DNA from: Gemmatimonadota bacterium
GTDB lineage: Bacteria; Gemmatimonadota; Gemmatimonadetes; Longimicrobiales; Gaopeijiaceae
Length of the DNA stretch: 64,000 bases
Direction of reading: 5' to 3'
Assembly: GCA_030428885.1 (NCBI GenBank)
Contig: JAUIEJ010000001.1
Coordinates: 372,001-436,000, forward strand
Part shown: piece by piece, positions 1-64,000 of the stretch
How the letters are laid out: each line of letters starts with the position of its first letter
How positions within the stretch are numbered: the first letter of the stretch is position 1
Made by a program: the position numbers and the translations under genes
The notes under the pieces: model-generated
Database searches by the model: none
The model's input: only the letters and a program-made list of their open reading frames with translations
What the model was told of the DNA's origin: nothing

Positions 1-283
1 TCTCTTCCGTCGTCACCACCAGCCCTTCGTCCAGCAGCTCACCCACCAGTCGCTGCACGTCGGCCTCCACGGTGGCCCGTTCGACGTCGTAGCGCGCTTC
101 CAGGGTGCCGGCCATCTCGGCCACGCTCCGGGATTGCTCCACCATCTCCCAGATGGCCGAACCCACCTCGTCCATGCTGTAGTACAGGCCGTTGGCGAGG
201 TTCATGATGATGGCTTCGCCGTCGATGACCTTGGCGGCGACGTCGCCCGTGTTCGGGTGGACGCGCAGTGCGGAATCCGACAT
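1..283 (-). CDS. PqqD-like RiPP recognition protein (3' end outside window)
   Basis: This is the N-terminal part of a small PqqD-fold protein; about 94 codons are visible and the 3' end lies left of the window. The ATG at 283 has a GGAG about 10 bases upstream. The protein begins MSDSALRVHPNTGDV and contains a VIDGEAIIMNLANGLYYSM stretch followed by WEMVEQSRSVAEM, the pattern of PqqD-family proteins in which a short beta hairpin is followed by a winged-helix-like bundle. Proteins of this family bind RiPP leader peptides (lasso-peptide B1 proteins, PqqD). It starts 19 bases after the stop of the nucleotidyltransferase-like gene, so the two are co-transcribed leftward. The precursor and maturation enzymes, if present, lie outside the window. 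Confidence 0.8.
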   Translation of the reverse strand, partial: MSDSALRVHPNTGDVAAKVIDGEAIIMNLANGLYYSMDEVGSAIWEMVEQSRSVAEMAGTLEARYDVERATVEADVQRLVGELLDEGLVVTTEE

Positions 284-302
284 GGAAGGCAGTCTCCTTT
301 GG

Positions 303-1520
303 CTAGTACTCGAGGGTCCAGAAGTCGGGCACCCGACGGGTGATCCGCTTCCAGTCCAGTATCGTCTGCAGGACCAACAGCTTCAGGCCGAAACCCAGCC
401 CGGAACTCGGCTCCGGAGCCGCGTCCTCGGGACCCTCCTCCCCGGCCCACACCCAGTGGAGGGAATCGCCCCGACCCGTGATCCGCTCCCGGAAGGCGCG
501 CTTGCGATGATCGGTCCGTGCGCCCCAGAGCCGGAAGAGGTGTCGGTCCACCACCGCCCCCCGTCCCGGCTCGTCCAGGACACGCCCCACGGGGCCGAAT
601 GCGCTGATGAGGCCCCGGGCCCGGGGGGGCAACGCCCGCCCATCCAGGAGAGGCGCGGGGGCCTCGGTGCCCAGGAGCACGTGGGCCAGACGGAGCGACA
701 CGCACAGGAACCCGTGGAGGCCCGCCTCCCGGGCCTCCCGGGTGACGAGTGCCCAGTCCAGCTCCGGCTCGGCGGCCAGCCGATCGAGATCGACGAGGCG
801 CCGAAGTCCACGCACCGATTCCTGCTCGATCTGGCTCACCGTGTGGATCAGGGTGTCTTCCGTGGCGGGCACCCGGAGGGGAGGCGCCCCGGGCGGCTCC
901 AGGGTGACGGCCCGGGCCTGGAAGCCGGCGGGGTCGAGCCGGATGGCGTCCTGGGGCCGGGTGAGCTGCCAGTGGACCTCCACCAGGAAGCCCCGGGGGT
1001 GGGCCACCCGGTCGTGCTGATGGTGTTGGCGGAACTCCGCGCGGGCGTGCTCCGGATACTCGCTGCGGTAGCCGAGACCGGTGAGGGCGTCCAGCACCGG
1101 ATCGACCTCGGACCGCTCCACGAGGATGTCCAGGTCACCCATGACCCGTTCCACCGGGCTGAAGGTCCCTCGCCGCAGGGCCCCGCCCTTGAGCACCAGC
1201 GGGTGGAACCCCGCTCGGGCCAGCCCGGCCAGGACCCGGTCCTGCTCCATGTCCCAGAAGGCCGCCTGGCGGCGGAGGATCGCCAGGGTCTCGTCGATCT
1301 CGGCGTCGGTCCCGGGCAGGGAGACCCCTCGGTTCCGCAGCTCCCGCAGGCGGCTCAGGACGAGGCCGTGGACGCCATGGCGCATGGCCAGAGCCGAGAG
1401 GGCGGGAAAGGCGTCGACTCCCGACGCGGCGCTCGCTTCGGCGGCGACGTCCCCCCGAGGCTGCCGCCGGCAGAGTTCCAGGAGCAGGCGCTCCTCGGGG
1501 GTCGGGGAGGGAGGGGTCAT
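303..1520 (-). CDS. nucleotidyltransferase-fold family protein (NTP_transf_5 type)
   Basis: A 405-residue protein from the ATG at 1520; the frame stays open further upstream but without a better start. The core motif LKGGALRRGTFSPVERVMGD followed by LDILV matches the NTP_transf_5 group, where a GG and a D-x-D pair form a Pol-beta-like metal site. Members are common beside PqqD-like and asparagine-synthase-like genes in lasso-peptide and related clusters, but their reaction is not established. The gene is the first visible member of a leftward operon with the PqqD-like gene and is divergent from uvrA. No clear Shine-Dalgarno is seen before the chosen start, so the true start could differ by some codons. 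Confidence 0.75.
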   Translation of the reverse strand: MTPPSPTPEERLLLELCRRQPRGDVAAEASAASGVDAFPALSALAMRHGVHGLVLSRLRELRNRGVSLPGTDAEIDETLAILRRQAAFWDMEQDRVLAGLARAGFHPLVLKGGALRRGTFSPVERVMGDLDILVERSEVDPVLDALTGLGYRSEYPEHARAEFRQHHQHDRVAHPRGFLVEVHWQLTRPQDAIRLDPAGFQARAVTLEPPGAPPLRVPATEDTLIHTVSQIEQESVRGLRRLVDLDRLAAEPELDWALVTREAREAGLHGFLCVSLRLAHVLLGTEAPAPLLDGRALPPRARGLISAFGPVGRVLDEPGRGAVVDRHLFRLWGARTDHRKRAFRERITGRGDSLHWVWAGEEGPEDAAPEPSSGLGFGLKLLVLQTILDWKRITRRVPDFWTLEY

Positions 1521-1681
1521 GGGGGCGGATGGAAATGCCACGGATCGGTAACGCCCGGACGGTAGAGGTACCCCGGAGTCGGGGCAAGCGTATATCGGCT
1601 GGGGCATCGGAACTCCGGTGCGGGCCGGGGGTTGGCTCCGAATTGACCCTTGCAGCCGCATTCGACCCTGGGACACCCTCC

Positions 1682-4558
1682 ATGGACGACTTCATCCGGA
1701 TCCGCGGTGCGCGCCAGCACAACCTCAAGGATCTGGACCTCGACCTTCCCCGGCGCGCCCTCACGGTGGTGACGGGCCCGTCGGGGTCGGGGAAGTCGTC
1801 TCTCGCCCTGGACACCCTCTTCGCCGAGGGCCAGCGGCGCTACGTGGAGTCTCTCTCGACCTACGCCAAGCAGTTCCTCGACCGGATGGAGAAGCCGCTG
1901 GTCGACGCCATCGAGGGGATCTGTCCGGCGGTGGCCATCGAGCAGAAGAACCCCACCAAGTCCAGCCGGTCCACCGTGGGCACGGCCACCGAGGTCTACG
2001 ACTACCTGCGCCTGCTGTGGGCTCGCGTGGGCGTCACCCACTGTCCCGAGTGCGACCGTATCGTGCGCCCCGACACGGTGAGCGGCGCCGTGGACGCCGT
2101 GCTGGACCTCTCCCCGGGCACCCGCTTCCAGGTCTGTTTCCCCCTCCGTCACGGGGAGGAGGTGGGGCACGGACGGATCGTGGAGAATCTGGTGGCCATG
2201 GGCTTCGTGCGGCTCCTGGCCGACGGCGAGCCCGTGGACCTGGGGCGCGACGGTGTGGAGGATCCGGCCGTGGCCGGGGTCGATCTGGCCGCCGCGCGGC
2301 ATCTCCGGGTCGTGGTGGATCGCCTGGCCCTTCCCGCCGCCGACCGGGACGACCGGGCCGACGCCCTGGACGAGCTCTCGAGCCGGCTGGCCGACTCGGT
2401 CCACACCGCCTTCGAGGAGGGGGAGGGCGAGTGCGAGGTCCTCACCACCGACGGGCGGCGCCTCGCCTTCACCGAACACTTCCGCTGCCCGGAGCATCCG
2501 GAGGTGCGGTTCGCCGAACCGACACCCCAGCTCTTCTCGTTCAACAACCCCTACGGCTCCTGTCCCACCTGCACCGGCTTCGGGGCGACGCTGGAATACG
2601 ACGTCGATCTCATCGTCCCCAATCCCCGACGCTCCCTGGACGAGGGGGCGGTGGATCCCTGGACCAAGCCCCGCTACGAGGGCGAACGGGACCGCCTCAG
2701 GAACTTCGCTCTGGAAAAGGGCGTGTCGCTGTACAAGCCGTGGGAGGACCTTCCCGAAGACTTCCGCCGGGCCGTCCTCCACGGCGAACCCCGGCCCCGG
2801 GGGCGGGCGCCCCGCACCAAGGGCTTCAAGGGTGTGCTGCCCTTTCTGGAGTCCCGGGAGAAGAAGCGCTACAAGCAGTACATCCGGGTCTTTCTCCGCC
2901 AGTACCAGAGTCCCACGGTGTGTCGGGACTGCGGAGGGGCACGGGTGCGCGCCGAGGCCCTCTGGGTCCGGGTGGATGGGCGCACCATGGGCGACGTGGT
3001 GGACCTGCCCCTGGAGGAGCTCCAGGGGTGGGCCGAGGGACTCTCCCTGGATGAGACCCGGGCCCGCATCGCCGAGACGATTCTCCGGGAGATCCGGGCT
3101 CGGGTCGGATTCCTGGTGGAGGTGGGGCTGGGATACCTCACCCTCTCGCGCCAGACCCGCACCCTGAGCGGAGGCGAGGCGCAGCGGATCAATCTGGCCA
3201 ATTCCCTCGGTTCGTCGCTGGTGGACACCCTCTACGTCCTGGACGAGCCCACGGTGGGACTGCATCCCCGGGACACCGACGCACTCCTGGGACTCCTGGC
3301 CCGGCTCCGGGACGGGGGGAACACGGTGGTGGTGGTGGAGCACGACCCGGCGGCCATCCGCGTGGCCGACCACGTGGTGGAGCTCGGTCCGGGATCGGGA
3401 GAACACGGGGGAGACGTGGTCTACGAAGGCGGTCCCGACGGCCTGGATCAGGCCGACACGTCCACCGGCCGCTACCTCTCGGGGCGGAGCGGGGTGGCGA
3501 TCCCGAAGGAGCGGCGACGGCTCCAGGGACGCTGGCTCGCCCTCCGGGGAGCCCATCTCCACAACGTGGACGAGGTGGACCTGGAGATTCCCCTGGGCAC
3601 CCTCACGGTGGTGACGGGGGTGTCGGGCTCGGGCAAGAGCACCCTGGTCCACGACATCCTCTATCGAGCGCTGGAGAAGGAGCTCGGCGGGGGCGAGACC
3701 AGCGCCAAGGAGCACCTGGGGGAGGCCGTGGGGGCCTACGGGTCGTTGGACGGCGCCCAACGCCTCGACGAGGCGGTGCTCATCGACCAGAGCCCCATCG
3801 GGCGCACGCCCCGGTCGAATCCCGTCACGTACATCAAGGCGTGGGACGAGGTTCGCCGCATCTTCGCCGAGCAGCCCCTGTCGAAGCAGCGGGGCTACAC
3901 CCCCGGCACGTTCTCCTTCAACACCTCCGGCGGACGGTGCGAGGCATGCAGCGGGGCCGGGCAGGTGGAGATCGAGATGATCTTCATGGCCGACGTGTAC
4001 GTGCCGTGCGACGTCTGCCAGGGTCGCCGCTACAAGCCCGAGACGCTGGAGGTCACCTACCGGGGGCTGGACATCAGCCAGGTCCTGGAACTCACCATCG
4101 ACGAGGCCATCCGCTTCTTCCTGAAGCAGGACAAGCTGGGCCAGATCCTCTGGCACCTCCAGCAGGTGGGACTGGGATACCTGCGCCTGGGTCAGCCGGC
4201 CCCCACCCTCAGCGGGGGCGAGGCCCAACGCCTCAAGGTGGCCCGGGAGCTTTCGGGCGCCTCGGGCCGGAAGGGCCGGAAGCTCTACCTCCTGGACGAG
4301 CCCACCACGGGCCTGGGCGGCGAGGACGTGGGAAAGCTGCTCCGGGTGCTGGACCGCCTGGTGGAAGCCGGGCACACCGTGCTCGTCATCGAGCACAACC
4401 TGGACCTCATCAAGGCGGCCGACTGGCTGGTGGACCTGGGCCCGGGCGCCGGCGCCCGAGGCGGGCGCATCGTGGCCACGGGTCGGCCCGAAGAGGTGGC
4501 CCAGGTGCCCGAGAGCGTCACGGGGCGCTACCTCCGCGAGGTACTCCCGAAGGCGTAG
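1682..4558 (+). CDS. uvrA: UvrABC excinuclease subunit A
   Basis: A 958-residue DNA damage recognition ATPase of nucleotide excision repair. Two ABC modules are complete: the first Walker A is GPSGSGKSSL near residue 35 and the second GVSGSGKSTL near residue 650, each with a later LSGGEAQR signature and a LDEPT Walker B. Zinc-binding pairs are visible (CPTC, and CEAC with CDVC in the second module). The ATG at 1682 gives the usual MDDFIRIRGARQHNL start; the frame is open upstream but lacks family similarity. The gene stands alone and is divergent from the RiPP-like cluster. Its last 31 bases overlap the 3' end of the convergent lipoprotein gene. Confidence 0.97.
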   Translation: MDDFIRIRGARQHNLKDLDLDLPRRALTVVTGPSGSGKSSLALDTLFAEGQRRYVESLSTYAKQFLDRMEKPLVDAIEGICPAVAIEQKNPTKSSRSTVGTATEVYDYLRLLWARVGVTHCPECDRIVRPDTVSGAVDAVLDLSPGTRFQVCFPLRHGEEVGHGRIVENLVAMGFVRLLADGEPVDLGRDGVEDPAVAGVDLAAARHLRVVVDRLALPAADRDDRADALDELSSRLADSVHTAFEEGEGECEVLTTDGRRLAFTEHFRCPEHPEVRFAEPTPQLFSFNNPYGSCPTCTGFGATLEYDVDLIVPNPRRSLDEGAVDPWTKPRYEGERDRLRNFALEKGVSLYKPWEDLPEDFRRAVLHGEPRPRGRAPRTKGFKGVLPFLESREKKRYKQYIRVFLRQYQSPTVCRDCGGARVRAEALWVRVDGRTMGDVVDLPLEELQGWAEGLSLDETRARIAETILREIRARVGFLVEVGLGYLTLSRQTRTLSGGEAQRINLANSLGSSLVDTLYVLDEPTVGLHPRDTDALLGLLARLRDGGNTVVVVEHDPAAIRVADHVVELGPGSGEHGGDVVYEGGPDGLDQADTSTGRYLSGRSGVAIPKERRRLQGRWLALRGAHLHNVDEVDLEIPLGTLTVVTGVSGSGKSTLVHDILYRALEKELGGGETSAKEHLGEAVGAYGSLDGAQRLDEAVLIDQSPIGRTPRSNPVTYIKAWDEVRRIFAEQPLSKQRGYTPGTFSFNTSGGRCEACSGAGQVEIEMIFMADVYVPCDVCQGRRYKPETLEVTYRGLDISQVLELTIDEAIRFFLKQDKLGQILWHLQQVGLGYLRLGQPAPTLSGGEAQRLKVARELSGASGRKGRKLYLLDEPTTGLGGEDVGKLLRVLDRLVEAGHTVLVIEHNLDLIKAADWLVDLGPGAGARGGRIVATGRPEEVAQVPESVTGRYLREVLPKA

Positions 4559-5787
4559 CCCACCACCGAGGGGACGTCGAAGTCGTCCAGCTCCACCCCC
4601 CAGACGACGCCGTCGCCCACGGCCTCCAGCCGGACGCCGGGGGGAAGGTACACCACCCCCAGGAAGGTGCCGTCGGGCTCCACCACCCAGGCCCGATCCG
4701 GAGCCGCCTCGCCGGGCATCCAGGAGAGCACCCACAGCCGTCCGGCGGGATCCACCCGGAGGCCCGAGAAGGCCGGTCGGGTCGCGGGGCGGGGGAGGGC
4801 CGCCAACAGGTCGTCGACCTGGCGCTGGGCGGCGGGGGTTTCGGCATCCACCAGGAGCGCGGCCCGGGCGGCCTCCACGTCGGCGGGGCCGAAGGCGACC
4901 TCGAGGCCCGGAATCCGGACGATGCGGCGGAGCGTACCGGCGTCGTCGTACCACTGGAGGGCGAAGGCGTCGGAGACGGCGACCCACGCCCCGCCGGGGG
5001 CCGCCGCGTCGTAGGCGTACCGCGACCAGGGCGACGGGCTCGCCTCCACCGCCACCATGTCGCCGGTGCTCCGGACCTGGACCACGGCCTCCATGTCCGG
5101 GATGGGTCCGGGGATTCCGGCGCCCTCTTCTCCGTCGTCGCTGGCCCAGCGGAAACTCACCGAGTCCCGCCGGAAGGCCCCTCCGTCTCCCTCGCCCGGG
5201 AGGTTCTCCGGGCCGGGGAAGTGGAAGATCCTGGCCAGGAGAGTCCCGCCCCGGGACGACGTGAGGCGGAAGGGCCGGTCCTCCCACCGGAGGGGAGCCG
5301 TGCGACCCACCATCCCGTCGGGCGCCACGAAGCTGAGTCGACCGTTTCGGTCGTCGAACACCACCACCGAGTCTCCCGAAAACGGCCCTACCGAGCCGAT
5401 GCGGGCGAACTCGCCCGGACCGTCGCCCATGCCTCCAGCGGTCCACAGCGGCGTTCCGGTGGCGTCGAAGGCCCGGAGCTCCTGGCTCTGGCCCTCGGCC
5501 ACCACCACGCCGCCGTCGGGGCGGGGCACCAGCCCCCGGAGGGTCCCGAATCGGGTCGGCTCGGGTCCGTCGAGGGTGCCGATTCGGACCCGGGGCGTGG
5601 AATCCAGGCGCACCCACTCGGGCGGCGCGCCGTCGAGCCCCACAACCACGATCTCCACGCCGGCACTGTCGGTCCGGGTCACGGACGACGGGGCGGCGTC
5701 CGGTGCCTCTCCTCCGTCGCAGCCCGCGGCGAGAGCCAGGAGGGCGAGGAGCGTGGCCGGGACGGGACGGGGTCGGAGGCGAGGCAT
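4528..5787 (-). CDS. 6-bladed beta-propeller lipoprotein
   Basis: A 419-residue exported lipoprotein. The ATG at 5787 gives a positively charged N terminus, a hydrophobic stretch and a lipobox ending LAAGC. The mature part opens with TRTDSAGVEIVVV, a pattern typical of the 6-bladed beta-propeller family that is abundant in Gemmatimonadota. Repeated blade-like segments (GGVVVAEGQSQELRAFD, GDSVVVFDDRNGRLSF, PAGRLWVLSW) fit a propeller. The substrate or partner is unknown. Upstream is the divergent gene for the trifunctional fusion protein. The 3' end overlaps the end of uvrA by 31 bases, tail to tail, with no room for a separate terminator. Confidence 0.75.
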   Translation of the reverse strand: MPRLRPRPVPATLLALLALAAGCDGGEAPDAAPSSVTRTDSAGVEIVVVGLDGAPPEWVRLDSTPRVRIGTLDGPEPTRFGTLRGLVPRPDGGVVVAEGQSQELRAFDATGTPLWTAGGMGDGPGEFARIGSVGPFSGDSVVVFDDRNGRLSFVAPDGMVGRTAPLRWEDRPFRLTSSRGGTLLARIFHFPGPENLPGEGDGGAFRRDSVSFRWASDDGEEGAGIPGPIPDMEAVVQVRSTGDMVAVEASPSPWSRYAYDAAAPGGAWVAVSDAFALQWYDDAGTLRRIVRIPGLEVAFGPADVEAARAALLVDAETPAAQRQVDDLLAALPRPATRPAFSGLRVDPAGRLWVLSWMPGEAAPDRAWVVEPDGTFLGVVYLPPGVRLEAVGDGVVWGVELDDFDVPSVVGYAFGSTSRR

Positions 5788-5896
5788 GGCGGCGGCGCGG
5801 TGGAAGGGAGCATCCCGAGGGCGGGGGGCCTGACGATTCGACGCCGGTACGATAGCATGGGTTCGAACGGTACTCCCACCCGTCACTCCCGACCCC

Positions 5897-8800
5897 ATGT
5901 CCGGTTCCGTGGACCCGACCCTTCACGCCCTTCTCGCCGACGTATACGGGGAATCCGGTGCGCATCTGTCGCCCCTGGACGCCGAGTTCGATCGCAACGT
6001 GCGGGTCGACGGTCCCGGGGGACGCTCGGTGCTCAAGGTCGCGGGCCCCGAGACGACGGTGGAGCTGGTGGAGATGCGGGCCGCCGTGCTGCTCCATCTG
6101 GCCGAGGCCGATCCGACCCTTCCGGTGCCCCGGATCGTTCCCACGGAGGCCGGGGCGCCTTGGTCCGACGTGGAGTTCGGCGGCCGATCCGCGCGGGCGT
6201 GGCGCATCACCTGGCTGGAGGGGCGGCCCCTCCTGGACGTGCGGCCCCGGCGGGAGGCGCTCCTCCGGGACCTCGGCCGCCTCCTGGCGCGCCTCGACGG
6301 GGCCCTGGCCGACTTCGACCATCCCCTTCTGGACCGCCCCCACCCGTGGGACCCGGCCCGGGGCGGGTGGGTCGTGGATGCCGTGTCCGACGTCGGGGAT
6401 CCGGCCCGTCGCCGGGTCCTGACCCGGATCGCCGAGGGGTGGGCGGAGCTCGAGACTCGGCTGGCCGACCTGCCCACCGGAGTGATCCACGCCGACGCCA
6501 ACGACCACAACGTCCTGGTGGACGCCGTGGCCGATCCCCATCGGGTCGTGGGCGTCTTCGACTTCGGCGACATGGTCCGGACCCGCCGGGTGTGCGAGGT
6601 GGCCGTGGCCGGGGCCTACGCCGCGTTCGGGTGCGACGATCCCGTGGGTGCGGTGGCCGCCGTGGCGGCAGGGTACCACGGCGAGTCGCCCCTGAGCGAC
6701 GCCGAACTCGCGGTGATGGGCGATCTCGTGCGGGTGCGCCTGGCCATCAGCGTCGTGCACTCGGCTCGCCGGCGGCTGGAGCGGCCCGACGACCCCTACG
6801 TGACCATCAGCGAGGCCCCGGCGTGGGCCGTGCTCGAGACGCTGGACGCGGAGCATCCCCGGTGGGTCACGGCCCGGATCCGGGACGCCTGCGGACGGGC
6901 GCCCTTCGCCCACGGGCCCGCGGTGACGGCGTGGCTGGAGCGGCGGGCCGCCGAGGGGGCCCTGGCCCCCCTCCTGGTTCCGGCTCCCGCGCCCGACGAG
7001 GTGACCCTCCTGGACCTGAGCGTGGGAAGCCCCCTCCTGGGGGCCGATCCCGCCGAGCTGGAGACCGACCGGCTGTCGACCCTGGTGGACGACGCCATGG
7101 CCCGTGCGGGGGCGTCGGTGGGGATCGGCCGGTGGGACGAGGCCCGCCCCATCTATCTGGGATCGGCCTTCACCCGGGGTGACCACGCCATCGACGAGCA
7201 CCGTACGATCCACCTCGGGCTCGACGTGTTCGTGCCCGCCGGGGTGGACCTCCACACTCCCCTGGACGGCGTGGTGGAGGCCCTGGCCGACAACGGGCCG
7301 GAGAAGGACTACGGGCCGGTGGTGCTGCTCCGACACGAGCCCGCTGACGCGCCCCGATTCTGGACCCTGTGGGGACACCTGGACCCGGAGGTCCTGGAGC
7401 GGCTCGCTCCCGGGCGGACCCTGAAGGCCGGGGATCGGGTGGCCCGGGTGGGCGCCCCGCCCCGGAACGGGGACTGGCCCCCCCATCTCCACCTCCAGCT
7501 CGTGGTGGACCCCCTGGAGCTGGGCCACGACGTGCCGGGGGTGGCGCCGGCGCGGGAGCGCTCCACCTGGCGGGCGTGGTGTCCCGATCCGTCGGTGCTG
7601 TGCGGCCTGCCGCCGGGTGGTGGCGCGGTGCCCCTCGTGGACCGGGCGGCGCTGGTGGAGCGCCGGGTCGCCCGCCTCGGGACGGGCCTCTCCATCGCCT
7701 ACGATCGCCCCCTCCACCTGGTCCGGGGATGGCGCCAGTTCCTGGTGGACGTGGACGGTCGGACGTTTCTCGACCTCTACAACAACGTGCCCCACGTGGG
7801 GCACTCCCACCCGGCGGTGGTAGAGGCCGCCAATCGGCAACGGGCCCTTCTGGACACCAACACCCGCTACCTCCACGAGACCATCCTGGACTACGCCGAC
7901 GCCCTGGTGGACCGCATGCCGGCCCCCCTGGAGGTCGTCTGGTTCCTGAACTCGGCGTCGGAGGCCAACGAACTGGCCCTGCGCCTCGCCCGGGCCGCCA
8001 CCGGGCGGCGGGGAGTGGTGGTGCAGAGCGGAGGGTACCACGGCCACACCACGACGCTGGTGGCGGCGAGTCCGTACAAGTTCGACGGCCCCGGGGGCGA
8101 AGGGAGGGCCGATTGGGTCGAGGTGGTGCCGGCCCCCGACGACTACCGGGGCCCCCACCGTCGGGAGGACGGCGACGCCGGGGCGGCCTACGGGCTCGAC
8201 GTGGCGCGGCGGGTGGAGGCGCTGGTGGCCGGGGGCCGACCTCCCGGAGCGTTCCTGGCCGAGACGTTCCCCAGTGTGGCGGGGCAGATCGTGCCGCCTC
8301 CCGGGTACCTCCGGCGCGCGTACGAAGCGATTCGTGGGGCGGGCGGCCTGTGTATCGCCGACGAGGTCCAGACGGGCTTCGGACGGCTGGGGGACGCCTT
8401 CTGGGGCTTCGAACTCCAGGACGTGGTGCCCGACGTGGTGGTGCTGGGCAAGCCCGCCGGCAACGGGGTCCCCCTGGGCATCGTGGTGGCCACGCGGGCG
8501 GTGGCCGACGCCTTCGCCACCGGTATGGAGTTCTTCAGCACCTTCGGCGGCAACCCCGTGTCGTGCGCCGCGGGGTTGGCCGTGCTGGAGGTCCTCGAAC
8601 GGGAGGGGCTCCAGGCGTCGGCGCGTCGGGTGGGCGCAGGACTGCTCGACGGCCTCCGGGCGCTGGCGGATCGCCACGAGGTCGTGGGCGACGTCCGGGG
8701 ACGGGGGCTCTTCGTGGGTGTGGAGCTGGTGGTCGACCGGCGTACGCGGACGCCGGCGGCCCGGGCGGCCCGGTACGTGGTCCAGCGGCTCCGGGACGAG

Positions 8801-8944
8801 GGCATCCTCATCGGGACCGACGGCCCGGACCACAACGTCCTGAAGATCCGGGGACCCCTGGTGGTGGACGCGGCCGATGTGGGGCGGTTCCTGTCCGTTC
8901 TGGACCGGATTCTGGAGGAGGAGGGCGCTCGGGCTCGGGCCTGA
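5897..8944 (+). CDS. trifunctional fusion: APH-type kinase, M23 domain, class III aminotransferase-fold enzyme
   Basis: A 1015-residue three-domain protein. Residues 1 to about 330 are an aminoglycoside-phosphotransferase-like kinase with HADANDHNVL (catalytic Asp 200) and a later DFGD metal motif. Residues about 400-560 are an M23/LytM-like domain that keeps HLGLD (His 439) and the HLH pair (His 530, His 532). Residues about 580-1015 are a class III PLP enzyme with Lys 852 in LGKPAGNG. The outer domains resemble hydroxylysine kinase and 5-phosphohydroxylysine or ethanolamine-phosphate phospho-lyases, so one polypeptide may phosphorylate an amino alcohol and then eliminate phosphate. No signal peptide is present, so the M23 domain is probably cytoplasmic and its role is unclear. 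Confidence 0.88.
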   Translation: MSGSVDPTLHALLADVYGESGAHLSPLDAEFDRNVRVDGPGGRSVLKVAGPETTVELVEMRAAVLLHLAEADPTLPVPRIVPTEAGAPWSDVEFGGRSARAWRITWLEGRPLLDVRPRREALLRDLGRLLARLDGALADFDHPLLDRPHPWDPARGGWVVDAVSDVGDPARRRVLTRIAEGWAELETRLADLPTGVIHADANDHNVLVDAVADPHRVVGVFDFGDMVRTRRVCEVAVAGAYAAFGCDDPVGAVAAVAAGYHGESPLSDAELAVMGDLVRVRLAISVVHSARRRLERPDDPYVTISEAPAWAVLETLDAEHPRWVTARIRDACGRAPFAHGPAVTAWLERRAAEGALAPLLVPAPAPDEVTLLDLSVGSPLLGADPAELETDRLSTLVDDAMARAGASVGIGRWDEARPIYLGSAFTRGDHAIDEHRTIHLGLDVFVPAGVDLHTPLDGVVEALADNGPEKDYGPVVLLRHEPADAPRFWTLWGHLDPEVLERLAPGRTLKAGDRVARVGAPPRNGDWPPHLHLQLVVDPLELGHDVPGVAPARERSTWRAWCPDPSVLCGLPPGGGAVPLVDRAALVERRVARLGTGLSIAYDRPLHLVRGWRQFLVDVDGRTFLDLYNNVPHVGHSHPAVVEAANRQRALLDTNTRYLHETILDYADALVDRMPAPLEVVWFLNSASEANELALRLARAATGRRGVVVQSGGYHGHTTTLVAASPYKFDGPGGEGRADWVEVVPAPDDYRGPHRREDGDAGAAYGLDVARRVEALVAGGRPPGAFLAETFPSVAGQIVPPPGYLRRAYEAIRGAGGLCIADEVQTGFGRLGDAFWGFELQDVVPDVVVLGKPAGNGVPLGIVVATRAVADAFATGMEFFSTFGGNPVSCAAGLAVLEVLEREGLQASARRVGAGLLDGLRALADRHEVVGDVRGRGLFVGVELVVDRRTRTPAARAARYVVQRLRDEGILIGTDGPDHNVLKIRGPLVVDAADVGRFLSVLDRILEEEGARARA

Positions 8945-9036
8945 CGTCCCAACGGCCCATCCTCAAGTCCCGAATCAACATTCCCGACGCTGGAGCGTAA
9001 GACCAGGTTCAGGACGACGTCCCCAAACCGCGCTCC

Positions 9037-10464
9037 ATGACGCTCCATTCCACTGCATCTTCGCCACCGCCTCGCGGCCTTCGCTCGAGGGGGCGCCGCA
9101 GCGCGTGCCTCGCCGGGGCCCTGGCGGCGGGGCTGATGGCCGCCGTCCCGGTGGCGGCTCAACACGAGTCCGACGCCCTGGTGGTGCCTCCCCTGCCTCT
9201 GGAGACCTTCCGCCTGGACAACGGACTTCGGGTGGTGGTGTCGGAGGACCACTCGACGCCCATCGTGGCCGTGGAGATGTGGTACCACGTGGGGAGCGCC
9301 CACGAACCCGAGGGCCGATCCGGCTTCGCCCATCTCTTCGAGCACCTGGCCTTCGAAGACACCGAAGGCATGGCCGACGGCGACTTCGCCCGCCTCATCA
9401 CCCGGGCCGGCGGAGTCTACAACGGGGCCACCGATGCCGATCGCACGGCGTTCCACGAGGTCCTTCCGTCCAATCGGGTCAACCTGGCCCTCTGGAGTCA
9501 CGCCGAGCGCATGGCGCGGCTCCGGGTGGGAGAAGACGACTTCGTCACCCAGCGGGAGGTGGTCAAGGAGGAGCGACGGCTGCGGGTGGACAACCAGCCC
9601 TACGCCGCGTCTCGCCTCAGCGTCGACACCGTGGCCTTCCGGGACTACGCTCCCTACCGCCACAGCGTGGTGGGGTCCATGGACGACCTCGAGGCCGCCT
9701 CGGTGGATGACGCCCGGGACTTCTATCGGGACTTCTACGCGCCCAACCACGCCGTTCTGGTGGTGGTGGGCGACGTCCGGGCCCACGACGTCCGGGAGAT
9801 GGTGGAGGAGTACTTCGGCGACCTTCCCCGGGGGCCCGAACTGCCGGTCCTCCCCCCGGCACCTCCGACCCCCCGCACCGACGGGGAGCGGCGCCGCACC
9901 GAGACCGACCGTCTGGCCCAGTTGCCCCTGGTGTGGATGGCCTACACCCTCCCGCCCGCGGCCCACCCCGACCATCGCCCCCTGGCTCTCCTGACCCAGA
10001 TCCTGGCCACGGGCGAGTCGTCGCGACTCCGCCGTCGCATGGTGACCGAGGAGGGGGCGGCCCTGGACGTGGTGGCCCAGGTCGATCGCCGGACGCGGGC
10101 CGGGTTGTTTCTCCTGGGGGCGGCCCCCGTCGAAGGTGTGGGCGCGGAGCGGATCGAGGGACTCCTGGATGAAGAGATCGCCCGGGTCGCCGCCGAAGGC
10201 GTGACTCTGGCCGAGCTCGAAGCGGCCCGCAATCAACTCCTCACCGGCGCCGTCACCGAGCGCATGACGGTGGAGGGGAAGGCGGCCCTGCTTCAGCGCT
10301 ACGTCCTCTTCTACGGGTCGCCCGATCGGGTCAACCAGGATCCGGCGCGCTTCCACGAGGTGACGAGCGAGGACATCCGTCGCGTGGCCGCCGCCTACCT
10401 GGTGGCCGCCAACCGCACCGTGGTGGTGGTGGAACCTCCCCGGGCCGCGGGAGACGGGTGGTGA
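9037..10464 (+). CDS. M16 family zinc metallopeptidase (active subunit)
   Basis: A 475-residue secreted or periplasmic peptidase. The N terminus carries a long basic segment and a Sec signal ending PVAAQ near residue 42. The inverted zinc motif is intact: His 99, Glu 102 and His 103 in GFAHLFEHLAFE, followed by a Glu-rich EVVKEERR segment that fits the third ligand. The typical M16 second half is present (PYRHSVVGS, and VVVGDVRAHDV). It overlaps the next gene, which encodes an M16 protein lacking the zinc motif. The pair therefore looks like the two-subunit M16 arrangement of one catalytic and one non-catalytic partner. Confidence 0.93.
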   Translation: MTLHSTASSPPPRGLRSRGRRSACLAGALAAGLMAAVPVAAQHESDALVVPPLPLETFRLDNGLRVVVSEDHSTPIVAVEMWYHVGSAHEPEGRSGFAHLFEHLAFEDTEGMADGDFARLITRAGGVYNGATDADRTAFHEVLPSNRVNLALWSHAERMARLRVGEDDFVTQREVVKEERRLRVDNQPYAASRLSVDTVAFRDYAPYRHSVVGSMDDLEAASVDDARDFYRDFYAPNHAVLVVVGDVRAHDVREMVEEYFGDLPRGPELPVLPPAPPTPRTDGERRRTETDRLAQLPLVWMAYTLPPAAHPDHRPLALLTQILATGESSRLRRRMVTEEGAALDVVAQVDRRTRAGLFLLGAAPVEGVGAERIEGLLDEEIARVAAEGVTLAELEAARNQLLTGAVTERMTVEGKAALLQRYVLFYGSPDRVNQDPARFHEVTSEDIRRVAAAYLVAANRTVVVVEPPRAAGDGW

Positions 10465-12512
10465 GGGGCGTGGGCGTGGCGCTGGGCGCCATCCTCCTGG
10501 CGGCCGGGTGCGCCGCCGCCCAGGGGGGGCCGCCGCCGCCCCTTCCGGTGGAGGAGGTCGGATTCCCGCCGGTCCACGAATCGACCCTCTCCAGCGGGGC
10601 CCATCTGGTGGTGGTGCCCTGGTCCGAGGTGCCGTTCGTCACGGTCAACGTGGTGGTCCCGGGCGGGACCGTGGCCGACCCGGCGGGACGCGAAGGTACG
10701 GCGACGTTCGTGGCCCGACTGCTCCAGCGGGGCACCGGCTCCCGGTCGTTCGACGAGATCGCCGGGGCCCTGGATCGCCGGGGTATCTCCCTGGCCGCGG
10801 CGGCGGCCGAGGAGTGGACGACCATCAGCCTCAACGCCACCACTCCGGCTCTGGACGAGGGGCTGGAGATCCTGGCCGACATTCTCGTGGACCCGTCGTT
10901 TCCCGACGACCAGGTCGACCTCACTCGCACCCAGGCCCGCACCGGGCTCCAGGTGCAGTCCAGTCGCGCCGACGCCGTTGCCGACCGCGCCTTCACCCGC
11001 CGGCTGTACGGTGATCACCCCTACGGCCGCCTGGCCACGACCACGTCGGTATCGGCGGTGGAGCGCCAGGACCTCGTGGACTTCCACCGCCGGTGGTATC
11101 GCCCCGACGGCGCCGTGGTGGTGGTGGCGGGCGATGTGGATCCCGAGAGGGTGGCGCGGCGCCTGGACGCCGCGTTCCGGGGGTGGGAACCCGGATCGAA
11201 GCCCGACATCGACTTTCCCCGGGCCCCGGATCGGACCCGCCCCGAAGTGGTGGTGGTCCACCGGCCCGGCGCCGTCCAGGCCGAAATCCGGGTGGGGCAC
11301 CTCCTCATGGGCGGCGATGTGGAGGGGTGGGAAGACCTGGTGGTGGCCAACCAGATCCTGGGGGGTGGCCCGCCCGGGCGGTTGCAGCAGGTGCTGCGAG
11401 GCGCGCTGGGATACACCTACGACGCGCGCTCCGCGGTCACGCGGCAGCGGCGGCTCGGCGTGTTCCGCATCGCCACCGCGGCTCGGACCGAGGTGGTGGG
11501 GGCCACCGTGCAGGAGATCTTCGAGCAGGTGGAACGGCTCCGGACCCGGGCCATTCCCGGGTCCGAACTCTCCGACGAGGTGGCGTTTCTCGTGGGGTCG
11601 TTCCCCCGTTCGGTGGAGACGCCCCAGCAGGTGGCGGGGCAGCTCACCGAGTGGCGTCTCATCGGGGCGCCCGCCGACGCCCTGGAGTCGTATCGGGCCC
11701 GCATCGCCGCCGTGGACACGGCGCGGGCGCGGGCCGCTGCGGAGCGCTGGATTCGCCCCGAGCAGTTTCTCGTGGTGGTCTCGGGCGACGCGGCTCGCCT
11801 TCAGCCCCAGCTTCGGGCTCTGGGCGAGGTCCGGATCATCGACACCGAGGGGCGACCCCTGGGGTTGTCCGACCTGGGGGTGGGGCCGGCCAGCGAAGTC
11901 TTCGACCTCTCCCACCTCACCCCGGATACCCTGACGTACGACGTGGTGGTGGGGGGCGCCGTCCGGGGGAAGGCCACCCGGATCCTGGAGCCCCAGGACG
12001 GGGGATGGCGGTTCGCCAGCGTGATCCAGGCCGGCTTCCAGACCCTGGAGCAGGAGCTGGTGGTGGACGACGCCCTGGAAATGGTGTCGAGCCGGAACCG
12101 GATGGCGGCGCCCACGAAGGAGATGCAGGTGGAGACCCGCCGGGAGGGCGACCGGATCACCGGCCGCGCCATCATGGACGACGGCCCCCGGCCCGTGGAT
12201 CTCTCCGTGCCCCGGGGCGTGACCCTGTCCGACGGCCTCGAACTGGCCCTTTGGGGGTCCCGACTGGCGGTGGGCCGGGAGATCCGGCTTCCCGTGGCCG
12301 ACGTCCAGGAGGGCGTGGTGGAAACCGTGGTTCTCCGGGTCGAGGAGCGCACCGAGATCTCCGTGCCGGCGGGCACTTTCGACGTCTTCCGCGTGTCGGT
12401 CTCGGGCCGGGACCCCCAGACGATCTACGTCCGGGCCCAGGGGCCCCACGTACCCATTCGCATGGAATCGGCGTCCCGGCCCATCGCCCTGGAGTTGGCG
12501 TCGGGAGGGTGA
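10461..12512 (+). CDS. M16-family non-catalytic partner, lipoprotein with C-terminal extension
   Basis: About 683 residues. GTG at 10461 is chosen because it overlaps the upstream TGA by four bases and has GGAG seven bases upstream; GTG at 10458 is the alternative. A lipobox (ILLAAGC) suggests membrane anchoring. The M16 fold is recognisable (SRADAVADRAF, HPYGRLATTTS, VVAGDVDPERVARRL), but the zinc site is replaced by GTATFVARLLQRG, so there is no HxxEH. After about residue 480 comes a beta-rich region of about 200 residues (LTYDVVVGGAVRGKATRI, FDVFRVSVSGRDPQT) resembling DUF3108-like domains. It is probably the structural partner of the preceding peptidase. Confidence 0.85.
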   Translation: MRGVGVALGAILLAAGCAAAQGGPPPPLPVEEVGFPPVHESTLSSGAHLVVVPWSEVPFVTVNVVVPGGTVADPAGREGTATFVARLLQRGTGSRSFDEIAGALDRRGISLAAAAAEEWTTISLNATTPALDEGLEILADILVDPSFPDDQVDLTRTQARTGLQVQSSRADAVADRAFTRRLYGDHPYGRLATTTSVSAVERQDLVDFHRRWYRPDGAVVVVAGDVDPERVARRLDAAFRGWEPGSKPDIDFPRAPDRTRPEVVVVHRPGAVQAEIRVGHLLMGGDVEGWEDLVVANQILGGGPPGRLQQVLRGALGYTYDARSAVTRQRRLGVFRIATAARTEVVGATVQEIFEQVERLRTRAIPGSELSDEVAFLVGSFPRSVETPQQVAGQLTEWRLIGAPADALESYRARIAAVDTARARAAAERWIRPEQFLVVVSGDAARLQPQLRALGEVRIIDTEGRPLGLSDLGVGPASEVFDLSHLTPDTLTYDVVVGGAVRGKATRILEPQDGGWRFASVIQAGFQTLEQELVVDDALEMVSSRNRMAAPTKEMQVETRREGDRITGRAIMDDGPRPVDLSVPRGVTLSDGLELALWGSRLAVGREIRLPVADVQEGVVETVVLRVEERTEISVPAGTFDVFRVSVSGRDPQTIYVRAQGPHVPIRMESASRPIALELASGG

Positions 12513-12595
12513 GAGGCGTTCCCCGGGTCTCGGTGCTGCTCCCGGCGCGGGGAGCGAGCCCCGGCGAACCCCGGGGGCACCCGGACTCGTCTAAC

Positions 12596-12605
12596 GTTGT
12601 ACAAC
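12596..12605. repeat. perfect 10-base palindrome GTTGTACAAC
   Basis: A perfect palindrome in the 145-base gap before the TolB-like gene, about 52 bases before its start. It looks like a dimeric regulator site, and TAACGT boxes lie on both sides. No regulator can be assigned. Confidence 0.4.
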
Positions 12606-12657
12606 CGAGTAACGTCTCATCGGTGCCCCCCCGGAACCGTCTGCCCCGCGCCACTGC

Positions 12658-14706
12658 ATGGACCCCCGTCCCCCGACGTCCAAACTGGGCCGTTTCTTCG
12701 CCGAGCTTCGGCGACGGCACGTGGTGCGCGTGGCCATCGCCTACGCCGCCGCCGGGTTCGTCCTGCTCCAGACGGCCGAGATCGTGCTGCCCGCGTTCCT
12801 TCCGGGGTTCGAGGCCGATGCGGCGCTCCGGATCGTGGTGGTGGGCTTCCTCCTGCTGTTTCCGGTGGTGGTGGCTCTGGCGTGGGTCTACGAGATCACA
12901 CCCCAGGGCATCCGGTCCATGGAGTCGCTGGACGCCGAAGCCGGTCGCCAGGCCTCGGGGCGGGCCCTCCCCCGGGTGGCCCTCCTTCTCTTCGCCGTGG
13001 TCACCGCCGGAGGCGCCGGGCTGACCTGGTTCGACAAGGAAGCCGAGGAGCTCGCCGAGGTGGAACAGGCCCTCGAGGCCCGTCGGGCGGCCCGCACCAT
13101 GCCCTTCGTCTCGGCCACCACCACCGATGCCAGCGGCCCCATCCGCTCCCTGGCCGTGCTGCCCCTGGACGATTTCGGGGCCGCCGACGAGGACGCCTGG
13201 TTCGCCGCGGCCATGCACGAGTCCATCATCTCGCAGTTGAGCCAGCTCGGGACCGTGCGGGTCATTTCCCGCACCACCGTGGACGCGTACCAGCGCGAGG
13301 GGAAGTCGGTCACCGCCGTGGGGCAGGACCTGGGCGTGGACGCCGTGGTGGAGGGGTCGGTGTTTCACGGCGATGGCGCCGTGCGGATCACCGTCCAGCT
13401 CATCCACGCCGCGTCCGACACCCACCTCTGGGCCCGGGACTACGAGCGGGAGTTGGCCGACGTGCTGGCCCTCCAGCGGGACGTGGCCACAGCCATCGCC
13501 GGCGAGATCGAGACCCGGCTGGGCACCGGCGCACCGGAGACCGAGCTGCTCCGTACGGCCGATGCCGACCTCCCGGCACCGACCGGGACCGACGCCGCCG
13601 AAGGCCAGACGGCGTCGGAGACCGGTGTAGCGATCCCCGCCCCGCCCCCGGCGCCGGTGGCCCCCGAGGTCCAGGAAGCCGTCATGCGGGGGCGCTTCGC
13701 CCTCCGGGAGGGAACCGCCGGAGACGACGAGGAGGCGGAACGCCAGTTCCTCACGGCGCTGGAGCGGGACTCCACCTTCGTTCCGGCCCTCACCGGGCTG
13801 GCGGGGGTGCACCTGATCCGGGGTCTGGACGACTCGGGAAGCGGCGCCCTGGCTCAGCTCGTGGACGCCCGCGAACTCGCCGTGCGCGCCGTGCGGCGGG
13901 ATTCCAGCTCCGTCGAGGCCCGGGAAGTCCTGGCCTCCGCCGAGGAGGCGCTGGCCGAGTACGGCTCCAAGATGGCCGATTTCGCCGCCGAGATCGGCAC
14001 CCAGGCCCGGGTGATCCGCATGGGCGGCGACTCGGTCATGTTCGTCATGGCCGGCGACACCACCTGGTTCGACCGGGGCGAGGCTCCCACGGCCTCGGCC
14101 ACCGAGATGGGTCGCATGATCCAGGTGGCCATGGCCAACGACGACGAGGCGGGCGGTTCGGTCTCCGACGAGTTCCGCTCCATCGTGCGCCTGGAGATCG
14201 GGGGTCGGTACGACGCGGCCCTGGTCCGGGCCCAGTCGGCCCTGGGGCGGTTCCCCGAGGAACCGATTCTCTGGGACGCCGTGGAACGCCTCAGCGTGGT
14301 GAACGGAGATCTGGACTCGGCCGTGGAACTTCGGGAGGCGCGCACCGCCCAGGGGGCCGTGGCCTCTCTCGGGCCCGGAGCCGACGAACTGGCCCGGCGG
14401 GTGGACGACGACGGGGTGGCGGGCTACTGGGCCTGGAAGCTCGACGAACTCGACGCCCGGGAGGCCGCCGGGACCCCCGTTTCGCCGGTGGAGCGGGCCG
14501 CGGCCCACTCGGCGCTGGGGCAGGTGGACGAGGCGCTGGCCCTTCTCGAGGAGGCCGTGCGGGCCCGGGATCCCCGCCTGGCGTCGCTCCGGACCGACCC
14601 GGTCTGGGACCCCCTCCGTCCCGACGATCGCTTCAAGGCCTTCCTGCGTTCCCTGGGACCCCGGGGACGCCCCCCCACCCGCGCGCCCCGAGGCGGGGTG
14701 CGCTGA
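12658..14706 (+). CDS. membrane protein with TolB-like domain and TPR-like C terminus
   Basis: A 682-residue protein. After a basic N terminus (FFAELRRRHVVRVAIAYAA) there are about three hydrophobic segments (residues 25-50, 60-82 and 100-122). Then comes a TolB-like domain of the COG5616 type: SLAVLPLDDFGAADEDAWFA, VRVISRTTVDAYQ, LGVDAVVEGSV and HLWARDYEREL. The C-terminal half is helical and Ala/Glu-rich with TPR-like repeats (ALERDSTFVPALTGLAGVHL). In the family this region often follows a kinase or cyclase domain, which is absent here. It is likely an inner-membrane signalling or scaffold protein. The gene is monocistronic, and the gyrA promoter follows it. Confidence 0.75.
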   Translation: MDPRPPTSKLGRFFAELRRRHVVRVAIAYAAAGFVLLQTAEIVLPAFLPGFEADAALRIVVVGFLLLFPVVVALAWVYEITPQGIRSMESLDAEAGRQASGRALPRVALLLFAVVTAGGAGLTWFDKEAEELAEVEQALEARRAARTMPFVSATTTDASGPIRSLAVLPLDDFGAADEDAWFAAAMHESIISQLSQLGTVRVISRTTVDAYQREGKSVTAVGQDLGVDAVVEGSVFHGDGAVRITVQLIHAASDTHLWARDYERELADVLALQRDVATAIAGEIETRLGTGAPETELLRTADADLPAPTGTDAAEGQTASETGVAIPAPPPAPVAPEVQEAVMRGRFALREGTAGDDEEAERQFLTALERDSTFVPALTGLAGVHLIRGLDDSGSGALAQLVDARELAVRAVRRDSSSVEAREVLASAEEALAEYGSKMADFAAEIGTQARVIRMGGDSVMFVMAGDTTWFDRGEAPTASATEMGRMIQVAMANDDEAGGSVSDEFRSIVRLEIGGRYDAALVRAQSALGRFPEEPILWDAVERLSVVNGDLDSAVELREARTAQGAVASLGPGADELARRVDDDGVAGYWAWKLDELDAREAAGTPVSPVERAAAHSALGQVDEALALLEEAVRARDPRLASLRTDPVWDPLRPDDRFKAFLRSLGPRGRPPTRAPRGGVR

Positions 14707-14729
14707 CCCGTTCGCAGGGCCCAGCACGG

Positions 14730-14759
14730 TTGCTGTAAGCCCCCGTCCGGCGTTATTTT
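14730..14759 (+). promoter_or_regulatory. gyrA promoter
   Basis: TTGCTG at 14730-14735 and TATTTT at 14754-14759 are separated by 18 bases, in an AT-richer pocket. The start of transcription would be near 14766, leaving a leader of roughly 98 bases before the gyrA ATG. Confidence 0.55.
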
Positions 14760-14770
14760 CCGCGGGTTTT

Positions 14771-14785
14771 CGGCCCTTCGGGCCG
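14771..14785 (+). other. stem-loop in gyrA leader
   Basis: CGGCCC, loop TTC, GGGCCG forms a perfect six-pair stem right at the expected 5' end of the gyrA mRNA. It may stabilise the transcript; no riboswitch or attenuator is recognised. Confidence 0.4.
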
Positions 14786-14863
14786 GGGTCTCCCACACCT
14801 GTTTCGCAGGACCCTCCGGGGGGTGGCTGACGGCTGCCCCCACTCGCCAGGCAAGGACCGGGG

Positions 14864-17437
14864 ATGGCCGACGATACCGAACTGCCCACCGACGACGAGC
14901 AGCCCACGGAAGAAGGGGGCGGTCAGCGCGTTCTGACCCGCCTTCTCGAAGACGAGATGCGGGAGTCGTTCATCGACTATTCGATGAGCGTCATCGTCCA
15001 GCGGGCCCTTCCCGACGTGCGCGACGGGCTCAAGCCCGTGCACCGCCGGATTCTCTACGCCATGTCGGAGCTGTCCCTCACCCCGGGGCGCCCGTACAAG
15101 AAGTCGGCCACCGTGGTGGGTGACGTCCTGGGGAAATACCACCCCCACGGCGACAGCGCGGTCTACGACTCCATGGTGCGCATGGTGCAGGACTTCTCCC
15201 TGCGCTACCCCCTCGTGGACGGCCAGGGCAACTTCGGGTCCATCGACGGAGACTCGGCGGCGGCGTATCGGTACACCGAGGCGCGGCTGACCCGGCTCGC
15301 CACCGAGCTTCTGGAGGACATCGACAAGGACACCGTCGACTACGTCCCGAACTTCGATGGGCAGAAGACCGAGCCCACGGTGCTGCCGGCCAAGGTGCCC
15401 AACCTGTTGATCAACGGGTCCAGCGGCATTGCCGTGGGCATGGCCACCAACATCCCGCCCCACAACCTCCGGGAGGTGGTGGACGCCTGCATCGCCCTCA
15501 TCGACGACCCCGAGCTTCCCCAGGAAGCCCTCGAGGCCATCGTGAAGGGCCCGGACTTCCCCACGGGGGGCATGGTGTGCGGGCGGCAGGGCATCGTCGA
15601 CGCGTATCGCACGGGGCGCGGACGGGTGGTCATGCGGGCCCAGACCCACATGGAGGAGCACGAGCGGGGCGAACGCATCATCGTCACCGAGCTGCCGTTC
15701 ATGGTGAACAAGGCGCGGCTCGTGGAGCAGATCGCCCAGCTCGTCCGGGACAAGAAGCTCGAGAGCATCCGGGACCTCCGGGACGAGTCCGATCGCGACG
15801 GCATGCGCATCGTCATCGAGCTCAAGCGCGACGCCGTGCCGTACGTGGTGCTGAACCGGCTGTTCAAGCACACCCAGATGCAGTCGACGTTCGGCACGAT
15901 CCTCCTCGCCCTGGTCGACGGCGTGCCCCGGGTCCTGACCCTGCGGCAGATCCTGAAGTACTTCCTGGAACACCGCCACGAAGTGGTGGTGCGCCGCAGC
16001 GAGTTCGATCTGGCCAAGGCGAAGGACCGGGAGCACATCCTGGAGGGGCTCAAGATCGCCGTCGACAACATCGACGAGGTGATCCGCATCATCCGGGGGT
16101 CCCGGGACACCGACGAGGCGTCGGAGACGCTGCAGGAGCGGTTCGGCCTCTCGGATCGGCAGGCCAAGGCGATCCTGGACATGCGCCTCGCCCGCCTCAC
16201 GGGCCTGGAGATGGAGAAGCTCGACGAGGAGCTCACCCAGGTTCGGGCCACCATCGCCGAGCTGGAAGGCATTCTGGGGTCCCGGGAACGGCGCATGTCC
16301 ATCATCGCCGAGGAACTCCACGCCATGGCCGACACCCATGGCAACGAACGCCGCACCGAGATCGCCGGTTCGGTGGGCGACTTCAACATGGAGGACCTGA
16401 TCCCCGACGACGACATGGTCATCACCGTGTCGCGCCAGGGATACATCAAGCGTCAGTCCGTGGACACCTACCGGGCCCAGCGCCGAGGGGGTCGGGGACT
16501 CCGGGGCATGACCACGAAGGACGAGGACTGGATCGAGCACATCTTCTCGGCATCGGCCCACGACACCCTCATGATCTTCACCCGCCAGGGCCAGTGCTAC
16601 TGGCTCAAGGTGTGGCAGATTCCCGAGGGGAGTCGTCAGAGTCGGGGCCGTCCCATCGTCAACCTCGTGAGCATGGGCAAGGAGGAGGAGTTGGCGGCGG
16701 TGGTGCCGGTGCGGGAGTTCGCCGAAGACCGGTTCCTGCTCTTCGCCACCCGGCAGGGCAAGATCAAGAAGAGCGCACTGGCCGCGTACGGAAACGTGCG
16801 GTCGGTGGGCCTCAACGCCATCAACATCCGGGACGGCGACACCCTCATCGACGTTCAGATCGTCGATCCCGACGCCCAGGTGGTGCTGGCCACGCGCAAG
16901 GGCATGGCGATCCGGTTCCCCGAAGACGATGCCCGCCCCATGGGCCGGGCCACCGAGGGCGTCCGGGGCATCAACCTCCGGGACGGCGACCACGTGATCG
17001 GCATGGTGGTGACCCGGGAGGACGCCAATCTCCTGGTGGTCACCGAGCGGGGCATGGGCAAGCGCACCGACGTGGACGCCTACCGCCTCCAGGGGCGGGG
17101 CGGCTACGGCGTGATCAACGTGAAGGTCACCGACAAGACCGGTGAGGTGGTGGCCATCAAGGCCGTCACCGACGACGAGCAGCTCATGGTCATCACCCGC
17201 AACGGCGTGGTGAACCGTCAGGCGGTGTCGGAGATCCGCACCATCGGCAGGGCCACCCAGGGCGTCCGCCTCATCAATCTGGACGACGGCGACACCGTGG
17301 TGGACGTGGCCCGGGTCGTGGTGGAGGACGAGGACGAGGAGGAAGGCGGCGAGGGCGAGGGCGGAGGCGCCGAGGGCGGCGAGGCCCTGGAGGGTGAGGC
17401 CGAAGCCGGGCCCGACGGAGAGGACTCCGAGGCGTGA
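14864..17437 (+). CDS. gyrA: DNA gyrase subunit A
   Basis: 857 residues. The breakage-reunion core has the [20 protein letters not shown] segment with the catalytic Tyr in [13 protein letters not shown]. The C-terminal domain carries the gyrase box RRGGRG, which separates it from ParC. The quinolone-resistance region reads [12 protein letters not shown], with the Ser and Asp of susceptible enzymes. The N terminus is short and acidic, and the C-terminal tail (last 40 residues) is almost only Glu, Gly, Ala and Asp. The ATG at 14864 is preceded by a GGACCGGGG stretch. It is the first gene of a four-gene operon, overlapping the threonine dehydratase by four bases. Confidence 0.97.
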
Positions 17438-18405
17438 GCGACCGGCCGGCGCCTCTGGTCGGACTCGACGAGATCCGGGCGGCTGCCGCCCGGATCGACG
17501 GGCTGGTGGTGCGCACGCCCCTCCTGCCCTCTCCCGAGTTGACCGAGGCCACCGGGGCCGCGGAGGTCCGCCTGAAGTGCGAGAACCTCCAGCGGGCCGG
17601 CGCCTTCAAGGCCCGGGGCGGGGCCAACTACGTGGCCCAGCTTCCCGACGAGGAGGTGGCCCGGGGCATCATCACCTACTCGTCGGGAAACCACGCCCAG
17701 GCCGTGGCCCTGGCGGCCCGACTTCGGGGGGTGCGTGCCGTGGTGGTCATGCCCACCACCGCGCCGGCGGTGAAGGTGGAGGGGGCGCGGCGGCTCGGGG
17801 CCGAGGTGATCTTCGAGGGCACCACCTCCCTGGAGCGGAAGCGCCGGGCCGAGGCGGTGGCCGCGGAGCAGGGATTGGCCATGATCCCCCCCTTCGACGA
17901 TCCCCGGATCATCGCCGGGCAGGGCACGGTGGGTCTGGAGATCGTGGACGACTGGCCCGAGGTGGACATGGTCCTGGCCCCCGTGGGCGGAGGGGGCCTG
18001 GCGTCGGGTGTGTCGGCGGCGGTTCGGCGCCTCCGCCCCGAGGCTCGGATCCTCTGCGTGGAGCCCGAGGGGGGCGCCTCCATGAAGGCCGCCCTGGCGG
18101 CCGGGGGCCCCGTGACCCTCGACGGCACCGCGTCCATCGCAGACGGGCTCCTTCCCGTGCGGGCCGGTGATCTCACCTGGCGCCATCTGTCCGAGCTGGC
18201 CGACGGCGTGGTCACCGTCACCGACGACGCCATTCGCGACGCGACCCGGTTCCTCCTCCACCGGCACCGTCTCGTGGTGGAGTTTTCGGGCGCGGCCACG
18301 GTGGCGGCGCTCCGGAGCGGCCGGGTCGACGTGAAGGGCCGACGGGTGGTGGCGATCCTCAGCGGCGGCAACCTCGACCCGTCGTTCCTCCCGGACCTGG
18401 CGTGA
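17434..18405 (+). CDS. threonine/serine dehydratase (PLP-dependent, no ACT domain)
   Basis: A 323-residue fold-type II PLP enzyme that would deaminate L-threonine to 2-oxobutanoate (or L-serine to pyruvate). Lys 59 in [10 protein letters not shown] is the Schiff-base lysine, SSGNHAQ is the substrate loop, and GGGGLASG binds the PLP phosphate. The length and the lack of a C-terminal regulatory domain fit catabolic or short biosynthetic forms rather than full-length IlvA. The GTG start overlaps the gyrA stop by four bases, and its own stop overlaps the PHP-like gene by four bases. Serine racemase-like activity cannot be excluded. Confidence 0.88.
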
Positions 18406-19745
18406 AGCGGCGCACCCGGCTCCGGCAGTGGGGTCGGCGGCTGGTGCGTGTGGCCTTCGTCCTGGCCGCGGTCTACGGCCTGGCGGGCTTCCTCACCGCC
18501 CGCATCGGCCCCCAGCCGTCCATCGTCCTCACCGCCGCCGAGGCCGGCACGCCGGTGCGCGCCGAGGGGCTGGACGTGCGGGTGGCCGACCCCGGCGACG
18601 CGGCGGTGGCCGCCTGGCTGAACGACGGGCGGGTGGAGGTCCTGGGCGCACTCTCCGTGCATTCGGGCCGAAGCCACGACGCCGAGGGCACCTTCGACGA
18701 GGTCGCCGCGGCGGCGGAGCGGGCGGGCCTGGACTTCGTGGTCCTGGGCGATCATCCCAGCACCTGGCTCCACGAACCCGGGGCCTTGGACCCCGTCCGC
18801 CTCGGTTCGGTGCTCCTGGTCCCGGGGCAGGAGATGGTGATCCAGGGAAGCGGACGGGTGCTGGTGGCGGGGCTGGAGGTCGACACCATCGCCGAGCGGT
18901 GGGAGGGGGAGGTGTCCGACCTGACCGACCGGGTGGAGGCCGTGGACGGGTATGTCTCGGTGGTCCACGCCCGGAGTCCCCGGGGGCGGGAGCGGTGGCA
19001 GGCGGGACTCGACGCCCCGGGCATCGACGCCTGGGAGACCCTCGACGTCTCGGAGATCGCCCGCCTGCGCCTCGCCGATCGCTGGGTGGGCTACCACCTC
19101 ACCTCGTTCCTCGCCGGTCTGGCCACGGGGCACGCCACGGGGCCCGTTCTGGCCCTGAACCGGGAGGGCACGTCGGCGCCGGGACTCCTGGCCTACGACA
19201 GCGCCCGGGCCCGGGAGGGCATGACCCTCACCGCCGGCCTGAACCACCACCCCAAGGCCCGCATCGCCGGGAAGCTGGTGCCCCCGTACACGCCGTTCTT
19301 CCGGACCTACGTGAACCACGTCCGCCTCGACGCGCCGCTGGAGGACGACCCGGGCGCGGCCCGTACCCGGGTGCTCCGGGGGCTCCGGGGCGGCGACGTC
19401 TTCGTGTCCATGGGCGACGCCGACGAGGCCCGGGGTTTTCGGTTCGGGGCGATTCGGGACGATCCCGGGGGACGCGCCCTCCTGGGCGTCCGTCTGCCCC
19501 CCGACGCCCCGGGCCGGTACTTCGTGCGCCTGCTCCGGAACGGTCGGGACGTGGCGTGGATTCCGGCCGAGGGCGGCGCGACGCTCACCGTCCGGACGCC
19601 GGGCCCCGGGGTCTACCGGGTGGAGATCGCCCGGGCCGGGATCTCCCTGGGGGGTCTGCGGTACGGTCTGCGTTCCTGGATTCTCGCCAACGCCGTGGAC
19701 GTGGGCCCGCCCTCCGGGGGCTCGGCTCGCCCCGTCGGCTCCTGA
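18402..19745 (+). CDS. membrane-anchored PHP-domain-like protein
   Basis: 447 residues from a GTG that overlaps the preceding stop by four bases. A basic N terminus ([15 protein letters not shown]) precedes one hydrophobic segment (residues 14-30), probably an uncleaved anchor. The body contains LSVHSGRSHDAEGTFDEV and LDFVVLGDHPS, the signature of PHP-domain hydrolases. The usual first motif is D-L-H-x-H; here it is A-L-S-V-H, so one metal-binding His and the Asp are replaced. Later parts (VLLVPGQEM, VSVVHARSP) follow the family. Either activity uses an altered metal site or the protein is non-catalytic. It is the third gene of the gyrA operon. Confidence 0.7.
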   Translation: MKRRTRLRQWGRRLVRVAFVLAAVYGLAGFLTARIGPQPSIVLTAAEAGTPVRAEGLDVRVADPGDAAVAAWLNDGRVEVLGALSVHSGRSHDAEGTFDEVAAAAERAGLDFVVLGDHPSTWLHEPGALDPVRLGSVLLVPGQEMVIQGSGRVLVAGLEVDTIAERWEGEVSDLTDRVEAVDGYVSVVHARSPRGRERWQAGLDAPGIDAWETLDVSEIARLRLADRWVGYHLTSFLAGLATGHATGPVLALNREGTSAPGLLAYDSARAREGMTLTAGLNHHPKARIAGKLVPPYTPFFRTYVNHVRLDAPLEDDPGAARTRVLRGLRGGDVFVSMGDADEARGFRFGAIRDDPGGRALLGVRLPPDAPGRYFVRLLRNGRDVAWIPAEGGATLTVRTPGPGVYRVEIARAGISLGGLRYGLRSWILANAVDVGPPSGGSARPVGS

Positions 19746-19756
19746 TCGGACGGTCC

Positions 19757-20440
19757 GTGCGCCATCTCGTGCTCTTCGACATCGACGGCACCCTCCTGTG
19801 GGGCGGCCCGGCGAAGGAGGCGTTCCACCTCGCCCTCCTGGAGGTGTTCGGCACCGCGGGCGACATCGAGAGCCACGACTTCTCGGGCAAGACCGACCCC
19901 CAGATCGCCCGGGAACTCCTGGAGGGGGCGGGCCTCCCTTCCGGCACGGTGGACCATGGACTCCCCTCGCTCTTCCGCGCCTACCTGCGGGAGCTCGAGG
20001 CCCGGTTGCCCGACGATCCGGTGACCGTGCTGCCCGGGGTCCCCGAGCTCCTGGACGTGTTGGGCGCCATGGAGGACGTGGCCCTGGGACTGGTTACGGG
20101 CAACATCGCGGGGGGGGCCGAGCTCAAGCTCGGATCGGCGCGTCTCGGAGAGCGGTTCGCCATCGGTGGATTCGGCTCGGACTCGGAGCTGAGAGACGAT
20201 CTGCCCCCCGTGGCGCTGGAGCGGGCCCGCACCCGATGGGCCGTGGACTTCGCCCCGGACCGGGTCTGGATCGTGGGCGACACGCCCCGGGACGTGGCCT
20301 GCGCCCAGGCCCACGGCCTCCGCACCCTGGCGGTGGCCACGGGTCGCTTCGACGCCGACGCCCTCCGGGCCACCGGGGCGGACCGGGTGGTGGATCACCT
20401 GGGCGACACCGACGCCATCGTGGAGGTGCTGGTTCCTTGA
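19757..20440 (+). CDS. HAD-superfamily phosphatase
   Basis: 227 residues from the GTG at 19757, 11 bases after the preceding stop. Motif I is FDIDGTLL with both catalytic Asp residues, motif II is VTGN, and motif IV is VGDTPRDV. The cap segment between motifs I and II is helical, placing it with phosphoglycolate-phosphatase-like or beta-phosphoglucomutase-like subfamily I enzymes. The substrate cannot be told from sequence. It is the last gene of the gyrA operon and is followed by a GC-rich hairpin. Confidence 0.88.
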   Translation: MRHLVLFDIDGTLLWGGPAKEAFHLALLEVFGTAGDIESHDFSGKTDPQIARELLEGAGLPSGTVDHGLPSLFRAYLRELEARLPDDPVTVLPGVPELLDVLGAMEDVALGLVTGNIAGGAELKLGSARLGERFAIGGFGSDSELRDDLPPVALERARTRWAVDFAPDRVWIVGDTPRDVACAQAHGLRTLAVATGRFDADALRATGADRVVDHLGDTDAIVEVLVP

Positions 20441-20441
20441 T

Positions 20442-20456
20442 CCGCCCCCCGGGCGG
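20442..20456 (+). terminator. GC hairpin after gyrA operon
   Basis: CCGCCC, loop CCC, GGGCGG directly after the HAD gene stop, followed by a pyrimidine-rich stretch. It is a plausible intrinsic terminator, although the T-run is interrupted. Confidence 0.5.
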
Positions 20457-20552
20457 GGGCATCTTCCCCTTCTCGCCGCGACCGCGCCGGCCCTTCGGGT
20501 TCGAGCCGCCGGCCGGTGTGGATTCCTGCGGACGACGATCGGAGTATTCACG

Positions 20553-21275
20553 ATGAACAACAAAGTCATCGCACTGGTGGTGGGGCTGGCCGTGGCCGTG
20601 GCCATCGCCTTCAGCATGAACTCGGGGGCGAACGGGGACATGGCCCTCGCGCCCGTGGACCTCGAGATCAACGACATGCAGCAGCTCGCGGCCATCGCCC
20701 AGGGGGTCCACGCCGGAAACCCGGAGGCACCCATCACGATCCTGGAGTTCGCCGACTTCCAGTGCCCGGGATGTGGGTCCTTCGCCGGCACCGTGAAGCC
20801 CCAGGTGGACGTGGCCTTCATCGAGACCGGCACGGCGGAGTTCGTCTTCTACGACTTCCCCCTGACGTCCATCCACCCCCACGCCTTCCTGGCGGCCCGG
20901 GCGGGGCGGTGCGCCGACGACCAGGGCATGTTCTGGGCGTACCACGACGAGCTCTTCCGGAACCAGACCGCGTGGTCACTCTCGGCCTCGCCCCCGGTGG
21001 GCGCCTTCGAGGACTACGCGGCCCGGGTCGGGCTGAATCAGGATACGTTCCGGTCGTGCCTGCGTAGCGACGCCCACGCCGAGACCGTGTCGGCCACCAT
21101 GCAGCTCGGTCAGGGGCTGGGCGTCGGGAGCACCCCCACGGTCCTGGTCACCCGGGGCAACGGTCAGGTGCGGCAGGTGGACGCCCCCACGATCCCCGAG
21201 ATGTACGGCGCCATCCAGACCATCATCGAGGAACTCCAGGCCGAGATCGCCGCCGAATCGGGAGGACGTCCGTGA
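20553..21275 (+). CDS. DsbA-like thioredoxin-fold protein
   Basis: 240 residues. One N-terminal hydrophobic segment (KVIALVVGLAVAVAIAFSM) acts as an anchor or uncleaved signal and exports the rest. The active-site motif is CPGC in ILEFADFQCPGCGSF near residue 70. A later GVGSTPTVLV contains the cis-Pro that is conserved in this fold. It resembles the Thioredoxin_4 family of disulfide oxidoreductases (BdbD/DsbA-like). A GGAG lies eight bases before the ATG. The stop overlaps the start of the 67-residue gene by four bases. Confidence 0.88.
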   Translation: MNNKVIALVVGLAVAVAIAFSMNSGANGDMALAPVDLEINDMQQLAAIAQGVHAGNPEAPITILEFADFQCPGCGSFAGTVKPQVDVAFIETGTAEFVFYDFPLTSIHPHAFLAARAGRCADDQGMFWAYHDELFRNQTAWSLSASPPVGAFEDYAARVGLNQDTFRSCLRSDAHAETVSATMQLGQGLGVGSTPTVLVTRGNGQVRQVDAPTIPEMYGAIQTIIEELQAEIAAESGGRP

Positions 21276-21475
21276 GTCGGAAGGGAACGCTCAAGGTCCG
21301 GCTGCTCTTCGTGGACGACGGATCCTATCACCACGAGGAACTCCGGGTACCGGCCGCGGCCCTGAAGGACTACGAGCGCCTCATCGACGCCCTGAGAGAG
21401 GAGCCGTCGGTGCTGAAGCAGGTCTTCGTGGACGTGGACCGCCTCTGCGCCGCCTGGGTCGTGGACGACGACTGA
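21272..21475 (+). CDS. small hypothetical protein (67 aa)
   Basis: The GTG start overlaps the preceding stop by four bases, so it is translationally coupled to the DsbA-like gene. The protein is acidic and soluble, with beta-like segments (LKVRLLFVDDG, QVFVDVDRLCAAWVVDDD) around a helix (ALKDYERLIDALREE). I do not recognise the family. A strong hairpin follows the stop. Confidence 0.6.
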   Translation: MSRKGTLKVRLLFVDDGSYHHEELRVPAAALKDYERLIDALREEPSVLKQVFVDVDRLCAAWVVDDD

Positions 21476-21502
21476 ACGCCCCACGGTTCCAGGAAACCCC
21501 TC

Positions 21503-21539
21503 CCGCGCCCGGTGGAGCCCTTCGGCCCACCGGGCGCGG
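21503..21539. terminator. bidirectional hairpin terminator
   Basis: Two perfect 13-base arms (21503-21515 and 21527-21539) with an inner GCC/GGC stem over a CTTC loop. It lies between two convergent genes whose stops are at 21475 and 21545, so it can serve both. No clear T-run is present. Confidence 0.7.
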
Positions 21540-21544
21540 TGCGT

Positions 21545-22093
21545 TCAGGGCCCTGGGTCGAGGACGGCCCGGGCCCGGTCCAGCGTCCACTCCGCCACCA
21601 CCGGGGGCGGCCAGTCTCCGGTGCGGGCCGCGGCCAGGAGCTCGTCGGCCTCGCGCCGCGCCCGGGCCGCAACGTCGGCGCTCAGGAGTCCCCGATTCGT
21701 GGCGTCCCGCCACTCGTCCTCGTCCAGGAGCCGGATCGTGCCGTCGACCCCCTTCCACACGTCGAGGAACAGGTCGGTGGTGCGCCACCGGGCCGGGTCG
21801 TCGTGGGGCCCGTGGAGTTCGGCGGGGGTGAGAATGTTGGCGTAGAGTCCCGTGAAGACGCCGTCCCGGGTGTGGAAGCGCCCGATGTCGTGCCACCGAC
21901 TGGGAAAGGTGAACCACACCACCGGCGAGCCCGCTTCGAGAATCGTGCGGCCCTCCACCACCAGCGGCCGGTCCAGGGGGGTGTCTCCCTGAAACGAGAC
22001 CTTCACGTCGGGCGCGTCCAGGACGAGGTCCTGGACGTAGACCCGGGTGGCGTCCGGTGGCCGGTGGTAGTGGATGTGGACGGGGCGCCTCAC
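21545..22093 (-). CDS. DUF402 family protein
   Basis: 182 residues from a GTG that overlaps the stop of the fatty-acid oxidation gene by four bases. It contains WFTFPSRWHDIGRFHTRDG and YANILTPAELHG, followed by TTDLFLDVWKGVDGTIRLLD and an acidic DEDEWRDA segment, the pattern of DUF402 proteins. Some family members are nucleoside di- or triphosphatases or organophosphate hydrolases with metal-binding Asp residues; which applies here is unknown. It is co-transcribed with the upstream enoyl-CoA hydratase/dehydrogenase gene. Confidence 0.8.
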   Translation of the reverse strand: MRRPVHIHYHRPPDATRVYVQDLVLDAPDVKVSFQGDTPLDRPLVVEGRTILEAGSPVVWFTFPSRWHDIGRFHTRDGVFTGLYANILTPAELHGPHDDPARWRTTDLFLDVWKGVDGTIRLLDEDEWRDATNRGLLSADVAARARREADELLAAARTGDWPPPVVAEWTLDRARAVLDPGP

Positions 22094-24261
22094 CGCCCGG
22101 GTCCGAAGGCGTCGTAGAAGCCCCGATCCTCCTCGGCGAGTCGTCGCAGAAGGGGGGCGGGGGTGAAGCGGGGTCCGAGGCGGTCTTCGAGTCGCTCCAG
22201 CATCTCCACCAGGCTCCGGGGGTGGTGGGCGTCGGCGAAGCGCAGGAGTCCTCCCCGGAAGGGCGGGAACCCCGTGCCCATGATCATGGCCAGATCCACC
22301 TCGCCCGCGGTCTCCACGATGCCGTCGTCCAGGATCCGGGCGGCCTCGTTCACCATGGCCAGGACCAGGCGCTGGCGGATCTCGTCGGTATCGGGGGCGT
22401 CGGCGCCGCGGCGCACGGTGTCGCCGAGTTCGGCCAGGACGTCGGGGTCCACGCCCTGGTCCTTGCCCTGGGCGTAGCGGTAGAAGCCCCGCCCGTTCTT
22501 CCGACCCAGACGGTCGGTCTCGGCCAGGGCCAGGAGGGGGGCGGCGGGCGCCATGCGTTCGCCGAAGGCCTCGTGGAGGGTGGCCCCGGCGTGGCGGGCG
22601 ATGTCCAGGCCCACTTCGTCCATGAGGCGGAGGGGGCCCATGGGCATGCCGAAGTCGGTGGCGGCCCGGTCCACGGCCGCCACGGCCGCGCCGTCGGCCA
22701 GGAGGTGGCCGGCCTCGTTCATGTACGGGCCCAGAATCCGGTTCACCAGGAACCCCGGGCCGTCGGCGCACACCACCGGGACCTTGCCCAGGGCCACGGC
22801 GAAGGCGTGGGCCGTGGCCACGGTGTCGTCGTCGGTGGCCGCACCCCGGACGATCTCCACCAGAGGCATCTTGTGGACCGGGTTGAAGAAGTGGATCCCG
22901 CAGAACCGGGAGGGTCGGTCCAGGGCTTCGGCCATGGCGTCCACCGACAGTGACGACGTGTTGGTGGCCACGATGGCGTCGCTCTCCACGACCCCTTCCA
23001 CCTCCTTCAGGACGCTCCGCTTCACGTCCATGCGCTCCACCACCGCCTCGACGACCAGATCGGCGGTGTGGAAGCCGTGCCACTCGAGTCCGCCGGAAAT
23101 GAGCGCCATCTTCCGGTCTGCGTCGGCCCGGCGGAGCTTGCGCCGCTCCACGGCCTTGTCGAAGAGCTCCCGGGCGTGCTGCAGTCCGCCGGCCACCGCG
23201 TCGTCGCGGATGTCCTTCATGCGCACCTCCACGTCCCGGAAGGCGGCGAGTTGGGCGATGCCGCCGCCCATGACGCCGGCGCCCACGACCCCGATGCGGC
23301 CCACCGGCCGGGGCGTGCCCCCGGGGACGGCGCGGGCGGTCTTCCGGGCCCCTTCCCGCAGGTGGAAGACGTGGAGCAGACTGGCGTGGGTGGGGGTGGA
23401 GGTGAGCTCGCCGAAGGCCCGGGCTTCCAGGGCCAGGCTGTCGGCTACGCTGCCGCCGAGTCCCCGCTTGAGGACGTCGAGGATCTTGAGGGGGGCCGGG
23501 TACCGCCCGCCGGTCTTTTCCACCACACGGCGCCGGGCGGCGGCCAGGACGATACGGCGTCCCGGGAGGGTGTCGTCCAGCAGACGGGTCAGGACCTTCC
23601 GGTCCGGGCGGGACGCCCCCGAGGGCAGATCCAGCGCCTCCAGGGCGAAGGCGGTGGTGCGCGCCCGGAAGATGTCGTGGGGCACGACCTCGCTCACCAG
23701 GCCGATGCGCCGGGCCTTGGACGGCTTGATCGGGTTGCCCGTGAGGAGGAGGTCCAGGGCCGCCTGGAGACCCACGAGACGGGGGAGGCGCGTGGTGCCG
23801 CCCCATCCCGGAAGGATGCCCAACTGCACCTCGGGGAGGCCCAGGCGGGTCCTGGGGTGGTCGGAGCAGATCCGGTAGCGGCAGGCCAGGGCCATCTCCA
23901 GGCCGCCTCCCAGGCAGAGGCCGTCGATGGCCGCCACCGTGGGGGTGGGGAATCGCTCGAGTTCGAGGTAGAGCTCCTGCCCGGCCCGGGCCTTGGCTTC
24001 ACCGTCGTCGGGCCCCTCGATGTCGCCGATGGCCTCCACGTCGGCCCCGGCGATGAAGCTGCCCTCCTTCCCGCTCTCCACCACCAGGACCCGGAGGCGG
24101 CCCGCCACGGCGGCTTGCCGGGCCTCGTCGAGACAGGTGGCGAAGGTGGCCATGACCTGTTCGTCCAGGACGTTCAGGCTGCGGTGGGGGTCGTCGAAGG
24201 TGATCCGGCCCACGCCGTCGGAATCGACGGCGAAGGTGGGGGACGAGGCGGATCGGCTCAT
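22090..24261 (-). CDS. fatty-acid oxidation multienzyme (enoyl-CoA hydratase / 3-hydroxyacyl-CoA dehydrogenase)
   Basis: A 723-residue FadB/FadJ-type alpha subunit of beta-oxidation. Residues 1-200 are an enoyl-CoA hydratase with SFIAGADVEAI, a GGGLEMALACRYR helix containing the first catalytic Glu and LPEVQLGILPGWGGT with the second. From about residue 310 the NAD-binding motif GVVGAGVMGGGIAQLA starts the dehydrogenase, with IHFFNPVHKMPLVEI and PGFLVNRI following. The ATG at 24261 gives MSRSASSPTFAV. The partner thiolase is not in this window. A TAGGTT box lies about 40 bases upstream, and the DUF402 gene follows with a four-base overlap. Confidence 0.93.
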   Translation of the reverse strand: MSRSASSPTFAVDSDGVGRITFDDPHRSLNVLDEQVMATFATCLDEARQAAVAGRLRVLVVESGKEGSFIAGADVEAIGDIEGPDDGEAKARAGQELYLELERFPTPTVAAIDGLCLGGGLEMALACRYRICSDHPRTRLGLPEVQLGILPGWGGTTRLPRLVGLQAALDLLLTGNPIKPSKARRIGLVSEVVPHDIFRARTTAFALEALDLPSGASRPDRKVLTRLLDDTLPGRRIVLAAARRRVVEKTGGRYPAPLKILDVLKRGLGGSVADSLALEARAFGELTSTPTHASLLHVFHLREGARKTARAVPGGTPRPVGRIGVVGAGVMGGGIAQLAAFRDVEVRMKDIRDDAVAGGLQHARELFDKAVERRKLRRADADRKMALISGGLEWHGFHTADLVVEAVVERMDVKRSVLKEVEGVVESDAIVATNTSSLSVDAMAEALDRPSRFCGIHFFNPVHKMPLVEIVRGAATDDDTVATAHAFAVALGKVPVVCADGPGFLVNRILGPYMNEAGHLLADGAAVAAVDRAATDFGMPMGPLRLMDEVGLDIARHAGATLHEAFGERMAPAAPLLALAETDRLGRKNGRGFYRYAQGKDQGVDPDVLAELGDTVRRGADAPDTDEIRQRLVLAMVNEAARILDDGIVETAGEVDLAMIMGTGFPPFRGGLLRFADAHHPRSLVEMLERLEDRLGPRFTPAPLLRRLAEEDRGFYDAFGPGR

Positions 24262-24301
24262 GGTGCGGGGCGGCGGGAGACGAAGACGTCGGGCGCCCTC
24301 A

Positions 24302-24307
24302 AACCTA
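24302..24307 (-). promoter_or_regulatory. candidate -10 box TAGGTT before fatty-acid oxidation operon
   Basis: TAGGTT reads leftward at 24307-24302, about 40 bases before the ATG. The same hexamer occurs at 25246-25241 and 32615-32610. The -35 region is weak (TGTGAG at 17-base spacing). Confidence 0.4.
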
Positions 24308-24347
24308 CGGCGACGGAGCCCCGCCTCACAGGTAGCCCCCCATGCAC

Positions 24348-24382
24348 GACGCCCCGGGCGCCGTGGAGGCGCCCGGGGCGTC
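24348..24382 (-). terminator. 15-pair hairpin terminator
   Basis: Perfect 15-base arms (24348-24362 and 24368-24382) around a five-base loop GTGGA, 25 bases past the stop of the leftward lipoprotein gene. This is the strongest hairpin in the window, though without a T-run. Confidence 0.75.
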
Positions 24383-24406
24383 GAAGGGCCGCGGTGGGCC
24401 GTTCGA

Positions 24407-25186
24407 TCAGTAGATCGGCCGAATCTGGGCGTTGCTCCGGTTCAACGTCACCGTCACGGGCTCACCCCGGGCGACACTCACGGGGACGTTCCAGTAGAGC
24501 TCCGAGTACACCTCTTCGTACCGGGCGTGGACGAAGTAGTCTCCGGGCTTCACGGCCAGGTTGGAGGCCACCCCGTTGGCGTCGGTGGTGTCGGCGGCCA
24601 GGTCCAGGCCCGAGGCCCGCTCCCGCGCCAGCATCACGGCGTCCACGTCGAGGAAGGCCTCGCCGGCCCACTCGTCGACCCGCATCTGGTATTCCTGCGC
24701 CCGGGCGATGTTCTCCTTCGACAGGGAGTCGAAGCGGGCGAAGAGCTGGTCCTTGTTGCGCTCCACCGAGTTCAACTGGGCTTCCAGGTCGCTGAAGTCG
24801 TTGAAGAGCATGCGGTACTGGGTCTCGCTGGGAAGGTACTCCTCCATGGCGGTGGAGATCTTCTGCAGCGTGTCCCGGAGAGTGTTCCAGCGGTTCTCCG
24901 CGGTGCGCCATTCCTCCTGGGCCGCCCGGATCGCCTCCTGGGCTTCCGAGAGTTCCGACGGGACCTGGGGCTCCGGCGCCGAAGCAGCCGACGTCAGGGA
25001 GTCGAAGATCGCGTCCCGGTCGTAGGGAAGGAGCCAGACCTCCATGTCGCTGAGCTGGCGGGTGACCATCTGACCCGAGGCCGGATCTTCGACCTCGATC
25101 TGGGCCGTAACCACCACCTGGGCCGGGCCACAGGCGGCCAGCCCCATGGCGGCGACGGCCGAGAAGAGCAGGGTGCTGCGCTTCAT
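24407..25186 (-). CDS. coiled-coil lipoprotein of unknown function
   Basis: 259 residues with a lipobox (AAMGLAACG) near residue 19. The middle (about residues 75-165) is strongly helical and charged (SEAQEAIRAAQEEWRTAENR, NSVERNKDQLFARFDS), likely a coiled coil. The C-terminal 80 residues look like a carboxypeptidase-regulatory or transthyretin-like beta-sandwich (ANGVASNLAVKPGDYFVHAR). No enzymatic motif is seen. It has its own promoter at 25241-25269 and is followed by a strong hairpin, so it is monocistronic. An envelope structural role is a guess. Confidence 0.65.
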   Translation of the reverse strand: MKRSTLLFSAVAAMGLAACGPAQVVVTAQIEVEDPASGQMVTRQLSDMEVWLLPYDRDAIFDSLTSAASAPEPQVPSELSEAQEAIRAAQEEWRTAENRWNTLRDTLQKISTAMEEYLPSETQYRMLFNDFSDLEAQLNSVERNKDQLFARFDSLSKENIARAQEYQMRVDEWAGEAFLDVDAVMLARERASGLDLAADTTDANGVASNLAVKPGDYFVHARYEEVYSELYWNVPVSVARGEPVTVTLNRSNAQIRPIY

Positions 25187-25240
25187 GAGCTACGCTCCGT
25201 GAGGGGTGCTACGAGAGGGGTGAGGGGGCGTGAGCGGGCG

Positions 25241-25269
25241 AACCTAATCGACCGCCTGCCGGGCGACAA
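25241..25269 (-). promoter_or_regulatory. promoter for coiled-coil lipoprotein gene
   Basis: On the minus strand, TTGTCG (25269-25264), 17 bases, then TAGGTT (25246-25241). Transcription would start near 25234, about 48 bases before the ATG, which has a GGAG upstream. Confidence 0.65.
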
Positions 25270-25312
25270 CCCCGACGGACGCCTTCGCCCGCTCCATGTA
25301 CGACGCCGGTGC

Positions 25313-26668
25313 CTACGGGTTTCCTCCGCCTCCGAGGTCGGGACCGAAGACCAGGATCCGGGGCGGTCCCAGGGCCGAAGCCGCGGCCGACGCCATCCCC
25401 ACGTCGAGCCCCCACACCGCGTCGTCGAAGTCCAGAACCTGTCCCCGGGCCAGGAGTTCGGTGGCCATGCGTTCGGCCGCCACTTCCGGGGCCGCCTCGT
25501 GGATCAGGGCGGAGGCCCGGAACCGGCCCCGGTGGAAGCGGAAGAAGGCGGGATCGCGCTCGGCGGCCACCTCGGATGCCAGGCCCAGGATCCGGGATTC
25601 GAAGTTGGCCGTGGCTTCGGGGAGGACGGCGGCCCGGACCAGGAGCACCTCGCCCTCGGGCATCTCCACGACCTCCACCGAGGCGCTGAAGAGCCCAGGA
25701 TCGGGGGGCACGGCGTTCAGTTCGCGGTGCATGCGATCGGCCACGTAGAGAATGGCGATGCGCGGGACGTCGGCGGGCACGGGGAAGGCCACCGCCAACC
25801 AGGTGTTGGTCACGTTGCGGGTCACGACCCGCCGGTCGCCCACCGTCCAGGCCGGCCCCGCCGACGTGGTGCCGGGCAGCCGGGGAGCCGGGGCCGCCGC
25901 CGCGGGCGGCGCCGGGGGGGCCGCGCTGTCGGCCACTGCGGCCGTGGCCGTGTCGGCGGCGACGGGGCCGGCGGGGCCCGTGCGGGCGGCCATGGGCGTG
26001 GCGTCGCCGGACGTCACGGGGCCCACCACCACCACCCGGGCTTCGCCGGCGGCGAAGACGGTCCGGCGGGCGGCGTCGATGTCCGACGGCCCCAGGAGCG
26101 AGTCCATCACGGCCAGCGTGCCGCCCGGGGGCCGGGTCCGGGGGTCGCCCACGCCGTAGAGAAGGGCGCGGCGCTCCAGATCCACCTCCTGGAGGGGCGA
26201 ATCGAGCTCGAATCGCAGGACGTCGGCGCGCCGCCGCTGGGCCTCGGCCACGGCGACGGCGTCGGGCCCGGCGCCCCATCCCGCGTCGCCCAGGGCGTCC
26301 AGGAGCGCGTCCACCCGCTCCGGGCGGACCAGGAAGGTCAGGAGCGTGCGGGTCGGGCCCACCCGGGCGCGGCCCTCCACGGTCCCGGCGCCCAGGCGGG
26401 CCTCCACCGTGAGCACCACGGCGTCGGCGGCCACCTGTCCGGCGCCGGGCAGGTTCGGGGCGTCGGCCCCCGACCCCACGGGGAGGGCCACGGCCACACC
26501 GGCCACCGGCGCCGCCGGTCGGGTGGCTGTTTCCAGGGCCGCGGCCCAGGAGGGCGTGTCGATGTGCACCGGCGCCGGGGGGCCGTCGGAGAGCTGCCCG
26601 GCCGCCGGACGGGCCGCGGTGCACAGGAACACCCCTGCCGCGAGGGCGGCTCGGAACCCGGGCCTCAC
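25313..26668 (-). CDS. M16-like protein without zinc site, exported
   Basis: 451 residues from a GTG that overlaps the upstream stop by four bases. A signal peptide is visible (FRAALAAGVFLCTAARPAAG). The M16-like fold is suggested by VAGVAVALPVGSGADAPNLP, VVVVGPVTSGD and a second-half VVTRNVTNTWLAVAFPVP. The place where HxxEH should be reads AGQVAADAVVLT, so no metal site exists. The segment around residues 240-285 is Ala/Pro-rich and looks like a linker between the two halves. It pairs with the preceding gene, which is also degenerate. Confidence 0.7.
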   Translation of the reverse strand: MRPGFRAALAAGVFLCTAARPAAGQLSDGPPAPVHIDTPSWAAALETATRPAAPVAGVAVALPVGSGADAPNLPGAGQVAADAVVLTVEARLGAGTVEGRARVGPTRTLLTFLVRPERVDALLDALGDAGWGAGPDAVAVAEAQRRRADVLRFELDSPLQEVDLERRALLYGVGDPRTRPPGGTLAVMDSLLGPSDIDAARRTVFAAGEARVVVVGPVTSGDATPMAARTGPAGPVAADTATAAVADSAAPPAPPAAAAPAPRLPGTTSAGPAWTVGDRRVVTRNVTNTWLAVAFPVPADVPRIAILYVADRMHRELNAVPPDPGLFSASVEVVEMPEGEVLLVRAAVLPEATANFESRILGLASEVAAERDPAFFRFHRGRFRASALIHEAAPEVAAERMATELLARGQVLDFDDAVWGLDVGMASAAASALGPPRILVFGPDLGGGGNP

Positions 26669-27900
26669 TGTCTCGCCTCCGCCTGGACCGGCGACGTCGC
26701 GCCCAGGGTGTCCAGGTACGCCCGCACCGCCGCGCCGTCCACCGCCAGCAGGCCGTCGATGTACTGTCGCACCGCGTCGGGGGCCGCACCGGCCTCCAGG
26801 AATCGTCCCACCAGGTTGGCCCGGCCCCACGGTGTGCGGGCTTGGGCCATCAGGCTCCAGTGCAGTCGCCGCACCACGTCGGCCACCACGGCGTCGTCCA
26901 CCGACGCCGCCACGTCGGCCGGAAGGGTGGAGAGACGCCGACGGAGGGCGGTGGCGTCGCTCCCGTAGGCCGAGCCCACCACGGCCAGGACGTCCCGATT
27001 GCGCCCTTCCCAGAGGCGCACGTAGGCCTCGTACCCGTCCTGCTGGTCCCGGAGGTGCCGGGCCGCCAGCGAGGCCGCCACCACGGCCCGGGGGTCGAAC
27101 GTGGGCGACGACGCCCAGGCGAACCCGAACCAGCGCCGAAGCAGGTCGGGGCGATCCCGAACCGGAGGCGAGGGGGCCAGGGGCGCCCGGGGCGGGTCGG
27201 GCGGGGGCGTGGCGCCCAGTCCGGTCAGGGCCGCCAGGAGCGCCGGCGTGGAGACGTCGCCCACCACCACCAGGGTCATGCCCGAGGGATCGTGGCTCTC
27301 CCGCCAGAGCCGCTCCAGATCGGCGAAGGACAGGCGCCGCACCCGCTCGCGCACGTCGGCGACCGACGCTTCGGCCGGAGTCGCCAGAGCCCGGAGGGTC
27401 GACTCGACGCGCCCTTCGCCCGTTTCGCCGATGCGGGCCAACCGGGCCTCGAGTTCACCGCGCGCCGCGGCGAATCCCTGGGACTCCCGGGGCGCCGCGG
27501 TGGCCTGCCGCAGCAGGAAGGTGAGGTGGTCCAGGTCCGCCAGAGCGCCGGTGACCGTGTACGAGATCGCGGTGGCCGAGGCACCGGCCTCGATCTCGGC
27601 GCCCAGGGTGGCGGCGCTGCCGCGAATCCGGTCTTCGGCCAGTCGCTGGAGGATGGGCGCCGCGGTGGCGGCGTCCACGTCGGAGCCCACCGGAATCGAC
27701 AGCCGGAACGTCACCAGGGCCGACCCCGGCGCGTCCAGCAGGAGGATCCGGGGAAATCCCGTGGGGTGGATCGGCGCCCGAGGCGTGAGGAGGCCCGGGT
27801 GAGCGTCGAGAGGGGCGTCCTGAGCCGAGAGGCCGGACACCACCGAAAGGACCGTCAGGATGCCGGCGATGCCGGACCGGAGAGCGTGCGTGGAGTCCAT
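26665..27900 (-). CDS. M16-like protein without zinc site, exported
   Basis: 411 residues with a Sec signal (GIAGILTVLSVVSGLSAQ). The body follows the M16 layout: VTFRLSIPVGSDVDAA, TATAAP-like helix, TGALADLDHLTFLLRQA, RVRRLSFADLERLWRESHDP and MTLVVVGDVSTPALLAAL. The expected HxxEH is replaced by ILQRLAEDRIRG. The downstream partner is also degenerate, so unlike the pair at 9037-12512 this pair has no catalytic member. It lies 55 bases after the M23 peptidase gene, probably in the same transcript. Confidence 0.75.
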   Translation of the reverse strand: MDSTHALRSGIAGILTVLSVVSGLSAQDAPLDAHPGLLTPRAPIHPTGFPRILLLDAPGSALVTFRLSIPVGSDVDAATAAPILQRLAEDRIRGSAATLGAEIEAGASATAISYTVTGALADLDHLTFLLRQATAAPRESQGFAAARGELEARLARIGETGEGRVESTLRALATPAEASVADVRERVRRLSFADLERLWRESHDPSGMTLVVVGDVSTPALLAALTGLGATPPPDPPRAPLAPSPPVRDRPDLLRRWFGFAWASSPTFDPRAVVAASLAARHLRDQQDGYEAYVRLWEGRNRDVLAVVGSAYGSDATALRRRLSTLPADVAASVDDAVVADVVRRLHWSLMAQARTPWGRANLVGRFLEAGAAPDAVRQYIDGLLAVDGAAVRAYLDTLGATSPVQAEARQ

Positions 27901-27955
27901 CGGAGAGCCGCAGGCGGCGGGCGACGTCCGGGGCGGCCCCTCGGACGTCGGGGGA

Positions 27956-28888
27956 TCAGTTGAACGTGCCGGGAAGCAGGTAGTTCAGGGGATTCTGCTG
28001 CCGTCCGTTCTGCCTCACCTCGTAGTGGAGGTGTGTCGACGTCGCGGTCCCCGTCCGCCCGACCTGGGCGATCACGTCACCCCGCTCCACTTCCTGGCCC
28101 GAACGAACCAGCAGCTTCGAGGCATGAGCGTACAGGGTGGTGAACCCGTGGCCGTGATCGATCTCCACCGTCTGACCGTATCCCGACACCCAACCCGCCC
28201 GGGTGACCCGCCCCTTGCCGGCCGCCAGGATCGGCGTCCCGCCGGGCGCGGCGATGTCCACGCCGGGGTGGGGAAGGACCTCGTTCAGAATCGGGTGCAT
28301 CCGCGCCTTCGAGTACCCGGAGCTGAGGGAGCCGGCGGTGGGGAACAGCGTCGGCGTCGACAGAAGCAGCTCCCGCTGGGCCGCCAGCGAGTCGCCCGCT
28401 TCGTCCATGCTTTCGAGCAAGACACGGGCCCGACGCTGGAGGGCGTCGATGTCGTAGTCCACGGCGAAGGCCTGGTTGCCCAACTCGGGGTCTGCCGACC
28501 ACAGGGGGTTGGACTCGGGCGTGCGGCTTCCCGGGCCGCCCACACCGGCGGCGAGGACGTCGGCATCGAGGGGCTCGAGTCCGGCGATGGACCGGAGTTC
28601 GGCCTCCCGGGTCTGGAGCGACCCCAGAGTGGTCTCCAGGGCCCCCACCTCGCTGCGCAGTCGGGCGAGCTCCTCGCCCAGGGCCTCGTTCTGCCGCTCC
28701 AATCCCAGGGCCTGAAGCCGGGAGAGACCACCGAGTCCGAACACGCCGGCCACCAGGGCCACGGCCACGGCTCCGATCCCGACCCCCCACCCGATTCGGC
28801 GGAGGGCGCTCCGGGTAACGGAGAGCTGCCTGACGGGGTCGCGATGGCCCCGAACCAGCAGCACTGTCCAGCGGTCGTCTTCGTGCAT
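27956..28888 (-). CDS. M23 family metallopeptidase, membrane-anchored
   Basis: 310 residues from the ATG at 28888. A transmembrane helix (VGIGAVAVALVAGVFGLGG) is followed by a coiled coil (LERQNEALGEELARLRSEVG) and then a C-terminal LytM domain with the zinc motifs HPGVD and HLHYEV. It resembles cell-envelope M23 endopeptidases that trim peptidoglycan cross-links in the periplasm. A good promoter (TTGACA, 18 bases, TAGCTT) lies about 80 bases upstream, and a long dyad sits further upstream. The M16-like pair follows in the same direction. Confidence 0.92.
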   Translation of the reverse strand: MHEDDRWTVLLVRGHRDPVRQLSVTRSALRRIGWGVGIGAVAVALVAGVFGLGGLSRLQALGLERQNEALGEELARLRSEVGALETTLGSLQTREAELRSIAGLEPLDADVLAAGVGGPGSRTPESNPLWSADPELGNQAFAVDYDIDALQRRARVLLESMDEAGDSLAAQRELLLSTPTLFPTAGSLSSGYSKARMHPILNEVLPHPGVDIAAPGGTPILAAGKGRVTRAGWVSGYGQTVEIDHGHGFTTLYAHASKLLVRSGQEVERGDVIAQVGRTGTATSTHLHYEVRQNGRQQNPLNYLLPGTFN

Positions 28889-28966
28889 TCGTTTCGTCGC
28901 AGGGGACTCGATCGAAGCCGCGAAACGCCCCCCGGGGCGCCCGCAGGCACCGGGAGGCGAATGCAA

Positions 28967-28996
28967 AAGCTAGGCCTCTCGTGACGAGGGTGTCAA
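28967..28996 (-). promoter_or_regulatory. promoter of the M23 gene
   Basis: Minus strand TTGACA (28996-28991), 18-base spacer, TAGCTT (28972-28967). It is the clearest consensus -35 in this region. The expected transcript start is near 28960, leaving a leader of about 70 bases. Confidence 0.7.
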
Positions 28997-29010
28997 CGCC
29001 GGGACTTCTT

Positions 29011-29042
29011 CGGGTTCGTGGCATATGTATGCCGCAAACCCG
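29011..29042. repeat. 32-base interrupted palindrome upstream of the M23 promoter
   Basis: CGGGTT, three bases, GGCATATGTATGCC, three bases, AACCCG: two nested perfect inverted repeats centred at 29026/29027. It lies about 66 bases upstream of the expected M23 transcript start, which suits an activator site. It could also act as the metG transcript end. Confidence 0.55.
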
Positions 29043-29090
29043 ACCGGTGTTCCCCTCCGCCGTGGCGGTCTGCGGGTAAACAAATGTTCT

Positions 29091-29136
29091 CGAATCGGGT
29101 CGCCCCGAATCGGGTCGGGCATCGCCTCGAATCGGG
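29091..29136. repeat. three direct copies of CGAATCGGG
   Basis: Copies start at 29091, 29106 and 29128 (steps of 15 and 22 bases), within the gap after metG. The context C/T-CGAATCGGG-T/G-CG is shared by all three. Function unknown. Confidence 0.5.
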
Positions 29137-29156
29137 GCGGCGATGTCCGGTCGGAC

Positions 29157-30692
29157 TCAGACGTCGACCCGGGGGAAGAGAGGGTCGCCCCGTTCCACCG
29201 TCCGCCCCCCCGGGGCGTCGGTGCGGGCCTCTTGGAGGGTCTGGACGCCGGAGAGCCCCAGGCGTCGGGCGAGTTCGGCCGAACGCTCCGGGCAGACCGG
29301 GTGGAAGAGGGCCGCCAGCACCCCCAGGACCCGGGCCAGCGTCGCCAGGGTGTCGTCGAGGTCACCGGCCCGGGCCGGGTCCTTGGCCTGGGCCCAGGGC
29401 TCCCGCGCCTCCACGTAGCCGTTGGCCTCCCGGGCCAGATCCATGGCGGCGGCCAGGGCGGCGTGGAGCCGGTAGTCCCCCAGGGCGGCGGCCACCGCGT
29501 CCAGCGTGGTGGACACGGCGTCGTCGAGTCCCCCGGCGTCGCCTTCGGGCACCACGCCGTCGCGGTAGCGGACGATCATGGACAGCGCCCGCTGGGCCAG
29601 GTTGCCCAGGACGTTGGCCAGCTCCTCGTACCGTACCAGGAAGCGCTCCGGCGTGTACGACGCATCGGACCCGGTGGGCATCTCCCGCAGGAGGTACCAG
29701 CGCACGGCGTCGGTCCCGTACTGCTCCTGGAGCTGGAGGGGGTCGATGACGTTGCCCAGGGACTTGGACATCTTGGTCTCGCCCACGACCCACCAGCCGT
29801 GGGCCAGGAGGTGCCGGGGGAGCGGAACGCCGGCGCCCATGAGCAGCGTGGGCCAGTACACGGCGTGGGTGGTGAGGATGTCCTTACCCATGATGTGGAG
29901 ATCGGCGGGCCACCACGAACCCGTGGGATCCTCGAATCCCGGGGCCTCGGGTCCCAGGCTCGGATCCACCGCCCCCGACGCCGTCAGGTAGTTCACCAGG
30001 GCGTCGACCCACACGTAGATCACGTGGTCGTCGTCGAAGGGCAGGGGGATGCCCCACTGCACCCTGGATCGGGGGCGGGAGATGGAGAGGTCGCCCAGGG
30101 GCTTCTCCAGGAACCCGAGCACCTCGTTGCGCCGCACCTCGGGCACGATCCAATCGGGGTGGTCCCGGATGTGGGCCACCAGGGCGTCCTGGAACGTGCT
30201 CATGCGAAAGAACCAGTTCTCCTCTTCGATCCGACGGACCGGGCGACCGCAGTCGGGGCAGGTGTTGTCGGGCCCCAGGTCCTTCTCCGTCCAGTACCGC
30301 TCCTCGTGGACGCAGTACCACCCCTCGTAGCTGCCGGCGTACAGGTGCCCCCGGTCGTGGAGCCGCTGGACGAAGGCCCGGACCACCGCCTTGTGTTCGT
30401 CTTCGGTGGTGCGGATGAAGCGGTCGAAGCCGATGTCCAGGCGCTCCCACGCCGAGCGGAACCGGGCCGCCATCTCGTCGCACAACTCGATGGGTTCGAC
30501 CCCGCGACGCGCCGCCTCCTCCTCGATCTTCGGCCCGTGCTCGTCGGTGCCGGTGAGGAAGAGCACGTCGTCTCCCGATTGACGGGCGAACCGGGCCAGG
30601 GCGTCGGCCAGGATGGTGGTGTAGGCGTGCCCGATGTGGGGCGCGCCGGACGCGTAGTAGATGGGGGTCGTGAGGTACGTGCGGTGGGGCAC
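29157..30692 (-). CDS. metG: methionyl-tRNA synthetase
   Basis: A 511-residue class I aminoacyl-tRNA synthetase charging tRNA-Met. The HIGH motif is PHIGHAYT near residue 18 and the KMSKS motif is TKMSKSLGN near residue 295. One CPDC pair in the connective domain indicates a single-zinc type. It is the short form and lacks the C-terminal EMAP-like tRNA-binding domain. The ATG at 30692 gives the usual MPHRTYLTTPIYYASG. It lies 31 bases after ricT, in the order accA-ricT-metG. Confidence 0.97.
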   Translation of the reverse strand: MPHRTYLTTPIYYASGAPHIGHAYTTILADALARFARQSGDDVLFLTGTDEHGPKIEEEAARRGVEPIELCDEMAARFRSAWERLDIGFDRFIRTTEDEHKAVVRAFVQRLHDRGHLYAGSYEGWYCVHEERYWTEKDLGPDNTCPDCGRPVRRIEEENWFFRMSTFQDALVAHIRDHPDWIVPEVRRNEVLGFLEKPLGDLSISRPRSRVQWGIPLPFDDDHVIYVWVDALVNYLTASGAVDPSLGPEAPGFEDPTGSWWPADLHIMGKDILTTHAVYWPTLLMGAGVPLPRHLLAHGWWVVGETKMSKSLGNVIDPLQLQEQYGTDAVRWYLLREMPTGSDASYTPERFLVRYEELANVLGNLAQRALSMIVRYRDGVVPEGDAGGLDDAVSTTLDAVAAALGDYRLHAALAAAMDLAREANGYVEAREPWAQAKDPARAGDLDDTLATLARVLGVLAALFHPVCPERSAELARRLGLSGVQTLQEARTDAPGGRTVERGDPLFPRVDV

Positions 30693-30723
30693 GGCAGTCG
30701 ATCTCGTTGGGTGGGGGTCGGCG

Positions 30724-31560
30724 TCAGTCCCGGGGAGCTTCCGCCACTTCTCGCTTCAGATCGTCCAGGGTGAGGCTCCGGCGCTGACCCGAGCCGCTCC
30801 GGAGGGTCACGGTCTCCTGGAGGATGTCCACCGCCACCACCCGCTCCTGACCGCGAGACGTGCGGACGGTGCGTCCCTCCCGGGGGAATCTCCTCCGGGA
30901 CTCCACGTAGGTGCGGTGCTCGTACATGAGGCAGCACATGAGCCGGCCGCAACACCCCGAGATCTGGGCGGGATTGAGAGAGAGGCGCTGGTCCTTGGCG
31001 AGTTGGAGGCTCACGGGCTTGAGTTCGGGCAGCCAGGTGGAGCAGCAGAGCTCCCGGCCGCACCGCCCCACGCCGCCCAGGAGGGCGGCCTCGTCCCGGA
31101 CGCCGATCTGCTTCAACTCGATGCGGGTCCGGAAGGTCCGGGCCAGGTCCCGGACGAGTTCCCGGAAGTCCACCCGGCGGTCGGCGGTGAAGTAGATGAT
31201 CAGCTTGTTGCGATCGTGCTGCCACTCGGCCTCGGTGACCTTCATCTTGAGGCCGTGCTTCTTCACGAGCCCGCGGGTCCGGGCCCGGACCCGGTGCTCG
31301 TCCTCCCGCAGGTCGTCGAGGCGAGCCACCTCGTCGCCTTCCGCTTCCCGGATCACCTTCCGGTCGGGCGTGGGGGTGGCGCACCCCCCCGACGACGAGC
31401 ACTTCCGCTCGGCGATGAGACCCACGGCGGTGACCTCGCCCACGTCCTCCCCCCGATCCGCCTCCACCACCACCCACTGTCCCGGGCGCAGGTCGAGGCC
31501 CGGCGCGGTGAAGTACTCCCGGCGGGTGCCCTTGAAGCGGACCTCGGCGAAGGCCGTCAC
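30724..31560 (-). CDS. ricT: PSP1-domain protein RicT (YaaT)
   Basis: 278 residues from the GTG at 31560, with GGAGG just upstream. The cysteine motifs diagnostic of RicT are all present: CSSSGGC, CGRELCC and CCGRLMCC. In Bacillus, RicT works with RicA and RicF as an iron-sulfur complex that influences RNase Y and mRNA maturation. Those partners are not seen here. Neighbourhood with metG is conserved in many bacteria. The gene follows accA with one base between them and probably shares its promoter. Confidence 0.93.
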   Translation of the reverse strand: MTAFAEVRFKGTRREYFTAPGLDLRPGQWVVVEADRGEDVGEVTAVGLIAERKCSSSGGCATPTPDRKVIREAEGDEVARLDDLREDEHRVRARTRGLVKKHGLKMKVTEAEWQHDRNKLIIYFTADRRVDFRELVRDLARTFRTRIELKQIGVRDEAALLGGVGRCGRELCCSTWLPELKPVSLQLAKDQRLSLNPAQISGCCGRLMCCLMYEHRTYVESRRRFPREGRTVRTSRGQERVVAVDILQETVTLRSGSGQRRSLTLDDLKREVAEAPRD

Positions 31561-31561
31561 C

Positions 31562-32569
<1,008 letters not shown>

Positions 32570-32609
32570 CCGGTCCGACGCCGGGGCGCCGGGGTCCGGA
32601 AACATCCGT

Positions 32610-32638
32610 AACCTACGGGGCGGGGCCCAAGCCGTGAA
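32610..32638 (-). promoter_or_regulatory. accA promoter
   Basis: Minus strand TTCACG (32638-32633), 17 bases, TAGGTT (32615-32610). The transcript would start near 32603. Confidence 0.6.
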
Positions 32639-32661
32639 GGCGGGTCCCGCTCCGGGCGGCG

Positions 32662-34353
32662 TCAGGCTCCGTCGTCTCGCCGGTGGAGCAGCCACCCGTC
32701 GGGGTCCAGCACCACGGTGGCGTCGGCCGGCGCGCCCTCGATGGTGAGCTCCCCGCCCGATCCGTCCAGGCGCAGGGTTCGGCGCACCGTGCCGCCGTCC
32801 CACGAAACCTGGAGGTCCACGGGGATCACGAAGCGGGGGGCGTAGGCGCCCTGGACCTGCTCCACCCGGATCCGCAGCCCCTCGGGAACCGCGTCGGTCT
32901 CCACCGCCAACACCGGGTACCCGGGCCGGAACAGCCACTGGTCGAAGAAGGTCGCCAGGTCGGTCCCGGACACCTCCTCCAGGACCGCCCGAAGGTCGTC
33001 GGTGATGGCCGTGGCGTCGCGGTAGCGGTCGTAGTAGGCCCGGATCCCGTCGAAGAACGGACCGTCACCCAACTCCCGGCGGAGCATGTGGAGCACCCAT
33101 CCGCCCTTCTGATAGCTGTTCCGGTTGAGGAGCCCGAAGAGGTCGGGGCGACCGTCCACCACCGGCCGGGCCGAGTCGCCCGAGGCCAGGTACGCCGAGG
33201 CTGCCGAGGCCATGCGTTCCCTCAGGGCGTCGGGGCCGTCGACGTCCTCGAAGAAGAGGGCGCCGAAGTACGTGGCGAAGCCCTCGGACAGCCACAGATG
33301 GCTCCAGTCGGCCTCGGTGACGCTGTCGCCGAACCACTGGTGGGCGGTCTCGTGGCTCACCGTGCCCTCGATGTCGCGCCCGGCGGCGATGGCCTGCTGG
33401 GAGTAGAAGATGGCCGAGCTGTTCTCCATGCCGCCGAAGCGTGTGGCGGACTGGACGTGGGCCAGCTTCTCGTACGGAAACGGACCCACCCGTTCGGCGA
33501 AGAAGTCCACCATCTCCGCACCGCGGCGGAACGAGGCGCGGCCCCCCGCGGCGCTCTCGGGAAACAACCAGGTGGTCACGGCCACGCAGCCGTCGCTCCG
33601 GGACGACGCCGGGGCCGCGCCGCAGGCGGCGAGCCCCACCGTGTCCACCACCATCTCGGCGCCTCCCACCACCAGGGTGTAGGTGGGGTGGGGCACCTCG
33701 GTGGCGTAGCGCCAGGTGCGCCGGGGTCCCACGTCGGGGCCGGGCACGTCGGGGTCGGTGGCCTGGGGCGAGCCCAGGGCACGTCCGTTGGCGATGACCT
33801 GCCACGGGGCCGGCGCATGGATCGTGAAGGTGGCGGTGGCCTTGTCGGAGGGGTGGTCCACCGTGGGGAGCCAGAACCGGGTGCGGTTGGGCCAGTTGTC
33901 CACGAACGCGCTGGGGGCGCCGTGGACCGTCTCGCCCAGGATCAGGCCGTCGTCGGGCACGCCCCGGTACGACACGGTCACCGTGGCCTCGGCGCCCACG
34001 GCCGGGGGGGCGGCGAAGGGCACACGAAGGAGGCCCTCGTCCATGGACCAGTTCGAGACCTCGGCGCCGTCCACGGCCACGCCGTCCACCGCCAGGCCCG
34101 AGAAGTCCAGGGTGAGCGACTCCACGGCCGCCTCGGCCCGGATCAGGATCGATGCCCGGCCCTGAATCCACCCCGGTCCCAGGGGGAGGGCCACCTCCAC
34201 GTCGTAGTGGAGCACGTCGATCCCGTCGTCGGCGTAGCGCCCGGGGGGCGACGCCAGGCCCGCCTCCACCGGGGCCGGTTCGTCGGGAAACGCCTCGGGA
34301 GCCTGGCCCGCCAGCGGGGCGGCGGCCAGGAGGAACGCCAGAGACGCCTTCAC
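32662..34353 (-). CDS. M1 family aminopeptidase, exported
   Basis: 563 residues from a GTG that overlaps the response-regulator fusion's stop by four bases. A signal peptide (ASLAFLLAAAPLAGQ) exports it. The catalytic domain has the exopeptidase motif GGMENSSAI and the zinc motif HETAHQWFGD with the third ligand Glu in LWLSEGFATYFG, exactly the HExxH-18-E layout. It lacks the large C-terminal superhelical domain of PepN, which is common in exported M1 enzymes. It is translationally coupled to the REC/PIG-L-like gene, which hints at a shared response. Confidence 0.92.
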   Translation of the reverse strand: MKASLAFLLAAAPLAGQAPEAFPDEPAPVEAGLASPPGRYADDGIDVLHYDVEVALPLGPGWIQGRASILIRAEAAVESLTLDFSGLAVDGVAVDGAEVSNWSMDEGLLRVPFAAPPAVGAEATVTVSYRGVPDDGLILGETVHGAPSAFVDNWPNRTRFWLPTVDHPSDKATATFTIHAPAPWQVIANGRALGSPQATDPDVPGPDVGPRRTWRYATEVPHPTYTLVVGGAEMVVDTVGLAACGAAPASSRSDGCVAVTTWLFPESAAGGRASFRRGAEMVDFFAERVGPFPYEKLAHVQSATRFGGMENSSAIFYSQQAIAAGRDIEGTVSHETAHQWFGDSVTEADWSHLWLSEGFATYFGALFFEDVDGPDALRERMASAASAYLASGDSARPVVDGRPDLFGLLNRNSYQKGGWVLHMLRRELGDGPFFDGIRAYYDRYRDATAITDDLRAVLEEVSGTDLATFFDQWLFRPGYPVLAVETDAVPEGLRIRVEQVQGAYAPRFVIPVDLQVSWDGGTVRRTLRLDGSGGELTIEGAPADATVVLDPDGWLLHRRDDGA

Positions 34354-35729
34354 GGCCCGTCGCTCCCGGCCGGCCCGCCGGGGGTGGGAGGACGGCGTCC
34401 CGCCGGGGGCATCATGGGGGGCGGCGGCACCCGACGAGGGGGCGCGGGCTCGGGGGGCGGTGGGGTCGGCTCGGCCTCCGGCACGTGGACCGGCTCCGGG
34501 ACGGGCTCCGAGACCGGCTCCGGGCTCGCGGTGACCCGGGGCTCCGGGGAGGCCTCGGGCTCCGGGGCGGGCTCCGGCTCCGACACCGGCTCGGCCGCCA
34601 CGTCCACGGCGGGCGGCTCGGGTTCCAGCGACCCGATCTCCACGGGCTCGCGCTCGGGTTCGGGTTCGGGTTCGCGGTGGGCTTCGAAGTCGGGGGTCGT
34701 GCCCGCGTGCTGCTCCGTGGCCTCGGCCTCCCGCGCCGGGCCGCTGTCCAGGAGCTCGAAGGGCTCCACCTCCGAGAAGTCCTTGAACCGGCCCCAGTAG
34801 CGAGCCTGGGCCATGGCGAAGTCGGGCGACGTCTCTCCCGACCCGCCGCCTGCCGGGTGGTAGTAGGCCAGGGCGCCCACCTTCACGTCCATCCATCGTG
34901 CCACGTCGCGATAGACGCTGGGGGCGAAGTCCAGGGACGCCGAGGGCGAGGAGTACGCCAGGACCGTGGGCACCCCCCGGGTGGCGGCCGAGGCCACGGC
35001 GTGGGCATCCCGCCGGATTCGATTCCGGTCGGCCACGCTGGGCACGTAGGCCCAGGTGGGGCGCATCTCGTCCACCACGCGTCGCAGCAGGAGTCGGCGC
35101 TGGTCCAGGTCCGACCCCGCGGGCGTGGCACTGGCCACCACCAGGCGCACGCCCAGGTGGGCCGCGGCCTTCCGGGCCCGTCCCAGGAGGCGGTCGCCAT
35201 CCTCCCCGGTGCCCAGGACGAAGATGAGGACGTCGTGCCCCGCGGCCTGGTGGGCCGACAGGGACGCGCCACACCCCACCTCCACGTCTCCCGGACGGGC
35301 GCCGATGGCGATGACCGACGGCGCCCGTTCGCCCTCGGAGCGCCACCGGGGCAGCAGTTCCCGGAGGCGAGCCTCCAGGTCCTCGGGGTCCACCGGCTTG
35401 GTCATGAGGGCGTCGACCCCGGCCCGGTACGCCCCCTCCACGTAGTTGGGGTCGGTGTAGCCCGTGGCGGCCAGCACCGGAAGCTGGGGGAAGCGTCCCT
35501 TGAGCTTCCGGGTCAGCTCGAACCCGTCCATGCCCGGGAGATTCAGATCCGTGAGGATCAGGTCGAATCCGCCCTCCTTCGCCAGTCCCAACGCCTGCAC
35601 CCCGTCCTGCGACAGGGTTACGTCGAAGGGGCCCAGCTTCTGGAGCAGGGCCGAGAGCAGGAGGGACTGGTCGGGCGCGTCCTCGACCAGGAGGATGCGG
35701 AACACGGAGTCGGTTGCCGAGTCGCTCAC
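34350..35729 (-). CDS. response-regulator receiver fused to degenerate PIG-L-like domain
   Basis: 459 residues from the GTG at 35729. Residues 10-125 form a complete receiver domain: acidic pair Glu 16/Asp 17, phospho-acceptor Asp 61, Thr 89 and Lys 111. Residues 137 to about 335 resemble PIG-L/LmbE deacetylases (VIAIGARPGDVEVGCGASLS, VLIFVLGTGEDGD). The canonical AHPDDE metal motif reads A-R-P-G-D-V-E here, so the His ligand and the catalytic Asp are missing. The HPDH-like motif is likewise replaced (RRDAHAV). The last 120 residues are Glu/Pro-rich and probably disordered. The domain may have become a phosphorylation-controlled binding module. It is coupled to the M1 peptidase gene. Confidence 0.8.
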   Translation of the reverse strand: MSDSATDSVFRILLVEDAPDQSLLLSALLQKLGPFDVTLSQDGVQALGLAKEGGFDLILTDLNLPGMDGFELTRKLKGRFPQLPVLAATGYTDPNYVEGAYRAGVDALMTKPVDPEDLEARLRELLPRWRSEGERAPSVIAIGARPGDVEVGCGASLSAHQAAGHDVLIFVLGTGEDGDRLLGRARKAAAHLGVRLVVASATPAGSDLDQRRLLLRRVVDEMRPTWAYVPSVADRNRIRRDAHAVASAATRGVPTVLAYSSPSASLDFAPSVYRDVARWMDVKVGALAYYHPAGGGSGETSPDFAMAQARYWGRFKDFSEVEPFELLDSGPAREAEATEQHAGTTPDFEAHREPEPEPEREPVEIGSLEPEPPAVDVAAEPVSEPEPAPEPEASPEPRVTASPEPVSEPVPEPVHVPEAEPTPPPPEPAPPRRVPPPPMMPPAGRRPPTPGGPAGSDGP

Positions 35730-35770
35730 GGATCGCCGGGTGGACGGGAGGAGAGGGTCACGCCGCCGCT

Positions 35771-35799
35771 AACGTACGGGGCGGGCCGTGTTTTGCCCA
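35771..35799 (-). promoter_or_regulatory. candidate promoter of the REC/PIG-L-like operon
   Basis: Minus strand TGGGCA (35799-35794), 17 bases, TACGTT (35776-35771), close to the TAGGTT type seen elsewhere in the window. The gene start lies about 40 bases downstream. Confidence 0.45.
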
Positions 35800-35838
35800 C
35801 ACCTTCGGCGCAACCCCCGCTCCCGGCTCCCCCGCGCG

Positions 35839-36633
35839 TTACCGACGGCTGGCCTGCACGCGATGCACCAGCTTGGCCATGAGGGTGCGGGGAAGCCATC
35901 GGGGGAGGACCGCCGACAGCTTGTTGAGCCACCCCGGCACGACCCTGCGGCGACCCGCCAGCGCCGCGTCCAGACCGGCCCGAGCCACGGCGCGGGTCTC
36001 CACCATGCCCCGGGCCGCCGCCCCGGACGATCGGGCGCCGGCCCGCTCCAGGAAGGGGGTGGGCAGGGGGCCGGGGCAGAGGCAGGTGACGCTCACCCCG
36101 GTGCCGGTCAGTTCCTCGGCCAGGGCGTCGGAGTAGGAGAGGACGAACGCCTTGGTGGCGTAGTACGTGGCCATGAGGGGGCCCGGTGTGAAGCTTCCCA
36201 CCGAGCCCACGGTGAGGATCCGTCCCTGTCCACGCGCCACCATGTCGGGGAGCACCCCCCGGACGAGTCCCACCGTGGATTCGACGTTGAGGTGCAGCAT
36301 GTCGCGCTCGGCCGCCGCATCGGTGTCCAGGTAGGGCCCGTGGAGTCCGATTCCGGCGTTGGCCACCAGGAGGTCCAGTGGCCGGGCCAGGGCCCGCACG
36401 TCGGCGAGGGCGGCGTCCACCTCCGAGCCGCGGCTCAGGTCCCGGGCCAGGACGTAGGCTTGGCCGCCGTGGTCCTGCTCCAGCTCCCCCCGGATCGCCT
36501 CCAGCGTGTCGTGGCTGCGGGCGCACAGGGCCACGTCCCATCCCTCGGCGGCCAGGAGGCGGGCGAATTCGAGGCCCAGTCCCGACGACGCACCGGTGAC
36601 CAGGGCCAGGGGCCGCGTCCCGGGGGTCGTCAT
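35839..36633 (-). CDS. short-chain dehydrogenase/reductase (DltE/YqjQ-like)
   Basis: 264 residues. The cofactor motif TGASSGLG near residue 17, the NAG motif (LVANAG) and the catalytic Ser plus YYATK (Tyr-x-x-x-Lys) are all present. The C terminus is basic and hydrophobic (LPRWLPRTLMAKLVHRVQAS), which may contact the membrane, as in DltE-like SDRs. The substrate is unknown. The ATG overlaps the upstream MFS stop by four bases (ATGA), making it the last gene of the SDR-MFS-SDR operon. Confidence 0.88.
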   Translation of the reverse strand: MTTPGTRPLALVTGASSGLGLEFARLLAAEGWDVALCARSHDTLEAIRGELEQDHGGQAYVLARDLSRGSEVDAALADVRALARPLDLLVANAGIGLHGPYLDTDAAAERDMLHLNVESTVGLVRGVLPDMVARGQGRILTVGSVGSFTPGPLMATYYATKAFVLSYSDALAEELTGTGVSVTCLCPGPLPTPFLERAGARSSGAAARGMVETRAVARAGLDAALAGRRRVVPGWLNKLSAVLPRWLPRTLMAKLVHRVQASRR

Positions 36634-37883
36634 CCGGCGGCGTCGGGCTCCGTGGCGGCGCGCAGCCCGTCGCCGCCCGCCACCAGTTGCCCGGAGGCGC
36701 GGGGCTCGGGAATGAAGAACCAGACGATGAGTCCCATGCCCAGCACCGACACCGCGCCCAGCACCGTGTTGCTGGCGTAGCCCCGCTGGGCGAAGAGGGG
36801 ACCGGCCACGGCGCCGCCCACTGCGAAGCCCACCTGGCCCAGGGCCACGGTGAGGCTCATGAGCGACCCCCGGCGGTGGTCGTTCACCAGGGCGGTGAGG
36901 AGGGCGGAGAAGGGGGAGATGCGCATGGCCACCAGGACCATGGTCATGAAGAAGACGGGGTAGGCGACCCAGAACGTGGTCACCACCACGGTGGTGAGGA
37001 GCATGACCACCGAGAGTCCGGCGCAGGCGATGAGGATGATGCCTTTGCGGCCGATCCGATCGCTGAGTTTGCCGGCCTGGGGTCCCGTGAAGACGTTGGC
37101 GAGTCCCCCTACGAAGAAGAGGGTGGCGATGCCGTTGGGGGTGGCCTCGACGAACGAGCGCTCGAGCCAGGTGGGCAGGTAGACCACGTAGAGGGAGATG
37201 GCCAGGAACATGAGGAAGAACGCCGCCGAGGCCCACGCGATCTCGGGGCGCCGGAGCATGGCCAGATAGTCCCGGAAGGCCCCCATGGCCGTGAGGGGCC
37301 CGGTGGACCGCACCACGTCGGGCTGGGGCACCTTGAGCAGGATCAGGAACCAGGTGAGTGCCATGGTGAGGGCGAACACGCCGAACGGGGCGCGGATGCC
37401 CAGCCGCGCGGCGATGACGATGCCCAGGGGGATCCCGATGATCTGGCCGAAGGCCGACCCGCTCATGATCCAGCCGGTAGCCCACCCCCGGCGGTTGTAC
37501 GGGAAGTAGTCGCCCACGTACGACACCGCCGCGCCGCTCAACACGCCTCCGGCCACGCCGGCGAAGATCCGCACGGCGAGGAACGACGCGTAGCCCTGGA
37601 CGAAGTAGTGCATGGACAGGGCCACCGTCATGATGCCCGTGCCCAGGAGGAGGATCCTGCGGCGTCCGATCTTGTCGGAGATGGGCCCGGAGATGATGGC
37701 GAAGATGCCCACCATGAGGGCGTAGGCCGACACCAGGGTGCCCAGGGCGGCGTCGGCGATGTCCAGCTCCTCGCCGATCTGGGGCAGGATCGGCGAGATG
37801 ATCATGATCTGACTCGCCGACGAGAAGACCAGCAGCCAGAGGGCGAAGACGATGACCCAGGGGCGGGTTCGTTCGGGCGTCAC
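36630..37883 (-). CDS. MFS transporter
   Basis: 417 residues from a GTG that overlaps the SDR stop by four bases. About 12 hydrophobic segments and the MFS loop 2-3 signature (SGPISDKIGRRRILLLG), repeated in the second half as GKLSDRIGRKG. It resembles drug-efflux-type MFS proteins (DHA1-like). The substrate cannot be inferred. Flanking SDR genes in the same operon suggest export or import of a small organic compound that they also modify. Confidence 0.9.
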   Translation of the reverse strand: MTPERTRPWVIVFALWLLVFSSASQIMIISPILPQIGEELDIADAALGTLVSAYALMVGIFAIISGPISDKIGRRRILLLGTGIMTVALSMHYFVQGYASFLAVRIFAGVAGGVLSGAAVSYVGDYFPYNRRGWATGWIMSGSAFGQIIGIPLGIVIAARLGIRAPFGVFALTMALTWFLILLKVPQPDVVRSTGPLTAMGAFRDYLAMLRRPEIAWASAAFFLMFLAISLYVVYLPTWLERSFVEATPNGIATLFFVGGLANVFTGPQAGKLSDRIGRKGIILIACAGLSVVMLLTTVVVTTFWVAYPVFFMTMVLVAMRISPFSALLTALVNDHRRGSLMSLTVALGQVGFAVGGAVAGPLFAQRGYASNTVLGAVSVLGMGLIVWFFIPEPRASGQLVAGGDGLRAATEPDAAG

Positions 37884-38680
37884 TCGGGTGGGGGACCGGG
37901 ATCCGGTTCCTTGTGGACGACCGTGGCGTGCCGCTGGTCGGTGGGCATGAGGACGAGGTTGAAGATGTCCACGTGCTCGGGGGCGTTGACCACGTACAGC
38001 ACCGCGTCGGCCACGTCGTCGGGGGTCAGGGGGGTGTAGCCCCGGTAGACCCCCTCGGCCCGTTCGGTGTCCCCGTGAAAGCGCACTTCGCTGAACTCGG
38101 TCTCCACCAGGCCCGGGTCGACGCTGGACACCCGCACCCGGGTGCCCACCAGGTCGATGTTCAGCCCCTCGCTCAGGGCCCGCACGGCGTACTTCGTGCC
38201 GCAATAGACGTTGCCGGACGGGTAGACCCAGCGCCCGGCGATACTGCCGATGTTCACCACGTGGCCCCGGTCCGCCTCCACCATGGCCGGAAGGAAGGCC
38301 CGGGTCACCCAGAGCAGCCCCTTCACGTTGGTGTCGATCATCTCGTCCCAGTCGTCGGCGTCGCCCGACTGGAGCGGATCCATGCCCCGGGCCTTACCGG
38401 CGTTGTTGACGATGACGTCGGGGGTGAACCCCTGGGCGGCGAGGGTGTCGCGCAGGGCGGTGACGGCCGCCCGGTCCCGGACGTCCAGGGGCGCGGCGAA
38501 CACGTCGGCGCCGTGGGCGTCTCTCAACTCGGTCGCCAGGGCGTCGAGGCGCTCCCGGCGGCGGCCGGTGAGGACGACCCGGGCGCCCTCCCGGGCGAAG
38601 TAGCGGGCGCACGAAGCGCCGATTCCGGCGGTGGCGCCGGTCACGAGGACCGTGCGGCCCCGGATGCGATTGACGGGCAT
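37880..38680 (-). CDS. short-chain dehydrogenase/reductase (YdfG-like)
   Basis: 266 residues from ATG 38680. TGATAGIGASCARYF binds NADP, NNAGKARG and the catalytic YCGTK (Tyr-x-x-x-Lys) follow, and VSSVDPGLVETEFSEVRFHG is typical of YdfG-like 3-hydroxy acid dehydrogenases acting on serine, threonine or related substrates. It is the first gene of the operon. The minus-strand promoter TTGGCG, 17 bases, TATTGT lies 31-59 bases upstream. Confidence 0.9.
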   Translation of the reverse strand: MPVNRIRGRTVLVTGATAGIGASCARYFAREGARVVLTGRRRERLDALATELRDAHGADVFAAPLDVRDRAAVTALRDTLAAQGFTPDVIVNNAGKARGMDPLQSGDADDWDEMIDTNVKGLLWVTRAFLPAMVEADRGHVVNIGSIAGRWVYPSGNVYCGTKYAVRALSEGLNIDLVGTRVRVSSVDPGLVETEFSEVRFHGDTERAEGVYRGYTPLTPDDVADAVLYVVNAPEHVDIFNLVLMPTDQRHATVVHKEPDPGPPPE

Positions 38681-38710
38681 GGCGTAGGCGTGGAAGGCGG
38701 GAGAGCCCGA

Positions 38711-38739
38711 ACAATACGGGCCCATTCCCTCGACGCCAA
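38711..38739 (-). promoter_or_regulatory. promoter of SDR-MFS-SDR operon
   Basis: Minus strand TTGGCG (38739-38734), 17 bases, TATTGT (38716-38711). Confidence 0.6.
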
Positions 38740-38793
38740 CGGAGCGGGGGGCCGATGGGGCGTCGACGCCGCCGATTCGTGACGCCGGTCCGG

Positions 38794-38822
38794 TGGACGC
38801 CGACCGGGCGGCGCGGTAGAGT
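38794..38822 (+). promoter_or_regulatory. promoter of UMF1-type transporter gene
   Basis: TGGACG (38794-38799), 17 bases, TAGAGT (38817-38822), 28 bases before the ATG, which has GGAG upstream. Divergent from the SDR promoter. Confidence 0.5.
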
Positions 38823-38850
38823 GGCTCGTTCCTCCCGACCCGGAGACATC

Positions 38851-40134
38851 ATGTCCCAGCAGGGCGACCGGAAGGCCGTCTGGGGGTGGGCGATCTACGA
38901 CTTCGCCAACTCGGCGTACACCACGTTGATCGTCACCTTCATCTACTCCGTGTACTTCACGCAGCAGATCGCCCCCGACGGTATCACGGGCACGGCGCTC
39001 TGGTCCCGGGGCGTGACCATCACGGCCATCGTGGTGGCTCTCCTCTCGCCCATGCTGGGCGCGCTGGCCGACCGGGGAGGGCTGCGGCGCCCCCTGCTCC
39101 TGGCCGCCACGGGGATCACCGTGGTGGGCGTGGCGGCCCTCTTCGCTCCGGGTCCGGGCGACGTGGCCCTGGCGCTGACCATCTTCGTGATCAGCAACAT
39201 CGCCTACGAACTCTGCGGCGTGTTCTACAATTCGTACCTTCCCGAGATCGCCCCGCCCGACAAGATCGGCCGCATCTCCGGGTACGGCTGGGCCCTGGGG
39301 TATCTCGGGGGACTCCTGGCCATGGCCGTGGCCCTGGTGGTGCTCATCCTCCCCGAGACCCCGCCGTTCGGCCTCGACGCCGACACGGGGGAGCACGTGC
39401 GGGCCACCACCCTCCTGGTGGCCGCGTGGTTCGGGGTGCTGAGCCTGCCCATGTTCCTGTGGGTGCGGGAGCCCAAGCGCACGGCCCCCCGCCCTCCCTT
39501 CGGGCGCATCGTCCGCGACGCCTTCGCCCAGCTCGGCCGGACCTTCGGCGAGATCCGCCGCTATCGGCAGATCTTCCGCCTGCTGGTGGCGCGCATGGTC
39601 TACAACGACGGCCTCGTCACCATCTTCGCCTTCGGCCCCATCTTCGCCGCCGAGACCTTCGACTTCACCCTCACCGAGGTCATGTACTGGGGGCTGGCCC
39701 TCAACGTCACCGCGGGGCTCGGCGCCTTCGCCATGGGCTTCCTGGACGACCGCATGGGCGGAAAGCGGACCCTCTTCGTGACCCTGGTGGGGCTCATGAT
39801 CGGGGGACTCTGGGCCGTCACCGCCGACACCAAGACGAGTCTCTATCTCGCGGGACTCTGGGTCGGGATCTTCGTGGGGCCGAATCAGGCCGCCAGCCGG
39901 TCGCTGCTGGGCCGTTTCGTGCCCCGGTCCAAGGAGACCGAGTTCTACGGCTTCTTCGCCTTCTCCGGAAAGGCCATCGCCTTCATGGGACCGTTTCTCC
40001 TGGGCCTGGTCACCGAGATGACCGGATCGCAACGGGCCGGCATGGCCACGATCCTCATCTTCTTCGTTCTCGGGGGACTCCTCCTCGCCACCGTGAACGA
40101 GGCCGAGGGGCGAGCCGGCGCGCTGGGAGGGTAG
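38851..40134 (+). CDS. UMF1/Atg22-type MFS transporter
   Basis: 427 residues; the ATG at 38851 is chosen over upstream in-frame codons because GGAG precedes it and MSQQGDRKAVWGWAIYDFAN starts as the family does. The WAIYDFANSAYTT motif near the N terminus is characteristic of the UMF1 family (related to Atg22, vacuolar amino acid effluxers). About 12 membrane segments. The bacterial substrate is not established. It is divergent from the SDR operon and is followed by the repeat element. Confidence 0.88.
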   Translation: MSQQGDRKAVWGWAIYDFANSAYTTLIVTFIYSVYFTQQIAPDGITGTALWSRGVTITAIVVALLSPMLGALADRGGLRRPLLLAATGITVVGVAALFAPGPGDVALALTIFVISNIAYELCGVFYNSYLPEIAPPDKIGRISGYGWALGYLGGLLAMAVALVVLILPETPPFGLDADTGEHVRATTLLVAAWFGVLSLPMFLWVREPKRTAPRPPFGRIVRDAFAQLGRTFGEIRRYRQIFRLLVARMVYNDGLVTIFAFGPIFAAETFDFTLTEVMYWGLALNVTAGLGAFAMGFLDDRMGGKRTLFVTLVGLMIGGLWAVTADTKTSLYLAGLWVGIFVGPNQAASRSLLGRFVPRSKETEFYGFFAFSGKAIAFMGPFLLGLVTEMTGSQRAGMATILIFFVLGGLLLATVNEAEGRAGALGG

Positions 40135-40143
40135 GGCATCCTT

Positions 40144-40331
40144 TCGCACCCAGGCAGAACGTGCGGCTGACGACTCCCGCGGACCCTGTTTGCACGAAGG
40201 TGATGAAATCGGAGCACAACGTGCATCCGAATCCCGCGCCGCGGGGACGAACCGACGATTCTGCTGCCCTACGGGCCGAAACGCGCGACTGATTCTCGCG
40301 AGGCGGTCCAGGCGCACGTTCTGCTCGCACC
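40144..40331. mobile_element. MITE-like element with 16-base inverted repeats and 7-base flanking repeats
   Basis: IR-L at 40154-40169 (GCAGAACGTGCGGCTG) and IR-R at 40309-40324 match in 15 of 16 positions, 12 of them contiguous. TCGCACC flanks both sides (40144-40150 and 40325-40331), like a target duplication, with three extra bases on the left. The interior has no ORF and a third degenerate copy of the repeat (GCACAACGTGCA at 40214-40225). It fills the gap between two convergent genes. It could instead be a structured RNA or terminator. Confidence 0.45.
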
Positions 40332-40348
40332 GGCCCCACCCCCTCCAA

Positions 40349-41452
40349 TCAGGACGTTTCAGGCGTGGGGTCGGGCGGGTCGTCGGAGCCCCGGATCCAC
40401 ATGGCGGCGGCCACGGCGATGGTCAGGGGGAGCACCCCGCCCAGGACCGCGATGCCGAACTCCTCCCGGAAGGGGTGATCGGCGGTGTGGAGTCCCAGAT
40501 ACACCGCGTAGAGCACGTAGTAGAAGACGAAGACCGCCCCTTCCCGCCGGCTGATGGACGCGCCGGTGACGAAGACCGGGAGGCACGCCACCGCCACGGC
40601 CAGCATGACCGGGAAGTCGAAGAGCAACAGGCCGCCGGCCACGTCCATGCCGCCCCCGGCCACGGCCCCCGCCCCCAGCACGGCCAGGACGTTGAAGATG
40701 TTGCTCCCCACCACGTTCCCCACCGCCAGATCGCGTTCGCCCCGGAGGCTGGCCACCAGCGAGGTCGCCAGCTCCGGGAGCGAGGTCCCGGCGGCCACCA
40801 GGGTCAGGCCCACCACCAGCTCGCTCACCCCGGCGGCCCGGGCCAGGGCCGTGGCGCCCTCCACCAGGGCGTCGGCCCCCAGCACCAGGAGCACCAGGCC
40901 CACCACGGCCAACGCCCCGTCCCGCAGCGGTGACCCGCCGGGGACGACGGCCTCGGTCGGCGGCTCCCCGCCGGCCGGTGCGCCCCGTCCCCGCCGGGCC
41001 AGGAAGGCCAGGAAGAGCAGGTAGGCCCCCAGCATGATCAGCAGCGCCACCCCGTCGGCCCGGGAGATCACCCGGTCGAACCCCAGGAGGAGGGGCAGGG
41101 CCGAGATGGCCACCATGAGGGGCACGTCGAGCCGCACGAGCTGGCTCTTCACCACCAGGGGTGCGGCCAGGGCGCTGGCCCCCAGGATGAACAGGACGTT
41201 GAAGATGTTGCTCCCCACCACGTTGCCCAGGGCCACGTCGCCGCGCCCGGCCATGGCGGCGTCGACGCTTACCGCGATCTCCGGGGCCGAGGTGCCCAGC
41301 GCCACCACGGTCAGGCCCACCAGCAGGGGGGGGATCCCCAACCGGGCGGCCAGGCGCGACGCGCCCCGCACCAGGAGGTCGGCGCCGGCGGTCACCACGC
41401 CCAGGCCCACGACGACCCGCAGGACGTCGACCACCAGGGGAGATGCCGTCAC
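40349..41452 (-). CDS. calcium/sodium antiporter (CaCA family, YrbG-like)
   Basis: 367 residues from the GTG at 41452. Two homologous halves each carry the alpha-repeat signature of the family: ALGTSAPEIAVSVDA with GNVVGSNIFNVLFILG, and AAGTSLPELATSLVASL with GNVVGSNIFNVLAVLG. About 10-11 membrane segments are present, with a short acidic and Pro-rich cytoplasmic loop between halves. It would exchange sodium (or protons) for calcium across the inner membrane. It is divergent from mtgA with only 30 bases between starts. No Shine-Dalgarno is obvious. Confidence 0.92.
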   Translation of the reverse strand: MTASPLVVDVLRVVVGLGVVTAGADLLVRGASRLAARLGIPPLLVGLTVVALGTSAPEIAVSVDAAMAGRGDVALGNVVGSNIFNVLFILGASALAAPLVVKSQLVRLDVPLMVAISALPLLLGFDRVISRADGVALLIMLGAYLLFLAFLARRGRGAPAGGEPPTEAVVPGGSPLRDGALAVVGLVLLVLGADALVEGATALARAAGVSELVVGLTLVAAGTSLPELATSLVASLRGERDLAVGNVVGSNIFNVLAVLGAGAVAGGGMDVAGGLLLFDFPVMLAVAVACLPVFVTGASISRREGAVFVFYYVLYAVYLGLHTADHPFREEFGIAVLGGVLPLTIAVAAAMWIRGSDDPPDPTPETS

Positions 41453-41482
41453 GATGGAGAGGAATGCGATAGATTCACGGCC

Positions 41483-42250
41483 ATGAAGCGGTGGTTCCGG
41501 AAGCTGAAGCGGCCCCTGCGCTGGGGCCTCCTGGTCGGGCTCGGCCTTCCCTTTCTGGGGTGGTTGTTCCTGCCCTGGCCCGTGGCGTGGAAGTGGCGCG
41601 ATCCGGAGCTCACGTCGTTCATGAAGTATCGCATGGAGCAGGCGGCGGAGAAGGGGGAGTCCCTGGAGATCCGCCACGACTGGGTGCCCCTGGCCCAGAT
41701 GGCCCCGGAGATTCCCCGGGCGGTGATCCTGGCGGAGGATCAGCGGTTCCGGCAGCACGGCGGCGTGGACTGGATCGCCCTGGGCGAGGAGCTGGACTAC
41801 GACGGCGAGCCCCCCTTCTCCTGGACCAGCCCCTCCGATCTCGGAGCGGTGGCCCGGGCGGTGCGGCGGGGGTGGGCCCAGCGGTCGGAGGTGAAGGGGC
41901 GCAGCACCCTCACCCAGCAACTGGCCAAGAACCTCTACTTCACGCCGGAGCGGAGCCTGCGGCGCAAGGTGGGCGAATTCGTCGTGGCCCGGCGCCTGGA
42001 GTGGATCCTGGACAAGGACCGCATCCTGGAGCTCTACCTCAACACCGCCGAGTTCGGCCCGGGCATCTTCGGCGTCGAGGCGGCGAGTCGGGCCTATTTC
42101 GGGGTGGGGGCGTCGCGCCTCGATCGCTCGCAGGCGGCGACGCTGGCGGCGATTCTTCCCCATCCCCTGACTTCGAACCCCGTGACCTCGCCCGGGGAGA
42201 TGGCGTGGAGACGCGACCGGATCCTGGGCATGATGGGAGGTGGTGAGTGA
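41483..42250 (+). CDS. mtgA: monofunctional peptidoglycan glycosyltransferase
   Basis: A 255-residue membrane-anchored GT51 enzyme that polymerises lipid II. One N-terminal transmembrane segment (LLVGLGLPFLGWLFLPWPV) precedes the catalytic domain, with AEDQRFRQHGGVDW containing the catalytic Glu and GRSTLTQQLAKNLYF as the second motif. LNTAEFGPGIFGVEAAS and QAATLAAILPHP follow. A TAGATT box sits seven bases before the ATG, suggesting a leaderless transcript. The stop overlaps a short downstream ORF by four bases. Confidence 0.95.
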   Translation: MKRWFRKLKRPLRWGLLVGLGLPFLGWLFLPWPVAWKWRDPELTSFMKYRMEQAAEKGESLEIRHDWVPLAQMAPEIPRAVILAEDQRFRQHGGVDWIALGEELDYDGEPPFSWTSPSDLGAVARAVRRGWAQRSEVKGRSTLTQQLAKNLYFTPERSLRRKVGEFVVARRLEWILDKDRILELYLNTAEFGPGIFGVEAASRAYFGVGASRLDRSQAATLAAILPHPLTSNPVTSPGEMAWRRDRILGMMGGGE

Positions 42251-42405
42251 GCGACCCGAAACGGAAATCCCCGGGCCCCCGACGCATTCCCGTGCCGTGG
42301 TGGGCCCTCACCCTCGCCGGCGGCGGCGTGGGATTCGGGGTGGCCGAATGGCCCGGCGCCGTCTTCGGCGCGCTTCTGGGCTTCTTCGCCTGGAAGCTGC
42401 GCTGA
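42247..42405 (+). CDS. small membrane protein (52 aa)
   Basis: The GTG overlaps the mtgA stop by four bases, as in other coupled pairs of this genome. The protein has a basic N terminus (SDPKRKSPGPRRIPVP) followed by two short hydrophobic stretches (WWALTLAGGGVGFGVAEW and AVFGALLGFFAWKL). I do not recognise a family. It may accompany the glycosyltransferase in the membrane. Confidence 0.5.
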   Translation: MSDPKRKSPGPRRIPVPWWALTLAGGGVGFGVAEWPGAVFGALLGFFAWKLR

Positions 42406-42420
42406 CCCCCTGCTAGGGGG
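42406..42420. terminator. short hairpin spanning convergent stops
   Basis: CCCCC, TGCTA, GGGGG sits between the small membrane gene and tctA. The loop includes the tctA stop codon. The stem has only five pairs, so terminator activity is uncertain. Confidence 0.3.
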
Positions 42421-43939
42421 AGGGCGGTCCGCTTCCGGCCCGAGGGGCCACGCTGCGGCGCAGCCGAGCCGCCAGGGGCGGCAGGGCCAGGGCCGCCGCT
42501 GCGGCGACCCAGAGTCCCACGGCGATGGGGCTCGAGGCCAGGACCCCCCAGTCCCCTCCCGAGAGGGCCAGCGAGCGCCGGAGGTTGCGCTCCAGGAGAG
42601 GGCCCAGGACCAGGGCGAGGATCACGGGAGCCAGGGGGAATCCCCCCTTCCGCATGGCCCATCCCACCACCCCCAGGACCGTGAGGATCACCAGGTCGAA
42701 GCCGCTGTTGGTGACGGCGTAGACCGAGGTGTAGCTCAGGGCCGCCACCCCCGGCACCAGGATCCACCGGGGGAGCGCCAGCACCCGCACGAACAGGCCC
42801 ACCAGGGGGAGGTTCAGGACCAGGAGCGCCACGTTGCCGATGTACATGGACGCGGCCAGTCCCCAGAAGAGTTCGGGGCGCTGCTCGATGAGGAGGGGGC
42901 CCGGGGTCACGTTGAGGGCCAGCAGGGCCCCCAGGAGCACGGCGGTGGTGCCGCTCCCGGGCACCCCCAGGGTCAGGAGGGGGATCATGGCGCCGTTGGC
43001 CGCGGCGTTGTTGGCGGCTTCGGGCGCCGCCACGCCCCGGAGGTCGCCCGAGCCGAAGGTGCCCTGGTCGTCGGAGATGCGCTGCTCCGTGCTGTAGGCG
43101 AGAAACGACGCCACCGTGCCCCCGGCGCCGGGAAGCACGCCCACGGCGAACCCCAGCACGCTGCTCCGGACCATGGTCCAGCCGCTCTCGGTGAGTTCGG
43201 CGGCGGTGAGCCGGGCCCGGCCCCACGCCGCGGCGGCGGACTGCCCCACGGGAGACTCCTCGGCCAGGGTGAGGACCTCGCTGACGGCGAAGAGCCCCAG
43301 GGTGGCCACCAGGAAGTCGATGCCGTCGAGAAGCTCGAGCTGGCCGAAGGCGAATCGGGGCACGGCGCTCTGGGGGTCGAGGCCCACCGACGCCAGCAGG
43401 AGGCCGAATCCGGTGGCCGCCAGGGCCTTGGGAATGGAGCGTCCGGCCAGCGACGACAGGGCCACGAAGGCGAACACCATGAGGGCCACATATTCGGCGG
43501 GCCCGAAGCGCAGCGCCCAGGCCGAGAGGACCGGCGCCAGGAGCACCAGGCCGAAGATGGACAACGTACCCCCAACGAACGACGCCACGGCGCTCATGGC
43601 CAGGGCGGGTCCGGCGCGCCCGGCCCGGGTCAGGGCGTGGCCGTCGATGGCCGTCACCACCGCCGACGCCGTGCCCGGCACGTTCAGGAGGATCGTGCTG
43701 ATGGAGTTGCCGTACTGGGACCCGTAGTAGATCCCCGCCATGAGGATCAGCATGGACTCGGGGGGGAGGTCCACGGCGAACGCCAGGGGCAGCAGGAGGG
43801 CGATGGCGTTGATGGGGCCGATGCCCGGAAGCATGCCCACGCTGGTGCCCACCACGGCGCCCACCAGCACCAGTGCCAGGTTGAGGGGCTGGAGCGCCAC
43901 GGCGAACCCGCCGCCCAGGAGCTGGAGCGCTTCGGGCAC
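42413..43939 (-). CDS. tctA: tripartite tricarboxylate transporter, large permease subunit TctA
   Basis: 508 residues from the GTG at 43939, two bases after the tctB stop. About 11-12 membrane segments, with the TctA signatures GTSVGMLPGIGPINAIALLL, AGIYYGSQYGNSISTILLN and, in the second half, GFAVGVLPGAGGTVASFLAY. It forms the membrane channel of a secondary transporter for citrate-like or other organic acids, together with TctB and the TctC receptor. It is the last gene of tctCBA. Confidence 0.94.
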   Translation of the reverse strand: MPEALQLLGGGFAVALQPLNLALVLVGAVVGTSVGMLPGIGPINAIALLLPLAFAVDLPPESMLILMAGIYYGSQYGNSISTILLNVPGTASAVVTAIDGHALTRAGRAGPALAMSAVASFVGGTLSIFGLVLLAPVLSAWALRFGPAEYVALMVFAFVALSSLAGRSIPKALAATGFGLLLASVGLDPQSAVPRFAFGQLELLDGIDFLVATLGLFAVSEVLTLAEESPVGQSAAAAWGRARLTAAELTESGWTMVRSSVLGFAVGVLPGAGGTVASFLAYSTEQRISDDQGTFGSGDLRGVAAPEAANNAAANGAMIPLLTLGVPGSGTTAVLLGALLALNVTPGPLLIEQRPELFWGLAASMYIGNVALLVLNLPLVGLFVRVLALPRWILVPGVAALSYTSVYAVTNSGFDLVILTVLGVVGWAMRKGGFPLAPVILALVLGPLLERNLRRSLALSGGDWGVLASSPIAVGLWVAAAAALALPPLAARLRRSVAPRAGSGPPSP

Positions 43940-43941
43940 GG

Positions 43942-44373
43942 CTACCCCCAGGGTCCGGCGGGGAGGGAGAGGCCCAGGCCCCAGGCGAACAGCAGATAGA
44001 GGACTCCCGAGACGGCGAGTCCGGCGCCGAGCCCTCGGACCCACCCCGAGCCGAAGAGGCGACCGAGGGCGGCCAGCAGCAGCGTGGTGGCCGCCACGAA
44101 GCCCAGGAGAGGCAGGACGAACGACCAGGCCAGGAGCGCGACCACCACCGCCGCCAGGCGCCGCCGGGCATCGGGGGCGGGCCAGACGGCGTCGTCGCCC
44201 GGGTGGCGGGCCAGCCCCACGGCCGCGCCCAGGAGGAGGGCGGAGGCCAGCCACGGAAAGGCCCGGGGCCCCAGGGGATCGGTGACGAACGCCACCCGGA
44301 AGCCCAGGGCGGCCAGCCCCGCCCCGGCCCCCAGCGCACCCAGGGCCACGGCCCACCGCCGCGCGTCGCTCAT
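43942..44373 (-). CDS. tctB: tripartite tricarboxylate transporter, small subunit TctB
   Basis: 143 residues with four hydrophobic segments, the usual size and shape of TctB. The second segment is preceded by DPLGPRAFPWLAS, a common TctB feature. The ATG overlaps the tctC stop by four bases, and tctA follows after two bases. It is placed by position and topology more than by strong motifs. Confidence 0.85.
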   Translation of the reverse strand: MSDARRWAVALGALGAGAGLAALGFRVAFVTDPLGPRAFPWLASALLLGAAVGLARHPGDDAVWPAPDARRRLAAVVVALLAWSFVLPLLGFVAATTLLLAALGRLFGSGWVRGLGAGLAVSGVLYLLFAWGLGLSLPAGPWG

Positions 44374-45437
44374 CCGCCTTCCGGCGGCAGGAGGCCCAGG
44401 CTCCGGGACATGGCCCGGAAGTCGTCGACCTGGGCCGCCACGAACGCCTCGAACTCCTCGCCGGTGCGGAGGAACGGTCGCATGCCGTTGCGCACCCGTT
44501 CCTGGGCCCACGCCTCGGAGCGCCCCAGGGAATCGAGCACCGCCACCCAGCGGTCGCCCACCGAGTCGGGCACCGCCGCCGGGACGAAAAATCCCCGCCA
44601 GGTGACCCATTCCACGTCGAAGCCCATTTCCCGGGCCGTGGGCACCCCGGCCAGGTCGCCGGCGATGCGCTCCGGGGCCAGCACCGCCAGGATCCGGAGG
44701 TTGCCCGCCTCCACCTGGCCCTCCACCTCGCTGGCCTCGCCCGAGAACACCTGGACGAAACCCCCGAGGAGCGCCGTCATGGCCTCGCCCCCGCCTTCGA
44801 AGGGCACGTAGCGGATCTGGAGGGGGTCCATGCCCGCGGCCCGGGCCAGGAGCAGGAGCTTCATGTGGTCCTGTCCCGCCACCGCGCTGCCGCCGCTGGC
44901 CACGATGGAGCCGGGGTCGGCGGCCCACTCGCGCATGAGGGCGCTCAGATCCGGCCACGGGGCGTCCCGGGAGACGGCCAGGATGCCGTACTCGGCCCCC
45001 ACGGCGCCGATCCAGCGTACGTCGTCGGTGTCGAGGCGGCCGTATTGGCGCTGGGCCAGGCGCAGGGTGGTGCCCGACGACGCCGCCACCAGGAGGCTCG
45101 GGTCCTGGGCCCGCCGGGTCACGGCCCGGGCCATGGCCACGCCGCCGCCGGCGCCCGGGAGGTTGGTGGTGCGGACGGTCCCCGGCGACAGCCCCAGGTC
45201 CTCCAGGACCCGACCCACCGATCGGCAGGTCCGGTCCCACCCGCCGCCGGGGTTGGCCGGAGCCAGGCACTCCCATCCCCGGGAGGTCTCCGGGGCGCAC
45301 CCCGGAAGAGCCAGGGCGGCGGCGATGGCCAGGAGGGCGACGGGGCGTCCGACGCGGAGGGGGAGAGGGGGACGGGTCAGGGGGGGCCTCGAGGTGGTGG
45401 GGCGCGGAAGCGTGGGGCCGGGGCGCCCACTCCACAA
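44370..45437 (-). CDS. tctC: tripartite tricarboxylate transporter receptor TctC, lipoprotein
   Basis: About 355 residues from a TTG at 45437. It is the extracytoplasmic solute receptor of the TctCBA system (LAPANPGGGWDRTCRSVGRV, TTNLPGAGGGVAMARAV, VPFEGGGEAMTALLGG). A lipobox (ALALPGC) near residue 47 suggests membrane anchoring, whereas most TctC proteins are soluble. No ATG or GTG lies between the TTG and the signal peptide, so TTG, or a CTG at 45380, must serve. Only 20 bases separate its start from that of the divergent flavoprotein gene. Confidence 0.85.
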   Translation of the reverse strand: MWSGRPGPTLPRPTTSRPPLTRPPLPLRVGRPVALLAIAAALALPGCAPETSRGWECLAPANPGGGWDRTCRSVGRVLEDLGLSPGTVRTTNLPGAGGGVAMARAVTRRAQDPSLLVAASSGTTLRLAQRQYGRLDTDDVRWIGAVGAEYGILAVSRDAPWPDLSALMREWAADPGSIVASGGSAVAGQDHMKLLLLARAAGMDPLQIRYVPFEGGGEAMTALLGGFVQVFSGEASEVEGQVEAGNLRILAVLAPERIAGDLAGVPTAREMGFDVEWVTWRGFFVPAAVPDSVGDRWVAVLDSLGRSEAWAQERVRNGMRPFLRTGEEFEAFVAAQVDDFRAMSRSLGLLPPEGG

Positions 45438-45457
45438 GAGGCGCTATCTTCCCCTCC

Positions 45458-46726
45458 ATGTCCGCTCCCCGTGTGCTCGTGGTCGGAGCCGGTGCCGCCG
45501 GCCTCCTCGCCGCCCGTTTCGCCGCGGCGGAGGGCGCCGCGGTGGAGGTGCTGGAGACCACCGCCGACGGAGGCCGCAAGATCCTGATCAGCGGGGGCGG
45601 CCGCTGCAACGTCCTGCCGGGGCGGGCGCGGCCCCGGGACTACGTCACGGCTTCGTCGCCCCGGGCCCTTCAGCGCATTCTGCGGTCGTGGCCCCTGGCC
45701 GAGCAGCGGGCGTTCTTCGAGTCCGAGCTGGGCCTGGAACTGGTCCTGGAGCCCGAGTCGGGCAAGCTCTTTCCGGCGTCGAACCGAGCCCGGGACGTGC
45801 GCGACGCCCTGGTGGCCGCCGTGGTTCGGGCCGGTGGACGGTTCCGCTTCGAGACCCGTGTGAAGGGGCTCGTGCCCCCCCGGACACCGGGAGACCGCTG
45901 GCTGGTGCGCCTGGCCGACGGGGGGTGGCTGGACGCCGACCGGGTCGTGCTGGCCACCGGCGGCCGTTCGGTGCCGAAGACCGGCAGCGACGGGGCGGGA
46001 CTGGCCTGGATGGAGTCCCTGGGACACCGGGTGAACCCCACCTACCCGGCCCTCACCCCCCTCACCGGCGACCCGGCCCACGCCGAACTGGCGGGGGTGT
46101 CTCTCGACGTCACCCTCCGGGCCCCCGGCGCCCGACCCCGGTTCGAGACCACCGGGGGGTTCCTCTTCACCCACCGGGGCTACAGCGGGCCCACGGTCCT
46201 GGATGCGTCCCATCTGGCCATTCTGTCGGCCCGGGAGGGCACGCGGCAGCTCCTCACCGTTCAGTGGACCGACCTCGACGAGGGGGCGTGGGACGCCCTC
46301 CTGCAGGCGTCGGGCACGGGGCGGGTGGCGTCGGTGGTGTCGGCCCGGCTTCCCGATCGTCTGGCCCTGCGGCTCCTGGACGAGGCCGACGTGCCCCGGG
46401 ATCGGGCCGCCGCCCGCCTGCGACGCGACGAGCGCCGTCGGCTGGTGGAGGCCCTCACGTCGTGGCCCGTGCCCTGGACCGGAGACGAAGGCTACAAGAA
46501 GGCCGAGGTCACGGGCGGGGGCGTGGCGCTGGACCAGGTGGATCCGGGCACGCTGGAGAGCCGGGTGACGCCGGGCCTCCACCTCTGCGGCGAGATCCTC
46601 GACGCCTTCGGACCCATCGGCGGACACAACTTCCTGTGGGCGTGGGCCACGGGCCGTGCCGCGGGCCTGGCCGCGGGCCGGGCCGCCGCGACGCTGGCGC
46701 CGGGCGACGCTTCGCCCGTAGAGTAG
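45458..46726 (+). CDS. NAD(P)/FAD-dependent oxidoreductase (HI0933/BaiN-like)
   Basis: 422 residues. The N-terminal dinucleotide motif VVGAGAAGLLAARFAA binds FAD. GRKILISGGGRCNV is the hallmark of the HI0933/BaiN flavoprotein family, and the C terminus has GLHLCGEILDAFGPIGGHNF. Family members include a bile-acid 3-dehydro reductase, but most have no known substrate. A TATCTT box lies seven bases before the ATG and no Shine-Dalgarno is evident. The amidohydrolase gene follows in the same direction. Confidence 0.9.
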   Translation: MSAPRVLVVGAGAAGLLAARFAAAEGAAVEVLETTADGGRKILISGGGRCNVLPGRARPRDYVTASSPRALQRILRSWPLAEQRAFFESELGLELVLEPESGKLFPASNRARDVRDALVAAVVRAGGRFRFETRVKGLVPPRTPGDRWLVRLADGGWLDADRVVLATGGRSVPKTGSDGAGLAWMESLGHRVNPTYPALTPLTGDPAHAELAGVSLDVTLRAPGARPRFETTGGFLFTHRGYSGPTVLDASHLAILSAREGTRQLLTVQWTDLDEGAWDALLQASGTGRVASVVSARLPDRLALRLLDEADVPRDRAAARLRRDERRRLVEALTSWPVPWTGDEGYKKAEVTGGGVALDQVDPGTLESRVTPGLHLCGEILDAFGPIGGHNFLWAWATGRAAGLAAGRAAATLAPGDASPVE

Positions 46727-46763
46727 CCCGCCCACCGCTCCACCCCGACCCGGGTCGTCTTCC

Positions 46764-48476
46764 ATGCGCAGCTCTCTCGTCGTCTCGTCTTTCGCGGCCC
46801 TCGCCGTGACCCTCTCCGCCTGCGGTCCCCAGGGGCCGGCCGAAGAACCCGCCGATCTGGTGGTGACCCACGGCCGGGTCGTCACCGTCGACGACGATCG
46901 TCCCGAAGCCGAAGCGGTGGCCATGCGGGGCGACCGCATCGTGGCCGTGGGCACGGCGGCCGAGATCGAGGCCTACGTGGGCGACGCCACCGAGGTCATC
47001 GACGCCGAAGGGCGCCTGGTGATTCCGGGCTTCATCGAGGGCCACGGGCACTTCACGGGGCTCGGCGATTCCCGCATGATCCTCGACCTCACCACGGCCA
47101 CGAGTTGGGGCGACATCGTGGCCCAGGTGGCCGAGGCGGTGGCCGCGGCCCCGGCCGGCACCCTGATCCGGGGCCGGGGCTGGCACCAGGAGAAGTGGAG
47201 CGCCACGCCCGAGCCCAACGTCGACGGGGTACCCCTCCACGACGACCTCTCGGCCGTCTCTCCCGACCACCCGGTCTATCTCACCCACGCCTCGGGCCAC
47301 GCCGCCTTCGTCAACGGCCGGGCCCTGGAGCTGGCGGGCATCGATGCGTCGACCCCCGATCCCGACGGCGGCACCATCGTGCGCGACGCCTCGGGGCGGG
47401 CCACGGGGCTGCTCCGGGAGACCGCCCAGGGGCTCGTGCGCGGCGTGGGCGCCGGGGAGATGACCGCCGAGGAACGGGAGGCCCGCTTCCGGCGGCAGGT
47501 GGAGTTGGCGGGCCAGGAGGCCCTCTCCAAGGGCGTGACGTCGTTCCACGACGCCGGCACGAGCTTCGGCACCATCGAGGGGTACCGCCGCCTCGCCGAC
47601 GAGGGCGCGCTCCCCATCCGGCTCTACGCCATGGTGCGGACGAGCAATGCCGACCTCGAGGCCAACCTCGACGAGCACCGGATGGAGGGGTACGCCGACG
47701 GCTTCCTCACCTTCCGCTCCATCAAGCGGTCCATCGACGGCGCCCTGGGGTCCCACGGGGCGTGGCTGCTGGAGCCGTACGCCGACCTTCCCTCCAGCGC
47801 GGGGCTGAACACGGCCCCCGTGGACGACGTCGAGGAAACGGCGCGCATCGCGGCGGAGCACGGATTCCAGCTCAACGTCCACGCCATCGGCGACCGGGCG
47901 AACCGGGAGGTGTTCGATCTCTACCAGCGGGCCTGGGACGACGCCGGGATCGAAGGCGACGATCTGCGGTGGCGGATCGAGCACGCCCAGCACCTGCATC
48001 CCGACGACATTCCCCGGTTCACCGGCATGGGGGTCATCGCCTCCATGCAGGGGGTGCACGCCACCTCCGACGGACCGTGGGTGCCGGAGAAGCTCGGCGA
48101 CGAGCGGTCGGCCACCGGGGCCTACATGTGGCGGGCGCTGTGGGACTCCGGAGCGGTGGTCACCAACGGCACCGACACGCCGGTGGAGGACGTGGATCCC
48201 CTGGCGTCGTACTACTCCATGGTGAGCCGGATGATGAACACCGGCGAGAAGTTCTACGCCGATCAGGCCCTGAACCGCATGGAGTCGCTCCGGGCCTACA
48301 CCCTGAACAACGCCTACGCCGCCTTCCAGGAAGACGACCTGGGCTCCATCACGCCGGGGAAGTACGCCGACCTGGTGATCCTGTCCCGGGACATCCTGTC
48401 GGTGCCCGAAGCCGAGATCCCCGGCACCGAGGTCGACGTCACCATTCTGGCCGGAAACGTGGCCTACCGTCGGTAA
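46764..48476 (+). CDS. amidohydrolase family lipoprotein (YtcJ-like)
   Basis: 570 residues with a lipobox (AVTLSAC) near residue 20. The catalytic domain belongs to the amidohydrolase-3 group: VIPGFIEGHGHF provides the HxH metal pair, followed by GWHQEKW, HAIGDRANREVF, WRIEHAQHLHPDDI and TNGTDTPVEDVDPL. YtcJ-like enzymes hydrolyse N-acyl or cyclic amides, but substrates are mostly unknown. The protein is predicted to face the periplasm or the outer membrane. Confidence 0.9.
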   Translation: MRSSLVVSSFAALAVTLSACGPQGPAEEPADLVVTHGRVVTVDDDRPEAEAVAMRGDRIVAVGTAAEIEAYVGDATEVIDAEGRLVIPGFIEGHGHFTGLGDSRMILDLTTATSWGDIVAQVAEAVAAAPAGTLIRGRGWHQEKWSATPEPNVDGVPLHDDLSAVSPDHPVYLTHASGHAAFVNGRALELAGIDASTPDPDGGTIVRDASGRATGLLRETAQGLVRGVGAGEMTAEEREARFRRQVELAGQEALSKGVTSFHDAGTSFGTIEGYRRLADEGALPIRLYAMVRTSNADLEANLDEHRMEGYADGFLTFRSIKRSIDGALGSHGAWLLEPYADLPSSAGLNTAPVDDVEETARIAAEHGFQLNVHAIGDRANREVFDLYQRAWDDAGIEGDDLRWRIEHAQHLHPDDIPRFTGMGVIASMQGVHATSDGPWVPEKLGDERSATGAYMWRALWDSGAVVTNGTDTPVEDVDPLASYYSMVSRMMNTGEKFYADQALNRMESLRAYTLNNAYAAFQEDDLGSITPGKYADLVILSRDILSVPEAEIPGTEVDVTILAGNVAYRR

Positions 48477-48720
48477 CGTCTCGGCCACGGCTGTAACCTT
48501 CCGCCCGCTCGTCTCGTTGATACACGCGTGGCCCTGATGGATCGGGCCTCGCCGATGTGCCAGGGGTCGGGCGGGCGGTTGTGGGTGGTGATGTGGGGTG
48601 GTGTGTGGTGAGTCCGTCCCGTTCCGGCCCCTGGTCTGTCGTCGTCGGGTCGCGAACCCGTATCTTCCCTGCAGTGGTCCGGGAGCCGTCGCGACGGCCC
48701 CGGTGGTTCCGGAGCGGGGG

Positions 48721-49794
48721 GTGGACGTGTCGCGACGGTGTCTCTTCTGTCAGAAGTCGTTTCCCGACAACGGGCGGTTCGAACAACTGCCCCAGGGGCG
48801 ACGCATCGCCTACGATCCCGACCGGGGTCGTCTCTGGCTGATCTGCGGCCACTGCTTCCGGTGGACGCTCGTGCCCATGGAAGACCGGGACGCGGCCCTC
48901 TACGAGTTGGAGCGGGCGGCCCGGGACGAAGCGATCCCCGTGGCCCATACGGCCAACATCCGGCTCCTCCGCCTCAAGCACATCATCCTGGTGCGGGTGG
49001 GGGCGGCCGATCTCACCGAACAGGCGTGGTGGCGCTACGGACGGGAGCTCCGGAGTCGCAAGGCGTCGTTCGACAGTCGGAGATCGCGGGTCACGGCCTA
49101 CACCTTCGGCGCCCTCAACTTCGTGGGCGAGGTGCTGGGGCTGGCCGACCCGGACGTGTCGGTGGACTGGCAGGACACCCCGGTGGCCGACGTGCTCCGC
49201 TGGCGCCGATTCGGGTGGGCCGCCTGGCACGGGCGATCCACCTGCCCCTTCTGCCAGAGCACCCTCCGGGCCCTGCGCTACGACCTCTCCTGGTGGTGTT
49301 ATCCCCTGGAGGGAGAGGACGGCGGCATGGCGGTGGGGGTGCCGTGCCCGCGCTGCGATCCCTGGACGCCCGAGCACATCTACCGCATCGAAGGCGGTGA
49401 GGCCGAGCACGTGCTCCGGCGGGTGCTGGCCTACCAGAACATCACCGGGGCCGGGGAGCGGCTGATCCGCGACGCCACCCTGGCCATCGAGACCTCGGGT
49501 TCACCCGGCGAATTCGCCCTGGATTCCACCCGGCAGCGGCAGACCCTGTGGCGCATGGGCACGGCGGGCACCGTGGCCCTGGAGATCGCCCTCTCCGAGA
49601 CGGTGGAGCGGCGCATGCTGGACCTGGAGGTGCGGGCCGTGGAGTTCATGTGGCAGCGGGAGGAGGAACTGGCCCGGATCACCGACGAGGAACTCACCCC
49701 CGCCGGGATCCTCCGTCGCCACCTCCGGCGCATTCCCGTGCGCCTGGCTCCCCGGCGACGGGCCGGCATCCTGGCCGATCCCGGGCCCGGCTGA
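48721..49794 (+). CDS. zinc-ribbon protein of unknown function
   Basis: 357 residues from the GTG at 48721, which has GGAG six bases upstream (GTG at 48703 and 48727 are alternatives). Two zinc-ribbon-like sites are visible: CLFC with CGHC in the first 40 residues, and CPFC with CPRC around residues 175-215. Between and after them are mixed alpha/beta segments (RRSRVTAYTFGALNFVGEV, RQRQTLWRMGTAGTVALEIA) and a helical, Glu/Arg-rich C terminus. No catalytic motif is recognised. A TATCTT box lies about 55 bases upstream. It ends 13 bases before the convergent hydrolase gene. Confidence 0.65.
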   Translation: MDVSRRCLFCQKSFPDNGRFEQLPQGRRIAYDPDRGRLWLICGHCFRWTLVPMEDRDAALYELERAARDEAIPVAHTANIRLLRLKHIILVRVGAADLTEQAWWRYGRELRSRKASFDSRRSRVTAYTFGALNFVGEVLGLADPDVSVDWQDTPVADVLRWRRFGWAAWHGRSTCPFCQSTLRALRYDLSWWCYPLEGEDGGMAVGVPCPRCDPWTPEHIYRIEGGEAEHVLRRVLAYQNITGAGERLIRDATLAIETSGSPGEFALDSTRQRQTLWRMGTAGTVALEIALSETVERRMLDLEVRAVEFMWQREEELARITDEELTPAGILRRHLRRIPVRLAPRRRAGILADPGPG

Positions 49795-49806
49795 GGCGAC
49801 CGTCCC

Positions 49807-51027
49807 TCAGCGCGTCAGAAGGCCCTCGAGGGGCTCCTCCCGGGCGCCGTTCTCGTCGCAGACCGCGAAGGCGTTCTCCCCGCTGCCCCACAGGGCCACG
49901 CCGGCGTACTCGCCGGCGGTGTTGACGATGAAGAAGCGCACGTCGAACGACGGCTCCCCGTTTTCGTCCTGGAGGCGGGGTTCCACCGTGTTGGCCCGGA
50001 TCCGCTCCAGGATCGCCATGCCGGCGTCCTTGGGGTGCATGCCCTGGCGCATGAACTCCACGATCATGGCCGACGACAGGTTGTAGAGATTGGCCTCGCC
50101 CCGGCCGGTGGAGCCGGCGGCGCCCACCTCGTTGTCCACGTAGAGGCCCGCGCCCAGGATCGGCGAGTCGCCGATGCGGCCCGGAATCTTCCAGGCGAGT
50201 CCGCTGGTGGTGGTCACCCCGCAGACGTCGCCCGTGGGCCCCACGGCGTCGCAGTTGATGGTGCCCCAGAAGGAGTGTTCGGGAATGAGCCCGTCCCGCA
50301 CCATCTCCAGGCCCGCCCGGTACCACGCGTCGGATCGGCGCCGCATGGCCCCGGGATCGAGGGAGGCCTGCCCTCCGCCCGAGCGCCCTCGGCCGATGAG
50401 ATCGGGGTCGGTCTCGCCGCCCCGCTCCCCCAGCCCCCGGAGCCGCTCCCGGGGGTCGAGCCAGTGGCCCGGATCGACCCGGCGGCGCCACTCCAGCCAC
50501 AACTCCCGGGAGCGGGGCGTGTTGAGGTCGTCCTCCACCTGGAAGCCCAGGTCCCGGGCGAACTCCCGGGCGCCCACGCCGGCGATGAGGTGGTGGTCGG
50601 TCAGCTCGGCCACGGCCCGGGCCACCCGGGACGGGGTGCGCACGCCCTCGATGCCCGCCACGCCGCCGGCCCACTTCCGGGGCCCGTGCATGCAGCACGA
50701 GTCCAACTGCACCACCCCGTCGGCGTTGGGGAGTCCCCCGAAGCCGATGCCCGTTTCCTCCGGGTCCAGCTCGGGGATGTTCACCCCGTGGATCAGGGCA
50801 TCCAGCAGGTCCTCCCCCTCCACGATCCCCCGGAAAGCTCGCTCCACCGCCGACTCGGGCCCCCCGTTGGTGTAGCGGATTCCGCTCACGTCGGAGACGA
50901 CCACGGGGCGCACGGCTCGGCGGAGCCAGAGCTCGGGCCCCCGGGCCGCGGCGGAGAGGGGGGCGGACGAGGAGGCCACGGCCCCGGCGGCTGCGGCGGC
51001 GGTGCGGACGAAGTCGCGTCGCTTCAT
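49807..51027 (-). CDS. N4-(beta-N-acetylglucosaminyl)-L-asparaginase family hydrolase
   Basis: 406 residues with a twin-arginine-like signal (KRRDFVRTAAAAAGAV). It is an Ntn-hydrolase of the glycosylasparaginase type. The self-cleavage site is FWGTINCDAVG, where Thr becomes the N-terminal nucleophile; the Asp that precedes Thr in human and Flavobacterium enzymes is Gly here. GVTTTSGLAWKIPGRIGDSP and GAGLYVDNEVGAAGSTGRGE complete the active site. It would cleave Asn-linked sugar or Asn/Asp amide bonds in the periplasm. Two small genes lie upstream in the same direction. Confidence 0.9.
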   Translation of the reverse strand: MKRRDFVRTAAAAAGAVASSSAPLSAAARGPELWLRRAVRPVVVSDVSGIRYTNGGPESAVERAFRGIVEGEDLLDALIHGVNIPELDPEETGIGFGGLPNADGVVQLDSCCMHGPRKWAGGVAGIEGVRTPSRVARAVAELTDHHLIAGVGAREFARDLGFQVEDDLNTPRSRELWLEWRRRVDPGHWLDPRERLRGLGERGGETDPDLIGRGRSGGGQASLDPGAMRRRSDAWYRAGLEMVRDGLIPEHSFWGTINCDAVGPTGDVCGVTTTSGLAWKIPGRIGDSPILGAGLYVDNEVGAAGSTGRGEANLYNLSSAMIVEFMRQGMHPKDAGMAILERIRANTVEPRLQDENGEPSFDVRFFIVNTAGEYAGVALWGSGENAFAVCDENGAREEPLEGLLTR

Positions 51028-51079
51028 GGAGCTGGATCGGCAGGAGGCGTGGGGGCCGGGAGTCGGCCGCCCCGTGCCG

Positions 51080-51352
51080 CTAAGAGGCCGAGGGGCGCGA
51101 CGTGCCGCAAGCGAGGGGGTCGAAGGCCACGTCGTCCACCGCGATCAGATGGTCGAGCCGCACCTCGGTGCCGTCGTCCAGACGGAGGTACTCGGCGGCG
51201 TCGCGACTGAACACGTCCACGAGCACCGACGTGCGCCGCGTGGTCTCGCCCGAGGGGTCGCGCCACGCCAGGTCCACCGCCCGCCCCCGAAGCACCCGGA
51301 GCTGGAGCTCGTCGTGCAATCCGCAGTCGATGGGGTGGTAGGGGGCACTCAC
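51080..51352 (-). CDS. Rof-like (Rho-binding antiterminator) protein
   Basis: 90 residues from a GTG that overlaps the upstream stop by four bases. It starts SAPYHPIDCGLHDELQLRVL, matching the Rof/YaeO signature Y-x-P-I-D-C-x-x-x-D-x-L-E, and ends with LRLDDGTEVRLDHLIAVDDV, also family-like. In Enterobacteria Rof binds Rho and blocks its RNA site. That role here is inferred from similarity only. It is coupled to the upstream 125-residue protein of unknown function. Confidence 0.75.
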   Translation of the reverse strand: MSAPYHPIDCGLHDELQLRVLRGRAVDLAWRDPSGETTRRTSVLVDVFSRDAAEYLRLDDGTEVRLDHLIAVDDVAFDPLACGTSRPSAS

Positions 51353-51726
51353 GTGAGTTCGTCGCGCCGCAGGGCGTTGGCCGCGTCGATGGCCTCGATC
51401 AGGAGTCCCCGGAGTTCCCCGGTGGCGACGGAGGACCGGAAGGGAGCCCGCCGTACCCGGCGTTCCCCGTCGATCTTGCCCAGGGCCGCCACTTCCATGT
51501 CCAGGGTCCCGGCCGGCGAGGGTCGCAGGTGGATCCGGCGCTCCAGCCCGTCCCGGAACCATTCCAGCACCCGATCGGGCGGGTCGGTGTGGTCCCGGTA
51601 GAGGTCCATGCCGTTGGCGAGCGCGAAGATGTTCAGGTCGACGTCGACCCCGGCCAGGGCATCCCCACCGGACTCCACGCCCTCATCCCGCCTCTCGTCA
51701 CCCATGCGGCCTCCGTCGTTGGACAC
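51349..51726 (-). CDS. hypothetical protein coupled to Rof-like gene
   Basis: 125 residues from the GTG at 51726 (ATG at 51705, with GGAGG four bases upstream, is an alternative). The first 25 residues are polar and acidic. The core (VDVDLNIFALANGMDLYRDH, RVLEWFRDGLERRIHLRPSP, EVAALGKIDGERRVRRAPF) is soluble and mixed alpha/beta. I do not recognise the family. The four-base overlap with the Rof-like gene suggests a linked function. Confidence 0.6.
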   Translation of the reverse strand: MSNDGGRMGDERRDEGVESGGDALAGVDVDLNIFALANGMDLYRDHTDPPDRVLEWFRDGLERRIHLRPSPAGTLDMEVAALGKIDGERRVRRAPFRSSVATGELRGLLIEAIDAANALRRDELT

Positions 51727-51786
51727 GGCTCCCCCTTCTTGGACGCTGCGGCGTCCGGGAAGGTTTCCATGTATGGGGCGAACCGG

Positions 51787-52407
51787 TCAGCGAAACCAGA
51801 AATTCAGTTCGAGGCCCGAGCGGAAGGTCCCCCAGGTGGTGGTTTCCCGGTCCCGCATGACGCCGTTGGCCGACGAGTCGATGGTGTCGCGGCGCCACTG
51901 GAGTCCCGCGTGGCCGCTCACGGAGAGATACCGCAGGGCGTACCATTCGGCGCCCAGCGAGAGGGACGCCTGGACCGTGAACAGGTCCTGGTACTGCTGC
52001 TGGTCCCCCTGGATGATGAGCTCGCCGTCGTCCCATCCGAGGGCCAGCTTGCCCCGGAGGTAGGGGGAGACCGGTGTGTCGCGGGCGCCGTACCACTTCA
52101 CGAACGGCCCCACGGTGTGGTCGGTACTCCGGGCTTCGCCGCGGGTGGTGATGTTCGACTCCACCGTCTCCCGGGAATCGCTGTCCCGGAGATCGAGTTC
52201 GAGTCCCAGCGCCAGGCGGTCGGTGAACATGCGCCCGAGGCCGAAGAGGGACCCGGCGTCGGGTTCGAAGAGTGAGGCCGCGATGGTCCAGTCTCCCGCC
52301 ACGGGAACCGAGGGCTCGGATCCGGTCTGGGCGAGGGACGGGGCCGGGAGGACGGCGGCGGTGAGGAGGGCGAGGGGAACGAGGGCGGCGAACGAGGTTC
52401 GGGGCAT
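51787..52407 (-). CDS. outer-membrane beta-barrel protein
   Basis: 206 residues with a Sec signal (LALLTAAVLPAPSLAQ). The mature part alternates polar and aromatic residues in about eight strands (RLALGLELDLRDSD, TVGPFVKWYGARD, YLSVSGHAGLQWRRD, FRSGLELNFWFR), as in small OmpW/OprF-like barrels. The C terminus ends FWFR rather than in a bare Phe. The role is unknown. It lies between the Rof-like pair and the nuclease gene, all leftward. Confidence 0.7.
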   Translation of the reverse strand: MPRTSFAALVPLALLTAAVLPAPSLAQTGSEPSVPVAGDWTIAASLFEPDAGSLFGLGRMFTDRLALGLELDLRDSDSRETVESNITTRGEARSTDHTVGPFVKWYGARDTPVSPYLRGKLALGWDDGELIIQGDQQQYQDLFTVQASLSLGAEWYALRYLSVSGHAGLQWRRDTIDSSANGVMRDRETTTWGTFRSGLELNFWFR

Positions 52408-52496
52408 GGAGGGACCGGGTCGGGGGGAGGCAGGATGGGGAGGGGTACGCCCCACCGCCGCGGTGTTTACCGCTCCGGCCCCGCCGGGTCCCGGCC

Positions 52497-53432
52497 CTAC
52501 CGCCCGTCTTCGGGAACGGGGCGGGCGCTGTCGACCCACGCGCTCCACCACAGATCCCGGAGCATGAGGGCCCCCGCCGCCAGGCGGTCGGCGGCGAAGT
52601 CCCGGTGACTCCGGGGTGCGGCCCCGTCGGGATCGAAGCGCTGCTGCTGTTCGAGCCGGTAGAGGGGCACCACCTGGGCGTGGGACTCCACCAGGTACGC
52701 CCGCACGGCCCGCCGCACCGCGTCCGGAGTCCCCAGGGTTCCGACCTCGTCGGCCACCCGGGAGCGGACATCGCCGTACCGGACGTGGGCCGAGACGAAT
52801 CCGCTCTCGAACCGGCCGTGGAAGTCCCGTTCCGTGGTGAAGCTCTCGGGGTTGGGAGCCTGGGTGGACCCGGCGTTCCATCCGTTGAAGTGGATCGTGG
52901 TGTGGTGGGGCTGGGACCCGTCGGTGACGTAGTGCCCCAACACCCCCGCGTCGTTCACGATCCGTTCCTCGATCCACTCCCGCTCCGGTCCCGACGCGGC
53001 CCGCCACATCCGGAATCCGGTGAGCAGGCGCTGATAGACCTCTTCGATGCGGTAGGGCAGGAAGCCCACGTCCCGCTCCGGACGGTCCAGACCCGCGTCG
53101 TAGAGTGCCTCCACGAAGCGCCACCGGTCCGGTGCGTCCAGGGCGCCCTCCGGGACGTTCTCCAGGTCGATGTAGTGATCGTAGGCGAAGGCCTGGTCCA
53201 TGGCCTGGAGCTCCCTGCTGCGCCAGCGATCGGGCTCGGGGTCGAGCCAGGCGAGCTGATCGGCGGCGTCGCGGAAGAAGGCCGGCATCTCGGCCGGGAG
53301 GGCTTCGGCGGCGGCCCGGGCGGCCATGACGTGGCCCGCTTCCCCCCAGGGCGGCGGAGTGGGCGGTTCCCCGGCGGCGGTGAAGACCAGGAGGGCGACC
53401 ACGGGGAGCGCGGAGCGGGTGACGGCGTTCAT
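52497..53432 (-). CDS. S1/P1 nuclease-like zinc hydrolase, exported
   Basis: 311 residues from ATG 53432, with a signal peptide ahead of WGEAGHVMAA. In S1/P1 nucleases and zinc phospholipase C the mature N-terminal Trp and the His five residues later bind zinc, and this spacing is kept. Later candidates are AYDHYIDLEN and VLGHYVTDGSQPHH, typical of this fold. It would hydrolyse nucleic acids or phospholipids outside the cytoplasm; which substrate is unclear. It is divergent from the PadR/permease operon. Confidence 0.8.
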   Translation of the reverse strand: MNAVTRSALPVVALLVFTAAGEPPTPPPWGEAGHVMAARAAAEALPAEMPAFFRDAADQLAWLDPEPDRWRSRELQAMDQAFAYDHYIDLENVPEGALDAPDRWRFVEALYDAGLDRPERDVGFLPYRIEEVYQRLLTGFRMWRAASGPEREWIEERIVNDAGVLGHYVTDGSQPHHTTIHFNGWNAGSTQAPNPESFTTERDFHGRFESGFVSAHVRYGDVRSRVADEVGTLGTPDAVRRAVRAYLVESHAQVVPLYRLEQQQRFDPDGAAPRSHRDFAADRLAAGALMLRDLWWSAWVDSARPVPEDGR

Positions 53433-53517
53433 GGGCGACGGCGGTGGAGGTCCGAAACGCGACGTTCGACGCGGTAAGATCGCCCCGGGGCCCTCCGTAC
53501 CCAAGACGTGTGCCGAC

Positions 53518-53546
53518 TTGTTTCCTATGAGTAAGGCGAGTACAGT
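53518..53546 (+). promoter_or_regulatory. PadR operon promoter with possible operator
   Basis: TTGTTT (53518-53523), 17 bases, TACAGT (53541-53546). Direct repeats GAGTA at 53529 and 53538 (nine-base step) overlap the spacer and could be the PadR operator. Confidence 0.6.
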
Positions 53547-53576
53547 CCCGGACCGTGTCCCCCGGGAGAGAGCCCC

Positions 53577-53939
53577 ATGCCGAACCCCTCGTCCGACCCC
53601 CTGGATCATCTTCCCCTGAAGCCCCAGGACTTCCACATCCTGTGGGTCCTGGCTCGGGGCGATCTCCACGGATACGGCATCATGAAGTCGGTGGAGGACA
53701 AGACCCGGGGACGGGTGACCCTGGAGATCGGATCCCTCTACCGCCTGCTCAACCGGCTCCTGGAGGGGGGACTGGTGACCGACGCGCCGGCCCCCTCCGA
53801 CGAGACCGACGCCCGGCGCCGCTACTACGGTCTCACTCCCCTGGGGCGGAGCGTCCTGGAGGCCGAGGCCCGGCGCCTGGAAGAGGTGGTGGAGGCCGTG
53901 CGACGGGATCGGATCCTGGGAGGCGCGGCGGGATCGTGA
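53577..53939 (+). CDS. PadR family transcriptional regulator
   Basis: 120 residues. The winged helix has ILWVLARGDLHGYGIMKSVED, a typical PadR N terminus, and IGSLYRLLNRLLEGGLV for the recognition helix and wing, followed by RRRYYGLTPLGRSVLEAEARR. Such regulators commonly repress the adjacent MacB-like permease gene in Gemmatimonadota and Acidobacteriota. The permease start overlaps this stop by four bases. Confidence 0.93.
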   Translation: MPNPSSDPLDHLPLKPQDFHILWVLARGDLHGYGIMKSVEDKTRGRVTLEIGSLYRLLNRLLEGGLVTDAPAPSDETDARRRYYGLTPLGRSVLEAEARRLEEVVEAVRRDRILGGAAGS

Positions 53940-56578
53940 TCCGGATTCTGCTGGCCCTGCTGCCCCCGACGTTCCGGAGGCGGTACGGGTCCGAGATGGC
54001 CCAGGTCTTCGGACAGCGGGTGCGCGAGGCCCGGGGACGGGGCGTGGGGCCGTGGTTCGGAGTCTGGTGCCGGACCGTGCCCGACCTCGTCCGGACCCTG
54101 GCCCTGGAATGGTCCCGGGCGCCCGGGTGGTCCGGGTGGGTGGCCGATCTCCGATTCGGCGCCCGGGGGCTCGCCCGTCGGCCCCTGTTCGCGGCGGCCC
54201 TGGTGGCCACGGTGGCCGTGGGGGTGGGGGCCAACACGGCGGTCTTCAGCGCGGTCCATGCCGTCCTCCTGGAGCCCCTTCCCGTACGGGACCCCGCCTC
54301 GCTCGTGCGGGTGTGGAGTCACAACGCCGAAGCGGGGCAGGATCGCTTCCTGATCTCGCCCGCCGACCTCGACGTGCTCATGGCCGAGGTCGAGGCGGCC
54401 GAGGGCCTGGCCGGGTGGTTCGCCACCGAGGCCACCATCCTCCAGGGCGCCCGGGAGACCTCGCGGCGGATCCGGACCCTCGGCGTCACGGCCGAGCTCT
54501 TCCGGGTGGTGGGCGTGGAGCCGGCCCTGGGACGGGTGTTCGCGGCGGCCGACGGCGTGGGCAGGGAGGGCGGCAACGACGTCGTGTTGCTGACCCACGG
54601 CGGGTGGGAGCGGCTCTTCGCCGCCGATCCGGAAGCCGTGGGCCGGACCGTCGCCTTCGCCAACGGCGCCGTGTCGTCGGTGGTGGGCGTCCTCCCCGGC
54701 GGATTGGAGTGGCTCGTGGGCGACGCCGACGCCGTCTTTCCGTTCGTGGGGCTTCCGGTCCAGCCGTCCTACACCGATCGGTGGCTGAGCGTGGTGGCCC
54801 GGCGCGGGGCCGGGGTCGATGCCGGGGCCTTCGATGCGGCGTTGGAGGCGGCCTACGAGGGCGTGCGCCGGGCGGATCCGGAACGGGCCCGAGGGTGGTC
54901 GTTCCGCACCGATCCCCTCCACGCGGTGGTGGTGGGCGACGTGGGGCCGCTGCTCTGGACCCTCCTGGGGGGCGCGGGCCTGGTCCTGCTGGTGGTGTGC
55001 GCCAACGTGGCAGGCCTCCTGGTGGGGCGGGCCGAGGAGCGGCGGGGCGAGGTGGCGCTCCGGGCGGCGCTGGGCGCGGGACGGGGACGCATCGCCCGTC
55101 AGGTCCTCAGCGAGGCGGCCCTCCTGGCCGGTGTGGCCGGCGTACTGGGGCTGGGGCTCGGGGCCCTCACCCTCCGGGGGCTGGTGGCCCTGGGCCGGGA
55201 CCAGGTGCCCCGCCTCGCCGGAGCTTCGCTGTCGGGGCCCGTCCTGGCCTTCTCCGTCCTCGTGGTGGCCGTCACGGCCCTGGCCGCCGGGGTGGCGCCG
55301 GCGGTGCGACTGTCCCGGGTGGCGCCGGGCCCGATCCTGGGGGAGTCCCCCCGGGGAGTGGGGCGGGGGCGGAGGGAAGGTCTGCGAAGCACCTGCCTCA
55401 CGGTGCAGCTCGCCGTGAGCACGACGCTGGTGGTGGGTGCGGTCCTCCTGGTGGCTCACCTGCGGACCCTGGTGACCCTGGACCCCGGCTTCGACGATGC
55501 CGGCGTGGTGGCCGCGGAGGTGAGCCTTCCGCCGGTGCGGTACCCCGAACCCCATGAGGTCGCACGCTTCCTGGGAGCGGTGCGGGAGGCGGCGGCGGAG
55601 TTGCCGGGCGTCAAGACCGTGGGGCTCACCTCCCAGGTTCCGTTCGGTCCGGCCGTGGACTATCCGGCGCCCATTCGGCGGGAGGGCGAAGCGGCCACCG
55701 ACGTCCTGCCTCGGCGGCCGTGGTTCCGGCAGGTCGACGAAGGGTTCTTCGCGACCCTGGGCGTGGAGGTGGTGGAGGGGCGGGGATTCGTCGCCGGCGA
55801 CGACGCCGACGCTCCCGGCGTCGTGGTGGTGAACCGATCGGCGGCCCGGATGTTGTGGCCCGGCGAGCCGGCGGTGGGCCGCGTGCTGGAGGGCGCCGGG
55901 CAGCTCTTCGGCCCCCTGGGCGTCATGCTCCACGACCGGGTTCGCGTGGTGGGGGTGGTGGACGACCTGCGGTACCGCCACCTGGCGGTGGACGCCGAGC
56001 CCGCGGTGTACTTTCCGTTCCGGCAGGCGCCTTTTCGCCGCATGAGCGTGGTACTGCGGGCCGACGACGAGGAGGCGGCGGCGGCGTTGGCGGGGCTGGA
56101 GCGCATCGTGACCCGGCTCGATCCCTCCCTCGACCTGGGCGCCGTGGGCCCCCTGGCCGAAGGGCGGACGGCTTCCCTGGCCCGGGAACGCCTGGCCACC
56201 CTCCTGTTCGGAGGATTCGCGCTCCTGGCCCTGGGGCTGGCCGTGTTGGGGCTGTACGGTGTGACCCGCCAGGCCGTGGACCGCCGTCGGGGCGAGATGG
56301 GCGTTCGTCGGGCCCTGGGCGCCGACGGCCCGAGCCTGGTCCGGGCCGTCCTGGGGCGGATCGTCCGCCTCGTGGCCCTGGGGTCGGCGTGGGGCGCGTT
56401 GGCCGCCTGGTTCCTGGGCCCCCGGGTGGTCGCCCGACTTCCTGGCGTGCCGGAGGTGCAGCCGTGGATCCTGGTGTCCGCCGTGGGACTCCTGGCCGTC
56501 ACCGCCCTCTTCGCAGGGCTCGTTCCGGCGCTCCGCGCGGCCCGGGTGGCGCCGGCGGAGTGCTTGCGGGCCGAGTGA
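53936..56578 (+). CDS. MacB/FtsX-type ABC permease, ADOP duplicated family
   Basis: 880 residues from a GTG that overlaps the PadR stop by four bases. An N-terminal helical extension (PPTFRRRYGSEMAQVFGQRV) is typical of the ADOP (acidobacterial duplicated orphan permease) group. The first core has RFGARGLARRPLFAAALVAT and GVGANTAVFSAVHAVLL; the periplasmic MacB domain follows, then three helices with RRGEVALRAALGAGRGRIARQ. The second half repeats this, ending FAGLVPALRAARVAPAECLRAE. No ATPase gene is adjacent, as is usual for this group. Confidence 0.92.
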   Translation: MIRILLALLPPTFRRRYGSEMAQVFGQRVREARGRGVGPWFGVWCRTVPDLVRTLALEWSRAPGWSGWVADLRFGARGLARRPLFAAALVATVAVGVGANTAVFSAVHAVLLEPLPVRDPASLVRVWSHNAEAGQDRFLISPADLDVLMAEVEAAEGLAGWFATEATILQGARETSRRIRTLGVTAELFRVVGVEPALGRVFAAADGVGREGGNDVVLLTHGGWERLFAADPEAVGRTVAFANGAVSSVVGVLPGGLEWLVGDADAVFPFVGLPVQPSYTDRWLSVVARRGAGVDAGAFDAALEAAYEGVRRADPERARGWSFRTDPLHAVVVGDVGPLLWTLLGGAGLVLLVVCANVAGLLVGRAEERRGEVALRAALGAGRGRIARQVLSEAALLAGVAGVLGLGLGALTLRGLVALGRDQVPRLAGASLSGPVLAFSVLVVAVTALAAGVAPAVRLSRVAPGPILGESPRGVGRGRREGLRSTCLTVQLAVSTTLVVGAVLLVAHLRTLVTLDPGFDDAGVVAAEVSLPPVRYPEPHEVARFLGAVREAAAELPGVKTVGLTSQVPFGPAVDYPAPIRREGEAATDVLPRRPWFRQVDEGFFATLGVEVVEGRGFVAGDDADAPGVVVVNRSAARMLWPGEPAVGRVLEGAGQLFGPLGVMLHDRVRVVGVVDDLRYRHLAVDAEPAVYFPFRQAPFRRMSVVLRADDEEAAAALAGLERIVTRLDPSLDLGAVGPLAEGRTASLARERLATLLFGGFALLALGLAVLGLYGVTRQAVDRRRGEMGVRRALGADGPSLVRAVLGRIVRLVALGSAWGALAAWFLGPRVVARLPGVPEVQPWILVSAVGLLAVTALFAGLVPALRAARVAPAECLRAE

Positions 56579-56659
56579 TTCGGGGCGCCGACGAAACCAT
56601 CGGGCGGGGTTTCGCGTCCAAGAGGACGGGATGAACAACGGGGACGGGATACGGACGAC

Positions 56660-57043
56660 ATGACGACGCTGCTCTTCATACTGCTTGGGATCAACACCGT
56701 GGCCCTGGCCGTGGTCTGGGCGCTCTACCGCAAGGCGCGGAAGGCCCAGAAGATCCGTCGGGTCGAGGCTCCGAATTCGGAGTACAAGTCCCAGTACGTC
56801 CTGGATCTGGAAGCCAAGGACCGCTGGGAATCGGTGGACATGTCGCTCCTCCACCCGGTGAACCGTGAGGAGATGGAGAGCGTCCTGGCCAAGCTGAGAG
56901 CCACCAACGTCCGGGCCCTGACTCCCGCCGAGCGGGGATTCCTGGACAACATGGTGGAGGCGGAGCGGCGGGCCCGGCGCTCGGCTCGCCGGCGGCGTCA
57001 GGACGACTCGTCGTCGCCCCGGCCGGCTCCCGGCACCTCCTGA
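56660..57043 (+). CDS. small membrane protein with helical C-terminal motif
   Basis: 127 residues. One N-terminal transmembrane segment (LLFILLGINTVALAVVWALY) followed by a basic cytoplasmic stretch. The segment MESVLAKLRATNVRALTPAERGFLDNM resembles the short helical motif found at the C terminus of many rhomboid-like and similar proteins (DUF6576-like, L-x-x-K-x-x-x-x-G-x-x-S-L-T-x-x-E). The C-terminal tail is Arg/Ser/Pro-rich. The function is unknown. Its last 46 bases overlap the convergent gene. Confidence 0.6.
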   Translation: MTTLLFILLGINTVALAVVWALYRKARKAQKIRRVEAPNSEYKSQYVLDLEAKDRWESVDMSLLHPVNREEMESVLAKLRATNVRALTPAERGFLDNMVEAERRARRSARRRRQDDSSSPRPAPGTS

Positions 57044-57510
57044 CCGTCCGGCGGCGATCGCCGCCACACCAGGGCCGCCGCCACCAGCGTCCCATAGACC
57101 AGCAGGGCCGGCGGGGCCCGGCCCGTGAGCTCGCCCGGAAGGGCGCTCCAGGGATCGAAAGGCCGCAGGCCCGGCGGGACGAAGCCGGCCCGCAGCGCCG
57201 CCAGCACCCCCTGCATCGCCGTCACCACCGCGAGACCCAGCCAGGCGTGGACGGTCACGGGCCGAAGGACGTCGCGTTTCGTCACCGGCCACCGACCGGC
57301 GGCCCACCACGCCACGACCGCCGCCCCGACCCACGGCAGTCCCTCGAGGAGCCGGGTGCCCACCGACGGACCCAGGGGCACGGCGTCGCCGAACACCCCG
57401 CCGGAGAGGTGGAGCCGTACACCGGACGCGACTCCGGCGACCAGCCAGGCGAGGCCCAGCGCGGATGCGAGGGCCCGAGGCGACGGAGGGGCGGCCGGAG
57501 GTCGGGACAT
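56998..57510 (-). CDS. four-helix membrane protein, possible orphan sensor domain
   Basis: 170 residues from ATG 57510. Four hydrophobic segments (ALASALGLAWLVAGVASGV, LLEGLPWVGAAVVAWWAAG, AWLGLAVVTAMQGVLAAL, ALLVYGTLVAAALVW). The layout resembles the N-terminal membrane part of LytS-like histidine kinases, but the kinase domain is absent. It could be a free-standing sensor-like module or an unrelated membrane protein. The 3' end overlaps the convergent 127-residue gene by 46 bases. Confidence 0.55.
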   Translation of the reverse strand: MSRPPAAPPSPRALASALGLAWLVAGVASGVRLHLSGGVFGDAVPLGPSVGTRLLEGLPWVGAAVVAWWAAGRWPVTKRDVLRPVTVHAWLGLAVVTAMQGVLAALRAGFVPPGLRPFDPWSALPGELTGRAPPALLVYGTLVAAALVWRRSPPDGQEVPGAGRGDDESS

Positions 57511-57560
57511 GGTGCGACCATGGCTCCCGGCCCCCGGCACGGCCAGCCCCGACGACGAAA

Positions 57561-57590
57561 CGCGGTGGCCGACCGGAGTCGACCACCGCG
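57561..57590 (-). terminator. stem-loop downstream of fasciclin gene (distal)
   Basis: CGCGGTGG pairs perfectly with CCACCGCG (57561-57568 and 57583-57590), with an inner CGAC/GTCG stem and a CGGA loop. It lies upstream of the four-helix gene and downstream of fasciclin, so its role is ambiguous. Confidence 0.45.
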
Positions 57591-57608
57591 CGTCGCAGAC
57601 GTCGTGAA

Positions 57609-57623
57609 CCCCGGATTCCGGGG
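57609..57623 (-). terminator. stem-loop after fasciclin gene (proximal)
   Basis: CCCCGG, ATT, CCGGGG, about 20 bases beyond the fasciclin stop on the minus strand. A likely terminator, without a T-run. Confidence 0.5.
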
Positions 57624-57643
57624 CTCCGCTCTCGAGGAGCGCG

Positions 57644-58135
57644 TCAGTTCTCCGGCGGGAGAATGACGGTGTCGATGACGTGGATCACGCCGTTCGACGC
57701 CGTGATGTCGGTGGCCGTGACCGTGGCGTTCTGGACCATGACGGTGCTGCCGTCGACCTCGATGTCGATGGTGGCGCCGTTCACCGTGCCGGCCTCATCC
57801 AGGCCCACGACGTCGGCCGCCATGACCGAGCCCGGGACCACGTGATAGGTCAGGATCGCCGTGAGACGCTCCTTGTCCTGCAGCAGGGCCTCCACCGTGC
57901 CCTCGGGGAGCTTGGCGAACGCCTCGTCCGTGGGGGCGAACACCGTGAAGGGGCCCTCGCCCTTGAGCACCTCGACCAGTCCGGCCGCCTCGAGAGCGGC
58001 CGCCAGGGTCGTGAAGTTTCCGGCCTGGACGGCCACGTCGACGATGTCGGCCTCGTCCATCTGGGCGGACACCGGAGCAGCGACCAGGACGGCAGCGGCC
58101 GCGACTCCGGCGACCATCGTGTTGAAGCGATTCAT
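57644..58135 (-). CDS. fasciclin-domain protein, secreted
   Basis: 163 residues from ATG 58135, which has AGGAG seven bases upstream. A Sec signal ([17 protein letters not shown]) is followed by one complete FAS1 domain: [51 protein letters not shown] and the closing [17 protein letters not shown]1 domains mediate adhesion or protein interactions outside the cell. It has a near-consensus promoter and is divergent from a CarH-like B12-dependent regulator, which may control it. Confidence 0.95.
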
Positions 58136-58190
58136 TCTGCAACTCCTCGAAAGGGGATGGAAACGTCCTGCGTACATGATTTGTGCAACT

Positions 58191-58219
58191 ATCCTATCCG
58201 AAAACTTCCACGCTGTCAA
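58191..58219 (-). promoter_or_regulatory. fasciclin promoter
   Basis: Minus strand TTGACA (58219-58214), 17 bases, TAGGAT (58196-58191): the best consensus match in the window. The leader would be about 50 bases. Confidence 0.8.
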
Positions 58220-58238
58220 CATCCGTAGAGGAAATAGG

Positions 58239-58268
58239 TTTGACATTCGCTGTACAAGGAGTCAGGAT
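58239..58268 (+). promoter_or_regulatory. CarH-like gene promoter with candidate 11-base operator repeats
   Basis: TTGACA (58240-58245), 17 bases, CAGGAT (58263-58268), six bases before the ATG. TTTGACA (58239) and CTGTACA (58250) form two nTnnACA units spaced 11 bases that overlap the -35 and spacer, as expected for autorepression by a CarH-type regulator. Confidence 0.5.
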
Positions 58269-58274
58269 GAAGAC

Positions 58275-59213
58275 ATGGACACGGCGATCTCACCCCACGA
58301 AGCGCGCCACCCGATCCGCGTGGTCGCGGCCCGCACCGGCCTGACCCCTACGCTCCTGCGCGCGTGGGAGCGACGGTATTCCGTGGTGGAGCCGGGGCGA
58401 TCGGAGGGGGGGCAGCGGCTCTACTCCGACGACGACATCGAGCGCCTGCTGCTCCTGAAGCGGGCCACCGACGCCGGCCGGGCGATCCGCCTGGTGGCCG
58501 ACCTCCCGGTGGCCGAACTCCGGACCCTCGTGGAGGAGGACCGCAGTGCCCGGGCTCCCGCGCCCCCCGCGGGCGACGCCCAGGTCGAGCGGGCTTTCGC
58601 AGCGGCGTGGGCCGCGGTGGAGGCCATGGATGCCGACGGACTGGAGACGGAGCTGCGTCGGGCCGTGGTCACCCTGGGAAGCATCGCGTTCACCGATCAC
58701 CTCGTGGCGCCGCTGCTCCGGGCCATCGGCGAGAAGTGGCGGGACGGGAGCATGCGACCGGCCCACGAGCACGTGGCCACGGAGGTCGTGAAGCGGGTCC
58801 TCCACTGGATGGTGGAGCCCGCCCGGGCCGACGACCACGGACCCGGGGCGGTGGTGGGCACCCTCTCGGGCGAACTCCACGGCCTCGGTGCGCTGCTGGC
58901 CGGGGCCACGGCGGCGCTGGACGGTTGGCGCGTCACGGTGCTGGGCCAGGACCTTCCGCCGGAGGAATTCGCCCACGCCGCCCGGACGGTGGGGGCCCGC
59001 ATGGTGGGGATCAGTGCGGTGAACCCTCTCTCGGTGGACGGGATCCCGGGGCAGCTCCAGGCGCTGCTGGACGCCCTCCCCGCCGAGGTGAGCGTGGTGG
59101 TGGGCGGTCCGGCGGCCCCGGAACTGGCCACCGCCGTCGCCGACGGCCGCCTCCGGGCCGTGGCCTCCCTGGCGGCCTTCCGCCACGTCCTCCGGGAGCT
59201 CGCCGCGGGCTGA
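58275..59213 (+). CDS. MerR-family B12-binding photoreceptor-type regulator (CarH/LitR-like)
   Basis: 312 residues. An N-terminal MerR winged helix (VVAARTGLTPTLLRAWERR, GGQRLYSDDDIERL) precedes a four-helix B12-binding cap and a Rossmann-like B12 domain. The signature Wx9EH is complete (Trp 155, Glu 165, His 166), as is ExHxxG (Glu 200, His 202, Gly 205); in CarH these residues bind adenosylcobalamin and provide the lower axial His. Family proteins repress in the dark and release DNA on light. The gene is divergent from fasciclin, and the intergenic region carries both promoters and candidate operator repeats. Confidence 0.9.
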   Translation: MDTAISPHEARHPIRVVAARTGLTPTLLRAWERRYSVVEPGRSEGGQRLYSDDDIERLLLLKRATDAGRAIRLVADLPVAELRTLVEEDRSARAPAPPAGDAQVERAFAAAWAAVEAMDADGLETELRRAVVTLGSIAFTDHLVAPLLRAIGEKWRDGSMRPAHEHVATEVVKRVLHWMVEPARADDHGPGAVVGTLSGELHGLGALLAGATAALDGWRVTVLGQDLPPEEFAHAARTVGARMVGISAVNPLSVDGIPGQLQALLDALPAEVSVVVGGPAAPELATAVADGRLRAVASLAAFRHVLRELAAG

Positions 59214-59262
59214 CGGGGGTCGGCCTCGCCGGTGGGGCGGCCCCACCCTACCTTCGGCCGCC

Positions 59263-60483
59263 ATGAGCAACCGTCTGATGCTTCTCGGTCTCGTGGCCGG
59301 CCTGGTGGTGGGGCTGGTCGCCTCCGCCACCGGCTCGCCGATCCTCACCGGCGTGGCCGCCGCCTCCGCCCCGCTGGGGGACCTGTTCATCCGGGGAATC
59401 CAGATGGTGGTGATTCCCCTGGTCATGGCCATCGTCTTCGCCGGCGTGGCCCGGTTGGGCGACACCCGCACGCTGGGCCGCATGGGGGGCTCGGCGCTGG
59501 GCTTCATCCTCCTCACCACGGCCCCGGCGGTGGTCATGGGCATGGTGGCCATGCACCTGGCCCTGGGGTTCGTGCCGCCGGTGCCGGTGCCCGACGGCGC
59601 GGTGGCGGCCGAGGTGGGCGAGTTGCCGGGCCTGGTGGATTTCCTGGTGGGGTTGATTCCCCGCAATCCCTTCGCGGCTGCCGCCGAGGGCCGTCTTCTC
59701 CCCCTCCTGGTGTTCTCGATCCTCTTCGGCGCGGCGGCGGGCACCCTGGCCGCCGATGCCCGGGACCGGCTCGTGGGCGTCGCCGAGGCCGTCTCCGACG
59801 CCTTCATCGTGCTGGTGCAGTGGATCCTGTGGACGGCCCCCGTGGGGATCTTCGGGCTGGTGGCCCCCGCCACCGCCCGCATGGGTCTGGGGCTGCTTCA
59901 GAGCCTGGCCGTCTTCATCGTGACGGTCATCGTCACGTTGTTCGTCTTCATGACGGTGGTGTATCTGCCGGTGGTGGCCCTGGTGGGACGGGTGTCGCCC
60001 CGGCGGTTCATCCAGGGAACGCTGGCCAGCTACACCATGGGCTTCACCACCACCAGCAGCGTGGCCACCCTGCCGGTGTTGCTGCGGGACGCGCCGGCCC
60101 TGGGGGTGTCCCGCCGGGTCACCGACCTGGTGCTTCCCCTGGCGGCCTCGTTGAATCGTGCCGGCAGCGGGCTCTTCCAGGGGGCCTCGGTGGTCTTCCT
60201 GGCGTGGCTCTACGGCATCGACGTGCCCGGCGGCGCGTGGGTGGGGGCGGCGCTGGCCTGCTTCTTCGCCGCCTCCACGGTGGCGCCGGTGCCCAGCGCC
60301 TCCATCATGACCCTGGCCCCGGCCCTGAGCGCCGTGGGGGCGCCGTTCGCCGGGCTCGGGATCCTTCTCGGCATCGACCGGATCCCCGACATGTTTCGGA
60401 GCGGCACCAACATGACCGGCCACATGGCCGCCGCCATCGTCACCGAGTCCCTGGCCGGCGAAGACGACGGGTCGTCGGGGTAG
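59263..60483 (+). CDS. dicarboxylate/amino acid:cation symporter (DAACS family)
   Basis: 406 residues with about eight membrane segments and re-entrant loops. The GltP/DctA signature is present as YTMGFTTTSSVATLPVLL (usual TSSSAATLP) and the substrate-site region LPLAASLNRAGSGLFQGAS. It would import glutamate, aspartate or C4-dicarboxylates with sodium or protons. The ATG at 59263 has a TACCTT box eight bases upstream and no Shine-Dalgarno. It follows the CarH-like gene by 49 bases, so partial read-through is possible. Confidence 0.92.
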   Translation: MSNRLMLLGLVAGLVVGLVASATGSPILTGVAAASAPLGDLFIRGIQMVVIPLVMAIVFAGVARLGDTRTLGRMGGSALGFILLTTAPAVVMGMVAMHLALGFVPPVPVPDGAVAAEVGELPGLVDFLVGLIPRNPFAAAAEGRLLPLLVFSILFGAAAGTLAADARDRLVGVAEAVSDAFIVLVQWILWTAPVGIFGLVAPATARMGLGLLQSLAVFIVTVIVTLFVFMTVVYLPVVALVGRVSPRRFIQGTLASYTMGFTTTSSVATLPVLLRDAPALGVSRRVTDLVLPLAASLNRAGSGLFQGASVVFLAWLYGIDVPGGAWVGAALACFFAASTVAPVPSASIMTLAPALSAVGAPFAGLGILLGIDRIPDMFRSGTNMTGHMAAAIVTESLAGEDDGSSG

Positions 60484-60489
60484 GGCGCC

Positions 60490-61029
60490 TCAGAACCGCC
60501 AGCCCACCCCGGCGTCGAACGTGGTGGTGGTAGACTCCAGGCCGTCGAGCCACCGCATGCGCACCTCGCCCCGGAGGTCCAGTCGGGAGGTGGCCTGCCA
60601 ACGGGCGCCGGCGAGCCCCCCGTAGGTCGCCACGACGAAATCCGCTGCGGCGGGCCGGGCGTCGCCGGGCCAGATCAGGGCACCCACCGCCAGGCCCGCG
60701 AAGGGGCGCAGCCGACCCAGGGGCGCCTCGCCCCGGACGGCGAAGTCGAGCTGCCAGCGCACCGACGCCTCGTCGGGCGTGTCCAGCGACACCCGCTCCA
60801 CCGACGGCTCCAGGACCACCACCGACGCCAGGGGAAGGTCGAAGCGCAGTCCCACGGCCGTGCCGCCGTCGGCGGGGTCCACCTCGCCGAAGTCGGTGTT
60901 CACGGCCCCCACCACCAGGGCCACGCCCGGGGAGGGAAGCACGTCCACCTCGTCCTGGGCCCGGAGACCCCCGGGGAGGAGGAGCAAGGCCAGCAGGGTC
61001 CACGCCCGCACCCGATCACATCCGCACAT
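60490..61029 (-). CDS. outer-membrane beta-barrel protein
   Basis: 179 residues with a signal peptide (TLLALLLLPGGLRAQ). The mature part has about eight amphipathic strands (GTAVGLRFDLPLAS, WQLDFAVRGEAP, LDLRGEVRMRWLDG) and ends in GVGWRF, with the C-terminal Phe expected for BAM-dependent insertion. The function is unknown. GGAAGG lies near the ATG. It is convergent with the symporter gene, with six bases between the stops. Confidence 0.72.
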   Translation of the reverse strand: MCGCDRVRAWTLLALLLLPGGLRAQDEVDVLPSPGVALVVGAVNTDFGEVDPADGGTAVGLRFDLPLASVVVLEPSVERVSLDTPDEASVRWQLDFAVRGEAPLGRLRPFAGLAVGALIWPGDARPAAADFVVATYGGLAGARWQATSRLDLRGEVRMRWLDGLESTTTTFDAGVGWRF

Positions 61030-61102
61030 CGTCCCTTCCGCTCTGGGGAATCGTCCAAGGGTCCGCCGGAATGTCCGTACGGAGCGGCGCCCCGTCCAGG
61101 GT

Positions 61103-61594
61103 TCACGCTCCGGCCGGATGCCCCAGGAGGATGCGTCGAATGGCCCGGCCCCGGTATCCGAAGATGCGGCGAAGCTGGACCTTGACCACCGGGAGGGCCA
61201 GGCCGCCCAGGGGTCCCAGGGGAAGCCGAAACACGACGCGATCCGTCATGCGGGTGCCGCCCTCCACGGCCAGGAACTCGTGGGTGTGGATCCAGGTGTG
61301 GTAGGGGCCCGACTCCTGCTCGTCGGTGAAGGCGTGGGGAGGCGACCAGTCGGAGATCACGGTGCGCCACGAGAAGGGCACGCCGAACAGCCGGAGTCGG
61401 TAGTCGATGCGCGTGCCTTCGGCGACGTCCACGGGCGTGGGCGTGAGGATCCGGAACCCCAGTTCCGGGGGGGTGATGCGCTCCAGATTCTCCGCCGCGG
61501 CGAAGAAGGGAAACACTTCGTCGATGGGAAGGGGCAGCACGGTCTCGGTTCGGAGCTCGTGGCGCCCTGCTCCCAGGGCCGTGAATTCGATCAT
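61103..61594 (-). CDS. SRPBCC (START-like) family protein
   Basis: 163 residues. The fold is recognised from ETVLPLPIDEVFPFFAAAEN, LGFRILTPTPVDVAEG, WRTVISDWSPPHAFTDEQES and THEFLAVEGGTRMTDRVVF, the pattern of cyclase/dehydrase-like SRPBCC proteins that bind hydrophobic ligands. In other bacteria members of this subgroup sit beside photolyase, carotenoid and LitR genes, and here a CarH-like gene is 2 kb away. It is divergent from the alpha/beta hydrolase with 52 bases between starts. Confidence 0.85.
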   Translation of the reverse strand: MIEFTALGAGRHELRTETVLPLPIDEVFPFFAAAENLERITPPELGFRILTPTPVDVAEGTRIDYRLRLFGVPFSWRTVISDWSPPHAFTDEQESGPYHTWIHTHEFLAVEGGTRMTDRVVFRLPLGPLGGLALPVVKVQLRRIFGYRGRAIRRILLGHPAGA

Positions 61595-61646
61595 GGACCC
61601 GAGTACCCCCGGCACCCGTGCCCGGGTTTCGTGGTATCCTTTCTCC

Positions 61647-62333
61647 ATGATCGAGCGCCTCGTTTCCATTGCCGGCTCCGGCCCCGACGACGTCGACCTC
61701 CCGGCGATCCTCCTCGTCCCCGACGAACCCCGGGCCCTCCTGGTCCTGGCCCACGGCGCGGGGGCCGGCATGCGCCACGGGTTCATGGAGGCCCTGGCCC
61801 GGGCTCTGGCCCGGTCCCGGGTGGCCACGCTCCGCTGGGAGTTTCCCTACATGGCGTCGGGCTCCCGTCGCCCCGACCGCCCCGGGGTGGCCGTGCCGGC
61901 GGTGCGCCGAGCCGTGGCGGAGGGGGTCCGCCTCCGCGACGAATTCCTTCCGGGCCAGCCGGTCTTCGCCGGCGGGAAGTCGTTCGGCGGTCGCATGACC
62001 TCCACGGCCGAGTCCGAGCACGCGATGGAGGGCGTGGCGGGCCTGGTGTTGGTGTGTTTCCCTCTGCATCCCGCCAAGCGACCCGGGATCGCCCGGGCCG
62101 AACACCTCTCCGCCGTGCACCGCCCCATGCTCTTCCTTCAGGGCACCCGGGACGCCCTGGCCCACCTCGATCTCCTGAAGCCCGTCGTGGCCGGGTTGGG
62201 GGCCCGGGCGACCCTCCACCTCGAAGACGATGCGGATCACGGCTTCCACGTGCGCAAGCGCTCGGGGCGCGACGACGACGCCGTCGTGGAGTCGCTGGCC
62301 CGGGGCGCGGCAGCGTGGATGAACTCGGTATGA
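61647..62333 (+). CDS. alpha/beta hydrolase (dienelactone hydrolase/KANL3-Tex30-like)
   Basis: 228 residues, cytoplasmic. LLVLAHGAGAGMRHGF provides the oxyanion loop, GGKSFGGRM contains the nucleophile Ser in G-x-S-x-G, PMLFLQGTRDAL the acidic residue, and DDADHGFHV the catalytic His. The size and motifs fit the Tex30/KANL3-like group of uncharacterised hydrolases. A TATCCT box is six bases before the ATG, so the mRNA may be leaderless. The next gene, a permease, starts after 33 bases that carry a palindrome. Confidence 0.88.
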   Translation: MIERLVSIAGSGPDDVDLPAILLVPDEPRALLVLAHGAGAGMRHGFMEALARALARSRVATLRWEFPYMASGSRRPDRPGVAVPAVRRAVAEGVRLRDEFLPGQPVFAGGKSFGGRMTSTAESEHAMEGVAGLVLVCFPLHPAKRPGIARAEHLSAVHRPMLFLQGTRDALAHLDLLKPVVAGLGARATLHLEDDADHGFHVRKRSGRDDDAVVESLARGAAAWMNSV

Positions 62334-62353
62334 AACCATATTCAATATGATTT
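62333..62353. promoter_or_regulatory. AT-rich palindrome (operator-like) before permease gene
   Basis: AAACCATATT, C, AATATGATTT: a 10-base inverted repeat with one mismatch, starting on the last base of the hydrolase stop codon. It includes TATGAT, a good -10 match. The AT content contrasts sharply with the surroundings. Confidence 0.6.
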
Positions 62354-62366
62354 CGTATCGTTTTCC

Positions 62367-64000
62367 ATGACCGCTCCACACACGCCTCATCACCGACGGG
62401 CTCGACGGCTCCGGACGCTGTACCTGCGCCTGGGTCGAGCCCTGCCCCGCGGCTTCCGCCGCGACGTGCTGCCCGCAGCCGCCGACGACGCGGCCGAGGC
62501 CGTGCGCCGGGCGTCGGAACGAGGAGGACGCCGGGGCGCTGCCGGTGCGGCAGTGCGGTCCCTGGTGGATCTCGTGGCGCGGATTCCCGCCGAACGACGG
62601 CGGGAGCATGGACCTTCGGGGCGAGGTGAGACGATGGGCAACGCGGTGACGCGGGTGCGACGGGCGGTGCGGGGACTCCTTCGGCGTCCGGGATACGCGG
62701 CGGTGGCGATTCTCACCCTGGGACTGGGGATCGGCGCCAACGTCGCCATCTTCGCCGTGGTCCACGGGGTCCTGCTCGAGCCTCTGGACTACCCCGAGGG
62801 CGAGCGCATCGTCTGGATCGCCCATCACGCGCCGGGGATCGATCTTCCCGAACTGCCCCAGTCCGACGGCACCTCCCTCATGTACCAGCGGGAGGTCCGC
62901 TCGTTCTCGGCCTACGCGGCGCTGGAAACCGAGGGCCGGACCCTGGCCGGCGACCCGGGCACGGAAGCCCGGCGCATCACCGTCCTGTCGGCGTCGTCGG
63001 GCTACTTCGACGTGTTCGGCGTACGGCCCGCGGCGGGCCGGGCCCTGGTCCCCGGGGACTCGGAACTCGGTGCCCCGGCGGTGGCCCTCCTGGGCCACGA
63101 CCTCTGGACGAACAGCTACGGAGCCGACCCCGGCGTCGTGGGGCGCACCATCCGTCTCGACGGCGAGTCGGTGGAGGTGGTGGGGATCCTTCCCCCGGGC
63201 ACCCGGCTGCCCGACGAGGACTTCGACGCCCTGGTGGCCATGGAGCTCGACCCGGAGGAGGGGTTCGGGAGCTTCCACCACGGCGGCGCCGCCCGCCTGG
63301 CCCCCGGCGTCGAGTTGGCCCAGGCCCAGGAGGAGGTGACGGCGCTCCAGGCCCGGATCCCCGAGTTCTTCCCCGACGTGGGGGTGGAACTCCTGGAGGC
63401 CGCCAACTGGACGGCGTCGGTGACCCCCGTGAAGGAACGGGTGGTGGCCGACGTGCGCCAGACCCTCTGGATCCTCATGGGCACCGTCGGGTTCGTGCTC
63501 CTCATCGCCGCAGCCAACGTGGCGAACCTGGTGCTGGTCCGGGCCGAAGCGAGGCAGCGGGAGACGGCGGTGCGGACCGCCCTGGGCGCTGCCCGGGGCG
63601 ACCTCTTCGCCGGATTCCTGGCCGAATCGGCGGTGCTGTCGGCCGCCGGGGCCGTGGTGGGGCTGGCCCTGGCCTCCGTGACCCTTCGGGCACTGCTGGC
63701 GCTGGCGCCCCGGGGTCTGCCGCGGCGGGAGGCCATCGGCGTCTCGCCCGAGGTGGTGGCGTTCGCCGGCGCCCTGGCCCTGGCCGCCACGGTGGTGTTC
63801 GCCCTGGTGCCCCTGGTGCGGGCCCGGGTCCGGGACGTGGCCGGAACCCTGAAGGAGGGACTCCGGGGCGGCACCGGGAGCCGGGGCACCCTGCGCATGC
63901 GCAACGGGCTCGTGGTGGTGCAGTTGGCGCTGGCCCTGGTGCTCGTGGCCGGCTCCGGCCTGATGCTCCGGAGCTTCCAGGCCCTGCGAGCGGTGGATGC
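62367..64000 (+). CDS. MacB/FtsX-type ABC permease, ADOP family (3' end outside window)
   Basis: The first 544 residues are visible and the gene continues past the window. A basic N-terminal extension (LYLRLGRALPRGFRRDVL) leads to RGLLRRPGYAAVAILTLGLG and GANVAIFAVVHGVLLEP, the ADOP pattern. The MacB periplasmic domain follows (SGYFDVFGVRPAAGRAL, VGILPPGTRLPDED), then RQRETAVRTALGAARGDLFA. Unlike the permease at 53936, no PadR gene precedes it; an AT-rich palindrome does. A TATCGT box ends five bases before the ATG. Confidence 0.9.
   Translation, partial: MTAPHTPHHRRARRLRTLYLRLGRALPRGFRRDVLPAAADDAAEAVRRASERGGRRGAAGAAVRSLVDLVARIPAERRREHGPSGRGETMGNAVTRVRRAVRGLLRRPGYAAVAILTLGLGIGANVAIFAVVHGVLLEPLDYPEGERIVWIAHHAPGIDLPELPQSDGTSLMYQREVRSFSAYAALETEGRTLAGDPGTEARRITVLSASSGYFDVFGVRPAAGRALVPGDSELGAPAVALLGHDLWTNSYGADPGVVGRTIRLDGESVEVVGILPPGTRLPDEDFDALVAMELDPEEGFGSFHHGGAARLAPGVELAQAQEEVTALQARIPEFFPDVGVELLEAANWTASVTPVKERVVADVRQTLWILMGTVGFVLLIAAANVANLVLVRAEARQRETAVRTALGAARGDLFAGFLAESAVLSAAGAVVGLALASVTLRALLALAPRGLPRREAIGVSPEVVAFAGALALAATVVFALVPLVRARVRDVAGTLKEGLRGGTGSRGTLRMRNGLVVVQLALALVLVAGSGLMLRSFQALRAVD

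Follow-up and report, generated by a model that had tools for sequence, protein, structure and literature searches.

The window, by which we mean the whole 64,000-nucleotide stretch of Gemmatimonadota DNA analysed here, carries a gene that we read, with a probability of about 0.5, as an orphan response regulator whose output is a non-catalytic pseudo-deacetylase working as a phosphorylation-controlled scaffold. The evidence leans towards a wider proposal, in which zinc-less PIG-L outputs form a lineage-wide class, descended from a receiver-controlled deacetylase that lost catalysis once, and act through phosphorylation-dependent binding. As the zinc site was probably lost once in a common ancestor and the domain has been kept since, the signalling of the protein probably depends on binding and not on chemistry. 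The gene and its parts, all on the minus strand, are as follows.

34350..35729, minus: whole gene, receiver plus zinc-less PIG-L domain plus Pro/Glu-rich tail, 459 aa (ORF, orthologues)
35355..35702, minus: receiver domain, aa 10-125, with phosphoacceptor D61, acidic pair E16/D17, T89 and K111 (Pfam PF00072, 4.9e-25; invariant residues)
34752..35315, minus: pseudo-PIG-L domain, aa 139-326 (approximate) (Pfam PF02585, 3.5e-5; AlphaFold2 model; fold comparison)
35280..35300, minus: degenerate motif 1, ARPGDVE, aa 144-150, at the HPDDxE position, D148 retained (alignment)
35013..35024, minus: degenerate motif 2, NRIR, aa 236-239, at the HPDH position, with R239 for zinc ligand H147 (alignment)
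34752..34817, minus: conserved C-terminal element around ARYWGRF...EPFE, aa 305-326 (pair identity)
34353..34721, minus: Pro/Glu-rich tail, aa 337-459 (sequence)

Receiver and PIG-L fold

The open reading frame starts with GTG at 35729 and stops at 34350. The initial annotation had called the receiver complete on the basis of Asp 61, Thr 89 and Lys 111, and all three are present, together with the acidic pair that completes the set expected of a response regulator; none of the 42 degenerate relatives departs from D61 or K111. The profile search proposed as a check on the second domain does find PIG-L, although at 24.7 bits the match lies under the gathering score of 28.2 bits, and standard annotation could therefore miss the domain. 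An AlphaFold2 model of the window protein, built with 13 orthologues, has a mean pLDDT of 89 and a pTM of 0.63, so that the domains are well defined while their relative placement is not. The modelled C-terminal domain can be overlaid on BC1534/BshB, B. subtilis BshB, GalB and TT1542 (VIA-align Z 23.6-25.0 over about 190 residues), and the model and the fold comparison both give the Rossmann-like fold of the LmbE-like/PIG-L superfamily. A structure prediction lacking this fold had been named at the outset as the outcome that would count against the annotation, and the fold was recovered.

Loss of the zinc and substrate site

The signature of the LmbE-like/PIG-L superfamily is HXD1D2 plus a distant H, comprising the metal ligands His, Asp and His and a catalytic Asp (PMC4101496). 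Compared with MshB numbering, the window protein has R145 for H13, G147 for D15, D148 for D16 and R239 for H147; both His ligands and the general base (the catalytic Asp) are thus missing, and D2 is the sole survivor of the signature. The alignment with HPDDxE therefore bears out the earlier reading of ARPGDVE as the counterpart of AHPDDE with its zinc His and catalytic Asp replaced, and the HPDH-like motif, likewise described as altered, reads N-R-I-R at 236-239. Across the degenerate fusions D1 is Gly in 40 of 42 and D2 is Asp or Glu in every one, a pattern that excludes chance; none has both His ligands together, and the second His alone is found in four. The particular replacements carry little weight alone, since His to Arg and Asp to Gly are one transition each.

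The substrate-binding side of the pocket has gone the same way. At the position aligned to the TT1542 EER, the substrate Arg is present in all four intact fusions as opposed to 5/42 degenerate ones, in which the GE of the substrate loop is likewise eroded. The PIG-L domain as a whole has a mean pair identity of 0.35; the value rises to 0.60 in the motif-1 backbone and 0.52 in the C-terminal element and falls to 0.22 in the substrate loop. No part of the domain is better conserved than the motif-1 loop, and the C-terminal element is among its best-conserved stretches. The Rossmann core and the C-terminal YWGRF element persist while the substrate Arg and its loop are lost. PIG-L chemistry is very probably absent from the window protein, and the domain would qualify as a pseudoenzyme, its catalytic residues having been lost in a conserved and selected lineage.

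PIG-L proteins without the receiver were also noted. The other PIG-L protein of the genome that holds the window (L151; G000:C20:187053-187448) has an intact HPDDE and an apparent signal peptide. In stand-alone PIG-L proteins of Actinomycetota, PGD replaces PDD (HPGD in L125-L127, YPGD in L124), and loss of the catalytic Asp therefore also occurs in stand-alone proteins.

Intact relatives and origin

A tree of the degenerate fusions (n=42), the intact fusions (n=4) and outgroups was built with the eight motif columns left out. A branch supported at 95/99 separates all 42 degenerate fusions, as one clade, from the four intact fusions and the outgroups. The case that the initial annotation had named as refuting, the same architecture with an intact motif, does exist in L018, L068, L070 and L106, each of which has a complete HPDD...H site and the substrate Arg, but all four lie outside the degenerate clade and show ancestry rather than refute the pseudo-deacetylase reading. 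The complete predicted sites of these four relatives show that the receiver-PIG-L architecture can carry a catalytic output. With outgroup rooting giving the direction from enzyme to dead form, the simplest history is probably that of a receiver-controlled deacetylase followed by one loss of catalysis and long retention.

The positions of the intact genes differ. L018, the intact gene of genome G014, occupies the same canonical locus as the degenerate gene, with SDR-MFS upstream, M1 downstream and an insert of about 9 kb, and so is probably its orthologue. Both intact copies of G130 and the copy of G256 are away from the canonical locus, at which G130 also has a degenerate copy (L055/L095). 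L068 (G130) and L106 (G256) are each next to an ATP-grasp gene (PF15632), which in L068 is followed by a 1209-aa PAS-HisKA-HATPase-REC-REC-Hpt hybrid kinase; L070, the second G130 copy, has the same layout as judged by ORF size only. Intact fusion, ATP-grasp protein and hybrid kinase may together be a candidate phosphorylation-controlled deacetylase pathway. The regions holding intact fusions are L147:9548-15463, L148:3222-9017 and L150:76-2153; the fusion is followed by ATP-grasp in L147 and L150, L147 also has the hybrid kinase with Hpt, and L148 is alike by ORF size.

Locus and distribution

The degenerate gene lies in the order SDR-MFS-[gene]-accA-psp1-metG, and wherever a degenerate locus has sufficient flank it lies, with essentially no exception, between MFS_a and accA-psp1-metG on the same strand. 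Its neighbours in the window are listed below.

36630..37899, minus: MFS_a, conserved upstream neighbour, named MFS-like from sequence; position and strand kept in nearly all orthologous loci
35839..36600, minus: short-chain dehydrogenase (SDR) between MFS_a and the gene, matched there only in genus g1
32662..34356, minus: M1 aminopeptidase directly downstream, variable neighbour (Pfam PF01433)
31562..32548, minus: accA, conserved downstream neighbour (Pfam PF03255, 6.9e-145)
30724..31584, minus: psp1 (PSP1/RicT-like), conserved downstream neighbour (Pfam PF04468)

The stretch 36630..37899 that we call MFS_a has no Pfam match. Coupling to an exported M1 aminopeptidase, which had been offered as context for the fusion, does not hold up: M1 lies between the gene and accA in only about 14 of 39 loci (manual tally) and occurs at that place in loci without the fusion as well. 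In genomes without the fusion MFS_a and accA are still close (L132, L133, L137, L146). The adjacent pair accA and psp1 (30724-32548 of the window, minus strand), usually then metG, was seen in nearly every genome of the family examined, with the fusion or without it. No HATPase_c match that would mark a linked histidine kinase lies inside the window; the nearest on the contig is about 13 kb past the window end, and the genome has 54 such matches.

Among 121 genomes of the GTDB family to which the window belongs, 50 carry the fusion by a full-length profile search at E<=1e-30, some of the matches being fragments. Widening the profile search from family to order added no further family, and 395 genomes drawn evenly from the phylum added one, G256, of another family. 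Named records with the same kind of locus are Gemmatimonadota MAGs, mostly titled Gemmatimonadetes, Gemmatimonadales or Longimicrobiales. A scan of genome contigs with one pattern, covering the PGD form of the motif only, gave fusions in Gemmatimonadota records only; it also picked up PIG-L proteins that stand alone, from Actinomycetota and a Desulfovibrio. The Desulfovibrio phylum, of which 395 genomes were searched with no positive control, gave no match to the fusion at E<=1e-40, and a contig scan with the window protein as single query gave no match.

Alternative readings and proposed mechanism

A decaying PIG-L passenger behind a receiver that acts alone, in the manner of Spo0F or CheY, is an unlikely reading, although several observations are in its favour. 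Mean pair identity is higher in the receiver (0.47) than in the PIG-L part (0.35). Over half of the genomes of the family have no fusion gene, and several copies look broken or shortened (a remnant in G022, split genes in G009 and G116), which may be assembly errors. Gene absences and broken copies also count against the scaffold reading, as does the faster evolution of the PIG-L part in genus g1, at 62-72% identity as against 82-91% for the receiver. Against a passenger, the dN/dS of the PIG-L part (NG86) is well under 1 in each of nine pairs of the degenerate clade (0.09-0.39, rough values given the large synonymous distance in most pairs), and the PIG-L domain is full-length in nearly all of the more than 40 genomes that carry the fusion. 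By these comparisons of coding sequence, purifying selection maintains the degenerate gene, which stays at one conserved locus. In G022 the canonical locus has no full gene; a stretch there that is like the C-terminal element (ARYLGRLHNFTEVEAFETLRG; L130:4811-5284, minus strand) is a probable gene remnant.

A little less plausible still is a pocket that serves as a phosphorylation-gated sensor or binder of a small molecule (sugar, phosphosugar or nucleotide), Arg side chains having taken over from the metal. Retention of D148 or Glu in 42/42 relatives, the presence of R or K at one or both former His positions in 41/42 (Fisher p 0.015) and the strong conservation of the motif-1 loop would all suit such a pocket. 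Neither Arg is fixed, however, the substrate Arg and its loop are lost, and the conservation of the motif-1 loop may be structural. The idea that Arg compensates for the lost zinc is itself not claimed, since tree-based independent pairs, one for and one against, show no association. The initial annotation had proposed a phosphorylation-controlled pseudo-deacetylase output that binds a sugar or other ligand; the conserved receiver and dead PIG-L domain uphold the output, while loss of the substrate Arg and its loop weakens the sugar. An enzyme with a changed active site, like the hydratase GalB, whose PIG-L fold is among the closest (Z 25.0), is very improbable, as no conserved replacement set of His, Asp, Glu or Cys is seen at the site and no degenerate-clade member has both His ligands.

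Under the scaffold reading, an unlinked histidine kinase would phosphorylate D61, and this would alter the arrangement or assembly of the PIG-L part. With its retained Rossmann core and C-terminal element, that part would offer a scaffold for protein binding or oligomerisation and would hydrolyse nothing. The reading draws on the stretches that are conserved (motif-1 backbone and C-terminal element as against the substrate loop) and on oligomer formation in BshB, in which dimers that arise by exchange of beta-strands probably make up the hexamer (PMC4101496).

Comparison with known systems

The window protein shares with the LmbE-like/PIG-L deacetylases BshB, MshB and TT1542 a fold that extends over about 190 residues (BshB and TT1542: Z 23.6-25.0) and the D2 Asp, and with TT1542 also the C-terminal YWG...E element. 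Unlike them it is without the two His ligands, the catalytic Asp and the substrate Arg, and it sits behind a receiver. The intact fusions have the same architecture but keep the complete HPDD...H site. Response regulators whose outputs are enzyme domains, active or degenerate, are already known. PorX-type regulators are alike in having a receiver wired to an enzyme-derived output, and PorX chains were among the fold-search matches, most likely through the receiver; the PorX output has the fold of the alkaline-phosphatase superfamily, which is different from PIG-L. In regulators with degenerate GGDEF/EAL outputs an enzyme domain past catalysis is kept as a binding module, which resembles the dead output proposed here, whereas fold and chemistry are unrelated to PIG-L. 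A full-text search of open-licence papers for a receiver with PIG-L or LmbE gave no relevant paper. If our reading is true, PIG-L, in a catalytic and a dead form, joins the outputs under two-component control, and the intact sisters beside the dead clade offer a natural before-and-after comparison of an enzyme becoming a signalling module.

Near the end of the Pro/Glu-rich tail the window protein has the sequence RRVPPPPMMPP, a possible short binding motif, and a similar motif is found in the tails of G001 and G003 only.
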